Assembly (NCBI GenBank): GCA_938082855.1 | Contig: CALKCC010000049.1 | Coordinates: forward strand, 1-44,582 | Direction: 5' to 3' | Length of the DNA stretch: 44,582 nucleotides | Source of the DNA: an uncultured Pirellulaceae bacterium | GTDB lineage: Bacteria; Planctomycetota; Planctomycetia; Pirellulales; Pirellulaceae | Shown: positions 1 to 44,582 of the stretch, one piece after another | Numbering within the stretch: position 1 is the stretch's first letter | Layout: each line of letters opens with the position of its first letter | Position numbers and translations under genes: made by a program | Notes under the pieces: generated by a model | Database searches by the model: none | The model's input: the letters and a program-made list of their open reading frames with translations, nothing else | Told to the model about the DNA's origin: nothing

Positions 1-1097
1 GTTATTCCTAACGCTTGTCGCTGCTCTGGCGACAATCCCCGATGACTCGTGGAAACCGGGTGACTGAGCGTCGTCCCGACGTCGCCCAGAGATGGGCAAA
101 ACGGAATTTCCTGACTTGCAATGAGTTGATCGGCGGCTTCTCGTCCGCCTGCAAGTTGAAAGGTCACCATATGACCAAAACCATTTTGGACTTGTTTACT
201 CGCCAGTTCGAAATCCGGGTGATGTGGCAATCCTGGATACTCAACCGACTCGATGTCATCACGAGCATTAAGTAGCTCTGCAACTGCCAGTGCCGTAGCA
301 CTCGCCTGACGCATGCGTAAAGTCAGCGTCGAGACGCCTCGACATGCCAACCAGCATTCCAACGGGCTGCTGGCAAATCCCCAGGCCGCATTGACCATCT
401 CCACTCGAGACCAATGTTCTTTCTTACCGGCCAGCATTCCCAACATGACATCGCCATGACCGTTCATGAATTTACTAACGCTCTCCATCACTAAGTCGGC
501 ACCCAATGCGAGTGGTTTACAAATGACCGGAGTTGCAAAAGTATTATCCACAAGCAATACCGCGCCCGCCTGATGAGCGATTTCAACCAGGCCGCCAATG
601 TCAACAACACGTAACAGTGGATTGGCGATCGTCTCCACAATCACCATTTTTGTTTGTTCTGTTACGGCATCCCGCACAGCGGTCAGATCACAAGGATCGA
701 TCAGCGTATGCTGAATTCCCAGACGAGTTAATTCTGAAGTGAGCAGTAGCGTTGTGCGTCCATACAATTGATTACTGACCAACACATGGTCGCCCGCCTG
801 AAGCTGAGATAAAACGGCAAGTGAAATTGCTGCCATACCTGAAGAAGTTATCGCGGCATGGTCTGCCTGATGGAAATCCATGCAAGCTTCGGCAAACAAA
901 TCTGCATTGGGATGCTTATCACGTTGATATACATATCCACTTAGCTCGCCCGCCAGGAGTTGGTCAGCTTGATCTGTCGAGTCGCATTGCCAAACGGCTG
1001 CTAAATACAACGGCATATTGTGAGGCGTGGTGGCTGCGATCCGCTGTTGCAGCTCGGCACTCGGCACATTGCTGGAAGTTTCTCTTTTTTTTGCCAC
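1..1097 (-). CDS. Cys/Met-metabolism PLP-dependent enzyme (cystathionine gamma-synthase/lyase-like), 3' end off window
   Basis: Reading the minus strand gives an open frame of about 365 codons with no stop before the window edge, so the C-terminus is missing. It has the fold-type I PLP signature of the trans-sulfuration family: an N-terminal GYVYQRDKHPN segment, TSSGMAAIS phosphate-binding region, VDNTFATPV, and the cofactor lysine in SVSKFMNGHGD. The visible end, SHPVSTSHRGLSPEQR, matches the family's C-terminal substrate loop. Members make or cleave cystathionine or add sulfide to activated homoserine; the exact reaction cannot be told from this fragment. The start is uncertain. I chose a GTG at 1097 because a GGAG lies 6 nt upstream and the residues before the first ATG (1016) fit the family's N-terminus. 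Confidence 0.85.
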   Translation of the reverse strand, partial: MAKKRETSSNVPSAELQQRIAATTPHNMPLYLAAVWQCDSTDQADQLLAGELSGYVYQRDKHPNADLFAEACMDFHQADHAAITSSGMAAISLAVLSQLQAGDHVLVSNQLYGRTTLLLTSELTRLGIQHTLIDPCDLTAVRDAVTEQTKMVIVETIANPLLRVVDIGGLVEIAHQAGAVLLVDNTFATPVICKPLALGADLVMESVSKFMNGHGDVMLGMLAGKKEHWSRVEMVNAAWGFASSPLECWLACRGVSTLTLRMRQASATALAVAELLNARDDIESVEYPGLPHHPDFELASKQVQNGFGHMVTFQLAGGREAADQLIASQEIPFCPSLGDVGTTLSHPVSTSHRGLSPEQRQALGI

Positions 1098-1482
1098 CGC
1101 ATTCTCCGCCGTGCTTGAGGTCCCGATAGGACAGTAAAAACCTTTGCTATTCTCACTATAATTAGACCGCCGGCGATGCCGCAGGGTTGCGACAGATATC
1201 TTGTGAAAAGGTTCACAAAGTTTTTTCTTGCTTTGCCTCAATTATCCCTTAATCTGTGTCTAGGCAGCACAGCCTTGCTTCTCATCTTTGTGCACCACTT
1301 TTCTGCTGCCGGAATTATTACTTTTCTAATTCATTTGTTGCCAACGCTCATTTCTTCTCTGTAAACGACTCCTCGACTTCAGAGCCTCGCAACACGACGA
1401 CCGTTGGTCGATTGATGGACATTCGTTATGGACATCCCAGTCAAAAAGAATTGGCCGGAACGACATAGCCAAATGGACTTAT
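1098..1482. other. Intergenic region between divergent genes, no gene seen
   Basis: About 385 bp separate the leftward PLP enzyme from the rightward hemerythrin-like gene, so promoters for both are expected here. Short frames on both strands have no recognisable domain and no ribosome-binding site. The sequence is pyrimidine-rich on the plus strand at 1200-1370. I see no tRNA or convincing hairpin. Confidence 0.5.
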
Positions 1483-1487
1483 AGGAG
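1483..1487 (+). promoter_or_regulatory. Ribosome-binding site of the hemerythrin-like gene
   Basis: AGGAG lies 9 nt before the ATG at 1497 and fixes that start. Clear Shine-Dalgarno sequences are the minority in this window. Confidence 0.7.
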
Positions 1488-1496
1488 TGCCTCAAT

Positions 1497-1973
1497 ATGT
1501 TACTGCAAAGCAAAACCAGAGCGATTAACTCGGCCTTTTTAGAAGAAATCAAACAACTCAATCGTGACCTTTGGGATCTGGTAGAAGACGTCGCGGTTGC
1601 CTGCAACTACCGGCTTAAAACTGCCGAGGGCTGTACCTTTTTCTGTATTCGCATGACGCGACTGCGTGACCAACTAGCGACTCATTTTAGTTTAGAGGAA
1701 GCCTTCGGCTACTTCGACGATCCCGTGGATCTCGCGCCAAGGCTAAGTGATACAGCCGAGCGATTACTGCAGGAGCACAAATCTCTACAGCATCGCATTT
1801 CTGAACTCGTCGCATTTACCTGGGCACTACACAATCGCGGCACGCTCCAAGTGGCATTTGCTCAGGTCGCCAAAGAATTTGATGGGTTTCATAAAGAGCT
1901 GAAAAGACATGAACGAAGGGAACAGCTACTAATTCTTCAAGCATATGACGACGACATAGGTGTCGGAGATTGA
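1497..1973 (+). CDS. Hemerythrin-like (HHE) domain protein
   Basis: A 158-residue, all-helical protein with spaced His and carboxylate residues typical of hemerythrin-like four-helix bundles: H63 and E67 in the THFSLEE segment, H94 and H99 in LLQEHKSLQH, H132 and H138 in FHKELKRHE, E142, then a D-rich D151-D153 run ending in DIGVGD. Such domains bind a di-iron centre and serve in O2 or NO sensing or binding and in iron handling. No signal peptide or membrane segment is present, so it should be cytoplasmic. The first helix (NRDLWDLVE) lacks the usual first iron-ligand His, so the metal site may be incomplete or different. It stands alone and is followed by a strong terminator, which makes it monocistronic. 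Confidence 0.75.
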   Translation: MLLQSKTRAINSAFLEEIKQLNRDLWDLVEDVAVACNYRLKTAEGCTFFCIRMTRLRDQLATHFSLEEAFGYFDDPVDLAPRLSDTAERLLQEHKSLQHRISELVAFTWALHNRGTLQVAFAQVAKEFDGFHKELKRHERREQLLILQAYDDDIGVGD

Positions 1974-1998
1974 ATTAAAGGAAGTTTAGTAGCAATAC

Positions 1999-2045
1999 GC
2001 TCGCCGTGGCCCGAGACTCAGCATCCGGCTACGGCGAGCTTTTTC
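1999..2045 (+). terminator. Strong intrinsic terminator after the hemerythrin-like gene
   Basis: A 13-bp stem (1999-2011 with 2027-2039) with a single G-U pair and a 15-nt loop is followed directly by five T and a C. It starts about 25 nt after the stop codon at 1973. Confidence 0.9.
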
Positions 2046-2117
2046 ATGCGCTGTTGGCAAGTGCTCACAAAACAAGACGGTAAACCCGCCGCGTCAGCTA
2101 TCTGCCTCGGATGTTCT

Positions 2118-3551
2118 CTAATTGTCGGCCGATACTCGGCGTGACCAAAAAACAGCCCCGACGGCTGTCACCAAAACGAATCCTGTGAAAACGGATAGGA
2201 AAACAAAGAAACTGTTTTCAAACAACTGTTCCGATTCAATTTTGTATTTGAGCCAGGTCAGGCTGCGATACACCATGAATCCACTGGAGCTGATAAACAG
2301 GATGGGGGTCAGAGGATAAAGTGGCGTTCGCCATGTTTGCTGATGCGCAATCCCTTTTGCACGGAAGACAAAAACCACCAATCCAATCAACGCCAAAAAA
2401 GTCCACATAAAGGGCGAGACAAACAGCACTAGCAGATCAAATCCATCCGGCCGCAACCCGAACCCAATCACCATGGTTAAGATGACCACGGTTTGTAATA
2501 CCAACGATCTTACAGGCACATTCAAACGGTCATTCCAATGTCCGAGCCAACCGAAGGCGGCTACCTGTTGGCCCAAGGCATGATAAATCCGGGCACTGGT
2601 AAACATCATTGCATTGACGGCGCCCAAAGCGGAAACACAGATTAAGACGGCCATCAATTTCTCTGCGTGCTCACCGGCGGTAAGACGCAACATGTCTGTG
2701 GCGGGCGTCTTCGACTCCATCAATCCACTGTGTCCTAAGGTCATCACCATGGCCATGTTGATCAGAATATACAGAACTACGACTGTGAAGATTCCGATCA
2801 ACAATCCGCGGAGGATATTCTTTTCCGGTGCCTTTACTTCCGAGGCAACAAACGAGACGTCATTCCAGCCTCCGTAAGTAAACATCACAAGCACCATTGC
2901 CAGAAGAAATCCATCCAGCGATTGACCACTGTTTTGAGTTGTTTGGGTCACGCTTGCGACATTTGTCTGAACGGCCGTTGCTTCCAGTCCTGACCAAACG
3001 GCTCCAAAAGACACTGCGATCAGAATCAACAGTGCGAGTACCTTCACCAGTGTCAGTGCATTTTGCGTGCCTTTGCCCGTCTTCAGGCCTCGGAGATTCA
3101 CTCCCAACATAACCAGTGTTGCCAGGCTGGCATAAATAACTCCGCTAACTAATTCGTCTCCGGCCAACGGGTAGACGCGGTGGGCATACTGGCCAAACAA
3201 AATCGCCATCGGGCCAGTACTGCCCGGTCGGATGATCCAGAATTCAATCCAGGCATACACGGTCGCTGTGGAGTCACCATACCCACGACGCAGGTAAGCG
3301 TACTCTCCACCATCATCAGTAATGCTCGTTGCCAGCTCAACGTAACACAACGCTCCGACCAGAGCTAAAATGCCACCCAGCACCCAGACCCCGATCAGCC
3401 AGTACGAGTCAACCATCTGAGAAGCGACGGTCGGAGTCGTTTTATAAATGCCGGCACCGATGATGATGCCGACAATAATACAAGCCGCGTCCAGAGCGGA
3501 AAGAGTGCGTTTCGAATTACTGGTAGAGAGCTCAGACATAGTCCACATCAT
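2118..3551 (-). CDS. APC-superfamily amino acid permease
   Basis: A 477-residue, very hydrophobic protein with about 12 predicted membrane helices. The first helix contains the APC-type unwound substrate motif IIIGAGIYKTTP (residues about 28-39), typical of amino acid/polyamine/organocation transporters, with closest flavour to LAT-type exchangers and basic amino acid antiporters. It acts in the cytoplasmic membrane; the substrate cannot be predicted. Three in-frame ATGs lie within the first five codons (3551, 3548, 3539), none with a clear ribosome-binding site; MSELSTSNS at 3539 is an equally good start. It is divergent from the K+ channel gene with only about 56 bp between the starts, so their promoters must be closely packed or overlapping. 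Confidence 0.88.
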   Translation of the reverse strand: MMWTMSELSTSNSKRTLSALDAACIIVGIIIGAGIYKTTPTVASQMVDSYWLIGVWVLGGILALVGALCYVELATSITDDGGEYAYLRRGYGDSTATVYAWIEFWIIRPGSTGPMAILFGQYAHRVYPLAGDELVSGVIYASLATLVMLGVNLRGLKTGKGTQNALTLVKVLALLILIAVSFGAVWSGLEATAVQTNVASVTQTTQNSGQSLDGFLLAMVLVMFTYGGWNDVSFVASEVKAPEKNILRGLLIGIFTVVVLYILINMAMVMTLGHSGLMESKTPATDMLRLTAGEHAEKLMAVLICVSALGAVNAMMFTSARIYHALGQQVAAFGWLGHWNDRLNVPVRSLVLQTVVILTMVIGFGLRPDGFDLLVLFVSPFMWTFLALIGLVVFVFRAKGIAHQQTWRTPLYPLTPILFISSSGFMVYRSLTWLKYKIESEQLFENSFFVFLSVFTGFVLVTAVGAVFWSRRVSADN

Positions 3552-3607
3552 ACACGGAGAAAAGACATTATTTACCCATCATTAGTTTTGTGCTTAGAAT
3601 CAAATAC

Positions 3608-4480
3608 ATGAATGACAGCCAAGTAACGCCCGAAAAGTCTGTCGCTGAAGCACCACCGGAAGCTAACAAAGCTGCCGATTGGAGATTCCGCTGGCACGAA
3701 ATCATCTTTGAAGCGGATACACCCAAAGGGAAAGCCTTTGATATTGGTCTGCTGGTCACGATTGTCGCCAGCATCTTGATTGTGATGCTACAAAGTGTTT
3801 CCACGATCAACGAACAATACGGCAAAGTACTCAACATTGCGGACTGGGTGATTACCATCGGCTTCAGCATTGAGTATGCACTGCGTATCGCCTGTGTCCG
3901 CAGACCTTGGCGTTACATCTTTAGTTTCTGGGGCATCGTCGACCTTCTCTCCGTACTGCCTACCTATGTGGCATTGGTGATTCCAGGCTCTCATTACCTG
4001 TCAGTCGTTCGTGTCCTTCGGCTAATCCGTATCTTCCGAATTTTTAAACTCAACAGTTATATCCAGGAGTCTCGAGTGCTACTCGAGGCTTTAAAAGCTG
4101 CTCGACCCAAGATCGTCGTATTCTTACTCGTGGTCATGAGCTTGATCCTGGTTATGGGGACAACTGTCTATGTGATTGAAAACTTTGCGGATGATTCTTC
4201 CGAATTCACATCGATTCCCAAAGCAATCTATTGGGCCATTGTGACCATCACGACGGTCGGCTACGGGGACATTGCTCCTCAAACAGTGCTTGGCCAAACC
4301 ATCGCTGCGATCGCCATGATCTTGGGATATGCCATCATCATTGTCCCCAGCGGGATTTTCTCTGTGGAGATTATTGCTGCTTCCAAAGCCCAGACCAATA
4401 CGCAGGTCTGTCTGACGTGTACCAAAGAAGGGCACGACGACGACGCTTCGTACTGCAAATACTGCGGCTCTAAACTCTGA
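3608..4480 (+). CDS. Voltage-gated K+ channel-like protein with C-terminal zinc ribbon
   Basis: Six-helix Kv-type channel of 290 residues. After a hydrophilic N-terminus come S1-S3, an S4 voltage sensor with regularly spaced arginines (RVLRLIRIFRIFK, about residues 135-147), then S5, a pore loop with the K+ selectivity filter TTVGYGD (about 215-221) and S6. The C-terminal tail has two CxxC pairs (C268/C271 and C283/C286), a zinc-ribbon-like knuckle rather than a ligand-binding or RCK domain. The start at 3608 (MNDSQV) is preferred over an in-frame GTG at 3590. The subunit should form tetramers in the cytoplasmic membrane. The gene is divergent from the permease. Confidence 0.9.
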   Translation: MNDSQVTPEKSVAEAPPEANKAADWRFRWHEIIFEADTPKGKAFDIGLLVTIVASILIVMLQSVSTINEQYGKVLNIADWVITIGFSIEYALRIACVRRPWRYIFSFWGIVDLLSVLPTYVALVIPGSHYLSVVRVLRLIRIFRIFKLNSYIQESRVLLEALKAARPKIVVFLLVVMSLILVMGTTVYVIENFADDSSEFTSIPKAIYWAIVTITTVGYGDIAPQTVLGQTIAAIAMILGYAIIIVPSGIFSVEIIAASKAQTNTQVCLTCTKEGHDDDASYCKYCGSKL

Positions 4481-4537
4481 CTCAGCAAGGTGGCCTGAGC
4501 TTACCAGTCCGACTAGGGATGCGGACGATCGAGCGTC

Positions 4538-5818
4538 TTAAGCGTTTAACGCGTCCTGTACGAAGTCGGGCAGATTGCCGTCGTCATCAAATGGCAGATC
4601 ATAGACTTCACTGATTTGCTCCAAATCCTCGCGCTGTTGCACTTGCTCAAGATAGGACTCGCTGCAAACGAATTCCGCTACGTCCAACGTGTTTCGAATC
4701 CAGACGAATCGAATATCCTCCGGGTCGGTCAAGCCAACCGATTGGGTAATTACGTCGAAGATCTCGCGGTCGGTTTCATAGTCCAGTGGTGTCATCGCGG
4801 CGGTGATATGACCTCCGGTGATGCAGTTGATACGTGTAATCTTTTGGTCCACTTCGCGAACGACTCGGCTACGACAAAATTCAGCCATCCCCCAACCCGT
4901 CGCATTGCCATGTGTCACGGGAGTCAACCCACGAATGCAGATGTACTTTACCTTTGGAGTTTCATCACCTGTTGCTTTGTGGTCGTTGTACTTGCGTCCA
5001 ATCACATTGGTATCCATCCCGGAGCCACTAATATCCTTGCCCATTTCATCGATGGCCAAAAACTGGACTTCGTCAAACGGGATACTTGGCATGTAATTCT
5101 TAGCCAGTATCAATAACTCTTTTTCGCGGCTCTCAAAGTCTTCCGGCGCAAGTGCTTCGACCAGCGCTGTATGGTCAAACTGATTTTCCACCAATGCAAC
5201 TCCGGCAATGACTCCGCATTGATTCAGAACTTCTTTCGCCACGCTACGAACGATTTGCCCAAAACTAAAGTCGTTGATTGCTCGATGATAGATCTTCGCA
5301 CCGTTATGTTTACCCAGTCCGATGAGCATCATTTTCATCAAACCACTTTCGATATCACCGGCAAAATTGGTATGCGGTTTGATTCGATTGCAGACGACTA
5401 CATGATCTGCTTCCCAGGCATGCTTATCAAAGTGCACGGGAAATCCTTCTTCAGCCTGACAGACTACATGGGTTTCCATGGTGGCTTTGATCGGGCAACC
5501 CAGGAACTCTTCAGTCATTCCGTACCCTTCGACGATCGCTCGCTGGCCTTCCGCTGTTCCACCCCCATGACTACCCATAGCTGGTACGACAAAGGGCTCG
5601 CCTCCAAGCTTTTGAATGTGCTGAACAATCGCGCGAATCGCCGTGTGGATATTGGCAATCCCTCGACTACCAGCCGAGATGGCAACCGTATCACCCGGCT
5701 TTACTTTTTCGGACAAATTCAGTTTTGCGAGCTCCGATTCCACGGCACCTGCCACATCTTCACACTCTACCGCCTGAAAATGTTGTCGAACTTTGAACAC
5801 GCGAGGAAAGTCAGCCAT
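4538..5818 (-). CDS. LarA-family (DUF2088) protein, lactate racemase-like
   Basis: A 426-residue protein, the usual length of LarA. The N-terminal DUF2088 domain shows AGSRGIAN, VPAMGSHGGGT and NRIKPHTNFAGDIESG followed by LMKMMLIGLGKH. Comparing spacing with LarA from memory, H84, H149, K162 and H178 fall where LarA has its catalytic histidines, the lysine that binds the nickel-pincer cofactor and the nickel-ligand histidine. The protein may thus be a nickel-pincer 2-hydroxyacid racemase or epimerase, but substrate specificity varies widely in the family. No cofactor synthesis genes (larB, larC, larE) are in the window. The ATG at 5818 has AGAAG a few bases upstream. It is convergent with the channel gene. 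Confidence 0.75.
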   Translation of the reverse strand: MADFPRVFKVRQHFQAVECEDVAGAVESELAKLNLSEKVKPGDTVAISAGSRGIANIHTAIRAIVQHIQKLGGEPFVVPAMGSHGGGTAEGQRAIVEGYGMTEEFLGCPIKATMETHVVCQAEEGFPVHFDKHAWEADHVVVCNRIKPHTNFAGDIESGLMKMMLIGLGKHNGAKIYHRAINDFSFGQIVRSVAKEVLNQCGVIAGVALVENQFDHTALVEALAPEDFESREKELLILAKNYMPSIPFDEVQFLAIDEMGKDISGSGMDTNVIGRKYNDHKATGDETPKVKYICIRGLTPVTHGNATGWGMAEFCRSRVVREVDQKITRINCITGGHITAAMTPLDYETDREIFDVITQSVGLTDPEDIRFVWIRNTLDVAEFVCSESYLEQVQQREDLEQISEVYDLPFDDDGNLPDFVQDALNA

Positions 5819-5973
5819 GATTCTTCTACCCTATGGGTCCTACTTGCAGGTTGCTACAACTTGAGCCACTGTTGGTTGGTCAGTGGAAGCTGCGTCATCA
5901 TTCAGAGATGAATATTTCTGCTTCCCATTATGCCGGATGAAAAGTGATGACCCAACCATGTACGAAGCGGTTT

Positions 5974-7329
5974 TTACGAAGTCCTGAATTCCTTCAGGCC
6001 GAGGTGCTTTTGCAAACGGGCTCGCCAGGCTTCAACACGTTCGGCATCGAAACCACCGTAATGCGTTTTGAGGTACTCTCCAATCCGCAGATAGATCGCC
6101 TGTTTTTGTTCTTCGCTCAAGATGGCCGAGGCCCGATAACGTCGGGCATCAGGACTTTTGCTTACTGCCACACAGCGGTACAGAAAGACACGATCATATT
6201 CACTGCGTAATTTGAGAGTGCCCAGTTCTTCCAAGGCTGCTATCAGCGAGTCGCGATCAAATTGAAAATGGTTAACCGTTTCCACAAGCTCCACACCGTA
6301 GATCCAATTGGCGTCACGATGGCGGAAATCCCCGCCATATATCTGTGCTGCTTCAAACCCAATGGCATGAATCACGTTACTCAACAGTCCCATTGCCTGT
6401 TCATTGAAGTACTTACCAGCGATGTTCGAAGCAGCCTTCTTGCCAACATTTTGCAACAACCACATTGCACCGGTCGCGACTGGATTGGCCCCCAATGCAA
6501 AGCGGCCGGCGTAAACCGCTCCGCTAGCGTAATCCAGCATGGGCTTGGCCTTTTTGTAGACTCCGTAAGCTTTCACGGCCTTAGAAACATATCCGTACAA
6601 GCTTTGGATATTCATTTGCTTCACATTCAATGGAAGCTCGTCCATAACAACCAATGTTTGCAAACAAACTCGGCTGGCGGCAAACATGATTTGTTCAGCA
6701 CTGGTTTCCATCAAAGGAAACTTTGCCTCCGGCTGGTAAATCTTGGCGACAGCTTCGGCGATGCCCAACGCTTCATTCCGCAAAAGCCGCGTTTGTAGTT
6801 CGCCTTCGATGCTGTACTTATTCTGCAGGATGTTCTCAAAAACTCTTTTCGCCTCCTGTTCCAGCAATTCGATCGTTTGCCGATCTTTTTCTGCGAGCTC
6901 ACTGAGCGATTCATCTGTTGGCAGATCTCCTCGTTCAGTCGCTGCCTGCAGACCGTCGTCTAAATCAAGCGGCGGTGGAAATTCTGACCATTCGTGATAA
7001 GCAATCAATTTTTGCGAGAGACGCGCATGGCGTTGATCGAGTTGGCGTGCGAGCAACCCCATCGCCTCTTTTTGTTTTTCCAGCTCCTGTTCCCACGCCA
7101 GCAGTGGGTCTGCCTGCTCTCCTAACTGACTTAAAACCTGACTTCCAGGTTGGTCAGACAGATGCTTCCTCATCAGAAAAGACAAACTCACAAAGGCGGT
7201 AATGGCAAGTGCATAAGACACGTAGTGCACCCATTGCTCAGCATTTGTCTGTTGAATAAGGATGGCCAATAACACCACCACCGCCATGGCAATTAAACAG
7301 ATGACATTTTTTCCGCGATCGCCATTCAT
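5974..7329 (-). CDS. Membrane-anchored coiled-coil protein of unknown function
   Basis: I do not recognise this 451-residue protein. It has two N-terminal membrane helices (about residues 9-27 and 36-53), then a charged helical stretch with coiled-coil character (about 75-175, for example QELEKQKEAMGLLARQLDQR). A helical globular domain (about 180-451) contains a Gly/Ala-rich hydrophobic segment near 275-310 that might touch a membrane. The start codon overlaps the stop of the upstream flippase gene by 4 bp (ATGA), so the two are translationally coupled. With the upstream GT2 gene this suggests a role in surface polysaccharide assembly or its membrane scaffold; that is inferred from context only. 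Confidence 0.75.
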   Translation of the reverse strand: MNGDRGKNVICLIAMAVVVLLAILIQQTNAEQWVHYVSYALAITAFVSLSFLMRKHLSDQPGSQVLSQLGEQADPLLAWEQELEKQKEAMGLLARQLDQRHARLSQKLIAYHEWSEFPPPLDLDDGLQAATERGDLPTDESLSELAEKDRQTIELLEQEAKRVFENILQNKYSIEGELQTRLLRNEALGIAEAVAKIYQPEAKFPLMETSAEQIMFAASRVCLQTLVVMDELPLNVKQMNIQSLYGYVSKAVKAYGVYKKAKPMLDYASGAVYAGRFALGANPVATGAMWLLQNVGKKAASNIAGKYFNEQAMGLLSNVIHAIGFEAAQIYGGDFRHRDANWIYGVELVETVNHFQFDRDSLIAALEELGTLKLRSEYDRVFLYRCVAVSKSPDARRYRASAILSEEQKQAIYLRIGEYLKTHYGGFDAERVEAWRARLQKHLGLKEFRTS

Positions 7330-8900
7330 GCGTCACCCTTGTCTGTCTTTCGCCCAACAAAAAAGGGAATCACCGATTCGGTAATTCGAGGCCACATCAG
7401 CAATCCGTAGGCCGCAACACCAACTCCAATGGAAATCGTCAATCTCAATGCCAAGCCAACGCCATTGGCCAGTAATAAGTCCTGAACGAACCAGACCGTA
7501 AAGCTCATTAGCATGGCCCGTCCCAGCACCTGAATCAACTCGATCAACAGGCCGCGAATCTGCATGCCAACGCGTGAAAAACAAAACGTCAGGTATGGGA
7601 TAATTGCCATGATCAGGACAAGTGAGTAGGCCACGGCAACAGCAACGCATACGACCTGACCCTCTGTTACATCGCCAGAAAACTCAAATTGGGTCGCAAA
7701 CCAATAGGCTGCGACATACCCCTGGGTCTGTAACAGAAGCAAGATGAACGCGGCTCCCAGCAAACGACCGGTTTGTCCCACCGAGGCTAGTAGGCTGCCG
7801 GAGATATTAATCAATCCGTGAACGCAGACAGCAGGAGCGAGTGCAAACAGCATGAGGGCGGCTTCATCCCAACCCGGTCCACTAATCAATAGGGCTACGT
7901 CGCCACTCACAACCGCCAGACCGAGTCCTGCCGGAATTAAAAGAATGGCGGTAAATCGATAGAAGTCTAGTGCGATCCTTCGATAGTCCGCGGCTGATTT
8001 TCGAGCTCGTGAAAGTGAAGGCAACATCACACTCGTCACCGGATCCGTCACAAAATACACCGGCTTCATCATCAGGTTGTACATCGCCGTATAGATCCCA
8101 AGCAGTCGCTGGCCTGTTCGAGTCGAACCAAGGACAACCGCGAGAATGATCTTGTCGAGATTCTGCCCGGTATAAAACACCAAACTACTGAGTGAATAAT
8201 TCCCACCAAAGCTGAGCAACTGTTTTAGATCAGTACTAGCTAGTCTTCCGGGTCGCCAGGCACCGGAGATCCAATACCCGAGAGAATTGACAGCCAGCTG
8301 TCCGTACTCCAGAGCCAGAATAGCGAGGATACCCGCCCCGGCAACTCCCTCCGGGTGATCCTCGATTTGTACTGCGACGATAATGGCAACGGCAACAGCC
8401 ACTGTTTGGCTAATGACACGAATCCCAGCGATTCGACCTAATTGCATTCGTCGTTGGATGGATGCCAAATGCGTAAGTCCAATGGCATCGATAACGGTCG
8501 TCCCAGCGAATGCCCAGCTAATCCAAACCAGCTCAGGAACATCATAGATTCGACTAAACAAATGGCCTAAGCCGCCAGTCAGCGCCGCGGCAACGATTCC
8601 CAGTCCGGTTGTGATGTAAAAAATTGCCGAACGCTGACCTGCCGACAGTTGCTCGATCTGCACTGTAGCCGTTGACAACCCAAGCGTCGCCGCCATGCGT
8701 GGAAGCATGAGCAGCGGGATGACCATCCCATACAAACCAAAGGGCTCTGGCCCGAGCAGGCGATATAACGCAGCCGCGCCACCAACGGCCACCAATTGCC
8801 GCAAGATCTGCAGACAGAGTACTTTACGCGTCTCGCTCTTTACCGTGGCGGGGCTCGCCGTTGCTGGTTGTTCGGATTGACTCGGCGGAGTTTCCACCAT
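7326..8900 (-). CDS. MOP-type polysaccharide flippase (oligosaccharide translocase)
   Basis: A 524-residue multi-pass membrane protein with about 12-14 helices and the N-terminal pattern of polysaccharide-export MOP transporters: QILRQLVAVGGAAALYRLLGPEPFG, then YGMVIPLLMLPRM. Family members (Wzx, MurJ, TuaB relatives) flip lipid-linked glycans across the inner membrane. The loop with TGQNLDKIILAVVLG followed by AMYNLMMKPVYFVTDPVTSVMLP is typical of the TuaB/WzxC-like group. It sits 51 bp after the GT2 gene and overlaps the following gene by 4 bp, forming one leftward unit. The N-terminal 25 residues before the first helix are hydrophilic. Confidence 0.87.
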   Translation of the reverse strand: MVETPPSQSEQPATASPATVKSETRKVLCLQILRQLVAVGGAAALYRLLGPEPFGLYGMVIPLLMLPRMAATLGLSTATVQIEQLSAGQRSAIFYITTGLGIVAAALTGGLGHLFSRIYDVPELVWISWAFAGTTVIDAIGLTHLASIQRRMQLGRIAGIRVISQTVAVAVAIIVAVQIEDHPEGVAGAGILAILALEYGQLAVNSLGYWISGAWRPGRLASTDLKQLLSFGGNYSLSSLVFYTGQNLDKIILAVVLGSTRTGQRLLGIYTAMYNLMMKPVYFVTDPVTSVMLPSLSRARKSAADYRRIALDFYRFTAILLIPAGLGLAVVSGDVALLISGPGWDEAALMLFALAPAVCVHGLINISGSLLASVGQTGRLLGAAFILLLLQTQGYVAAYWFATQFEFSGDVTEGQVVCVAVAVAYSLVLIMAIIPYLTFCFSRVGMQIRGLLIELIQVLGRAMLMSFTVWFVQDLLLANGVGLALRLTISIGVGVAAYGLLMWPRITESVIPFFVGRKTDKGDA

Positions 8901-8951
8901 GATTTGTATTCCACCTTTTGTCTGACTCGCAAGAGCCGCGCATCGCTAAGG

Positions 8952-9857
8952 TTATCCAAACAGGCCGTATCGAAAAATACACCGCAACGCACTTACGCCG
9001 TCCTTCCAGCCGATCTTCTTTCCTTCCGAATAGGATCGTCTTTGATAGCTAATCGGCCTTTCATAGAAGCGCGTCCCGTTTTGTTTTGCTCGCCGCGCAA
9101 GCTTGGCGGTCATTTCGATTTCAATTCCAAAACGATTCTCTTTCAAACCGCCCGCGATTTCCTGAATCAGCGGTCGTCGAAATAGTTTGTAGCAAGTTTC
9201 CACATCCGTGAATTTGAGGCGTGTTACCAGATTGCAGAGCCAGGTGATAAACCCGTTCACCGCCATATGCCAGGCTGGCGAATCAGCCTTCTCCTTAATC
9301 TGAAAACGTGACCCGTAAACAATGTCCGCTCGATCTTCGACGATTGGTTGTAGCAAGTATCGAAATTCGTTCGGGTCATATTCCAGGTCCGCATCCTGAA
9401 TCACAATCACATCACCCGTCGCTTCCTGAAACCCTGTTCTAACGGCGGCACCTTTTCCGCGATTCTGTGGATGGAAGACGATCTTTAAATCTTCAGCGTC
9501 CTGCATCGCTTCCAATAGCTCTCTGGTGCCATCGGTGCTTCCGTCATCGACAAGTACCATTTCAAGTTCAAGTCCGATGGTTCTAACTTTTTCAATCACC
9601 GACTCGAGTGTCCGCACTTCATTGAAAATCGGAATCACCACTGACAAACGAAAGTCGTCGGGCATGACATAGATTCCAGCTCGGTCACAAAGCTCGCTAC
9701 CCAACTCAGCGACCAGCGCGTCGTAGTTTTTTGAAATCGGATCTTCCGAGTCTGAAGCGACATTAGCCAGAGCCTCGGACACTCGGATCTTTTCATCATC
9801 AGTCAGGTAATCGCTTTGAAAGGAGGGACGCATAAAAGCTTTCGTTGTGCGCGCCAT
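8952..9857 (-). CDS. Family 2 glycosyltransferase (dolichyl-phosphate mannosyltransferase-like)
   Basis: A GT-A fold glycosyltransferase of about 301 residues. After a roughly 65-residue N-terminal extension come [34 protein letters not shown] and the donor/metal-binding [14 protein letters not shown], then GSRF and a C-terminal [16 protein letters not shown] segment typical of DPM1-like GT2 enzymes. It probably transfers a sugar from a nucleotide donor to a polyprenyl phosphate or a nascent glycan at the inner membrane. No C-terminal membrane helices are present. The start at ATG 9857 (MARTTK) is preferred over TTG at 9869; neither has a good ribosome-binding site. First gene of the leftward cluster with the flippase. 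Confidence 0.87.
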
Positions 9858-10586
9858 GCATAACTGCAAGCCAGCACGTCAGGCAGGAATCTCTAGGAAG
9901 AATGAATTAAAAATATGTCGTTATAATCTGCGAAGAGTACCACAGTTTCAAAGCCGCCGGCCATACGAATTTTCAAATCCAGTGTCAACGCGCGCGGCAA
10001 AATCGAATTAAAAAAACATGAAAAAAGAATCCCAAGAAAATCTCTAACTGCTTGCTTGACATTTTCTTGACGTTCGTAAAAATGGCTCCTGTTGTTTGAA
10101 ACCAACATTGGTTCTTCGCGAAGCTCATTCCGAACTTTGCTTTTTGACAACCAAGTCAGCTGATCCTTATCACCTTGAAGCCGACCAAGTTGTTAAACAT
10201 TTTTCTTTGAAAAAGAGACGTTCATTTCTGCGCTACCGGTACGCGCCGATGGTTGTCTGTTTCCAAAGCAAAATACGAGCGCGATAATCGGGCACTCGCC
10301 GAAGGACTCTGGTCCGAACAACGTTCCATCCAATGGAAGATTGTGCATACGTGTACAGCAAAGCCTTGGGGAGCGACGACTGATCGGAGCGACAGTCGAC
10401 GGCTAACGCCGTGGCTCGGAGGTCCTCCCTAATGCTTTCTTTTTGGCATTGCCGCGCAGGGATCGTGCGGAACAGCCAACGGCGGTGAGATGTAAATCGG
10501 ATTTCGTCTCCCGCCATTTTTTATGCGCGAAGTCCACTTCTTGTTCGGCTCTAAAGAAGAAAAATACTAAAATCGACTCCGAGCCC
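9858..10586. other. Long intergenic region (about 730 bp), no convincing gene
   Basis: This is the largest gene-free stretch in the window. The left side should hold the promoter of the leftward glycosyltransferase cluster: a TATAAC hexamer reads on the minus strand at 9925-9920, without a well-spaced -35. The right side leads into folK. Frames on both strands lack domains and ribosome-binding sites. Several short palindromes cluster at 10399-10460, described separately. No tRNA was seen. Confidence 0.5.
10399..10412. repeat. Short palindrome (possible REP-like element)
   Basis: A perfect 5-bp stem with a 4-nt loop, ACGGC-TAAC-GCCGT, is followed by GGAGG-T-CCTCC (near 10418-10428) and an AATGC...GCATT pair (10431-10450). 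From memory, similar CGGCTAACGCCG units recur in planctomycete intergenic DNA. Only one copy is seen in this window, so repeat status is not shown. Confidence 0.35.
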
Positions 10587-11537
10587 ATGAGGGATTATTC
10601 GTCCAATACGGCAGCATCAGGTATGACTGAGTCCAAAAAAAGTTTGCTTTCGCTGGGGTCCAATCTGGGAAACCCCAAAAAAAATATTCGGCTAGCCGTG
10701 CAAAAAATTGCTGACCTCGAAGGAGTTCAGGCGTTACGAGAAAGTCGCTACCGTAAATCCAAGCCCGTCGGCGGGCCCTCCGGCCAGGCTAAATTTATCA
10801 ATGCCGCTGTCGAAATTTCCACAACACTCGACCCCCAAGAACTCCTCTCGGCGATCTTAGAAATTGAACAGCAACTTGGCCGTGAACGAAAACAGCGATG
10901 GGATGAACGAATCATCGATATCGATATTCTTACCTGGGATCAGACCGTTCAGAGTTCGCCGACCTTAACGCTCCCGCACCCCCGAATGCCGTTGCGTCGA
11001 TTTGTCTTAGAGCCTGTCTGTGATTTGGTGCCTCTCGACCGTCACCCTGAAACCGGCTGGACCTACGCCCGTCACCTCGAGCATCTAACGCATGCGGGCA
11101 ACTATGCCGTGACGTTTCGCAATACAAATCAATCTCCGACCGAAGCCTACCTGCGTCTGAGTCAAAACGATAATGTGCTCGTCGCACAATCCATACCGCT
11201 TGCGCAATCGGCGGCAGAATTAGGACACGTCTTTGGTCGCTTAAAGCAATGGATCTCGCGGTATGAACAAGACGTGTTTTTGCTGTGTGATTTTGCGCCA
11301 CGCGAATGCCTGATCCAGCACCCCCAACTGGCAGCAGAAGTTGCCACCCAGGAGTCGTCACTTCCACTTCCACGACTACTCGTATTCCTCACTGACAACA
11401 TCCATAATGAATCTCGCCATCAGCTCATTACTCAAATCATGCCCGATGAGATTATTGCTCCCTGGTTGTTTCTGGATATCAATGACACCGATCGATTGCA
11501 TCAGGAACTAGAGGCATTGGCTTCCTGTCATCTTTAA
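10587..11537 (+). CDS. folK: FolK (hydroxymethyldihydropterin pyrophosphokinase) with extra C-terminal domain
   Basis: The N-terminal part (about residues 17-165) is HPPK, which transfers pyrophosphate from ATP to 6-hydroxymethyl-7,8-dihydropterin in folate synthesis. Motifs visible are LSLGSNLGNPKKN, the substrate loop around GGPSGQAKFINAAVEI, the catalytic/ATP region RKQRWDERIIDIDIL and PHPRMPLRRFVLEPV. HPPK normally ends near residue 160-170, but this protein continues for about 150 residues. The extension (PLPRLLVFLTD, APWLFLDINDTD) could be a degenerate nucleoside-kinase-like domain; it lacks a P-loop and I cannot identify it. The start is ATG 10587 or ATG 10623; the open frame extends further upstream but without coding character. 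It is followed by panC after 21 bp. Confidence 0.87.
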   Translation: MRDYSSNTAASGMTESKKSLLSLGSNLGNPKKNIRLAVQKIADLEGVQALRESRYRKSKPVGGPSGQAKFINAAVEISTTLDPQELLSAILEIEQQLGRERKQRWDERIIDIDILTWDQTVQSSPTLTLPHPRMPLRRFVLEPVCDLVPLDRHPETGWTYARHLEHLTHAGNYAVTFRNTNQSPTEAYLRLSQNDNVLVAQSIPLAQSAAELGHVFGRLKQWISRYEQDVFLLCDFAPRECLIQHPQLAAEVATQESSLPLPRLLVFLTDNIHNESRHQLITQIMPDEIIAPWLFLDINDTDRLHQELEALASCHL

Positions 11538-11558
11538 CTCAACATCGTTTTCAAATCC

Positions 11559-12407
11559 ATGTCGCTCACGATCATCACAGATCCTTCAAAACTACTTGAA
11601 GTCGTAAACCAACAGAAAGCTGCTGGCCGACAGGTTGGTTTGGTGCCCACCATGGGGGCTTTGCACGCAGGTCATTTGAGCCTGGTGCAACAAAGCACGC
11701 TGGAAACTGACTTTACCGTGGTCACGATCTTTGTGAACCCAACTCAATTCGCACCGACCGAAGATCTGGATCAGTATCCGCGGGACCTGCAACGGGATGT
11801 GGATCTTTTGAATGACTACAGCGTTGACGTAGTCTTTGCACCTTCGGTCGAATCAATGTACCCCGAGGGGGCAAGCACCAGTATTGTGCCTCCGGAGGTC
11901 GCCAGGCCGCTGGAAGGCGAACTACGGCCCGGGCATTTTGATGGAGTCGCCACCGTCGTGTTAAAGCTTTTTAATCTGGTGCCGGCGAACGTTGCCTTTT
12001 TTGGGCAAAAGGACTTTCAACAAACTCGCGTGATTGCCGACATGATCCGTGACTTAAATATCCCCATCGAAATGAAGGTCTGTCCGATCGTACGAGAAGC
12101 AGACGGCCTCGCACTCAGTAGCCGCAACGCGTATCTCACCCCTGAACAAAGACAACAGGCCACGGCTCTTTCCCAGTCGCTATTCCACATCAAAACACTT
12201 GTGGCAGAGGGCCAAACTGATGCATCTGAATTGCTACAAGCTGCTCATCAAATACTTGCCGATGCGGCGATTGGGCAGATAGACTATGTTGCACTCGTCG
12301 ACCCCCAGACACTAACGCCGGTTACGCAGGTCACGGACAACACCATTGCCCTGGCCGCAGCCTATGTTGGTTCAACTCGACTGATTGATAATCTATTCCT
12401 GAATTAG
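11559..12407 (+). CDS. panC: Pantothenate synthetase
   Basis: A 282-residue enzyme of normal family length that condenses pantoate and beta-alanine with ATP to form pantothenate, the coenzyme A precursor. Diagnostic segments are PTMGALHAGHLSLV (HxGH nucleotide-binding motif), VTIFVNPTQFAPTEDLDQYPR, GVATVVLKLFN, FFGQKDFQQ and READGLALSSRNAYL (KMSKS-like position). It is a cytoplasmic homodimer. It lies 21 bp after folK and 23 bp before lgt, so the three are probably co-transcribed. The ATG at 11559 fits the family's N-terminus. Confidence 0.96.
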   Translation: MSLTIITDPSKLLEVVNQQKAAGRQVGLVPTMGALHAGHLSLVQQSTLETDFTVVTIFVNPTQFAPTEDLDQYPRDLQRDVDLLNDYSVDVVFAPSVESMYPEGASTSIVPPEVARPLEGELRPGHFDGVATVVLKLFNLVPANVAFFGQKDFQQTRVIADMIRDLNIPIEMKVCPIVREADGLALSSRNAYLTPEQRQQATALSQSLFHIKTLVAEGQTDASELLQAAHQILADAAIGQIDYVALVDPQTLTPVTQVTDNTIALAAAYVGSTRLIDNLFLN

Positions 12408-12430
12408 TTACTCGACCCCATTAAACCTGT

Positions 12431-13783
12431 ATGCAACAGACGCTCATCGATATCCCGCATGAAATTGCCGGCCTGCCTCTGTTTGGCTTCGGTTGGGCAT
12501 TGATTTGCTGGGCTATTTTCGGTGGTGTCTGGCTAACACGTTTTTACATGCAGTCCGCGGCTAGAAAGCAACAAGGCGTCGGGCACCCGCTGGTCCCCAT
12601 TCTGGTTGTCGGCCTCATTATTGCATTCGTGATTCCGTTCATTGAGCCAACCGATTCAGAAGGCCCCACAGGAGTCAAAATTCGAGGCTATGGATTCTTC
12701 GTACTGCTGGGAGTCACCAGTGGGATTTTGATTGCATCCCTTCAGGCCAGACGTCAGGGCGTTCATCCCGATGTCGTTTTTACGATGACACTCTACCTGT
12801 TTTTATTTGGCGTGTTGGGTGGCCGCCTTTGGTATGTCGCTCAGAAGTGGGCCGAGTTCGCTGTCACGGATAGCAACGGCGTCGTTTGGGGGGACACCAT
12901 TCCCAAAATCTTAAAGTTCACCGAAGGAGGGCTCGTCGTTTACGGAGCCTTCGTAGGAGGATTGATCGGCTGTTCCATCTTCCTGATCCGTCGAAAACTA
13001 CCCAAACTCGCCACGCTAGATCTCATCGTCCCGGCGCTGGCGATCGGCATGTTCTTTGGCAGGCTGGGATGCTTTATGAATGGATGCTGCTATGGCGGTA
13101 TTTGCACAGACGAAACCTGGGGCGTCCAATTTCCATTGGGAAGTCCGCCCTACATGCGTCATCTGGATCAGGGGCTCTTGTTCGACACGCCGCTGGCTCA
13201 AAAAGGTATCCATGCCGAATTCCAGTATCGCGATGGCTTTCGCTGGGAAGGCAAGGTCGTGACAATCGAACCGGACTCGGTGGGAGCAGCAAGTGGCTTG
13301 AAACAAAACGACGCCATCATGATTCAAATGCGTCTACTCGATGGGGCGTTCAGCGAATTTTTCGAAAAAGGATTGTCGACACAAACAGCCTTTGAGTTGA
13401 TCGGGCCTCGGGGAGTCATCGATGATCTTCAGGTTGGCGACATGCCTGCTCGCTCCTTAACTGTCTATCCAGCCCAGATTTTTAGTAGCATCAACGGTGG
13501 ATTACTATGCTTAATTCTGTGGGCGTATTTTCCGTATCGTACACGGGACGGACAGATTCTTGCCCTGGTTTTCATACTCTATCCGATCACTCGGTTTTTG
13601 CTTGAGTGGGTACGTTCAGACGAATTGGGTCAGCTAGGTACAGGATTTACCATTTCTCAATTATTCAGCGTCCTGACCATTTTGTTTGGCATCGGCCTAT
13701 GGATTTACACCCACATCAGAAATCGGCCACTGGCTTATCCCAGCCAGAAATCTCTGGAACTCGCCAAAGCAAACGACACATAG
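12431..13783 (+). CDS. lgt: Prolipoprotein diacylglyceryl transferase with PDZ-like insertion
   Basis: A 450-residue membrane enzyme that attaches diacylglycerol from phosphatidylglycerol to the lipobox cysteine of prolipoproteins. Family features are KIRGYGFFVLLG, LFLFGVLGGRLWYV, EGGLVVYGAFVGG, and the signature region GRLGCFMNGCCYGG (about 210-223), a variant of the usual G-R-x-N-F-x-N-x-E pattern. VYPAQIFSSINGG (about 345-357) matches the usual HPxQLYE region. Normal Lgt has about 270-300 residues; the excess is mainly an insertion at about 240-343. Its core (KVVTIEPDSVGAASGLKQND, then a hydrophobic strand) reads like a PDZ domain, presumably on the periplasmic side. It is last in the folK-panC-lgt run. 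Confidence 0.92.
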   Translation: MQQTLIDIPHEIAGLPLFGFGWALICWAIFGGVWLTRFYMQSAARKQQGVGHPLVPILVVGLIIAFVIPFIEPTDSEGPTGVKIRGYGFFVLLGVTSGILIASLQARRQGVHPDVVFTMTLYLFLFGVLGGRLWYVAQKWAEFAVTDSNGVVWGDTIPKILKFTEGGLVVYGAFVGGLIGCSIFLIRRKLPKLATLDLIVPALAIGMFFGRLGCFMNGCCYGGICTDETWGVQFPLGSPPYMRHLDQGLLFDTPLAQKGIHAEFQYRDGFRWEGKVVTIEPDSVGAASGLKQNDAIMIQMRLLDGAFSEFFEKGLSTQTAFELIGPRGVIDDLQVGDMPARSLTVYPAQIFSSINGGLLCLILWAYFPYRTRDGQILALVFILYPITRFLLEWVRSDELGQLGTGFTISQLFSVLTILFGIGLWIYTHIRNRPLAYPSQKSLELAKANDT

Positions 13784-13868
13784 TTTGACTTCTTTGGCGT
13801 GGCATACAAAGATGATTATTACTCCATGGAGGCGATTTGCCGGAGTACCCGAATTCCTGCACTTTTCG

Positions 13869-13897
13869 GGAACTTTTCTACCACTCTGAGTATCTAA
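13869..13897 (+). promoter_or_regulatory. ECF-type promoter-like sequence before the sigma factor gene
   Basis: GGAACTT (13869-13875), 17 bp, then TCTAA (13893-13897) matches the RpoE-type ECF promoter pattern known from proteobacteria. Transcription would begin only about 7-10 nt before the GTG at 13913, giving a nearly leaderless mRNA. It suggests that the sigma factor transcribes its own operon. Confidence 0.45.
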
Positions 13898-13912
13898 AGT
13901 ATTACAGCGGCC

Positions 13913-14482
13913 GTGTCTCAAGAAGAACAAGAGCTAATTCGAAGCATCTTAGCGGGATCCAGCGAAGCGTTTGAACAGCTAATCGCACCCTATGGAGATC
14001 GCTTGTTTAATACGCTTTCGCATATTCTTAGAAGCCCGGAAGCTGCTGAAGACGTGTTGCAGGATGCTCTAGTTCAAGCCTTTGTTAAGTTGAACACTTA
14101 CCAGGGTAAGAGCTCGTTCTATACATGGCTTTATCGAATCGCAGTCAACTTAGCATTTAGTTACCGACGGCGGGAACGTCCTATGATTTCCATGGATAGT
14201 CAAAAGAGTGAACTGGGTGACGAACCTGTATCCACCATGGATGCAGTGGATGCCGAAAGTTTGCGCTCTGAACGAGCAGAGTTGCTATACGCAGCCATCG
14301 GAGACTTAGCCGAGGAATTCCGTGCCGTCATCATTCTTCGTGAAATTGAAGGATGTGACTACGAAACCATTGGAGACATACTACAAATCAACCCGGGAAC
14401 CGTCCGCAGTCGCCTGCATCGAGGTCGCATGCAACTGCGAGAAAAACTGATCCCTCAGTTCAAAGATTCATCAGCCCCATGA
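13913..14482 (+). CDS. ECF RNA polymerase sigma factor
   Basis: A 189-residue group 4 sigma factor. Region 2 (about residues 20-90) contains LIAPYGDRLFNTLSHIL, then EDVLQDALVQAFVKLNTYQGKS and the -10-recognising FYTWLYRIAVNLAFSYRRRE. Region 4 (about 130-182) has LAEEFRAVIILREIEGCDYETIG and a helix-turn-helix ending in NPGTVRSRLHRGRMQLREKL. There is no region 1.1 or 3. The start is a GTG. The stop overlaps the anti-sigma start by 4 bp (ATGA), the usual coupled layout. The closely placed GGAACTT/TCTAA motif upstream suggests autoregulation. Confidence 0.93.
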   Translation: MSQEEQELIRSILAGSSEAFEQLIAPYGDRLFNTLSHILRSPEAAEDVLQDALVQAFVKLNTYQGKSSFYTWLYRIAVNLAFSYRRRERPMISMDSQKSELGDEPVSTMDAVDAESLRSERAELLYAAIGDLAEEFRAVIILREIEGCDYETIGDILQINPGTVRSRLHRGRMQLREKLIPQFKDSSAP

Positions 14483-15675
14483 AGGAAATGAACGAAGAAC
14501 TAATTAGCGCGTATTTAGACGATGAACTTTCGCCACAGGAGCGAGAGGACGTAGAACGTGCGCTGGCACAGAACCCGGAACTGCAACAGCTGAAGGACGA
14601 GCTTCAGGCGTTGCGAGACGACTTTGATTCACTACCGGTCTATCACCATCGTGACTTGGAATCGGTCGTTAGCAGTATCGTCGGCGAGAATCTGCCTCCC
14701 GCTTCTATCGCCAAACCAACCTCCACACCCACTGCGAACAAAGCTCGTTTGTGGCTTCCTATCGCGTTTGGGCTGGCTGCCTGCCTGTTGGCAGTCATCA
14801 CATTGCTACCTGACAGAAACTCTGAATCGGAGCAACTGACTATGTCCATGGCTGATCAGGCAAATCAGGCTGAGCCTGGCGAGCATCAATCGCGTTTCCT
14901 CAAACAGGAATCGGATGCCATTCAATCTGAAGGTCAGTTCGCCATGGCTGACGGAGCTGCGATGGGCGGAGGAATGGCAGGTGCAATTACGGCCAGCGAC
15001 GCTCCAAACGATCTGGATTCCAGTGGCGGCTTCGGGCAGGCAAACCAGCCTGCGGCTGAAGCCAGCGAAGAAGGACAGGAACGAGCGATCGCCGACGACA
15101 ATGCTGGAGCTACGGCTAATCTCATAGTCCAGTCCCGGATGGCTCCCGATCATACAATTGCCCTGACTGTTTCCCGCGATCAGCTTGAAGGTCTCTTAGC
15201 TATTATCGATCCCCCGGCGGCAAGTAAGCCGTCACCACCAGCGGTTAGCCGGATTGAAAAACCAGCCGGGGTCCCTTCTCAGCCCCAACGCAATGTACGA
15301 CCGGCGGAAGCTTCGAATCAAAACGCCGATTTACGGAGCCAGACCAAAAGGCGCGCCATTGCCTATGCGGTTGAGCAGACTCCTGAGGAACTGGCCAATG
15401 TTCTCGCGAAGCTTGAAGTGCAACGCCAGCGAAAGTACCGGCTCGCAAATGAGGACGAGGATCTGGCTGAGCAAAGTCCACAGGAAAACAATGACCCGCT
15501 CGACAAAAAACCAACGCCTAAGCAACTTGAAAAGGCAAAACTACAGATCGCCAAGCTGGCTGACGCCAAACCGGATGGAAAGCTCAATGTATTGTTTCTA
15601 ATTACACTTACGCCCTCGAATGCTACCGAAGAGGGTGAGCCAGCCGATGCTGTTCCGTTGCCTAACGAAAAGTAA
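14479..15675 (+). CDS. Membrane anti-sigma factor partner of the ECF sigma factor
   Basis: A 398-residue single-pass protein. The N-terminal about 55 residues (LISAYLDDELSPQEREDVERAL, then NPELQQLKDELQALRDDFDSLP) are an anti-sigma domain of the RsiW/ChrR type, but without the His-Cys-Cys zinc ligands, so a non-zinc variant. One membrane helix lies at about 91-110 (LWLPIAFGLAACLLAVITLL). The roughly 290-residue outer part is rich in Ala, Gln, Pro and Glu, low in complexity until about residue 215, and ends with a strand-like LNVLFLITLTPS segment. It should hold the sigma factor at the inner membrane until an envelope signal. The start overlaps the sigma stop; ATG 14488 is an alternative start. 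Confidence 0.82.
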   Translation: MKEMNEELISAYLDDELSPQEREDVERALAQNPELQQLKDELQALRDDFDSLPVYHHRDLESVVSSIVGENLPPASIAKPTSTPTANKARLWLPIAFGLAACLLAVITLLPDRNSESEQLTMSMADQANQAEPGEHQSRFLKQESDAIQSEGQFAMADGAAMGGGMAGAITASDAPNDLDSSGGFGQANQPAAEASEEGQERAIADDNAGATANLIVQSRMAPDHTIALTVSRDQLEGLLAIIDPPAASKPSPPAVSRIEKPAGVPSQPQRNVRPAEASNQNADLRSQTKRRAIAYAVEQTPEELANVLAKLEVQRQRKYRLANEDEDLAEQSPQENNDPLDKKPTPKQLEKAKLQIAKLADAKPDGKLNVLFLITLTPSNATEEGEPADAVPLPNEK

Positions 15676-15872
15676 TTCAGCTGTTTTGTCGATAGGTTCT
15701 CAATTGTCGACAGGTTTTCCCCACCCTACTTAAAAGCGTCTTGCAGGTAAAAACACCGGCATTTACAGGGTAAATCACCTTCTTGTGATCCATTGCTTTT
15801 ACTTTTGTTTACAGGTGCTAGTCTTATCTCTTCTCAAGACATTTGAAGCACCCAATTAAACATTAGCGATTC

Positions 15873-15878
15873 AGGAAG
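15873..15878 (+). promoter_or_regulatory. Ribosome-binding site of the acidic protein gene
   Basis: AGGAAG ends 8 nt before the ATG at 15887 and supports that start over the second in-frame ATG at 15890. Confidence 0.55.
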
Positions 15879-15886
15879 ATAGACGC

Positions 15887-17110
15887 ATGATGCAAGGCGA
15901 TTTGTTTAATGACGGCAATCCTAACGAGTTTCATGGAGATGCCTCCGATTCCTCTGATTTCAACGAAGTTGGTGGAAACGCTGATCAAGGCAGTCACGGA
16001 CAATTTGATATTCAGAGCGAGGAGCCTGAAGCCGCCGAACTGGAGGAGACTTCGGTATCGGCAAATTCAAATTCCCCTGCCAGTGATGGCGAATCTTTGA
16101 GCTCGGACGAAGTTCTAGAAGCATCTGTTGAAGAAGTGTCCTCTGTGGACACCGCCGTGCTAGAGCAGGAAGAAGAAGAGTTCGACGCTGAACTAGTTCG
16201 TTCAACCTCCGAACCTTTCATCAACCAATGGGAAACGCTCGTCAGCCAGACAAACTGGCAAAAGGGTGAAATCATACACCAATGGCGTGCCGCGTTAATC
16301 GATGCCGGTGCTCCTGTTCAGGAATACTCGGACGAAGCCTGGGCAAAGCACTTTTATGGATCGATTTCCGGTCAGCACGTTGGTCGACTACGCCGAGTGT
16401 TCCAACGCTTTGGCGACAGTCATCAGGAGTTTGATCATCTGTCTTGGACTCACTTTCAGGCGGCCCTCGACTGGCCCGATGCTGAAATGTGGTTAGAAGG
16501 TGCTCTTCAAAATAATTGGTCCGTTTCTTCCATGCGGGAACAGCGCTGGGAAGCGATGGGCGGAGCACCTAGCGAAAAGCCGGATGACAAGGATGTCATC
16601 TATGCTGAGCTAGACGAAGACGTAATGAAGCAGACGTCTGAAGACCAGCCTATTAAAAACGATTATGCCCCTGGCGATTCGACGATCCGTGGTGCCTATG
16701 ACGAAGCATCGGCTGGAGCCGATTATTCAGCCGGACCGGACTTCGGAGACGGTGACAGTTACAATCGCCCAGAAAGCCCTGCCATCGAAGCTGCCGGACG
16801 TGAATTCGAAAATTCCGGTACCGTAGCCGTTGCACCTGAAGATGCCATTCGCCCATTTGAGAATCTGGAACTGTTACCCACAGACCTGCAAAATGCGTTG
16901 GATGAATTCAAGATTGCCATCCTCAAACACAAGGCCACAGGCTGGGAAGAAGTTGAAGCAGCTCAGGTGACCGGGCATTTGTATGCCTTGATTCAAATGG
17001 TGGAATTGCCGAGTGAACAAACCGTCCCCGTAGCGGCGGATGAAGACAAACTCGATTCGGAAGCTGTAGCACCTGAGTCAGACCCAGAAGACGATATCGC
17101 TCCGTTTTAA
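15887..17110 (+). CDS. Acidic protein of unknown function with a conserved-looking helical core
   Basis: I do not recognise this 407-residue protein. Residues 1-110 are low-complexity and very acidic (Ser, Glu, Asp, Asn). A Trp-rich helical core at about 112-224 contains INQWETLVSQTNWQKGEIIHQW, then VGRLRRVFQRFG, LSWTHFQAALDW and MWLEGALQNNWSVSSMREQRW. The WTHF...W...A...WSV...R pattern faintly resembles helical regions in phage/plasmid DNA-binding and DUF1016-type proteins, which would fit nucleic-acid binding, but this is weak. A second acidic linker (225-320) leads to a short helical C-terminal segment (about 325-378). It has no signal peptide or membrane helix. The gene stands between the sigma/anti-sigma pair and a GNAT gene. 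Confidence 0.8.
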   Translation: MMQGDLFNDGNPNEFHGDASDSSDFNEVGGNADQGSHGQFDIQSEEPEAAELEETSVSANSNSPASDGESLSSDEVLEASVEEVSSVDTAVLEQEEEEFDAELVRSTSEPFINQWETLVSQTNWQKGEIIHQWRAALIDAGAPVQEYSDEAWAKHFYGSISGQHVGRLRRVFQRFGDSHQEFDHLSWTHFQAALDWPDAEMWLEGALQNNWSVSSMREQRWEAMGGAPSEKPDDKDVIYAELDEDVMKQTSEDQPIKNDYAPGDSTIRGAYDEASAGADYSAGPDFGDGDSYNRPESPAIEAAGREFENSGTVAVAPEDAIRPFENLELLPTDLQNALDEFKIAILKHKATGWEEVEAAQVTGHLYALIQMVELPSEQTVPVAADEDKLDSEAVAPESDPEDDIAPF

Positions 17111-17133
17111 TTTCCGCGAGCCGTGAAAGGCCG

Positions 17134-17139
17134 AAGGAG
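17134..17139 (+). promoter_or_regulatory. Ribosome-binding site deciding the GNAT start
   Basis: AAGGAG lies 7 nt before the ATG at 17147, making that start far better than the in-frame GTG at 17123. Confidence 0.75.
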
Positions 17140-17146
17140 ATCCGAA

Positions 17147-18076
17147 ATGTCATTTACCGTTCGAACCATGACGGCCGACGATCGGCACGAAGTTGCTGAG
17201 CTCATCTACATTTCGATTAATCACTGGTATCAAACCCATGGCTGTCCGCCGATCTTTACCGGTGGTCCTGCCAATTGCAACATCTTCTTCGATGTCTATG
17301 AAGCGTTAGATCCTGGCTGTGGACTGGTCGCGGAACACAACGAAACCGGTAAGCTCATGGCGTCCTGTTTCTATCATCCTCGTCAGTACCATGTATCGCT
17401 GGGCATCATGACGGCACATCCAAATCACTTTGGGAGCGGGGCCGGCAAAGCTATTCTGCAGGCGATTATTGATTATTCCAACGATCAACAAAAACCGTTG
17501 CGATTGACTCAAAGTGCCATCAATGTCGATTCCTTTTCGCTTTACAACAAAGCTGGGTTTGTCCCTCGTCATGCCTATCAGGATATGTTTTTAGAAATCC
17601 CTGAAACAGGCTTTGAACCTCAGCCGGATGGGCTGGAGTACGTCCGCAATGCGACACTCGACGATCTCTCTGCAATGAGTGAGCTCGAATACAAGATTTC
17701 CGGCATCACCCGAGAAAAAGACTATCGTTATCTCATCGAGAATAAAGAGGGCCTCTGGGGTATGTCGGTAGCTGTCTGCCCGGAAACCAATCAGCTTTCT
17801 GGATTTCTGGGATCCTGTCACCACCCCGCTACGAACTTAATCGGCCCTGGAGTTGCCGTTAATGATCCCGTGGCTACAGCACTGCTGGCTCATCAGTTAA
17901 ATCAACACGCTGGCAAGACGCCCGTGTTTTTACTGCCTGTGGAATCCGAGCAATTGGTGCAAACAGCCTATCGCTGGGGTGCGCGAAATTGTGAGATGCA
18001 CTTTTGTCAGGTCTATGGAGAATTCCAGCCCTTTGATGGAGTCAACATTCCGACCTTTATGCCAGAGACGGGCTAA
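17147..18076 (+). CDS. GNAT-family acetyltransferase with two GNAT-like halves
   Basis: A 309-residue protein. The N-terminal half (about 1-145) is a GNAT fold: VRTMTADDRHEVAELIYISI, an acceptor region, GIMTAHPNHFGSGAGKAILQ (acetyl-CoA pyrophosphate loop, variant R/Q-x-x-G-x-G/A) and NVDSFSLYNKAGFVPRHAYQ. The C-terminal half (about 155-305, YVRNATLDDLSAMSELEYKI onward) resembles a second, degenerate GNAT domain without a clear CoA loop (GPGVAVNDPVATALL). Such tandem GNATs often act on small molecules or protein amines; the substrate is unknown. The gene follows the acidic protein after 36 bp and may be co-transcribed with it. It is convergent with the outer-membrane protein gene. Confidence 0.82.
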   Translation: MSFTVRTMTADDRHEVAELIYISINHWYQTHGCPPIFTGGPANCNIFFDVYEALDPGCGLVAEHNETGKLMASCFYHPRQYHVSLGIMTAHPNHFGSGAGKAILQAIIDYSNDQQKPLRLTQSAINVDSFSLYNKAGFVPRHAYQDMFLEIPETGFEPQPDGLEYVRNATLDDLSAMSELEYKISGITREKDYRYLIENKEGLWGMSVAVCPETNQLSGFLGSCHHPATNLIGPGVAVNDPVATALLAHQLNQHAGKTPVFLLPVESEQLVQTAYRWGARNCEMHFCQVYGEFQPFDGVNIPTFMPETG

Positions 18077-18121
18077 ATCTGTGCGAGGTCGTCTGAGACC
18101 CGACTCGAGATTGGGCCGACC

Positions 18122-19462
18122 TTAAAAGTCGTATTCCAATCCCATATAAGCCCCATGCAAGAGAATGCTTTCGTTGCTCTGAAGTTGCGGGCTTGTGGTG
18201 AAGTTCTGTAGAGGTTGAGCAAGTTGGTTGCCCGGCAGTGCCAAACCAGTCACAGCGACCATCCTGTACCCTGCCGTAATCCGGCACCGATCGCTGCATC
18301 GATAGAGAAAACCCAAATCAATCTGACCCAGCATCGAAACATCATCTTTGGTCTGTGAGCTGTCAGCATTCAATGGCGAGGACTGGTCTCCCGCATAAAC
18401 AAATCCGTCGGCTGAGCGGAATTGGGTTTGTAATGTAATTGCATTGGCAAACACACCGGCTTTGACGCCAAGGTGCCATTCCAGTTGTTGGCTTGGCTGC
18501 CAATGTAATAAGGAGCCAAGTTGAAATCCAAACAGATGATTGTCTCCCTGGCTTGCCAGCTGTAGCTCGTCCATCGATAAGGTCAAATCTTCACTGGCTT
18601 TGAAAAATCGAAAACCGGCGAAGTAGTCTAATTCAATTTGATCACTGGTTGTCGAACCACCCCAGTTAACCTCTAGGTTGTGGTACTGAAAACCACGTGC
18701 TAAGCCGATATCCTGTGCTGCGCCAACGGCATCTGTTAGCAACGTGCCATCGGCTCCGTAGCTCAGTCCATTGATATCCAATTCGGATTCGAATCCACCG
18801 GTCGGCTCATGAAGCTCGGCGGAATCGCCTGTAGTGAATAGTCCCCAATAGACGAGGTCGACTCGTTTGTCGTTTCCTAGCTGTTTGGAAAGTGATGCTT
18901 CAAAACCACCCGCCGTGTCTAAATCGGCATCCCGCGTCGTCAATAGGCTCCCAGAAGGAGTTGAGGCTAGAGACTGAGAAGCCGAGTTATCTTTTGTCAT
19001 AACTAAGCCACGAAGCTGAAAGTCCCATCCGGAGACTGTAACTCCCGTGGCGCGATGATTTTCCTGATGATAAAACCTGGCATCATTTTGGACGGCGTTC
19101 AGTCGTTGGTCATGAGCTCGATTCGGAGACCATCGAGAATGAATGCGACCGGAGTCTTCCTGGCGAATGGGAGAAGGGAATGATTGTGTCAAACGCTGAG
19201 GATTGGATGGTGAACCTGGACTTAGTGGGTCTAGCTGGGCAGGTGAAGAGGGTTTTTGTCCGGCTTCAAGAGAAGTGTATGGAGCCGTGTTGGCTGCCCG
19301 CTGGGCTCTTGCCGTCCAGCCCGAATTTATAGCAAGCGGTCGAGCTGGTTCACGATAGGGGTCAAACAGTGATGGTTCGTGTTGCGAGATAGTCTCAGCA
19401 GCAAGAGTGGTGGTAAACACCACTGTCAGCAAAAGCAAAGCCTGGATAGATTGCCGCATCAT
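18122..19462 (-). CDS. Exported outer-membrane beta-barrel protein, BBP7-like
   Basis: A 446-residue protein with a clear N-terminal signal peptide (RQSIQALLLLTVVFTTTLAAE, cleavage near residue 22). A Pro/Ser/Asn-rich linker to about residue 130 is followed by repeated amphipathic strands: GWDFQLRGLVMT, RVDLVYWGLFTT, NLEVNWGG, IELDYFAGFRFF, HLFGFQLGSLLHW, EWHLGVKAGVFAN, MLGQIDLGFLYR, and a final strand ending YMGLEYDF with C-terminal phenylalanine. This resembles planctomycete BBP7-type outer-membrane proteins, whose function is not established. C-C pairing is possible at the RCSDRCR segment. It is monocistronic, with an inverted repeat about 130 bp upstream of the start. Confidence 0.75.
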   Translation of the reverse strand: MMRQSIQALLLLTVVFTTTLAAETISQHEPSLFDPYREPARPLAINSGWTARAQRAANTAPYTSLEAGQKPSSPAQLDPLSPGSPSNPQRLTQSFPSPIRQEDSGRIHSRWSPNRAHDQRLNAVQNDARFYHQENHRATGVTVSGWDFQLRGLVMTKDNSASQSLASTPSGSLLTTRDADLDTAGGFEASLSKQLGNDKRVDLVYWGLFTTGDSAELHEPTGGFESELDINGLSYGADGTLLTDAVGAAQDIGLARGFQYHNLEVNWGGSTTSDQIELDYFAGFRFFKASEDLTLSMDELQLASQGDNHLFGFQLGSLLHWQPSQQLEWHLGVKAGVFANAITLQTQFRSADGFVYAGDQSSPLNADSSQTKDDVSMLGQIDLGFLYRCSDRCRITAGYRMVAVTGLALPGNQLAQPLQNFTTSPQLQSNESILLHGAYMGLEYDF

Positions 19463-19891
19463 ATCTGTGGATCATCTCGCCTTTAAAAGGGGATTGCCAA
19501 TGCGACTACAAAAACCGCATTGGCAAACAAAAACAGGGATGATACGTCTGGTAGGGGGGGTTGGCTTTGTCTGCTGAAATTGAAATCGGCCGGTTAACAC
19601 TTTGTTAATTGGTCGAAACCGGAGACAATTCTCAGGTTCGTTAAATCGGCTCGCTACAATCGTTACGGCCTGTATGACACGCCTTTCCAAGTAAGTAGAT
19701 CACTCAAATCCCGTCTACTCGATGCAATGCGTATAACCGATACAACCTGTAAGGCCAGCTTTACTTAAGACATCCAGGCCTGTCACCTTGAGTGATTCTC
19801 GATCCGCAGCGATTTCCGCTCATTCACAATCTACGCTGCCACGGTTATATTTGAAGATTGATGAAAATAGATTCGCCGTTATGGCTCCCTT
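19463..19891. other. Intergenic region between divergent genes
   Basis: About 430 bp upstream of both the leftward barrel gene and the rightward aroB cluster. It contains a run of seven G at 19554-19560 and the nested inverted repeat at 19590-19622. No gene or RNA is recognised. Confidence 0.5.
19590..19622. promoter_or_regulatory. Nested inverted repeat, possible operator
   Basis: TTAACA-CTT-TGTTAA (19594-19608) is a perfect 6-3-6 inverted repeat. It overlaps the left arm of an outer CCGGTT...AACCGG pair (19590-19595 and 19617-19622). It lies about 130 bp upstream of the barrel gene start and about 290 bp upstream of the small gene at 19906, so its target is uncertain. Confidence 0.35.
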
Positions 19892-19905
19892 AGGAGATTA
19901 CTATC

Positions 19906-20118
19906 GTGGCTGACAAATACGATGTTTACCGAGAAGCTTTGGTAATGGAAGAAGATACCGTTTGGCCTGAAGGGTTGGACGTTGCTAATAAACCTACGAT
20001 CCATCGCGCTCTACATGACAGCGCTGAACAGTGTGCAGCGATAGAATATGTACGGACGCACACCGGATTCTGTCGCAAAATTACTGCCTCCGCTGAAGAC
20101 ATTCAACGGGTGAGCTAG
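19906..20118 (+). CDS. Small conserved-looking protein of unknown function
   Basis: A 70-residue acidic soluble protein (MADKYDVYREALVMEEDTVW, then a helical middle and EYVRTHTGFCRK). It has no signal peptide or membrane helix. The start is GTG with AGGAG at 19892-19896, a good ribosome-binding site 9 nt upstream, which supports real translation. It lies 30 bp before aroB and probably shares its transcript. No function can be assigned. Confidence 0.65.
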   Translation: MADKYDVYREALVMEEDTVWPEGLDVANKPTIHRALHDSAEQCAAIEYVRTHTGFCRKITASAEDIQRVS

Positions 20119-20148
20119 ACTCATTTTGACCAAGAAGCAGGCTCACCT

Positions 20149-21240
20149 TTGACTGTTGAATCCACTACCGTTCATGTCGGCCTGGCCGAACGCAGCTACG
20201 ACATTCATATCGGTTCCGATAATCTCTCTACCGTGGGTGAGCTCGTCGCCGGTCTCGATGACGTAACTCACGCGATCCTGATTACCGACTCCAATGTTCG
20301 TGAGTTGTACGGCGAGACCGTACGCAAGTCACTCTCTAGTGCCAACCTGCAAGTGGACATCATGACGGTACCTGCCGGGGAATCGAGTAAGTCGACCGGA
20401 ATTGCCGAAGAGCTTTGGAAGCAACTACTCTCACTCGGCGCCGACCGCAAGTCTGTTGTCGTCGCACTGGGCGGAGGCGTTGTCGGAGACTTAGCAGGGT
20501 TTGTCGCGGCAACCTATGGGCGGGGCATACGCTTTGTACAAATCCCTACGACACTTTTGGCCACCGTGGACAGTAGCGTCGGTGGCAAAGTCGGGATCAA
20601 TTTGCCTGGCGCTAAAAATATGGTTGGCGCATTCTGGCAACCACAGTCCGTACTGATTGATGTCAATGTTCTGCAAAGCCTGCCGGCACGTGATTATCAT
20701 GCCGGGCTGGCAGAAGTGGTTAAGTATGGAGTCATTCAGGATGAAGGTTTCTTCAGTCGACTGGAAAACAATGTCGGCCTGATTCTCGACCGCGACCCTG
20801 AATTCATGCGGGACGTCATTGCACGTTGCTGTGAATTGAAGGCTTACGTCGTTGAAAATGACGAACGTGAAACAACAGGCCTGCGAGCGATATTGAATTA
20901 CGGGCACACCTTCTGCCACGCGATCGAAGCGTGTACGGGGTATGGAACTTATATGCATGGCGAGGCCGTTGCCATCGGCATGCTCTGTGCATCTCGTTTG
21001 GCCGAATCCCTAAATCGAATCACCGCTGAAGATACGGCACGTCAGCGTGACTTGCTGGAACAACTCAACCTGCCTATCGACCTGCCCGCGGATTTTGACA
21101 GAGAGCCAATGGTCGAAGCCATGAAGAAGGACAAAAAGGCGGAGCACGGAAAGATTCGCTTTATCCTGCCGTCACGCATTGGCCATGTCGAACTGGTCGA
21201 TGATGTCGAGGACGCACTAGCACTTGCCGCATTCAATTAA
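20149..21240 (+). CDS. aroB: 3-dehydroquinate synthase
   Basis: A 363-residue cytoplasmic enzyme, normal length, catalysing the second shikimate-pathway step (DAHP to 3-dehydroquinate, NAD- and zinc-dependent). Family motifs are the NAD-binding ALGGGVVGDLAGFVAATYGRG, IPTTLLATVDSSVGGKVGIN, KNMVGAFWQP, AEVVKYGVI and the metal-binding histidines in LNYGHTFCHAIEA and MHGEAVAIGM. The start codon appears to be TTG at 20149, as no suitable ATG exists before the conserved N-terminus (VHVGLAERSYDIHIG). It leads a tight rightward run with a rhomboid gene 24 bp downstream. Confidence 0.96.
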   Translation: MTVESTTVHVGLAERSYDIHIGSDNLSTVGELVAGLDDVTHAILITDSNVRELYGETVRKSLSSANLQVDIMTVPAGESSKSTGIAEELWKQLLSLGADRKSVVVALGGGVVGDLAGFVAATYGRGIRFVQIPTTLLATVDSSVGGKVGINLPGAKNMVGAFWQPQSVLIDVNVLQSLPARDYHAGLAEVVKYGVIQDEGFFSRLENNVGLILDRDPEFMRDVIARCCELKAYVVENDERETTGLRAILNYGHTFCHAIEACTGYGTYMHGEAVAIGMLCASRLAESLNRITAEDTARQRDLLEQLNLPIDLPADFDREPMVEAMKKDKKAEHGKIRFILPSRIGHVELVDDVEDALALAAFN

Positions 21241-21264
21241 CGGGCATTCAGGCCAAATTCCACT

Positions 21265-22287
21265 ATGAGAAAATTACACACCTTTGAGCAGGAGTTAGAT
21301 GCCAACCGGTTTACCGCCGTGTTGACCGTCAATCAGGTGGAAGCTCAGGTATTGCGGAGCAAAGACAATCAATGGGATCTGTGGATCATTGATGAAGATG
21401 CTATAAATCAAGCCCGCAAATTACTCGGCGAATATCAATCGAACCCCGATTCACCACAGATTCAGATGGCTTTGGCCAAGGCCAAGAAAATTCAACAGCA
21501 GTTGAAACAGGAAAAAGCCGAACGCATTAAGCAAGCCAAAAAGATTGAAGTGCGAACGCAGTTCCGCGACCCCCATAACATGATGGCGGCGATGCAGCGT
21601 AAGGACACGTTGACTCGCAAAATTATCTTGTTATGTGCAATCGTCTTTGGCGCCAGTCTGGTGTTCCAATCACAAGACGGCTCTCAGGAAAATTTCGTTA
21701 GAAACGCTTTAGAAACACGTGACAGCTCTTCAAGAGTTCCTGTTGAAGCAAGCGTACTCGAAATCCGATTCCAACAAATCTCCCAGGGGCAGATTTGGCG
21801 GCTGATTACGCCTGTATTCGTGCATGGGTCAGGTCACGAATTCCTCTTCGACTTCCTGCACATCTTCTTCAATATGTATTGGATGTACTGGCTTGGTACG
21901 CGACTCGAGATTCAATTTGGCGTAAAGACTTATTTGGGACTTTTTCTGATCGCTGGAGTCGCGAGTGTTCTAGTGCCATTACTCACGCCAGGCTCCGGTC
22001 TACTGGGAATCCGTGGGCTTGGAGGCAGCCCGGTGGTAGGTATGTCCGGTGTCGTTTTTGGCGTCATCGGTTTCGGCTGGTGCAAAATGAAGATGAAGCC
22101 ATCGGTCGGAATGCTCATCACGCCGTTTGTACTCATGTTTTCGATTGGCTGGATGTTGTTCGGCATCGTCTCCGCAAGTTCTTCTCAGGAGACCGGATAC
22201 ATTAGCTCGATAAGCCATCTCGCACACCTGGTGGGGCTACTTACAGGTGCGATGTACGCCTTTGTTCATACCAAGCTCGGTAAATAG
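21265..22287 (+). CDS. Rhomboid intramembrane serine protease, GlpG-like
   Basis: A 340-residue protein. Residues 1-70 resemble the cytoplasmic N-terminal domain of GlpG (NQWDLWIIDEDAINQARKLL, then a YQSNPDSPQIQ segment). A charged Lys/Glu helix follows (70-100), then about six membrane helices. Rhomboid catalytic features are the Ser in GMSGVVFGVIGFGW (S261) and the His in SHLAHLVGLLTG (H321), with HIFFNMYWMYWLG as the usual HxxxN region (H199, N203). It cleaves membrane-protein substrates within the lipid bilayer; the substrates are unknown. A loop between helices 1 and 2 (about 136-172) is longer than in E. coli GlpG. Gaps of 24 and 11 bp to its neighbours indicate an operon. Confidence 0.92.
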   Translation: MRKLHTFEQELDANRFTAVLTVNQVEAQVLRSKDNQWDLWIIDEDAINQARKLLGEYQSNPDSPQIQMALAKAKKIQQQLKQEKAERIKQAKKIEVRTQFRDPHNMMAAMQRKDTLTRKIILLCAIVFGASLVFQSQDGSQENFVRNALETRDSSSRVPVEASVLEIRFQQISQGQIWRLITPVFVHGSGHEFLFDFLHIFFNMYWMYWLGTRLEIQFGVKTYLGLFLIAGVASVLVPLLTPGSGLLGIRGLGGSPVVGMSGVVFGVIGFGWCKMKMKPSVGMLITPFVLMFSIGWMLFGIVSASSSQETGYISSISHLAHLVGLLTGAMYAFVHTKLGK

Positions 22288-22298
22288 AGAGAGTCACA

Positions 22299-22835
22299 AT
22301 GAAGCCAGATGTTCAGGGCAAGCTGGTCATCATAAGCATCTTTGGTGTGGCAATTGCCATGAGCATCTATGCCTGGTGGCATAATATTCACACGGGCAAT
22401 CAAGTCATCGAGTTCTTTGGTGTCGAAAATGCCACACGATTACGACACGCTGATTCCATCGAGCTATTCATCCTTGATAAAGCCACCGATGGACAAGGCA
22501 AAGAGCAATTGAGTACATCAGCAGGCTCTAGCTCTGTTCGATCGAAACAGAATATCACGAATACACCCGGCATGGTTCATCTGCGACACATGTTTATTCA
22601 GGATCACACCTATCGATGGGATCAGGGAGCTCCAGAATTGCCTCCGAGGTGGGCCTTTGCTTTACGATTCAAAGATTCGTCTGGAACCACCACGTTAGTT
22701 TTCGCTCCTGCCAATTACGTTGTAGAGCACGTGGAATCCGGGAAGCTACTATTAATGGGTGACTTACTAGACAACCTGATCCGTTACCTGACCGAAAGCA
22801 AATTAATAACTCTCGACGACGTTACTGAACCCTAA
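22299..22835 (+). CDS. Membrane-anchored protein of unknown function
   Basis: A 178-residue protein with one N-terminal membrane helix (VIISIFGVAIAMSIYAWW, about residues 10-27) and a soluble, probably periplasmic domain. The domain alternates strands and loops (SIELFILDK, WAFALRFKDSSGTTTLVFAP, VESGKLLLMGDLLDNLIRYL). No family is recognised. It lies 11 bp after the rhomboid gene and 20 bp before the sulfite-oxidase-like gene. Its single N-terminal helix would make it a possible rhomboid substrate, which is speculation from context. Confidence 0.75.
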   Translation: MKPDVQGKLVIISIFGVAIAMSIYAWWHNIHTGNQVIEFFGVENATRLRHADSIELFILDKATDGQGKEQLSTSAGSSSVRSKQNITNTPGMVHLRHMFIQDHTYRWDQGAPELPPRWAFALRFKDSSGTTTLVFAPANYVVEHVESGKLLLMGDLLDNLIRYLTESKLITLDDVTEP

Positions 22836-22855
22836 CTTCTTAGCGAACTTACCAC

Positions 22856-23521
22856 GTGGATATTTATTCTCCAGCCAATGACGACAAGTATCAGCACGGC
22901 GATGCTCCTCAAGGAGAGGGGCTTGCTGATGATGTTATTATCAGCCCTGATACACAGCGTGAAAATCGTATTCCTCCGAATCAGGCCCGTACTCGTAAAT
23001 GGCCTGTACTGGATGCCAGTGGTACGCCTTCCATCCCTGACAATTGGGAACTGAAAATCTTTGGCTTGGTAGACAATCCACTAACGCTTTCCATGGAAGC
23101 ATTTCAAGCCGAACCTCGGGTGAAGGTCTTTGCGGACTTTCACTGTGTCACACAATGGTCGCGTCTGGGCAATCTATGGGAAGGAGTTTCCAGTCTTCAT
23201 TTATTAGAGCGAGCAGGCATTCAAGACTCAGCCAAGTACGTTATTCTGCACGGCTATGATAACGGCTGGACCACCAATCTTCCGCTCGAGGATTTCCTCC
23301 AGGCTGACGTGCTTCTGGCCGACCTGCATGATGGGCAGCCAATCGATGCGGACCATGGTGGACCGGTCCGAGCCATGGTGCCTCAGCTGTATGCCTGGAA
23401 AAGTGCAAAATGGGTTTGTGGTATCGAACTTGTAGCCGAAGATCAGCCAGGCTATTGGGAGCGTGGTGGTTACCATAACCACGGTGATCCCTGGAAAGAA
23501 GAACGCTGGGGTCGTTCTTAA
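22856..23521 (+). CDS. Sulfite-oxidase-fold molybdopterin protein
   Basis: A 221-residue soluble protein of the oxidoreductase molybdopterin-binding family (SUOX/YedY fold). The key segment is FADFHCVTQWSRLGNLWEG with the presumed Mo-ligand cysteine C97, followed by YVILHGYDNGWTTNLPLEDF and the HGGPVRAMVPQLYAWKSAKWVCGIEL segment that closes the cofactor site. It lacks a Tat or Sec signal, so it is probably cytoplasmic, unlike YedY/MsrP. The start is GTG at 22856. Members oxidise or reduce small molecules; the substrate here is unknown. It ends only 9 bp from the convergent pyrC stop and is last in the aroB run. Confidence 0.87.
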   Translation: MDIYSPANDDKYQHGDAPQGEGLADDVIISPDTQRENRIPPNQARTRKWPVLDASGTPSIPDNWELKIFGLVDNPLTLSMEAFQAEPRVKVFADFHCVTQWSRLGNLWEGVSSLHLLERAGIQDSAKYVILHGYDNGWTTNLPLEDFLQADVLLADLHDGQPIDADHGGPVRAMVPQLYAWKSAKWVCGIELVAEDQPGYWERGGYHNHGDPWKEERWGRS

Positions 23522-23530
23522 TTCGACTCG

Positions 23531-24862
23531 CTAATCCTGAGTCGCCCAGAAACCTCCACGAGCGTGGTCATATTGCGCTTCCTGTCCACGGTGGTCCAGT
23601 TTCAATTGGCCATCTCGGTAGACTTCCGTGCCCATCACGTAGGTTCGCACGGCCCAGCCTTGTAGGGTGACCCCATTCCAAGGCGACCACTTACACTTGG
23701 TTTGCTGGTCTTCGTTACGAATTTCCTTCCGCAGGTTCATATCAACCAACGCCAAATCTGCGTCGTAACCCACTTCAATCCGACCTTTGTTCACAATGTC
23801 CCAAACTCTGGCTGGCGCGTCACACATCCATGACACCACTTGCTGCAAGGTGCAGTTGCCCTGATTAACTTCATTAAGAATGAGGGCCAGCGAGTTCTCA
23901 ACAGCTGGCAACCCGGAGGGTGATGCAGGATAGCCCTGAGCTTTTTCTTCCAGTGTGTGAGGAGCATGGTCCGTGGCGATCACCTGAATTCGGCCCGCAT
24001 GCAACGCCTCCCACAATTTGGCATTATCTTCCGCATGTTTGATTGAAGGGTTCATCTGGATCAGATTGCCGAGACGATCGTAGTCATCCACGTTGAAAAA
24101 CAAATGGTGAGGACAAGCCTCTGCTGTAATCAATCCACCAAAGTCGCCCAGGAAGTCCGCTTCGATTCCGGTCGAGACATGCAGTACATGAAACCGATGG
24201 TTGTGTCGCTGTGCCAAATCAATCGCTCGTCGGGTGGCGATAACAGCCGCTTCATAATCTCGAATTCTGGAGTGATCGCGGACGTCTGTTGTGCCGGCGT
24301 ACTTTTCCTTATTCGCTCGTACTGTTGTTTCATCTTCACAATGGGCGGTGATGGGCAAAGTGGTTAAAGCAAAGATTCGCTCCAATGCTTCCTGTTCATC
24401 GACAAGCAGGTTGCCGGTGCTCGAACCGATAAAGATTTTAATGCCCGGCGTACGATGAGCCCGGCTCAGCTCTTCCGCATTTTCCGGAGTGGCTCCAATG
24501 TAGAAGCCATAATTCACCATACTGTTTTGAGCACCGAGAGCGAGTTTGTCTTCCAACAACTCTTGCGTAATCGCATTAGGAATCGTGTTGGGCATTTCCA
24601 GAAAGGTTGTCACGCCACCGGCGGCACAAGCTCGGCTGGCATGAGTCAGGTCTTCTTTATGAGTTAAACCCGGTTCTCGAAAATGAACCTGATCATCAAT
24701 CACGCCCGGAATGAGATGCAGGCCTTCCGCGTCTACAACCTCATCCGCCGTGGTGGCAATGGACGGGTCAATCGCGGCAATCTTGTCGTCTTCAATTAGA
24801 ACGGAAACCTGAGCGATTTCCTTGGGCAGTACAACCTGTGCATTCTTAATCAGCGTCTTCAT
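23531..24862 (-). CDS. pyrC: Dihydroorotase
   Basis: A 443-residue amidohydrolase of the class I dihydroorotase group, closing the pyrimidine ring (carbamoyl-aspartate to dihydroorotate). Motifs are [28 protein letters not shown], the lysine in [29 protein letters not shown] and [13 protein letters not shown]. The usual first metal pair H-x-H is Q58-V-H60 here, a variant I recall in some dihydroorotase-like lineages; all other metal ligands look intact. It is a cytoplasmic enzyme. carB, for an earlier step of the same pathway, lies 2.3 kb away on the same strand but not in the same operon. Confidence 0.9.
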
Positions 24863-24927
24863 AGCATTCCTGTCATCCCTCTACACTCGAGGCTGACAGC
24901 GCACGGTCAATCAAGGCGCGACACAGC

Positions 24928-25227
24928 CTAGAGCTTAACTCCAAATTCCTTCTCTGCTCTTATTCTTAACGCTTGCTGAAAGTAGGGGAAAGGGTAGCGT
25001 GAGTGTTTCTTTCTGGCATATGAATAGATACCCAGAACCATAGAAACTGGAAGGATACGTTTCTCTACCAGTGTAGCAACTCGTTCGATAAAAAGGTGCT
25101 CGGTAGGCTTCCGAGCTTTCAGTCCTGCTTTGAGCTGATCAACGAGCGGAGCGATATCAGCCGCCCAGACCTGCCCAACCGTTGCAAAACCTGTCAGACA
25201 ACCTGCGATAAATATTCGTCGCTTCAT
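24928..25227 (-). CDS. Small exported protein of unknown function
   Basis: A 99-residue protein with an N-terminal signal peptide (KRRIFIAGCLTGFATVGQVWA, cleavage about residue 22). The mature part is a basic, helical domain of about 75 residues (LVDQLKAGLKARKPTEHLFI, KRILPVSMVLGIYSYARKKH, PFPYFQQALRIRAEKEFGV). AGGAA sits 8 nt before the ATG. It is similar in build to small exported proteins found in planctomycete genomes; no function is known to me. It is 65 bp upstream of pyrC on the same strand and could share its transcript. Confidence 0.7.
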   Translation of the reverse strand: MKRRIFIAGCLTGFATVGQVWAADIAPLVDQLKAGLKARKPTEHLFIERVATLVEKRILPVSMVLGIYSYARKKHSRYPFPYFQQALRIRAEKEFGVKL

Positions 25228-25447
25228 GTTGGAATTCCTACAAAAACTAGAATCACACCTTCCATTCGTTCGGCGATTTGTACTTCATCGCCGGTGGTAA
25301 TGACAAGGCCATTTCCAGCATCACCTCGACTGGCAGAACATCGAAACCCTCAGGTTTTAGATCGTATTCTTACGCGTAGTTACTACTAATTGGGGGCTCA
25401 GTACCGATTCTTTGGTAAGAACCAACGAAATTCCTAATTTACTTCGA
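25228..25447. other. Divergent intergenic region, left of the DUF1501 promoter
   Basis: Non-coding DNA between the leftward small exported protein and the promoter of the rightward DUF1501 gene. An open frame running in from 25412 is in frame with DUF1501, but the ribosome-binding site places the real start at 25580. No other feature was seen. Confidence 0.45.
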
Positions 25448-25477
25448 TTGACCCAGTATAAATGCACGATTTATACT
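25448..25477 (+). promoter_or_regulatory. Promoter with embedded palindromic operator, upstream of the DUF1501 gene
   Basis: TTGACC (25448-25453), 18 bp, then TATACT (25472-25477) resembles a housekeeping-sigma promoter. The spacer and -10 hexamer are occupied by a perfect 9-5-9 inverted repeat: AGTATAAAT (25455-25463), GCACG, ATTTATACT (25469-25477). A dimeric regulator bound there would cover the -10. The ATG is about 100 nt downstream. Confidence 0.5.
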
Positions 25478-25565
25478 ATTAGTTGGGCCTGTTTCCCTAG
25501 AAGTGGTACGCTTCGGTGTGGAATCGAGGCAATGAATTCAAAACATACAACGAGTGGTTGTGTTG

Positions 25566-25575
25566 AAGGAGGTGA
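25566..25575 (+). promoter_or_regulatory. Strong ribosome-binding site of the DUF1501 gene
   Basis: AAGGAGGTGA is a full Shine-Dalgarno sequence ending 4 nt before the ATG at 25580. It shows that the upstream in-frame starts (25412, 25532) are not the main ones. Confidence 0.85.
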
Positions 25576-25579
25576 CCGA

Positions 25580-27052
25580 ATGTTACGCATTCCCGGTCAA
25601 GCTGGTAAAGATAATTGTGATAAGGGCGTAGGCCCTAGCCGTCGTGATATTCTCCGCGTTGGTGGTTCTGCCATGATGGGCATGTCCCTGGGGCAGATGA
25701 TGGAGCTTCAGAGCGCCAAAGCCAATAACGAAACCACTGGTGGCGGTCCTGGCTGGAACAAAGCCAAGAGCGTGATTCTGGTTTACCTACAGGGTGGCCC
25801 AAGTCATCTGGATCTATGGGATCCTAAAGACGATGTGCCTGATAATGTGCGTAGTGTTTTTAAACGCATTCCTACCAAAGTGCCAGGAATGGACGTCACT
25901 GAAAACCTGCCCAAGCTGGCGCAGATCACTGACAAGCTCACCATGATTCGCTCCATGAGTTACACGCCTGTCGGGCTGTTCAATCACACAGCTGCGATCT
26001 ATCAGATACACACAGGTTACACCGCCGACAAAGTTAGTCCTTCCGGTCAGCTCGAACCTCCGACTCCGAAAGACTTCCCTAACTTCGGTAGTAACATCAT
26101 TCGTATCAAACCTCCGGAAGTCCCAATGCTTCCATTCGTGATGATGCCACGACCACTTCAGGAAAGTAATGTTGTTAACAAATCCGGTACTGCTGGATTC
26201 CTGGGACGTGCTTATGATCCTTATTACTTGTTCCCACCAGGATCTGACCTGGACCAAAGCAAGATGGATAAGATCAACGTCGACGATCTTCAGTTGCGTA
26301 AAGAAGTTTCGACCGGTCGTTTAGATCGTCGAGCTCGCTTACGAGATCTAATCAATCAGGGCATGCCACAAATTGATAAGGCAACGAAAGATTACGGCCT
26401 GAACGAATACTACGATTCAGCAATGAATCTCATTAGCTCGGGTCGCGCTCGAGACGCTTTCGACCTAACGAAAGAATCCAATGCGACACGTGACCGTTAT
26501 GGCCGAACCACCTTTGGTCAAAGCTGTCTGCTGGCTCGCCGTCTTGTCGAAGCCGGGACTCGCGTTGTCGAAGTCATTTGGCCGAAAGTTGCCAACTCCG
26601 ATCGCCATTCGTTCGACGTACACGTCGGCCTTTCAGGTCGTATGAAGAACGAATCGGGACCGATGCTCGATGCGGGTCTTAGTGGTCTGATTGGTGACCT
26701 GGATGAACGTGGAATGCTCGATGACACGCTTGTTGTTGCCATCGGCGAATTTGGCCGTAGCCCGCAACGCGGTGTCAGTACATCAGGGAATTCCAATAGT
26801 GATGACGGACGTGACCACTGGCCATACTGTTATACAGCTATTGCTGCGGGTGCCGGAGTGAAACGTGGATTCGTCTACGGTGAATCTGATAAAACCGGTT
26901 CTGCCCCATTACGTGATCCGGTACACCCAACAGAAATGCTGGCAACGATGTACCACAGCGTTGGGATTAACCCGAATTCGATCGTTTACAATCACTTGAA
27001 TCAGCCTCGTGAACTCGTCAAAGCTGATCCCGTGACCGCGATCTTTAGCTAA
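25580..27052 (+). CDS. DUF1501 family protein with Tat signal
   Basis: A 490-residue protein of the DUF1501 family, very abundant in planctomycetes and related to the alkaline phosphatase/sulfatase superfamily. The N-terminus carries a twin-arginine leader ([20 protein letters not shown], about 20-39), so it is exported folded. Family segments are [74 protein letters not shown] and [21 protein letters not shown]. Members are often paired with a DUF1549/DUF1553 protein, but none is adjacent here. The gene has its own promoter, operator-like palindrome, strong ribosome-binding site and terminator, so it is a tidy single-gene unit that may be well expressed. Confidence 0.93.
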
Positions 27053-27061
27053 CCAAACAAA

Positions 27062-27104
27062 AACCCCCGAGCCATTGAATGCCTTCAAAGCTCGGGGGTT
27101 TTTT
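27062..27104. terminator. Bidirectional intrinsic terminator between DUF1501 and carB
   Basis: An 11-bp perfect stem (AACCCCCGAGC at 27062-27072 with its complement at 27090-27100) is flanked by T residues on the right and A residues on the left. It can therefore end the rightward DUF1501 transcript and the convergent carB transcript. Confidence 0.93.
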
Positions 27105-27142
27105 ATGCGCTCTTAAGCTCCAAGGCTTAAGCTGTTTCGCCG

Positions 27143-30100
27143 TTAGGCTCGGTCCTGCAAAGCGACGACACTCATGCCTTCTTCCCGCAATGCTTCCATT
27201 GCTTTAACGGCTGCTTCGGCTGCCTGAATAGTCGTAATGCAGGGAACCCCATACTGCACGGCAGCCGCTCGAATTTTTCCTTCGTCGGTGCGTGCGCCTT
27301 TGCCATTGGGCGTGTTCATCGCTAATGTCACTTCTCCATCGATCAGATGGTCGATCAGGTTAGGATGTCCTTCGGCAATTTTCTTCACTCGCTGTACCGG
27401 GATACCAACTTCCTCAATAGACGCCGCGGTACCTTCGGTGGCCATCAGCGTAAAGCCAAGTGCATACAAACGCTTCGCCAGATCTTTAATAATCTCTTTG
27501 TGACGCTGGGTCACGCTGAGGAAGATATTGCCTTCCTTGGGAAGAATAATACCTGCTCCTAATTGGCTCTTGGCAAAGGCAATCGAGAACCTTTCGCTAG
27601 AACCCATGACTTCCCCGGTGGATCGCATTTCCGGTCCAAGAATAATATCGACACCGGCAAATTTACGGAACGGGAAGACACTTTCTTTGACGGAGACATG
27701 TCCTGGAATCGGAGCGGCTTCAATGCCGAGTTCATCCAGAGTCTTACCGGTCATCACCTGAGTAGCAATCTTGGCGACTGGGAAGCCAGTCGCTTTAGCA
27801 ACAAACGGTACAGTACGACTTGCTCGTGGATTAACTTCCAGCACATAGATTTTATGCTCGTCCTCTTCCCGCTTAACCGCGAATTGGATATTCATCAGGC
27901 CGCATACCTGTAATTCCATCGCGAGCGAAACGGTGGCCTTTCGAATTTCTTCAATGACAGGCCCAGGTAGACTATACGGAGGAATCGCACACGCCGAGTC
28001 ACCTGAATGTACTCCGGCTTCTTCGATGTGCTCCATAATGCCGGAGACGACAACTCGGTTGCGATCACAAATGGCATCAACGTCGACTTCCGTGGCATCT
28101 TCGAGGAACTTGTCGATCAGGACAGGCTGGCCCTGAGCCACGACAAAGGCCTCCGCAACGAATCGTTCGAACTGGGCATGATCATAACAGATCTCCATCG
28201 CTCGACCGCCCAATACGAAACTCGGACGAACCAATACCGGGTAACCGATCTCAGCCACTTCCAGTCGAGCTTCTTCCATGTTGCGGGCAATCCCGTTAGG
28301 CGGTTGATGTAGCCCGAGCTTGTTTAACAGCTGCTGGAATTTTTCGCGGTCTTCCGCGGCTTCGATCGTATCCACGGTTGTACCAATAATCGGTACACCG
28401 GCATTCTGTAGGCCACGAGCCAGGTTGAGTGGCGTCTGACCGCCAAATTGTACAATCACACCGTCTGGCTGTACGCGATCGCAAATGTTTAATACATCTT
28501 CAATCGTCAATGGTTCAAAAAACAGTAGATCACTGGTGTCATAGTCCGTACTGACGGTTTCAGGGTTCGAGTTCACCATAATGGACTCGATTCCCATTTC
28601 TCGCAGAGCAAAGCTGGCATGACAACAACAGTAGTCAAACTCGATCCCCTGGCCGATTCGGTTTGGCCCGCCTCCAAGGATCATGATCCGCTTTTTACCC
28701 TCTGGCTTTTCCGGGGCTTCGTTCTCTTCTTCATAAGTCGAGTAGTAATAAGGCGTATAGGCTTCAAACTCAGCAGCACAGGTGTCAACGGATTTGAAGA
28801 CAGGAATCACGCCCTTCTCTTTACGCCATTGACGAACAGCAATTTCGCTGGTGTTTAGTAGCGTTGCGATCTGACGGTCTGAATATCCGTTTTGTTTGAT
28901 TCGTTTGAGCAGTCGCTGATCGATGTTGTCTATCGAACCACAGGCAACGATCTCTTCTTCGATTTCTACCAATTCGTAAAGCTGATCAAGGAACCAGGGG
29001 TCTATATAGGTAATCTCGAACAACTGTTCCGGTGTATAGCCGGCTTTGATTGCATATCGCAAATACCACGCGCGTTCCGAGTTCGGAATGCTCAGTTTCG
29101 ATCGAATTTCTTCATCGCTGGGCTGCTCATCCGTTCCCCATAGATCTTTACCGTCGCACCCAAAACCAAAGCGGCCGACCTCGAGTCCACGCAATGCCTT
29201 TTGGAAAGACTCTTTAAATGTCCGTCCAATGGCCATGGTCTCACCAACACTCTTCATTTGTGTCGTGAGAGTCGAATCTGCTTCCGGGAACTTCTCAAAC
29301 GCAAAGCGAGGAATCTTCGTGACGACATAGTCGATCGTGGGCTCAAAGCAGGCGAGCGTCTCACGAGTAATGTCATTCTTCAATTCGTTCAGGCTGTATC
29401 CAACGGCTAACTTCGCGGCGATCTTCGCGATTGGGAAACCCGTTGCTTTACTTGCCAGGGCACTGGAGCGACTTACTCTCGGATTCATTTCAATCACGAT
29501 CATTCGGCCATCGTCCGGATTGATCGCAAACTGAATATTCGATCCACCTGTTTCAACACCAAGTTCACGAATCACCGCAAGCGATGCATCTCGCATTCGC
29601 TGGTACTCTTTATCGGTCAACGTTTGAGCTGGAGCCACGGTGATCGAGTCACCCGTGTGAATTCCCATCGGGTCGAAGTTTTCGATGGCACAGATAATGA
29701 CGACGTTGTCATCCTTATCCCGCATCACTTCCATTTCATATTCTTTCCAGCCAATGATGGACTCTTCCACCAACACTTCCGTCACTGGAGACTGATCCAA
29801 ACCGCTGCGAACGAGCGTATCAAACTCTTCACGGTTATAGGCAATGGCCGACCCTGCTCCACCCATCGTAAATGAGGGGCGAATGACCGCGGGCAATCCA
29901 ATCTCACCAAGGAAGCCCCGAGCTTCTTCAATCGTGTGAACCGTTTGGCCATGACAAACATCCAGGCCAATCTTTTCCATCGCCACCTTAAATTGGTCAC
30001 GCTCTTCTGCTTTGGCAATCACCGCTGCATTCGCAGCTATCATCTCGACGCCATGTTTTTCGAGCACGCCGTGGCGGTCCAAATCCATTGCTACATTGAG

Positions 30101-30385
30101 ACCGGTTTGCCCGCCAAGCGTTGGCAGCATGGCGTCGGGCTTCTCTTTGGCAATAACTTTTTCAACCATCTCCCAGGTTAAAGGCTCGATATACGTTCGA
30201 TCCGCGACAGACGGGTCCGTCATAATCGTCGCTGGATTGGAGTTAACCAACACAACCTCGTAGCCTTCTTCACGTAAGGCTTTACAAGCCTGTGTTCCTG
30301 AATAATCAAATTCACATGCCTGACCAATCACAATCGGTCCGGATCCAATAAGCAAAATCTTTTTAATGTCGTCGCGACGTGGCAC
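27143..30385 (-). CDS. carB: Carbamoyl-phosphate synthase large subunit
   Basis: A 1080-residue subunit of normal length that makes carbamoyl phosphate from bicarbonate, ammonia and two ATP for arginine and pyrimidines. It has the duplicated ATP-grasp architecture: first half beginning [20 protein letters not shown] with [11 protein letters not shown] and EYEMEVMRD; second half beginning [20 protein letters not shown] with [11 protein letters not shown]; and a C-terminal MGS-like allosteric domain ([20 protein letters not shown] onward, about 945-1080). Both halves contain N-P-R ([19 protein letters not shown]). The glutaminase subunit gene carA is not in the window. carB is divergent from argH across a 332-bp region. 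Confidence 0.98.
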
Positions 30386-30717
30386 CGGCTATTACTTTCT
30401 GTGTCTATGATTCAATTGAAGCTGGTTCAATATCCGCGCTTTCTTCCTTCTATAATTGCCCTCGGGCAGCTCCTGATCACTGTGTAGTCTCGTCCTCAAA
30501 AAAACGTTCCACACAGTTCTCGACAGAATTAGCGCATAAAATTTCCTGATTTTATCCCGCCGGATACCCTTTTAGCAAGCGGCCCAAGGTTAATTTTACA
30601 AGTTCGAGGACGCTATTCCCTGATGGCCCTCTGACTCGCCGCTCGTTGACAGTCCAGAAGCTCGTATCTAGCATGAACACTTCCTAACCTCCTTTTCCTC
30701 AGCATGTAAGAGTAGTC
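30386..30717. other. Divergent carB/argH intergenic region
   Basis: 332 bp containing the promoters for both genes. Visible elements are a TTCAATTGAA palindrome (30411-30420), a TATAAT hexamer at 30451-30456 without a good -35, and the inverted repeat at 30536-30555. No gene, T-box or riboswitch was recognised. Confidence 0.55.
30536..30555. promoter_or_regulatory. AT-rich inverted repeat between carB and argH
   Basis: ATAAAAT-TTCCTG-ATTTTAT is a perfect 7-6-7 inverted repeat about 150 bp upstream of carB and 160 bp upstream of argH. Its position suits a shared operator, though it does not match the classical ARG box. Confidence 0.3.
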
Positions 30718-32097
30718 GTGGCCAGTCCTTCAAGATCAGGCGTTTTTGCGAAAGATACCGATAGTCGAGTTGAGCTTTTTACTGAGAGCATCAGCTTTGA
30801 CGCTCGCCTCTATGCGCACGATATCCAGGGCTCGATCGCCCATGCCCAAATGCTTGAAAAAGTCGGGATCTTGACTGAGGAAGAACGTCAGGCAATCGAA
30901 TCCACGTTGCTGGAAATCAAACAAGACATCGAAGACGGCAATTTTACAACTTCGATTTCTCTTGAAGACATCCACATGCATATCGAGAAGATGCTGATCG
31001 ATAAGCTGGGAGACACCGGGCGAAAACTACATACAGGACGCAGTCGAAACGATCAGGTCAGTACAGACTTCCGATTATGGATTCGAGATGCACTCGATCG
31101 CGTCGATCAGTTGCTGCTGCAGCTACAGCAAGCGTTTGTCGGGCGATGCGATCAGGACTTCGAAACGATCATTCCCGCATACACACACCTGCAACGAGCC
31201 CAGCCAGTGCTGGCCTCTCATTACTGGCTTGCGTATTGTGAAAAATTTCAGCGAGATCGTGAGAGGATTGCTGATTGCCGAAAGCGACTCAATGTCTCTA
31301 GCCTCGGTGTTGCCGCTCTGGCCGGCACGTCCATTCCCATTGACCGGCAAGATACCGCTGAACGATTGGGATTTGCAGATGTGGCTGCCAATAGCCTGGA
31401 CGTCTCGAGCGATAGAGACTTCGTGCTGGAATCAGCCTTTGCACTGTCTGTGATATCGACCCATTTAAGTAGCTGGGCCGAAGAGTGGATTCTGTGGAAA
31501 ACAGTCGAGTTCGATTTTATCGATCTTCCACACGACTTCTGCACCGGGTCTTCTATCATGCCCCAAAAGATTAATCCGGATATTCTCGAACTAGTGAGAG
31601 GCAAAACAGGCCGAGTCATCGGCAGCCTGCAAACACTATTGGTGCTCGTCAAAGGTCTACCTCTGGCTTACAACCGAGATCTCCAAGAAGATAAGCCCGC
31701 CTTATTTGATGCCTTTGATACGGTGGAAGCCTGTCTCGATATTGCCGCTCCGTTGGTAGAAGGAGCTCGTATCAAAGTGGACAGCATCAATGCGAGACTC
31801 GAAAAAGGTTTCCTAGATGCCACTTCGTTGATGGAATATCTAATCCTCAATGGCATCCCCCAACGGACTGCACACCATATGGTCGGCTCGCTGGTTGGAT
31901 TGGCGACTGAAAACAACACGACTCTAGCTGAACTTCCTTTAGAGGAGTTCCAAAAGCTTTCGCCCGATTTGGACGAAAAGATATATGGAGTACTAGGTGT
32001 GAAAAACGCCATAGCAGCATTCAAAAGCTATGGTTCTACCGCACCTGACCAGGTTAAATCCCAGATTTCCGCTTGGAAAACACGTTTGGGACTCTAG
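30718..32097 (+). CDS. argH: Argininosuccinate lyase
   Basis: A 459-residue cytoplasmic enzyme cleaving argininosuccinate to arginine and fumarate. Family features are [20 protein letters not shown], the [14 protein letters not shown] segment, [27 protein letters not shown] and the fumarase-superfamily signature [12 protein letters not shown] with the catalytic serine in the loop just before it. The length is normal for the family. The start is GTG at 30718 and no ATG lies near the conserved N-terminus. It is divergent from carB, which supplies carbamoyl phosphate to the same pathway. 100 bp separate it from the next gene. Confidence 0.97.
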
Positions 32098-32197
32098 CCT
32101 AACCCCTCATAACTCCTTTATTTTTAATGACTTACAACAATTGTGTCGCTGTGCGCGCAATATCGTGGTAAGTTGCGGCTATTGGGTGGTTTAGGTT

Positions 32198-34711
32198 ATG
32201 TTTAGCGACTCCATTAAACAGCGATTCAACACTGGTATCTTCAACACGAAGGCCTTTTTGTGTCTCGTAACGCTGATTTGCGGTATTTTTTCTGAAAATA
32301 TTTTTGCTCAAAACAACCCTTTTGGAGCACCCGCGGCCCAGCCTGGAGGAGCAAATCCAGCAGCGCCGGGGGGCAATATCGCCGCGGATCCACTAGCTGA
32401 TGAGACCAATCTGATCATCCGGCAGTTGTTAATTGAAGACCCCAACACGCCGCTAGAACTTGCCGATGCGATTCGACTTTCGGTTCAGCTGGGACGTACT
32501 GACATCGCCCGTCGATTTATCAAAAAGTTTGATACTCTGATGCCCTCGCCCAAGGAATGCTCTGACATCCAGCGTTCGTTGAACTCGGCCTTCTTATATG
32601 AAATAGCTACGCATTCGAAACTGCAGCCTGATGGAGATCGGTTCGTCGCAACAATACGCTCGGGGGCCATTGAATACCTGCGGGATGACGCCCGTGTTGC
32701 TCGACTGATCCTTGATCTTGGAAGTGACGATTCTTTCGTACGTCGCCGAGCCACCACTGAATTGAGAGCATCTAATGTTAATGCTGCGGTGGCACTGGGA
32801 ATTGCCTTAGGCGATCCTGCTCATGAGGATTATTACCCCGCTGTTGAAACGGCGTTGGTGGGCATGGGTGATGTTGCCGTAGAACCGACGATTGGATTTT
32901 TAGGCGTTGATGACCCCGATCACAAAGCACGAATCATATCTGCGTTGGGGCGTCTGGGAGCGATTCGAATTGCTGATCGGATTGTTGCATTCACGATCAA
33001 CGAACCGGCAGATTCACCTGTCGGAGCTGCTGCTCGCAAGGCTATTACGCGAATTGTGGGAGTACTTCCCTCTCAAGCGGAAGCAGCACAGTTTCTAAAG
33101 CAACAATTTGGCCGCTATCTTGAAGGCGACCTAATGCTTCCTCAGGATAGTCAGGGGCGGCTTTTGCTTTGGACCTATGACAGTGAACAGGGTACGGTGG
33201 TTCCCGAGCTACGAGACTCACGTATTATCAGTCTGGCCTACGCTACCGTTGTCGCTCGAGATCTCTACAGCCTGGACTTGGAAAACGCTGAATACAAACA
33301 GCTCTTCCTCCGAAGCGTATTGGAATCCAGTAAAGTTCTCAATGGAGTGAATCAGCCACTAAGTCAGGGCACACATGATTTAATTAGCCAGGAAAGTCCG
33401 TCGTACGTTCTCGAATTATTAGAACACTGTCTTGAAACCCAGCACTATCCTGCCGCCGTGGGCGCCGCCGAGGTGCTGGGGGATATCGGAGATGAAAGCC
33501 TTCTATACTCCACAACCGGCCGCCCCACTCGCTTGATTCAGGCATTAAACAACCCTAGCCGGCGAGTCCGCTTTGCCGTTGCTAATGCTATTTTCAAATT
33601 GAACCCGACACGCCCTTTCCCCGGTAGCAGTTATGTCTCCGGGGCTGCAGCCTATTTCATTCAAACAGCAGGGACTCGCAAAGCCATCGCTGCGGACGTT
33701 AAACCTGACCGTTCTCTTAAATGGGCTGGCCTGTTATCGCAGGCCGGGTTTGAGGGCGAACGGGTGTTAACCGGCAAGGACTTAATTAAACGAGCTCAGC
33801 AAAACCCTGATTGCGAGTTTATTCTGCTAGGCGAAGCCATTCAAAATCCTGGCCTCAATGAAACCGTTTACTCTCTTCGTAATGACCCGCGGACGGCGAA
33901 CATCCCCATCGGCATTATCATCGACGATATTCCCAATTTGGATATTGAGTTTGCCCGTGTCGTCGAAGAGAGTGTTACCGGGAAAGACGAAAACGGCTTC
34001 TTTAAAAACCCTGTGTTGCACCGAGCGGAGATCGCAACGAATCCTGCTTACAAACTTCGCTCGATTAAGTACGACATTGGAACACTCGAGAAGTCGACCC
34101 AGGAAGAAAGTACAAAAACGCTTCCATCGATCGAGGGCAATAAAGACCGCTCGCGTGCCCAACGATTGGCAGATGTCGATCCGCTTACTTTCGCTTTATT
34201 TGAGCCACAAACGGCTGATCAAACCCTTTTTCAAACACGCCGCCTTCGACAAGCCGTTGCGTTTCAGGCAATCACGGTCGATGAGCGATTAGCTCAAGCC
34301 AATACCTGCCTAAAGTGGTTTGGTACGATTCTGGCGGATCAGTCCAAGTACGGTTTTTATAATCCTGTCCGCCATCAACAGCCCATGATTGACGCGTTGT
34401 TCTTCCCACTCCTTTGCCAGCCCGCCACCGAGGCTCTGGCCAACGTCCCAACTTCCGAAGCACAAAAGGCGCTATTAACACTTGCCAGTCAGAATACTGA
34501 AATCCTTGAAAACCGAAAACTGGCTGCTGTTGCGTTTGGCAAACATGTTGAACAAAATCGCCTGCTGCTAACTCGCGGTGAGATCGAGCAACAATATGAG
34601 CTCTACAACAAGAACATCGATGGCCTCCAGGAAGAGCTCGATATCCTCGGCGGACTCTTGGATTCTATTGAAGCTCCGACCATGCCGATTCGTGTGAGTT
34701 CTGACGAATAA
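32198..34711 (+). CDS. Large exported HEAT-repeat protein with a receiver-like domain
   Basis: An 837-residue protein of unknown function. A signal peptide (KAFLCLVTLICGIFSENIFAQ, about 19-39) is followed by a Pro/Gly/Ala-rich linker (40-65). HEAT-like helical repeats occupy about 150-290 (DDSFVRRRATTELRASN, VGMGDVAVEPTIGFL, ALGRLGAIRIADRIVAF) and about 390-475 (VGAAEVLGDIGDESLL, RVRFAVANAIFKLNP). A region at about 488-595 reads like an alpha/beta receiver fold: KAIAADVKPDRSLKWAGLL, CEFILLGEAIQNPG, YSLRNDPRTANIPIGIIIDD. The position of the phospho-acceptor Asp is not conserved. A helical C-terminal region follows. It is probably a periplasmic scaffold. The next gene encodes a sigma-54 activator on the same strand, 118 bp downstream. 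Confidence 0.78.
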   Translation: MFSDSIKQRFNTGIFNTKAFLCLVTLICGIFSENIFAQNNPFGAPAAQPGGANPAAPGGNIAADPLADETNLIIRQLLIEDPNTPLELADAIRLSVQLGRTDIARRFIKKFDTLMPSPKECSDIQRSLNSAFLYEIATHSKLQPDGDRFVATIRSGAIEYLRDDARVARLILDLGSDDSFVRRRATTELRASNVNAAVALGIALGDPAHEDYYPAVETALVGMGDVAVEPTIGFLGVDDPDHKARIISALGRLGAIRIADRIVAFTINEPADSPVGAAARKAITRIVGVLPSQAEAAQFLKQQFGRYLEGDLMLPQDSQGRLLLWTYDSEQGTVVPELRDSRIISLAYATVVARDLYSLDLENAEYKQLFLRSVLESSKVLNGVNQPLSQGTHDLISQESPSYVLELLEHCLETQHYPAAVGAAEVLGDIGDESLLYSTTGRPTRLIQALNNPSRRVRFAVANAIFKLNPTRPFPGSSYVSGAAAYFIQTAGTRKAIAADVKPDRSLKWAGLLSQAGFEGERVLTGKDLIKRAQQNPDCEFILLGEAIQNPGLNETVYSLRNDPRTANIPIGIIIDDIPNLDIEFARVVEESVTGKDENGFFKNPVLHRAEIATNPAYKLRSIKYDIGTLEKSTQEESTKTLPSIEGNKDRSRAQRLADVDPLTFALFEPQTADQTLFQTRRLRQAVAFQAITVDERLAQANTCLKWFGTILADQSKYGFYNPVRHQQPMIDALFFPLLCQPATEALANVPTSEAQKALLTLASQNTEILENRKLAAVAFGKHVEQNRLLLTRGEIEQQYELYNKNIDGLQEELDILGGLLDSIEAPTMPIRVSSDE

Positions 34712-34829
34712 CCTCATTCAACCGCATACTCAGCTTTTTAGATGTTGTTACAATCAAGATTATCAGGCGGGGCTAAGCCAGTAGGGGTTGGCCAACTTTT
34801 CTTTTGTCCTGGAGCCATTGTTTAAAGTC

Positions 34830-35942
34830 ATGGCTACATCCGAGCCATTTGGATCATCCGATGAGTCTTCCGGTTTTTTGAACCGGACGTCTGCAGGGAA
34901 TTCCCCCGACTCATTTGCCATCGATGGAATTATTGGTTCCAGCCAGGCGATGCAACAGGTCTACCAACTGACTCAACAAGTTGCAAAAAGTGATGCCTCC
35001 GTTTTACTGTTGGGTGAAACCGGAACTGGTAAGGAATTGATAGCCAATGCTATTCACCAACTCAGCAATCGGGACAACGGACCGTTTGTCAAAGTCAACT
35101 GCGGAGCATTGAGCGAGAGCCTTCTCGAAAGCGAACTCTTTGGACACGTAAAAGGATCGTTTACGGGAGCGGTTAGCAATCGCACGGGGCGGTTTGAGGC
35201 GGCTCATTCAGGGACCATCTTCTTAGACGAAATTAATTCCACCACGCTGCAACTTCAGGTCAAGCTATTACGTGTCCTGCAGGAACGAGAATTTGAGCGT
35301 GTTGGTGACACGCAAACCATCAGCATTGATACGCGGGTGATCGCGGCAAGTAACCGTGATCTCATGGATGAAGTCAACGAGGGCCGCTTTAGAGAGGATG
35401 TCTACTGGCGATTGAATGTTGTGCCCATTGAAATTCCACCTCTGCGAGACCGCCGCGAAGACATCCCTCAGCTCGTGACGTTTTTCCTAAATCACTACAA
35501 CGAAGCTTACGATCGGTATGTCGTCCACATCTCGAAAGATGTATTCACCGCGCTTCAGCAATATCACCGGCCGGGAAATGTTCGCGAACTTCAAAACTAT
35601 GTTGAACGGGCTGTCGTGATGGCCACCGGTGACGAGTTCACCATGAATCTGCTGCCTCCTTCTGTGCTGGGGAATGACCCTAAACCAGTAAAACCAAGAG
35701 GGGGTAAGCCCGTAGATTTACGCGATCTGAACATCATGCTGGTAAAACAGGGGCTACAGGACCTGAACCCCACAGATGGAAATCTACACGCCAAGTTGGT
35801 GGAAAGTCTCGAACGAGAGCTCATTCATCAGGTTTTACTGGCTTGTGGTGGTACTCAAACCAAAGCCGCTGCCATGCTGGGCATCAACCGAAATACTCTA
35901 CATAAAAAAATCAAAGAGCTTGGACTCGATCAGCACGAATAA
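34830..35942 (+). CDS. Orphan sigma-54-dependent activator (AAA+ and Fis-type HTH)
   Basis: A 370-residue bacterial enhancer-binding protein. After about 33 residues without any sensory domain comes the AAA+ domain: [15 protein letters not shown] (Walker A), [16 protein letters not shown] (GAFTGA loop with Ser for Ala), GTIFLDEIN (Walker B), [22 protein letters not shown] and the arginine-finger region, ending at [16 protein letters not shown]. The C-terminal Fis-type helix-turn-helix is [28 protein letters not shown]. It binds upstream sites and remodels sigma-54 polymerase. With no receiver, GAF or PAS domain it must be controlled by amount or by a partner protein. ATG 34830 is preferred to TTG 34788. 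Confidence 0.92.
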
Positions 35943-36158
35943 ACGCTCGGAATAGCGGCTCCGAGGTACCAGTTATAACGACTGTGTCAGACATACGTGG
36001 TTTTGCGAAACGAATCCGGTTTGCTTTAATTTTGCCCACTTCACTAGGTTGGCCCCTACGGGATAAAATTAACCGTAGCAGGATGGATTCTCTATTACGA
36101 CCTTTGGCAAACGGCTTGCCGAAGATGCTTCCAATTTAACTTTTGGTACTCGATCGAG

Positions 36159-37049
36159 ATGAATGGCCCCGACGCCAGCTGGATGACAAAAATATCGTTG
36201 TCCTGCTTTGCTTTTAGTTATGCCATCGCGATGATTTTGGAAATCTCGCGTCTATTCTTCCGTGCGCCTGTTCGAATTCTAATCATCCTCGGGCTCACCA
36301 TTGCCGGCATCTTCGCCCACACCGTTTATCTGTGGCTCAAATTCCAAAAGGATTTTAGTGGCGGTACTCCAATGTCCAGTTGGTACGACTGGTGCTTAAT
36401 GGTTTCACTCGCCGTTGCTATCACTTACGCAATCATAGCCATCAAGAAAAATGAGAATTCTGTTGGCATCTTTTTCCTACCGCTGATCTTGTTGCTGATT
36501 CTGGTTGCACTGTTCGTCAAAGACCAGGAAGCGTTTACTCAATCCGAAGCAACGAATGTTTGGGCTGTCACCCATGGTATCTCATTACTGTTAGGTACTT
36601 CGGCCATGATTGTCGCCTTCATCGCCGGCGTGATGTACTTAGTTCATGCTTTCCGTTTGAAGAAGAAGCTTCCACCTCGCAGCGGCTTCCGCTTGCCAAG
36701 TTTGGAATGGCTACAACAGTGCAATCGCCAATCGCTGTTTTATGCAACGGGACTTATCGCTGCCGGGCTTGTTTCCGGTGTCATCATGAATGTCCTCAAG
36801 AGCACAGAAAACCAGACGGGGATCCCCTGGACCGACTCTGTCATCATTTCCTCTGGAGTGTTGCTGGTTTGGCTAGTTACCGTCACCGTTTTCGAGGCCG
36901 TTTACAAACCAGCTCGGCAGGGTCGAAAAATCGCTTATTTGACCTTAGCCAGTTTTGTGTTCTTAGCGCTCGTCCTTAGTTTTGTGTTTATGGCCGAACA
37001 TGCGAGTCAGACCGATGGCGTGTCTGCACTGCGGGAGGTGTTGTCATGA
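36159..37049 (+). CDS. HemX/CcsA-like cytochrome c assembly family membrane protein
   Basis: A 296-residue protein with about eight membrane helices. It has the core of the CcmC/CcsA/HemX family: WAVTHGISLLLGTSAMIVAFIAGVMYLV (W135, H139) and other helix histidines (H54, H163) that could bind haem. The last helices (FVFLALVLSFVFMAEHASQ) contain a further His. The WGxWWxWD loop of true cytochrome c synthases is absent, so it fits HemX, the protein encoded beside hemA in many bacteria and thought to tune glutamyl-tRNA reductase level. Its stop overlaps the hemA start by 4 bp (ATGA), giving translational coupling. Confidence 0.85.
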   Translation: MNGPDASWMTKISLSCFAFSYAIAMILEISRLFFRAPVRILIILGLTIAGIFAHTVYLWLKFQKDFSGGTPMSSWYDWCLMVSLAVAITYAIIAIKKNENSVGIFFLPLILLLILVALFVKDQEAFTQSEATNVWAVTHGISLLLGTSAMIVAFIAGVMYLVHAFRLKKKLPPRSGFRLPSLEWLQQCNRQSLFYATGLIAAGLVSGVIMNVLKSTENQTGIPWTDSVIISSGVLLVWLVTVTVFEAVYKPARQGRKIAYLTLASFVFLALVLSFVFMAEHASQTDGVSALREVLS

Positions 37050-38326
37050 AACTACAAATGATCGGATGTAGCCATCACCACACCGACGTCGCTTTCCGCG
37101 AGAAGCTTGCGTTCCAACCCAATCAGGTCGTTGAAGCGTTGGCCAAAATGCGAACTGTCTTTCCGCAGACAGAAGCGGTGTTATTGTCCACCTGTAATCG
37201 AGTGGAAATCTACGCGGCGGCTGAAAACGAAGAAGACTGCCCCAGCGCCCAACAGCTAATCAACTTTGTTGCCAACTATCATGGGCTGGATGTCGCTGAG
37301 ATTGCCACCGACTTACGTTCGCTCGATGGCGAAGATGCAATCCACCACCTATTTACCACCGCTGCCAGCCTCGACAGCATGGTGATTGGCGAGGCGCAAA
37401 TCCTTTCCCAGGTAAAGCAGGCATATGACATGGCTAACGAGGGGGAAAACACCGGGCCACTTACACACTCGTCATTCCAAGCGGCAATGCGTGTTGCCAA
37501 GCGCGTTCAAACCGAGACCGAGATTCATCGTAAGCGTGTTAGTATTCCCTCTGTAGCCGTGGCTGATTATGCAAGTCAGTTCTTCGAACGATTTGATGAC
37601 AAAGTCATTTTGGTTATCGGTGCTGGCGAGATGGGAGAAGAAACTCTCCAATATCTGATCGATAAAAACGCTCAAGACGTGCGAATCATTAACCGCAATC
37701 ACCAACGAGCGATTGATCTGGCTCAGCGAACCACCGGTAAGGCCGTTGAGTGGGACAAGCTTAATGACTTGCTTGTAGAAGCCGACCTCATCGTGAGTGC
37801 TACAGGGGCCACTGAGCCCATTATCACCGCGGAGTCCTTTCAGACGATTTCCGAACGTCGCTTCCAAAAGCCACTGTTTATTCTTGACCTGGCTGTCCCT
37901 CGGGATATTGACCCTAAGCTAGCCGACTTTTTGGGCGTCTATCTGTATTCCATTGACGACCTACAACAGGTTTGCGATCGCAATCGTAAAGCACGCGAAC
38001 GCGAATGGCCCAAAGCAGAACAGATCATCGAAGAAGAAGTCTCTCGGTTCATGACCGATCTTTACCGTCGCGTCACCGGGCCTTGGATTGGTCGGCTCAA
38101 ACAACAGGCTAATGAAATCAAAGCTGCTGAGCTAGAAAGACTACTCAATAAGCTTGGGGATCTTGGTGACGATCCAAAAATTCGTAAGGAGCTGGACGTC
38201 ACTTTGGGTAGAGTTGTCAACAAACTACTGCACCCGCCACTTGAATCCCTCCGTGAAGATGTCAATCCGGAAGAGGGCCCTGGTCTACTCGATGCCCTGA
38301 AGAAGCTTTTCCAGCTCAAAGATTAG
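37046..38326 (+). CDS. hemA: Glutamyl-tRNA reductase
   Basis: A 426-residue enzyme reducing glutamyl-tRNA to glutamate-1-semialdehyde with NADPH, the first committed step of C5-pathway haem synthesis. The catalytic cysteine is C50 in LLSTCNRVEIYA. Further signatures are HLFTTAASLDSMVIGEAQILSQVKQAY, the NADPH-binding VILVIGAGEMGEETLQYL, and DLAVPRDIDPKL. The C-terminal dimerisation helix (about 325-426) is present. The start overlaps the upstream HemX-like gene. Its stop codon directly abuts the stop codon of convergent scpB, with no base between, and no terminator hairpin is seen. Confidence 0.97.
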   Translation: MKLQMIGCSHHHTDVAFREKLAFQPNQVVEALAKMRTVFPQTEAVLLSTCNRVEIYAAAENEEDCPSAQQLINFVANYHGLDVAEIATDLRSLDGEDAIHHLFTTAASLDSMVIGEAQILSQVKQAYDMANEGENTGPLTHSSFQAAMRVAKRVQTETEIHRKRVSIPSVAVADYASQFFERFDDKVILVIGAGEMGEETLQYLIDKNAQDVRIINRNHQRAIDLAQRTTGKAVEWDKLNDLLVEADLIVSATGATEPIITAESFQTISERRFQKPLFILDLAVPRDIDPKLADFLGVYLYSIDDLQQVCDRNRKAREREWPKAEQIIEEEVSRFMTDLYRRVTGPWIGRLKQQANEIKAAELERLLNKLGDLGDDPKIRKELDVTLGRVVNKLLHPPLESLREDVNPEEGPGLLDALKKLFQLKD

Positions 38327-39163
38327 TTAAGCCGCCAGCTCTTCATCGTCTCCCGGACAATCCAGAGATTCTTCGTCTTCTTCCTCTTGGGCAAATTCGT
38401 CCACTTCGACAAGCTCGTCTACTTCTTCCACAGCATCTGTTTCATCGGTAGGTTCGGATTCGCTCGAATCGTCCTGTAAGTGGCTCGTCTCCAGACTATC
38501 CTCTTCTGCCTTATCGTCCACAGGTTCTATCGCGACCTCCGGTAAATGAATTTCTGGAAGTTCCTCAAGCGAGTTTAGCCCGAACGTCTCTAGAAACGTC
38601 TTCGTGGTTGCATAGAGAAAGGGGCGCCCCAGGTCTTCACTACGGCCACTAATGCGAACAAGTCCTCGCTCCATAAGTTGACGAATCACTTCTCCACAAC
38701 CCACGCCACGCACTGCCTCTACTTCAGCTCGTAACACTGGCTGCCGATAAGCAACAACCGATAATGTTTCGATCACAGGGGTACTAAAGCGAATCGGAGC
38801 CGGCGTTGATTCGAGACGTCGAACCCATGAACTATAGGCCTGCTTGGTTAGCATCCGGTACCCGCCCGCGATTTGTTCGATTCGAAACGCCTGGCCCCGA
38901 AAATCATACTGCTCGTTTAGCTTGCCAATGAGCGTTCTCGTTTCTCGACCGTCTTTTAAGCTTGCCAGTTGGCTTATCTTACGGCTGGGGAGCGGTTCTT
39001 TGGCCAAAAACAATATGCCCTCGACCCGCACCAGCTTGGCCGACTCTTCTTCCGGAGTCGGTAAGGGAGTGGCTGCCTGCCGATTCGAGCGCAGCCATTG
39101 GTTTCTTCTGCGAATGAGAAGATTTTGATGGGTGCGGGATTTACTTGGACGACGAATAGGCAT
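38327..39163 (-). CDS. scpB: Segregation and condensation protein B, with acidic tail
   Basis: A 278-residue ScpB, the winged-helix partner of ScpA and SMC in chromosome condensation. The core (about 40-205) shows VEGILFLAKEPLPSRKISQL, FRIEQIAGGYRMLTKQAY, the ScpB hallmark TPVIETLSVVAYRQPVLRAEVEAVRGV, LMERGLVRISGRSEDLGRPFLYATTKTFLETFGLNSLEELPE. The N-terminal about 38 residues are basic (IRRPSKSRTHQNLLIRRRNQ), and the C-terminal about 70 are nearly all Glu, Asp and Ser; both exceed the family core. scpA is not beside it. The convergent stop directly touches the hemA stop. Confidence 0.93.
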   Translation of the reverse strand: MPIRRPSKSRTHQNLLIRRRNQWLRSNRQAATPLPTPEEESAKLVRVEGILFLAKEPLPSRKISQLASLKDGRETRTLIGKLNEQYDFRGQAFRIEQIAGGYRMLTKQAYSSWVRRLESTPAPIRFSTPVIETLSVVAYRQPVLRAEVEAVRGVGCGEVIRQLMERGLVRISGRSEDLGRPFLYATTKTFLETFGLNSLEELPEIHLPEVAIEPVDDKAEEDSLETSHLQDDSSESEPTDETDAVEEVDELVEVDEFAQEEEDEESLDCPGDDEELAA

Positions 39164-39298
39164 TTTCCTGGCTCTCTGCTCGTAATAGTACCGCTTATCG
39201 TCACTAAAAAGAAAGGTAGATTTTGTGATCCAAGAGCTTAGGAAATAACAGCCGATTTCCCCTTAGGGACTAGCTTGGATGAAATTAGAATAGCCTTT

Positions 39299-40444
39299 AT
39301 GAGCTTGATTTACCTTGATAACAATGCGACCACGGTGATCCACCCTGAAGTTGCAAATGCAATGCAGGCTTGCCATCAGCAAGGGCTTGTTAACCCTGAG
39401 AGCCAGCACCAGCTGGGACGGCAAGCACGACGCCAGGTAGAAGACTGCCGAGAGCAGTTAGGAATGCTGCTTGGACTGCACCTATCGGATATCCATGCTG
39501 ACCATTTGTTTTTCACCAGTGGGGGCACAGAGGCTAACAATTTAGCCATTCAGGGTTATCGTTTGGGGGCCGACGCAAAAAATCGCCTGGTGATTTCTGG
39601 GATAGAGCATCCTAGCATTTCGACTACTGCACAATGGCTGCAAAGCCAGGGAGTGGATGTCCAAGTTGTAAACACGCTGACCAACGGACAAATCGACTGT
39701 GAACACCTAGAGTCCTTGGTTAACCAAGATACGTTTCTCGTCGCAGTCATGCTCGCCAACAACGAAACCGGAGTCATCCAGCCGATATCTGACGTCGTTT
39801 CGATTTGTGACAGATTGAGTGTTCCTGTCCACGCTGATGCTGTCCAGGCGATCGGCAAGCTGGATGTACATTTTCGCGAGCTAGGTGTCGGCTCGATGAC
39901 AATCTCCGCCCATAAAGTACACGGGCCACGTGGTAGCGGGGCTTTGATTACTCGTCACGGTCATGCTCCTCACCCTGTTTTCCATGGTGGGTTTCAGCAA
40001 TCGGCCGTACGTCCTGGCACGGAATCTGTCGCACTGGCAACCGGATTAACTACGGCTGTGTCCAATTACCTAGGCAGCAAGGACGATCATGCTTCCAAGT
40101 TGTTAGCACTACGTGATCGCCTGGAGGCCGGCATCACAACTCAGTTGGTCAATGCCCAAGTGCTGGGCTCCGATGCACCTCGGCTCCCCAATACATCCAA
40201 CATTGCATTTCGCGGCGTCGACCGTCAGGCAATGTTAATGGCTCTCGACGTTGCTGGCATTTGTTGCAGCACTGGGTCAGCCTGTGCTTCCGGATCCAGC
40301 GAACCATCACCCACTCTGGTAGCCATGGGCCTCGACCCCGAGCTCATCGAAGGGGCCCTCCGTTTTAGCTTGGGAATCTTTAATTCTGAGCCAGAAATTG
40401 ACGAAGCGATCGAACGAATTTGTGCTGTTGCAAGCGTGCTTTAG
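39299..40444 (+). CDS. Cysteine desulfurase (NifS/IscS family)
   Basis: A 381-residue fold-type I PLP enzyme that takes sulfur from cysteine for iron-sulfur clusters or tRNA thiolation. Motifs are IYLDNNATTVIHPEV at the N-terminus, FTSGGTEANNLAI, the cofactor-region VHADAVQAIGKLDV, the PLP lysine in SAHKVHGPRGSGAL, and the catalytic cysteine loop CCSTGSACASGSSEPSPTL. The extended, flexible Cys loop is of the IscS/NifS (type I) kind. The start at ATG 39299 fits the family's N-terminus; TTG 39275, with AGGGA before it, is an alternative. No scaffold gene (iscU) or thiolase is adjacent. Confidence 0.93.
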   Translation: MSLIYLDNNATTVIHPEVANAMQACHQQGLVNPESQHQLGRQARRQVEDCREQLGMLLGLHLSDIHADHLFFTSGGTEANNLAIQGYRLGADAKNRLVISGIEHPSISTTAQWLQSQGVDVQVVNTLTNGQIDCEHLESLVNQDTFLVAVMLANNETGVIQPISDVVSICDRLSVPVHADAVQAIGKLDVHFRELGVGSMTISAHKVHGPRGSGALITRHGHAPHPVFHGGFQQSAVRPGTESVALATGLTTAVSNYLGSKDDHASKLLALRDRLEAGITTQLVNAQVLGSDAPRLPNTSNIAFRGVDRQAMLMALDVAGICCSTGSACASGSSEPSPTLVAMGLDPELIEGALRFSLGIFNSEPEIDEAIERICAVASVL

Positions 40445-40505
40445 CCGCCGCTAAATTGGCGTTTTTCCTCTCCCTTCCCTGCTCGTATTTCCTGCTCAAA
40501 AACCC

Positions 40506-40511
40506 TATAAT
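40506..40511 (+). promoter_or_regulatory. Possible -10 element upstream of dnaA
   Basis: An exact TATAAT in the 130-bp gap before dnaA, 64-69 bp upstream of the ATG at 40575. No acceptable -35 is found 16-18 bp upstream, so it is only a candidate. Confidence 0.3.
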
Positions 40512-40574
40512 GGGGGAGTTGTAATTGGTCGCTTTCGGCGATTAGATTACGGTTCTCATCTTGATCCTGAAACG

Positions 40575-41756
40575 ATGCTTTTGGCCTTGTTTTTCAGGGT
40601 AAAAAACAATTTTTTGCAAACGGATCGATTCGTGGCAAACGGCATTTTCGCCATTCCGATTAAACGTCTTGAACCAGCTGCCAGCGAGCAGTTGAATTTA
40701 TTTGACGAAGCCACTTCCTCCACACCTCAAGACGGACTCGAGCAGTTCATTTTTGGCCAGGAGAATGCCCCAGTGCGTCAGGCACTTGAGTGCGTCCTGG
40801 CACAGCAAACCATTGCCAGTCCGTTGGTCCTTTATGGAGCTACTGGGACTGGAAAATCGGTGCTAAGCCATACGCTACTCGCTCAGTGGTTCCGGCGATT
40901 TCCAGAGCAAAAGGCGTTGCACACGACGGGCACTGATTTCGCTCGAATGCATGCTCGAGCAGTCTACACTCATTCGATCAACGAATTTAGGCAAAGGTTT
41001 CTGGGCGTGCGTTTGTTGGTCATCGACGACTTACAAATCTTAAAAACCCGGTCTTCTGCTCAACAGATGCTGTGTAACATCATTGACCACTATCAAGCCA
41101 ACGACTGCATGTTGGTCGTTTGCCTGCCGACGCTGCCGACTCACATGACCGACTTTGATGACCGACTCTCCAGCCGGCTCATGGGCGGTTTGCAAATTGA
41201 ATTGAAGCCTCCCGGCAAAGATGCTCGCTCTGTGATTGTGGATCAATTGGCTCGAGAACATGGGGTGGAGCTGGACGAACCCACAAGAGATTCATTGGTG
41301 TTGGCTGGGGATAAAGAAAAGCCAAAGACCTTTCCCCAATTGCGTCAAACGATGATTCGCATGCGTAGCGAAACGGACCTGCGTTCTGGTCCTTACTCGG
41401 CATCCGATGTACAGGCTCTGCTTGACCAACAGCGTCAGACGCCAACGCCAGATATTAAGGGCATTGCTACCGCTGTAAGCAAACACTTGAACATTCGCCT
41501 CAACGACATGAAAAGCTCTGGCCGCCGCCAGTATGTGGTACGAGCTAGAGGTATTGCCATTTATCTCTGTCGACAATTTACATCTTCGAGCTTCGGTGAG
41601 ATTGGGCGTTACTTCGGAAAGCGTGACCATAGCACAATCATGCATGCTTATAAGCGTCTGGACGCATTGCAGCAGAAGGATGCTTCGATCCGCCTGGCAT
41701 TGGATGAAGTTATTGAGAAACTAAACAAAAAGTACCAACTGAATAAATCACTTTAA
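40575..41756 (+). CDS. dnaA: Chromosomal replication initiator DnaA, short form without domain I
   Basis: A 393-residue initiator, shorter than the usual about 450. The AAA+ domain has Walker A GATGTGKS (88-95), Walker B LLVIDDLQIL (147-156), and the arginine-finger region DDRLSSRLMGGL (R201). Domain IV carries the DNA-binding signature FTSSSFGEIGRYFGKRDHSTIMHAYKRL (335-362), so it should bind DnaA boxes. The usual N-terminal oligomerisation/helicase-loading domain I is not recognisable; only about 60 residues precede the AAA+ domain. They contain QLNLF (Q39-F43), which resembles the beta-clamp-binding motif of Hda. The start is uncertain: ATG 40575 or GTG 40632. It lies beside the probable origin and dnaN. 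Confidence 0.93.
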   Translation: MLLALFFRVKNNFLQTDRFVANGIFAIPIKRLEPAASEQLNLFDEATSSTPQDGLEQFIFGQENAPVRQALECVLAQQTIASPLVLYGATGTGKSVLSHTLLAQWFRRFPEQKALHTTGTDFARMHARAVYTHSINEFRQRFLGVRLLVIDDLQILKTRSSAQQMLCNIIDHYQANDCMLVVCLPTLPTHMTDFDDRLSSRLMGGLQIELKPPGKDARSVIVDQLAREHGVELDEPTRDSLVLAGDKEKPKTFPQLRQTMIRMRSETDLRSGPYSASDVQALLDQQRQTPTPDIKGIATAVSKHLNIRLNDMKSSGRRQYVVRARGIAIYLCRQFTSSSFGEIGRYFGKRDHSTIMHAYKRLDALQQKDASIRLALDEVIEKLNKKYQLNKSL

Positions 41757-42008
41757 CTGAACATCGAAATTCAATTTGGAGCATTGTGGAAAACCGGTCT
41801 ATTCAACCTCTATCGACGTCAGCACCTGCCCTGTTCATTCAGCCGCTTAAAAATCGGTGGACATTGTGGACAAGCTTTCGACATTCAAAGACGTTGAATA
41901 AACATTACATCGACCCGTTTTGCACACCACATATTTTGCTGTTTGGTGCTGAATAAACAGACTGAAACCGGCCTGGAAGACCGCTTGTCGACGTACTTCC
42001 GGACCACC

Positions 42009-42045
42009 TTTTTAATACGACTGTATTTAAAAAAATAATATATAA
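42009..42045. other. A/T-rich segment, candidate DNA-unwinding element
   Basis: Almost entirely A and T from 42021 to 42044 apart from one G, with a run of seven A at 42029-42035, in otherwise mixed-composition DNA. Its place beside the DnaA-box-like sites suits a duplex-unwinding element, and it may also carry the dnaN promoter. Confidence 0.45.
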
Positions 42046-42065
42046 CTCCCTCCAAATAACCAACG

Positions 42066-42070
42066 AAGGA
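42066..42070 (+). promoter_or_regulatory. Ribosome-binding site of dnaN
   Basis: AAGGA ends 6 nt before the ATG at 42077 and confirms the start. Confidence 0.65.
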
Positions 42071-42076
42071 TCGGAC

Positions 42077-43192
42077 ATGAAATTCACCTTTGATCGCGAG
42101 AAAATGCTGGCTGCCTTTCAGCCCGCCGCGTCGGTTGCCCCTTCTCGTAGCCCCAAGCCTATTTTGCAGTGTGTCAAATTGATTGGGACAGAGACGAGTG
42201 CCACGCTTATGGCCACGGATACTGAAGTAGGAATCCGGGTTGCCGTGGAAGGAGTCACCATGGAAGTCCCAGGTAATTTGGTGCTTCCGGTTGATTTGTT
42301 TGGTAACATCCTCCGCGAAAGCAACGATGATCAACTCACGGTAGCCGTGGATGATAAGGGGATTTCAGTAAAGGCTGGGTCCAACGTTTACAACCTTCCT
42401 TCCCAGAATGCCGACGAGTTTCCTGATGTTCAGGAGGTTGCCGGGGATGCTCGGATTGAAGTAGCAGCAGGCTTGTTTGGCGAGCTTGTCAAACGGACAA
42501 TTTTCGCTACAGACAATGAAAGCAGTCGTTATGCCTTAGGGGGAATACTTCTGGAAACAGAAGGAAAGAACTTAATCGCGGTTGGAACGGATGGGCGAAG
42601 ATTGGCAAAAATGGAAGGCCCAGTAGAAATCTCAGGCGAAATCCAGTTGGGCGAGTCTTCTACGATTGTTCCCACTCGTTCGATGAACTTGATTGCTCGA
42701 GCGTTAGGGGCCCCAGATAGCATTGTGCAAATCATCCCGAGTGACAATCAGCTAGCCTTCAAGACAGACACGGTGACACTGACTTCCAGGCTAGTAGAAG
42801 GTCGATTTCCTAAATGGAAGGACGTCTTCCCTAAGCGGACCGAAAGTATTGGGATCGAGCTGACAGCCGGAACGGTTTATGGTCGCTTGCGACAAGCATC
42901 AATCGTAGCCAACGATGAGAGTCGTGGGATTACCTTTACCTTTGGTAATGGGACCCTGGCGATGGACGCGACGGCCGCAGAACGCGGGCAAAGCCATACG
43001 GAGATGCCGATTTCCTATGAAGGAGCAGATGTCGCCGTTAGTCTGGACCACCGATATGTAGAACATTTCCTACGAGTGCTGGATTCGGAGACCAATTTTA
43101 CCTTTGATGTGGAAAACGATAAGGCTGCTGTCTTGCTATCTACGCAGGACGGTTATTCCTATATCATCATGCCATTGGCACGTGATCGGTAA
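42077..43192 (+). CDS. dnaN: DNA polymerase III beta subunit (sliding clamp)
   Basis: A 371-residue protein with the three-domain clamp fold of normal length. Characteristic segments are MKFTFDREKMLAAFQPAASV, PKPILQCVKLIG, TDTEVGIRV, SSRYALGGILLETEGKNLIAVGTDGRRLA, VEGRFPKWKDVFPK, and the C-terminal end YSYIIMPLARDR, where the usual MPM(R/K)L tail reads MPLAR. The homodimeric ring tethers polymerases and partner proteins to DNA. It is 320 bp after dnaA across the probable origin and 8 bp before the DUF721 gene, with which it is probably co-transcribed. Confidence 0.97.
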   Translation: MKFTFDREKMLAAFQPAASVAPSRSPKPILQCVKLIGTETSATLMATDTEVGIRVAVEGVTMEVPGNLVLPVDLFGNILRESNDDQLTVAVDDKGISVKAGSNVYNLPSQNADEFPDVQEVAGDARIEVAAGLFGELVKRTIFATDNESSRYALGGILLETEGKNLIAVGTDGRRLAKMEGPVEISGEIQLGESSTIVPTRSMNLIARALGAPDSIVQIIPSDNQLAFKTDTVTLTSRLVEGRFPKWKDVFPKRTESIGIELTAGTVYGRLRQASIVANDESRGITFTFGNGTLAMDATAAERGQSHTEMPISYEGADVAVSLDHRYVEHFLRVLDSETNFTFDVENDKAAVLLSTQDGYSYIIMPLARDR

Positions 43193-43200
43193 CGAATTTA

Positions 43201-43557
43201 ATGGCTGAGGATCAGACGCCGGACGAACAGCGATTTGAAGATTTGCGGAAGCGACAGAGGTTTATTCCTCCGCCACCAAGGATCGACAATATCTTAAGTC
43301 GTTTAATGACCCGAACTGGGTATGCCCGGGTCAAATCAGCAAATGCTCTGGAGTCCGTCTGGAGCGAGGCCGCCGGACCTTTAGCGAAGGCGACCCGAGC
43401 GGGTAACATCCGCCGAGGAGTTTTGGATGTTATTTGCAAAAACTCTGCAGTGATGCAGGAACTTACATTTCAAAAGCAAATGGTTATTAATCAGCTCAAT
43501 CAGAAGCTGGAAGGCCAGACTGTGAAAGACCTTAAGCTGCGAGTCGTTGATTTCTAG
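43201..43557 (+). CDS. DUF721 protein (DciA-like helicase-loading factor)
   Basis: A 118-residue protein of the DUF721 family. After a basic, proline-rich N-terminus (RQRFIPPPPRIDNIL) comes the core: ALESVWSEAAGPLAKATRAGNIRRGVLDVICKNSAVMQEL, then LTFQKQMVINQLNQKLEGQTVKDLKLRVV. The W-x-x-x-x-G-x-x-x-x-x-T/H and strand-helix pattern is typical. Family members (DciA) help load the DnaB helicase in bacteria that lack DnaC/DnaI. Its position between dnaN and gyrB, 8 bp after dnaN, fits a replication role and occupies the place where recF is usual. Confidence 0.85.
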   Translation: MAEDQTPDEQRFEDLRKRQRFIPPPPRIDNILSRLMTRTGYARVKSANALESVWSEAAGPLAKATRAGNIRRGVLDVICKNSAVMQELTFQKQMVINQLNQKLEGQTVKDLKLRVVDF

Positions 43558-43596
43558 GAAATCGCACATGCAAGCTGGAAATAGAGATAGATCTAA

Positions 43597-44582
43597 ATGA
43601 GTGACGACCAAAATGTAAATGATGCTGCCGGAGAATACGGTGCCGATAATCTGCAGCACTTATCAGACCGGGATCACGTCCGAAAACGACCTGGTATGTA
43701 CATTGGTGACACGTTTAGCCGTGGTTTGCATCACCTGGTTTACGAAGTGGTGGATAACTCCATTGACGAGGCGATGGCTGGCCACGCGACAAAGGTCGGA
43801 GTTGTCATTAATCCGGATGGCAGTGTAACAGTCGAAGACGATGGCCGTGGGATTCCGGTCGAGTTGCATGAAGGCCTGACAGAAGAATTCGACCGCGAGG
43901 TATCCACTCTGGAAGGAGTGATGACCGTTCTAAAGTTCGGTGGAAAGTTTGATAAAGGTGCCTATCAGACTTCCGGAGGTTTGCACGGTGTTGGCGTGAC
44001 CGTCGTGAATTTTCTTAGCCAGTGGTGTAAAGCGGAAGTACATCGCGAAGGATTTGTTCATCGTCAGGAATATGAATACGGGATTGCTGCCGGAGCTGTT
44101 AAACGTGGAGAGAAATCTTCAGCGACAGGTACGAAAGTTACCTTTAAGCCGGACGGTGAGATTTTTGAAACCACGAAATTCCAGTATGACATTCTTGCCA
44201 AACGCCTTCAGGACCTGGCGTTCCTGAATAAGGGCGTCAAAATTGAAGTACGGGACGAGCGAACAGATCAGTCCGATGTATTTTGCTACGAAGATGGCAT
44301 TATCGATTTCGTACATCACCTGAATCGTGCCAGTGATGTACTGCATGCAGATGTGTTCTATCTTGAAGGCGAGCAGGAAGTTGAAGACGGTACAGTCGTC
44401 GGATATGAGATTGCTTTGCAGTACACCAACGATTATTCAGAACACCTGCACTCGTATGTCAACAATATTCATACGCATGAAGGCGGGACTCATGAAACCG
44501 GCTTTAGAAAGTCGCTCACGCGAGTTCTTAATACCTACGGTGTTAAGGAAAAGATCATCAAGGATGCCAAAGAAGCTCCTTC
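43597..44582 (+). CDS. gyrB: DNA gyrase subunit B, 3' end off window
   Basis: The first about 328 residues of GyrB run off the right edge. The GHKL ATPase domain shows HVRKRPGMYIGDT, EVVDNSIDEAMAGHA (Mg-binding Asn), VEDDGRGIPVELH, LKFGGKFDKGAYQTSGGLHGVGVTVVNFLS and, in the transducer domain, THEGGTHETGFRKSLTRVLN with the conserved QTK-type region not yet reached. The ATP lid has a longer GLTEEFDREVSTLEG segment than the E. coli enzyme. Gyrase introduces negative supercoils. The start at ATG 43597 (MSDDQNV) is 39 bp after the DUF721 gene. Confidence 0.96.
   Translation, partial: MSDDQNVNDAAGEYGADNLQHLSDRDHVRKRPGMYIGDTFSRGLHHLVYEVVDNSIDEAMAGHATKVGVVINPDGSVTVEDDGRGIPVELHEGLTEEFDREVSTLEGVMTVLKFGGKFDKGAYQTSGGLHGVGVTVVNFLSQWCKAEVHREGFVHRQEYEYGIAAGAVKRGEKSSATGTKVTFKPDGEIFETTKFQYDILAKRLQDLAFLNKGVKIEVRDERTDQSDVFCYEDGIIDFVHHLNRASDVLHADVFYLEGEQEVEDGTVVGYEIALQYTNDYSEHLHSYVNNIHTHEGGTHETGFRKSLTRVLNTYGVKEKIIKDAKEAP

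Follow-up and report, generated by a model that had tools for sequence, protein, structure and literature searches.

A truncated, origin-linked DnaA and its full-length paralogue in a Pirellulaceae bacterium: a possible divided initiator with genus-specific clamp coupling

The DnaA encoded beside dnaN in the window (the whole stretch of 44,582 nucleotides that was analysed, contig C49 of a 4.16 Mb genome in 351 contigs, 85% complete) is a short form with a full-length paralogue elsewhere in the same genome. We propose, with a probability of roughly 45%, that the two constitute a divided DnaA pair: the short copy would read the origin, be tethered to the sliding clamp in this genus and there partner or restrain the long DnaA through RIDA-like control in trans. 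At the level of sequence, this reading builds on the pair itself, the missing domain I, opposite residue losses in the two copies, the origin linkage, the conservation of a tail motif and the predicted disorder of the tail that carries it. DnaA is usually regarded as a single multidomain protein responsible for origin recognition, origin opening and helicase recruitment. If the proposal is true, two paralogues share these jobs and the truncated one sits at the origin; an initiator can then be split, and through the genus-specific motif clamp-coupled control has arisen independently of the Hda family. Moreover, genomes of this group are rotated and annotated to a DnaA that possibly does not work alone.

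The short dnaA and the probable origin

The features of the window to which the analysis refers are as follows.

40632..41756, + strand: short DnaA, 374 aa, GTG start; predicted disordered tail, AAA+ domain III and domain IV, without domain I
40632..40661, + strand: MANGIFAIPI, N-terminal stretch of the FxIPL type, to which some other family members have a recognisable counterpart
40689..40703, + strand: QLNLF, predicted sliding-clamp-binding motif (CAG TTG AAT TTA TTT; residues 20-24 of the short DnaA)
41460..41657, + strand: domain IV of the short DnaA with canonical DnaA-box-reading residues (KRDHSTIMHA)
41757..42076, no strand: dnaA-dnaN gap, probable oriC, with the cumulative GC skew minimum, DnaA boxes and an AT-rich stretch
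41785..41793, - strand: DnaA box TTTTCCACA, equivalent position occupied in 5 of the 7 genus members with the gap read
41865..41873, - strand: DnaA box TTGTCCACA
41918..41926, + strand: DnaA-box-like TTTTGCACA, fitting TTWTNCACA
42010..42050, no strand: AT-rich stretch, candidate unwinding element
42077..43192, + strand: DnaN sliding clamp, whose peptide pocket is conserved relative to E. coli
43201..43557, + strand: DciA, helicase-loading protein

The genes are arranged in the order dnaA, dnaN, DciA and gyrB, the last of which was recognised by eye. Within the window the cumulative skew reaches its minimum at 41-42 kb. Skew along genomes was sampled from 20 kb stretches: in the relative G005 it changes sign at the short dnaA-dnaN locus, being negative before and positive after it, and on the closed chromosome of G035, which carries the short dnaA at its start, it is mostly positive to ~4.2 Mb and negative beyond, with no turn at the long dnaA at 3.53 Mb. 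The origin is probably located in the gap between the short dnaA and dnaN. A search of the corresponding gaps of the genus for DnaA boxes with one mismatch allowed returned none in two members; as the boxes are few and absent from these two, the evidence that they provide is modest. In the dnaA-dnaN gaps of L036 and L039 a run CTACTACTA adjoins the AT-rich stretch, and its opposite strand forms a TAG run resembling DnaA-trios.

Comparison with relatives placed the start of the short dnaA at the GTG at 40632 rather than at the listed ATG at 40575. This GTG is almost certainly the true start, because its equivalent is preceded, at a distance of 0-4 codons, by an in-frame stop in the relatives G002, G005 and G015 and the matching codon is GTG or TTG in the relatives compared. 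The product therefore comprises 374 aa with ~37 residues ahead of the AAA+ fold, and the ~60 residues assumed at this place in the original prediction have to be reduced accordingly, since the ATG at 40575 is not the start. In Pfam searches the product matched the DnaA ATPase domain (PF00308, 82.5 bits) and domain IV (PF08299, 84.2 bits) above the cut-offs and gave no match to DnaA_N (PF11638, domain I). With only these ~37 predicted disordered residues before the AAA+ domain, the earlier assertion that domain I is lacking holds. The protein scored 211.8 bits against TIGR00362, the equivalog model of full-length DnaA (cut-off 343.9), and 54 bits against the Hda family model TIGR03420, far under its cut-off of 194.8, and its predicted fold matches 8btg and 1l8q across domains III-IV. 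Its nearest named relatives are planctomycete MAGs, one of them labelled Rhodopirellula sp.

A stretch resembling MxNGhFxIP[LI] right at the GTG or TTG start is frequent among short DnaAs and is predicted to be disordered in the window protein. The FxIPL stretch was rejected as a feature common to all short DnaAs, the strict pattern being found in just 21 of 55.

A full-length paralogue and opposite residue losses

A second dnaA in the same genome, on contig C128, encodes domain I (PF11638), the ATPase domain and domain IV, and extends past the contig end. It carries Ala at the position of E. coli D433 and Met at that of Q408 (L002, 427-1716). A full-length DnaA with domain I is thus present, of the kind that the original prediction itself had named as incompatible with its model, and the supposition that helicase loading must do without domain I is not supported. 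A search of the genome for Hda gave nothing above the family cut-off; since the assembly is 85% complete, an Hda could be absent from the assembly only.

At least two DnaA domain IV matches were detected in 57 of 60 genomes of the same order, the exceptions being G004 (69% complete), G008 and G043. In G016, G031 and G036 one or two additional weak domain IV matches accompany the DnaA pair. In the tree, short and long copies of the order fall into separate groups, the short group with long branches and weak deep placement, and in every genus pair compared the AAA+ domain evolved faster in the short than in the long copy. Because a canonical full-length DnaA often occurs alongside a second DnaA with an altered domain IV signature elsewhere in the phylum, the loss of domain I seems, in a comparison that includes few genomes outside the order, to be specific to the class of the window.

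In E. coli DnaA, D433 takes part in reading the DnaA box and R334 in ATP hydrolysis. Residues were scored on one alignment with this protein for 58 short and 25 long DnaAs. The short copies have the equivalents of R407 (58/58) and of R399, D433 and H434 (57/58 each), and Walker A lysine and arginine finger R285 are kept in 55/58, while the sensor II arginine R334 is found in only 10/58, with Pro in 30/58. All 25 long copies possess K178, R285 and R334, none has D433, Q408 is replaced by Met throughout and position 439 is Ser or Ala. The two copies are worn in opposite ways: the short one keeps the box-reading residues and has dropped domain I and, in most cases, the sensor II arginine, and the long copy shows the reverse. 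The Ala and Met at the D433 and Q408 positions suggest that the full-length DnaA of contig C128 either binds DnaA boxes poorly or recognises another site.

Within the genus, Walker A, Walker B and the arginine finger of the short DnaAs are retained and R334 is replaced by Pro in 8/8, so the short protein is probably poorly suited to hydrolysing ATP itself. This bears on the idea, put forward in the original prediction, that one protein combines initiation with clamp-dependent self-inactivation and that DciA stands in for domain I in helicase loading. The location of the short dnaA at the probable origin, adjoining dnaN and DciA, and the retained box-reading residues would agree with it, but a full-length DnaA with domain I is present in the genome and self-hydrolysis is doubtful given the substitution in all genus members, and we consider this model very unlikely. 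Alternatively, the short DnaA may mainly act at its own locus, as a box-binding factor for transcription or autoregulation, with the motif merely placing it near forks. Such a role is in line with its rapid evolution, the missing domain I and sensor II, the almost invariant domain IV residues and the DnaA boxes adjoining the gene; the Walker A lysine and arginine finger, so widely kept, would however be needless for a plain DNA-binding factor, which renders this explanation quite unlikely.

The QLNLF motif and the sliding clamp

The pentapeptide QLNLF is encoded in the dnaA frame at 40689-40703, as had been claimed. All eight short DnaAs of the genus (members with the locus) contain Q[LM]xLF, in the variants QLNLF (two), QLELF (three), QMELF, QLDLF and QLKLF, with silent changes in the codons for Leu, Gln and Phe. 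Between the motif and Walker A the linker differs among members in both length and sequence, and the AAA+ domains of two members are only ~50% identical to those of the rest. From composition ~0.0004 matches per tail would be expected by chance, compared with the 8/8 observed. The pattern was found in 0/47 short DnaAs of other genera and in 0/25 long DnaAs. Conservation therefore stands for the genus and fails for planctomycetes at large, and a clamp motif confined to one genus cannot account for what short DnaAs do in general.

Residues 1-35 of the tail are predicted to be disordered (pLDDT <50), which implies that QLNLF is exposed and not buried in the fold. Retention in the genus and placement in an exposed, disordered tail lend weight to the likeness to the N-terminal motif of Hda drawn in the original prediction. 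The bacterial clamp-binding consensus is QL(S/D)LF (PMC9690074). The peptide pocket of DnaN retains the E. coli residues apart from His175, which is replaced by Arg, and Val360, replaced by Ile. Furthermore, DnaE of the same genome contains QQNLF near residue 932, the usual position of the polymerase clamp motif. These sequences make it likely that the tail of the short DnaA binds the clamp in this genus.

That Q[LM]xLF also occurs in unrelated proteins, for example a ThrRS-like protein, would suit a motif that binds a partner other than the clamp or a functionless, lineage-specific tail. Yet its presence in 8/8 members across ~50% AAA+ identity despite a rewritten linker, the QQNLF at the DnaE clamp site and the exposure of the tail make either possibility highly improbable. 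Other Q[LM]xLF proteins of a relative (ThrRS-like, PEP hydrolase-like, DUF1501 and TPR proteins) were considered as clamp clients and rejected; as these extra matches are four unrelated proteins, they provide no support for the clamp reading.

Proposed mechanism and relation to known systems

In the favoured mechanism the short, origin-linked DnaA would bind DnaA boxes by domain IV and join DnaA filaments through its AAA+ domain, and the full-length paralogue (C128) would supply it with helicase recruitment and regulated ATP hydrolysis. Devoid of domain I and sensor II, the short protein would therefore be dependent on this paralogue. In this genus its N-terminal tail would have gained a sliding-clamp motif, loaded clamps would capture it once initiation is done, and the clamp-held protein would apply its arginine finger to ATP-bound long DnaA at the fork in a RIDA-like reaction in trans. 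Clamp motif and arginine finger are present in the short DnaA and the sensor II residue in the long one; clamp binding, hetero-oligomers and the direction of control within the pair are what we infer. RIDA requires both the N-terminal motif of Hda and its arginine finger R153 (PMC3836487). Tentatively, the Planctomycetia initiator may even have been split into two obligate partners that have to co-assemble for replication to start: one lacks domain I and reads the origin, the other is an ATPase that recruits the helicase and whose DNA reading is altered. Hda-like clamp coupling would then have evolved independently in the origin-reading partner of one genus.

The same residues of the short DnaA fit clamp recruitment to the origin as well as inhibition, and this is the main alternative to the divided-initiator mechanism: the motif would bring DnaN to the origin or hold the short DnaA at the fork, aiding clamp loading or hand-off. 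The identical motif and origin linkage would be expected here too, activation and inhibition being indistinguishable from sequence. We know of no DnaA that recruits the clamp or aids its loading, which counts against such a positive role. The Hda precedent is inhibitory (PMC3836487), and we regard the alternative as unlikely.

In the open-access literature searched, outside of which most subscription journals lie, domain I loss, opposite residue losses and a clamp motif in such DnaAs are undescribed. The main text of a Planctopirus TraDIS study (PMC10632474), consulted for dnaA essentiality, does not mention dnaA. According to the available portions of the respective accounts, Kuenenia has three dnaA genes with the dnaN-linked one at a skew-defined origin (PMC7709395), and Chlamydiae possess DnaA1 and DnaA3 (PMC4989314). 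The pair described here resembles these PVC bacteria in the presence of more than one dnaA and, as regards Kuenenia, in a dnaN-linked copy at a skew-defined origin; it differs by the absence of domain I from one copy, by the opposite residue losses and by the clamp motif, none of which appear in those portions.

With bacterial DnaA (8btg, 1l8q, 2hcb; TIGR00362) the short protein shares AAA+ domain III, box-binding domain IV and a dnaN-adjacent position at the origin, but it is without domain I, has lost the sensor II arginine and is accompanied by a full-length paralogue elsewhere in the genome. Like Hda/HdaA of the RIDA system, it is a DnaA-related AAA+ protein with an arginine finger and, by prediction, an N-terminal clamp motif; unlike these, it carries a canonical domain IV and sits at the origin, adjoining dnaN.
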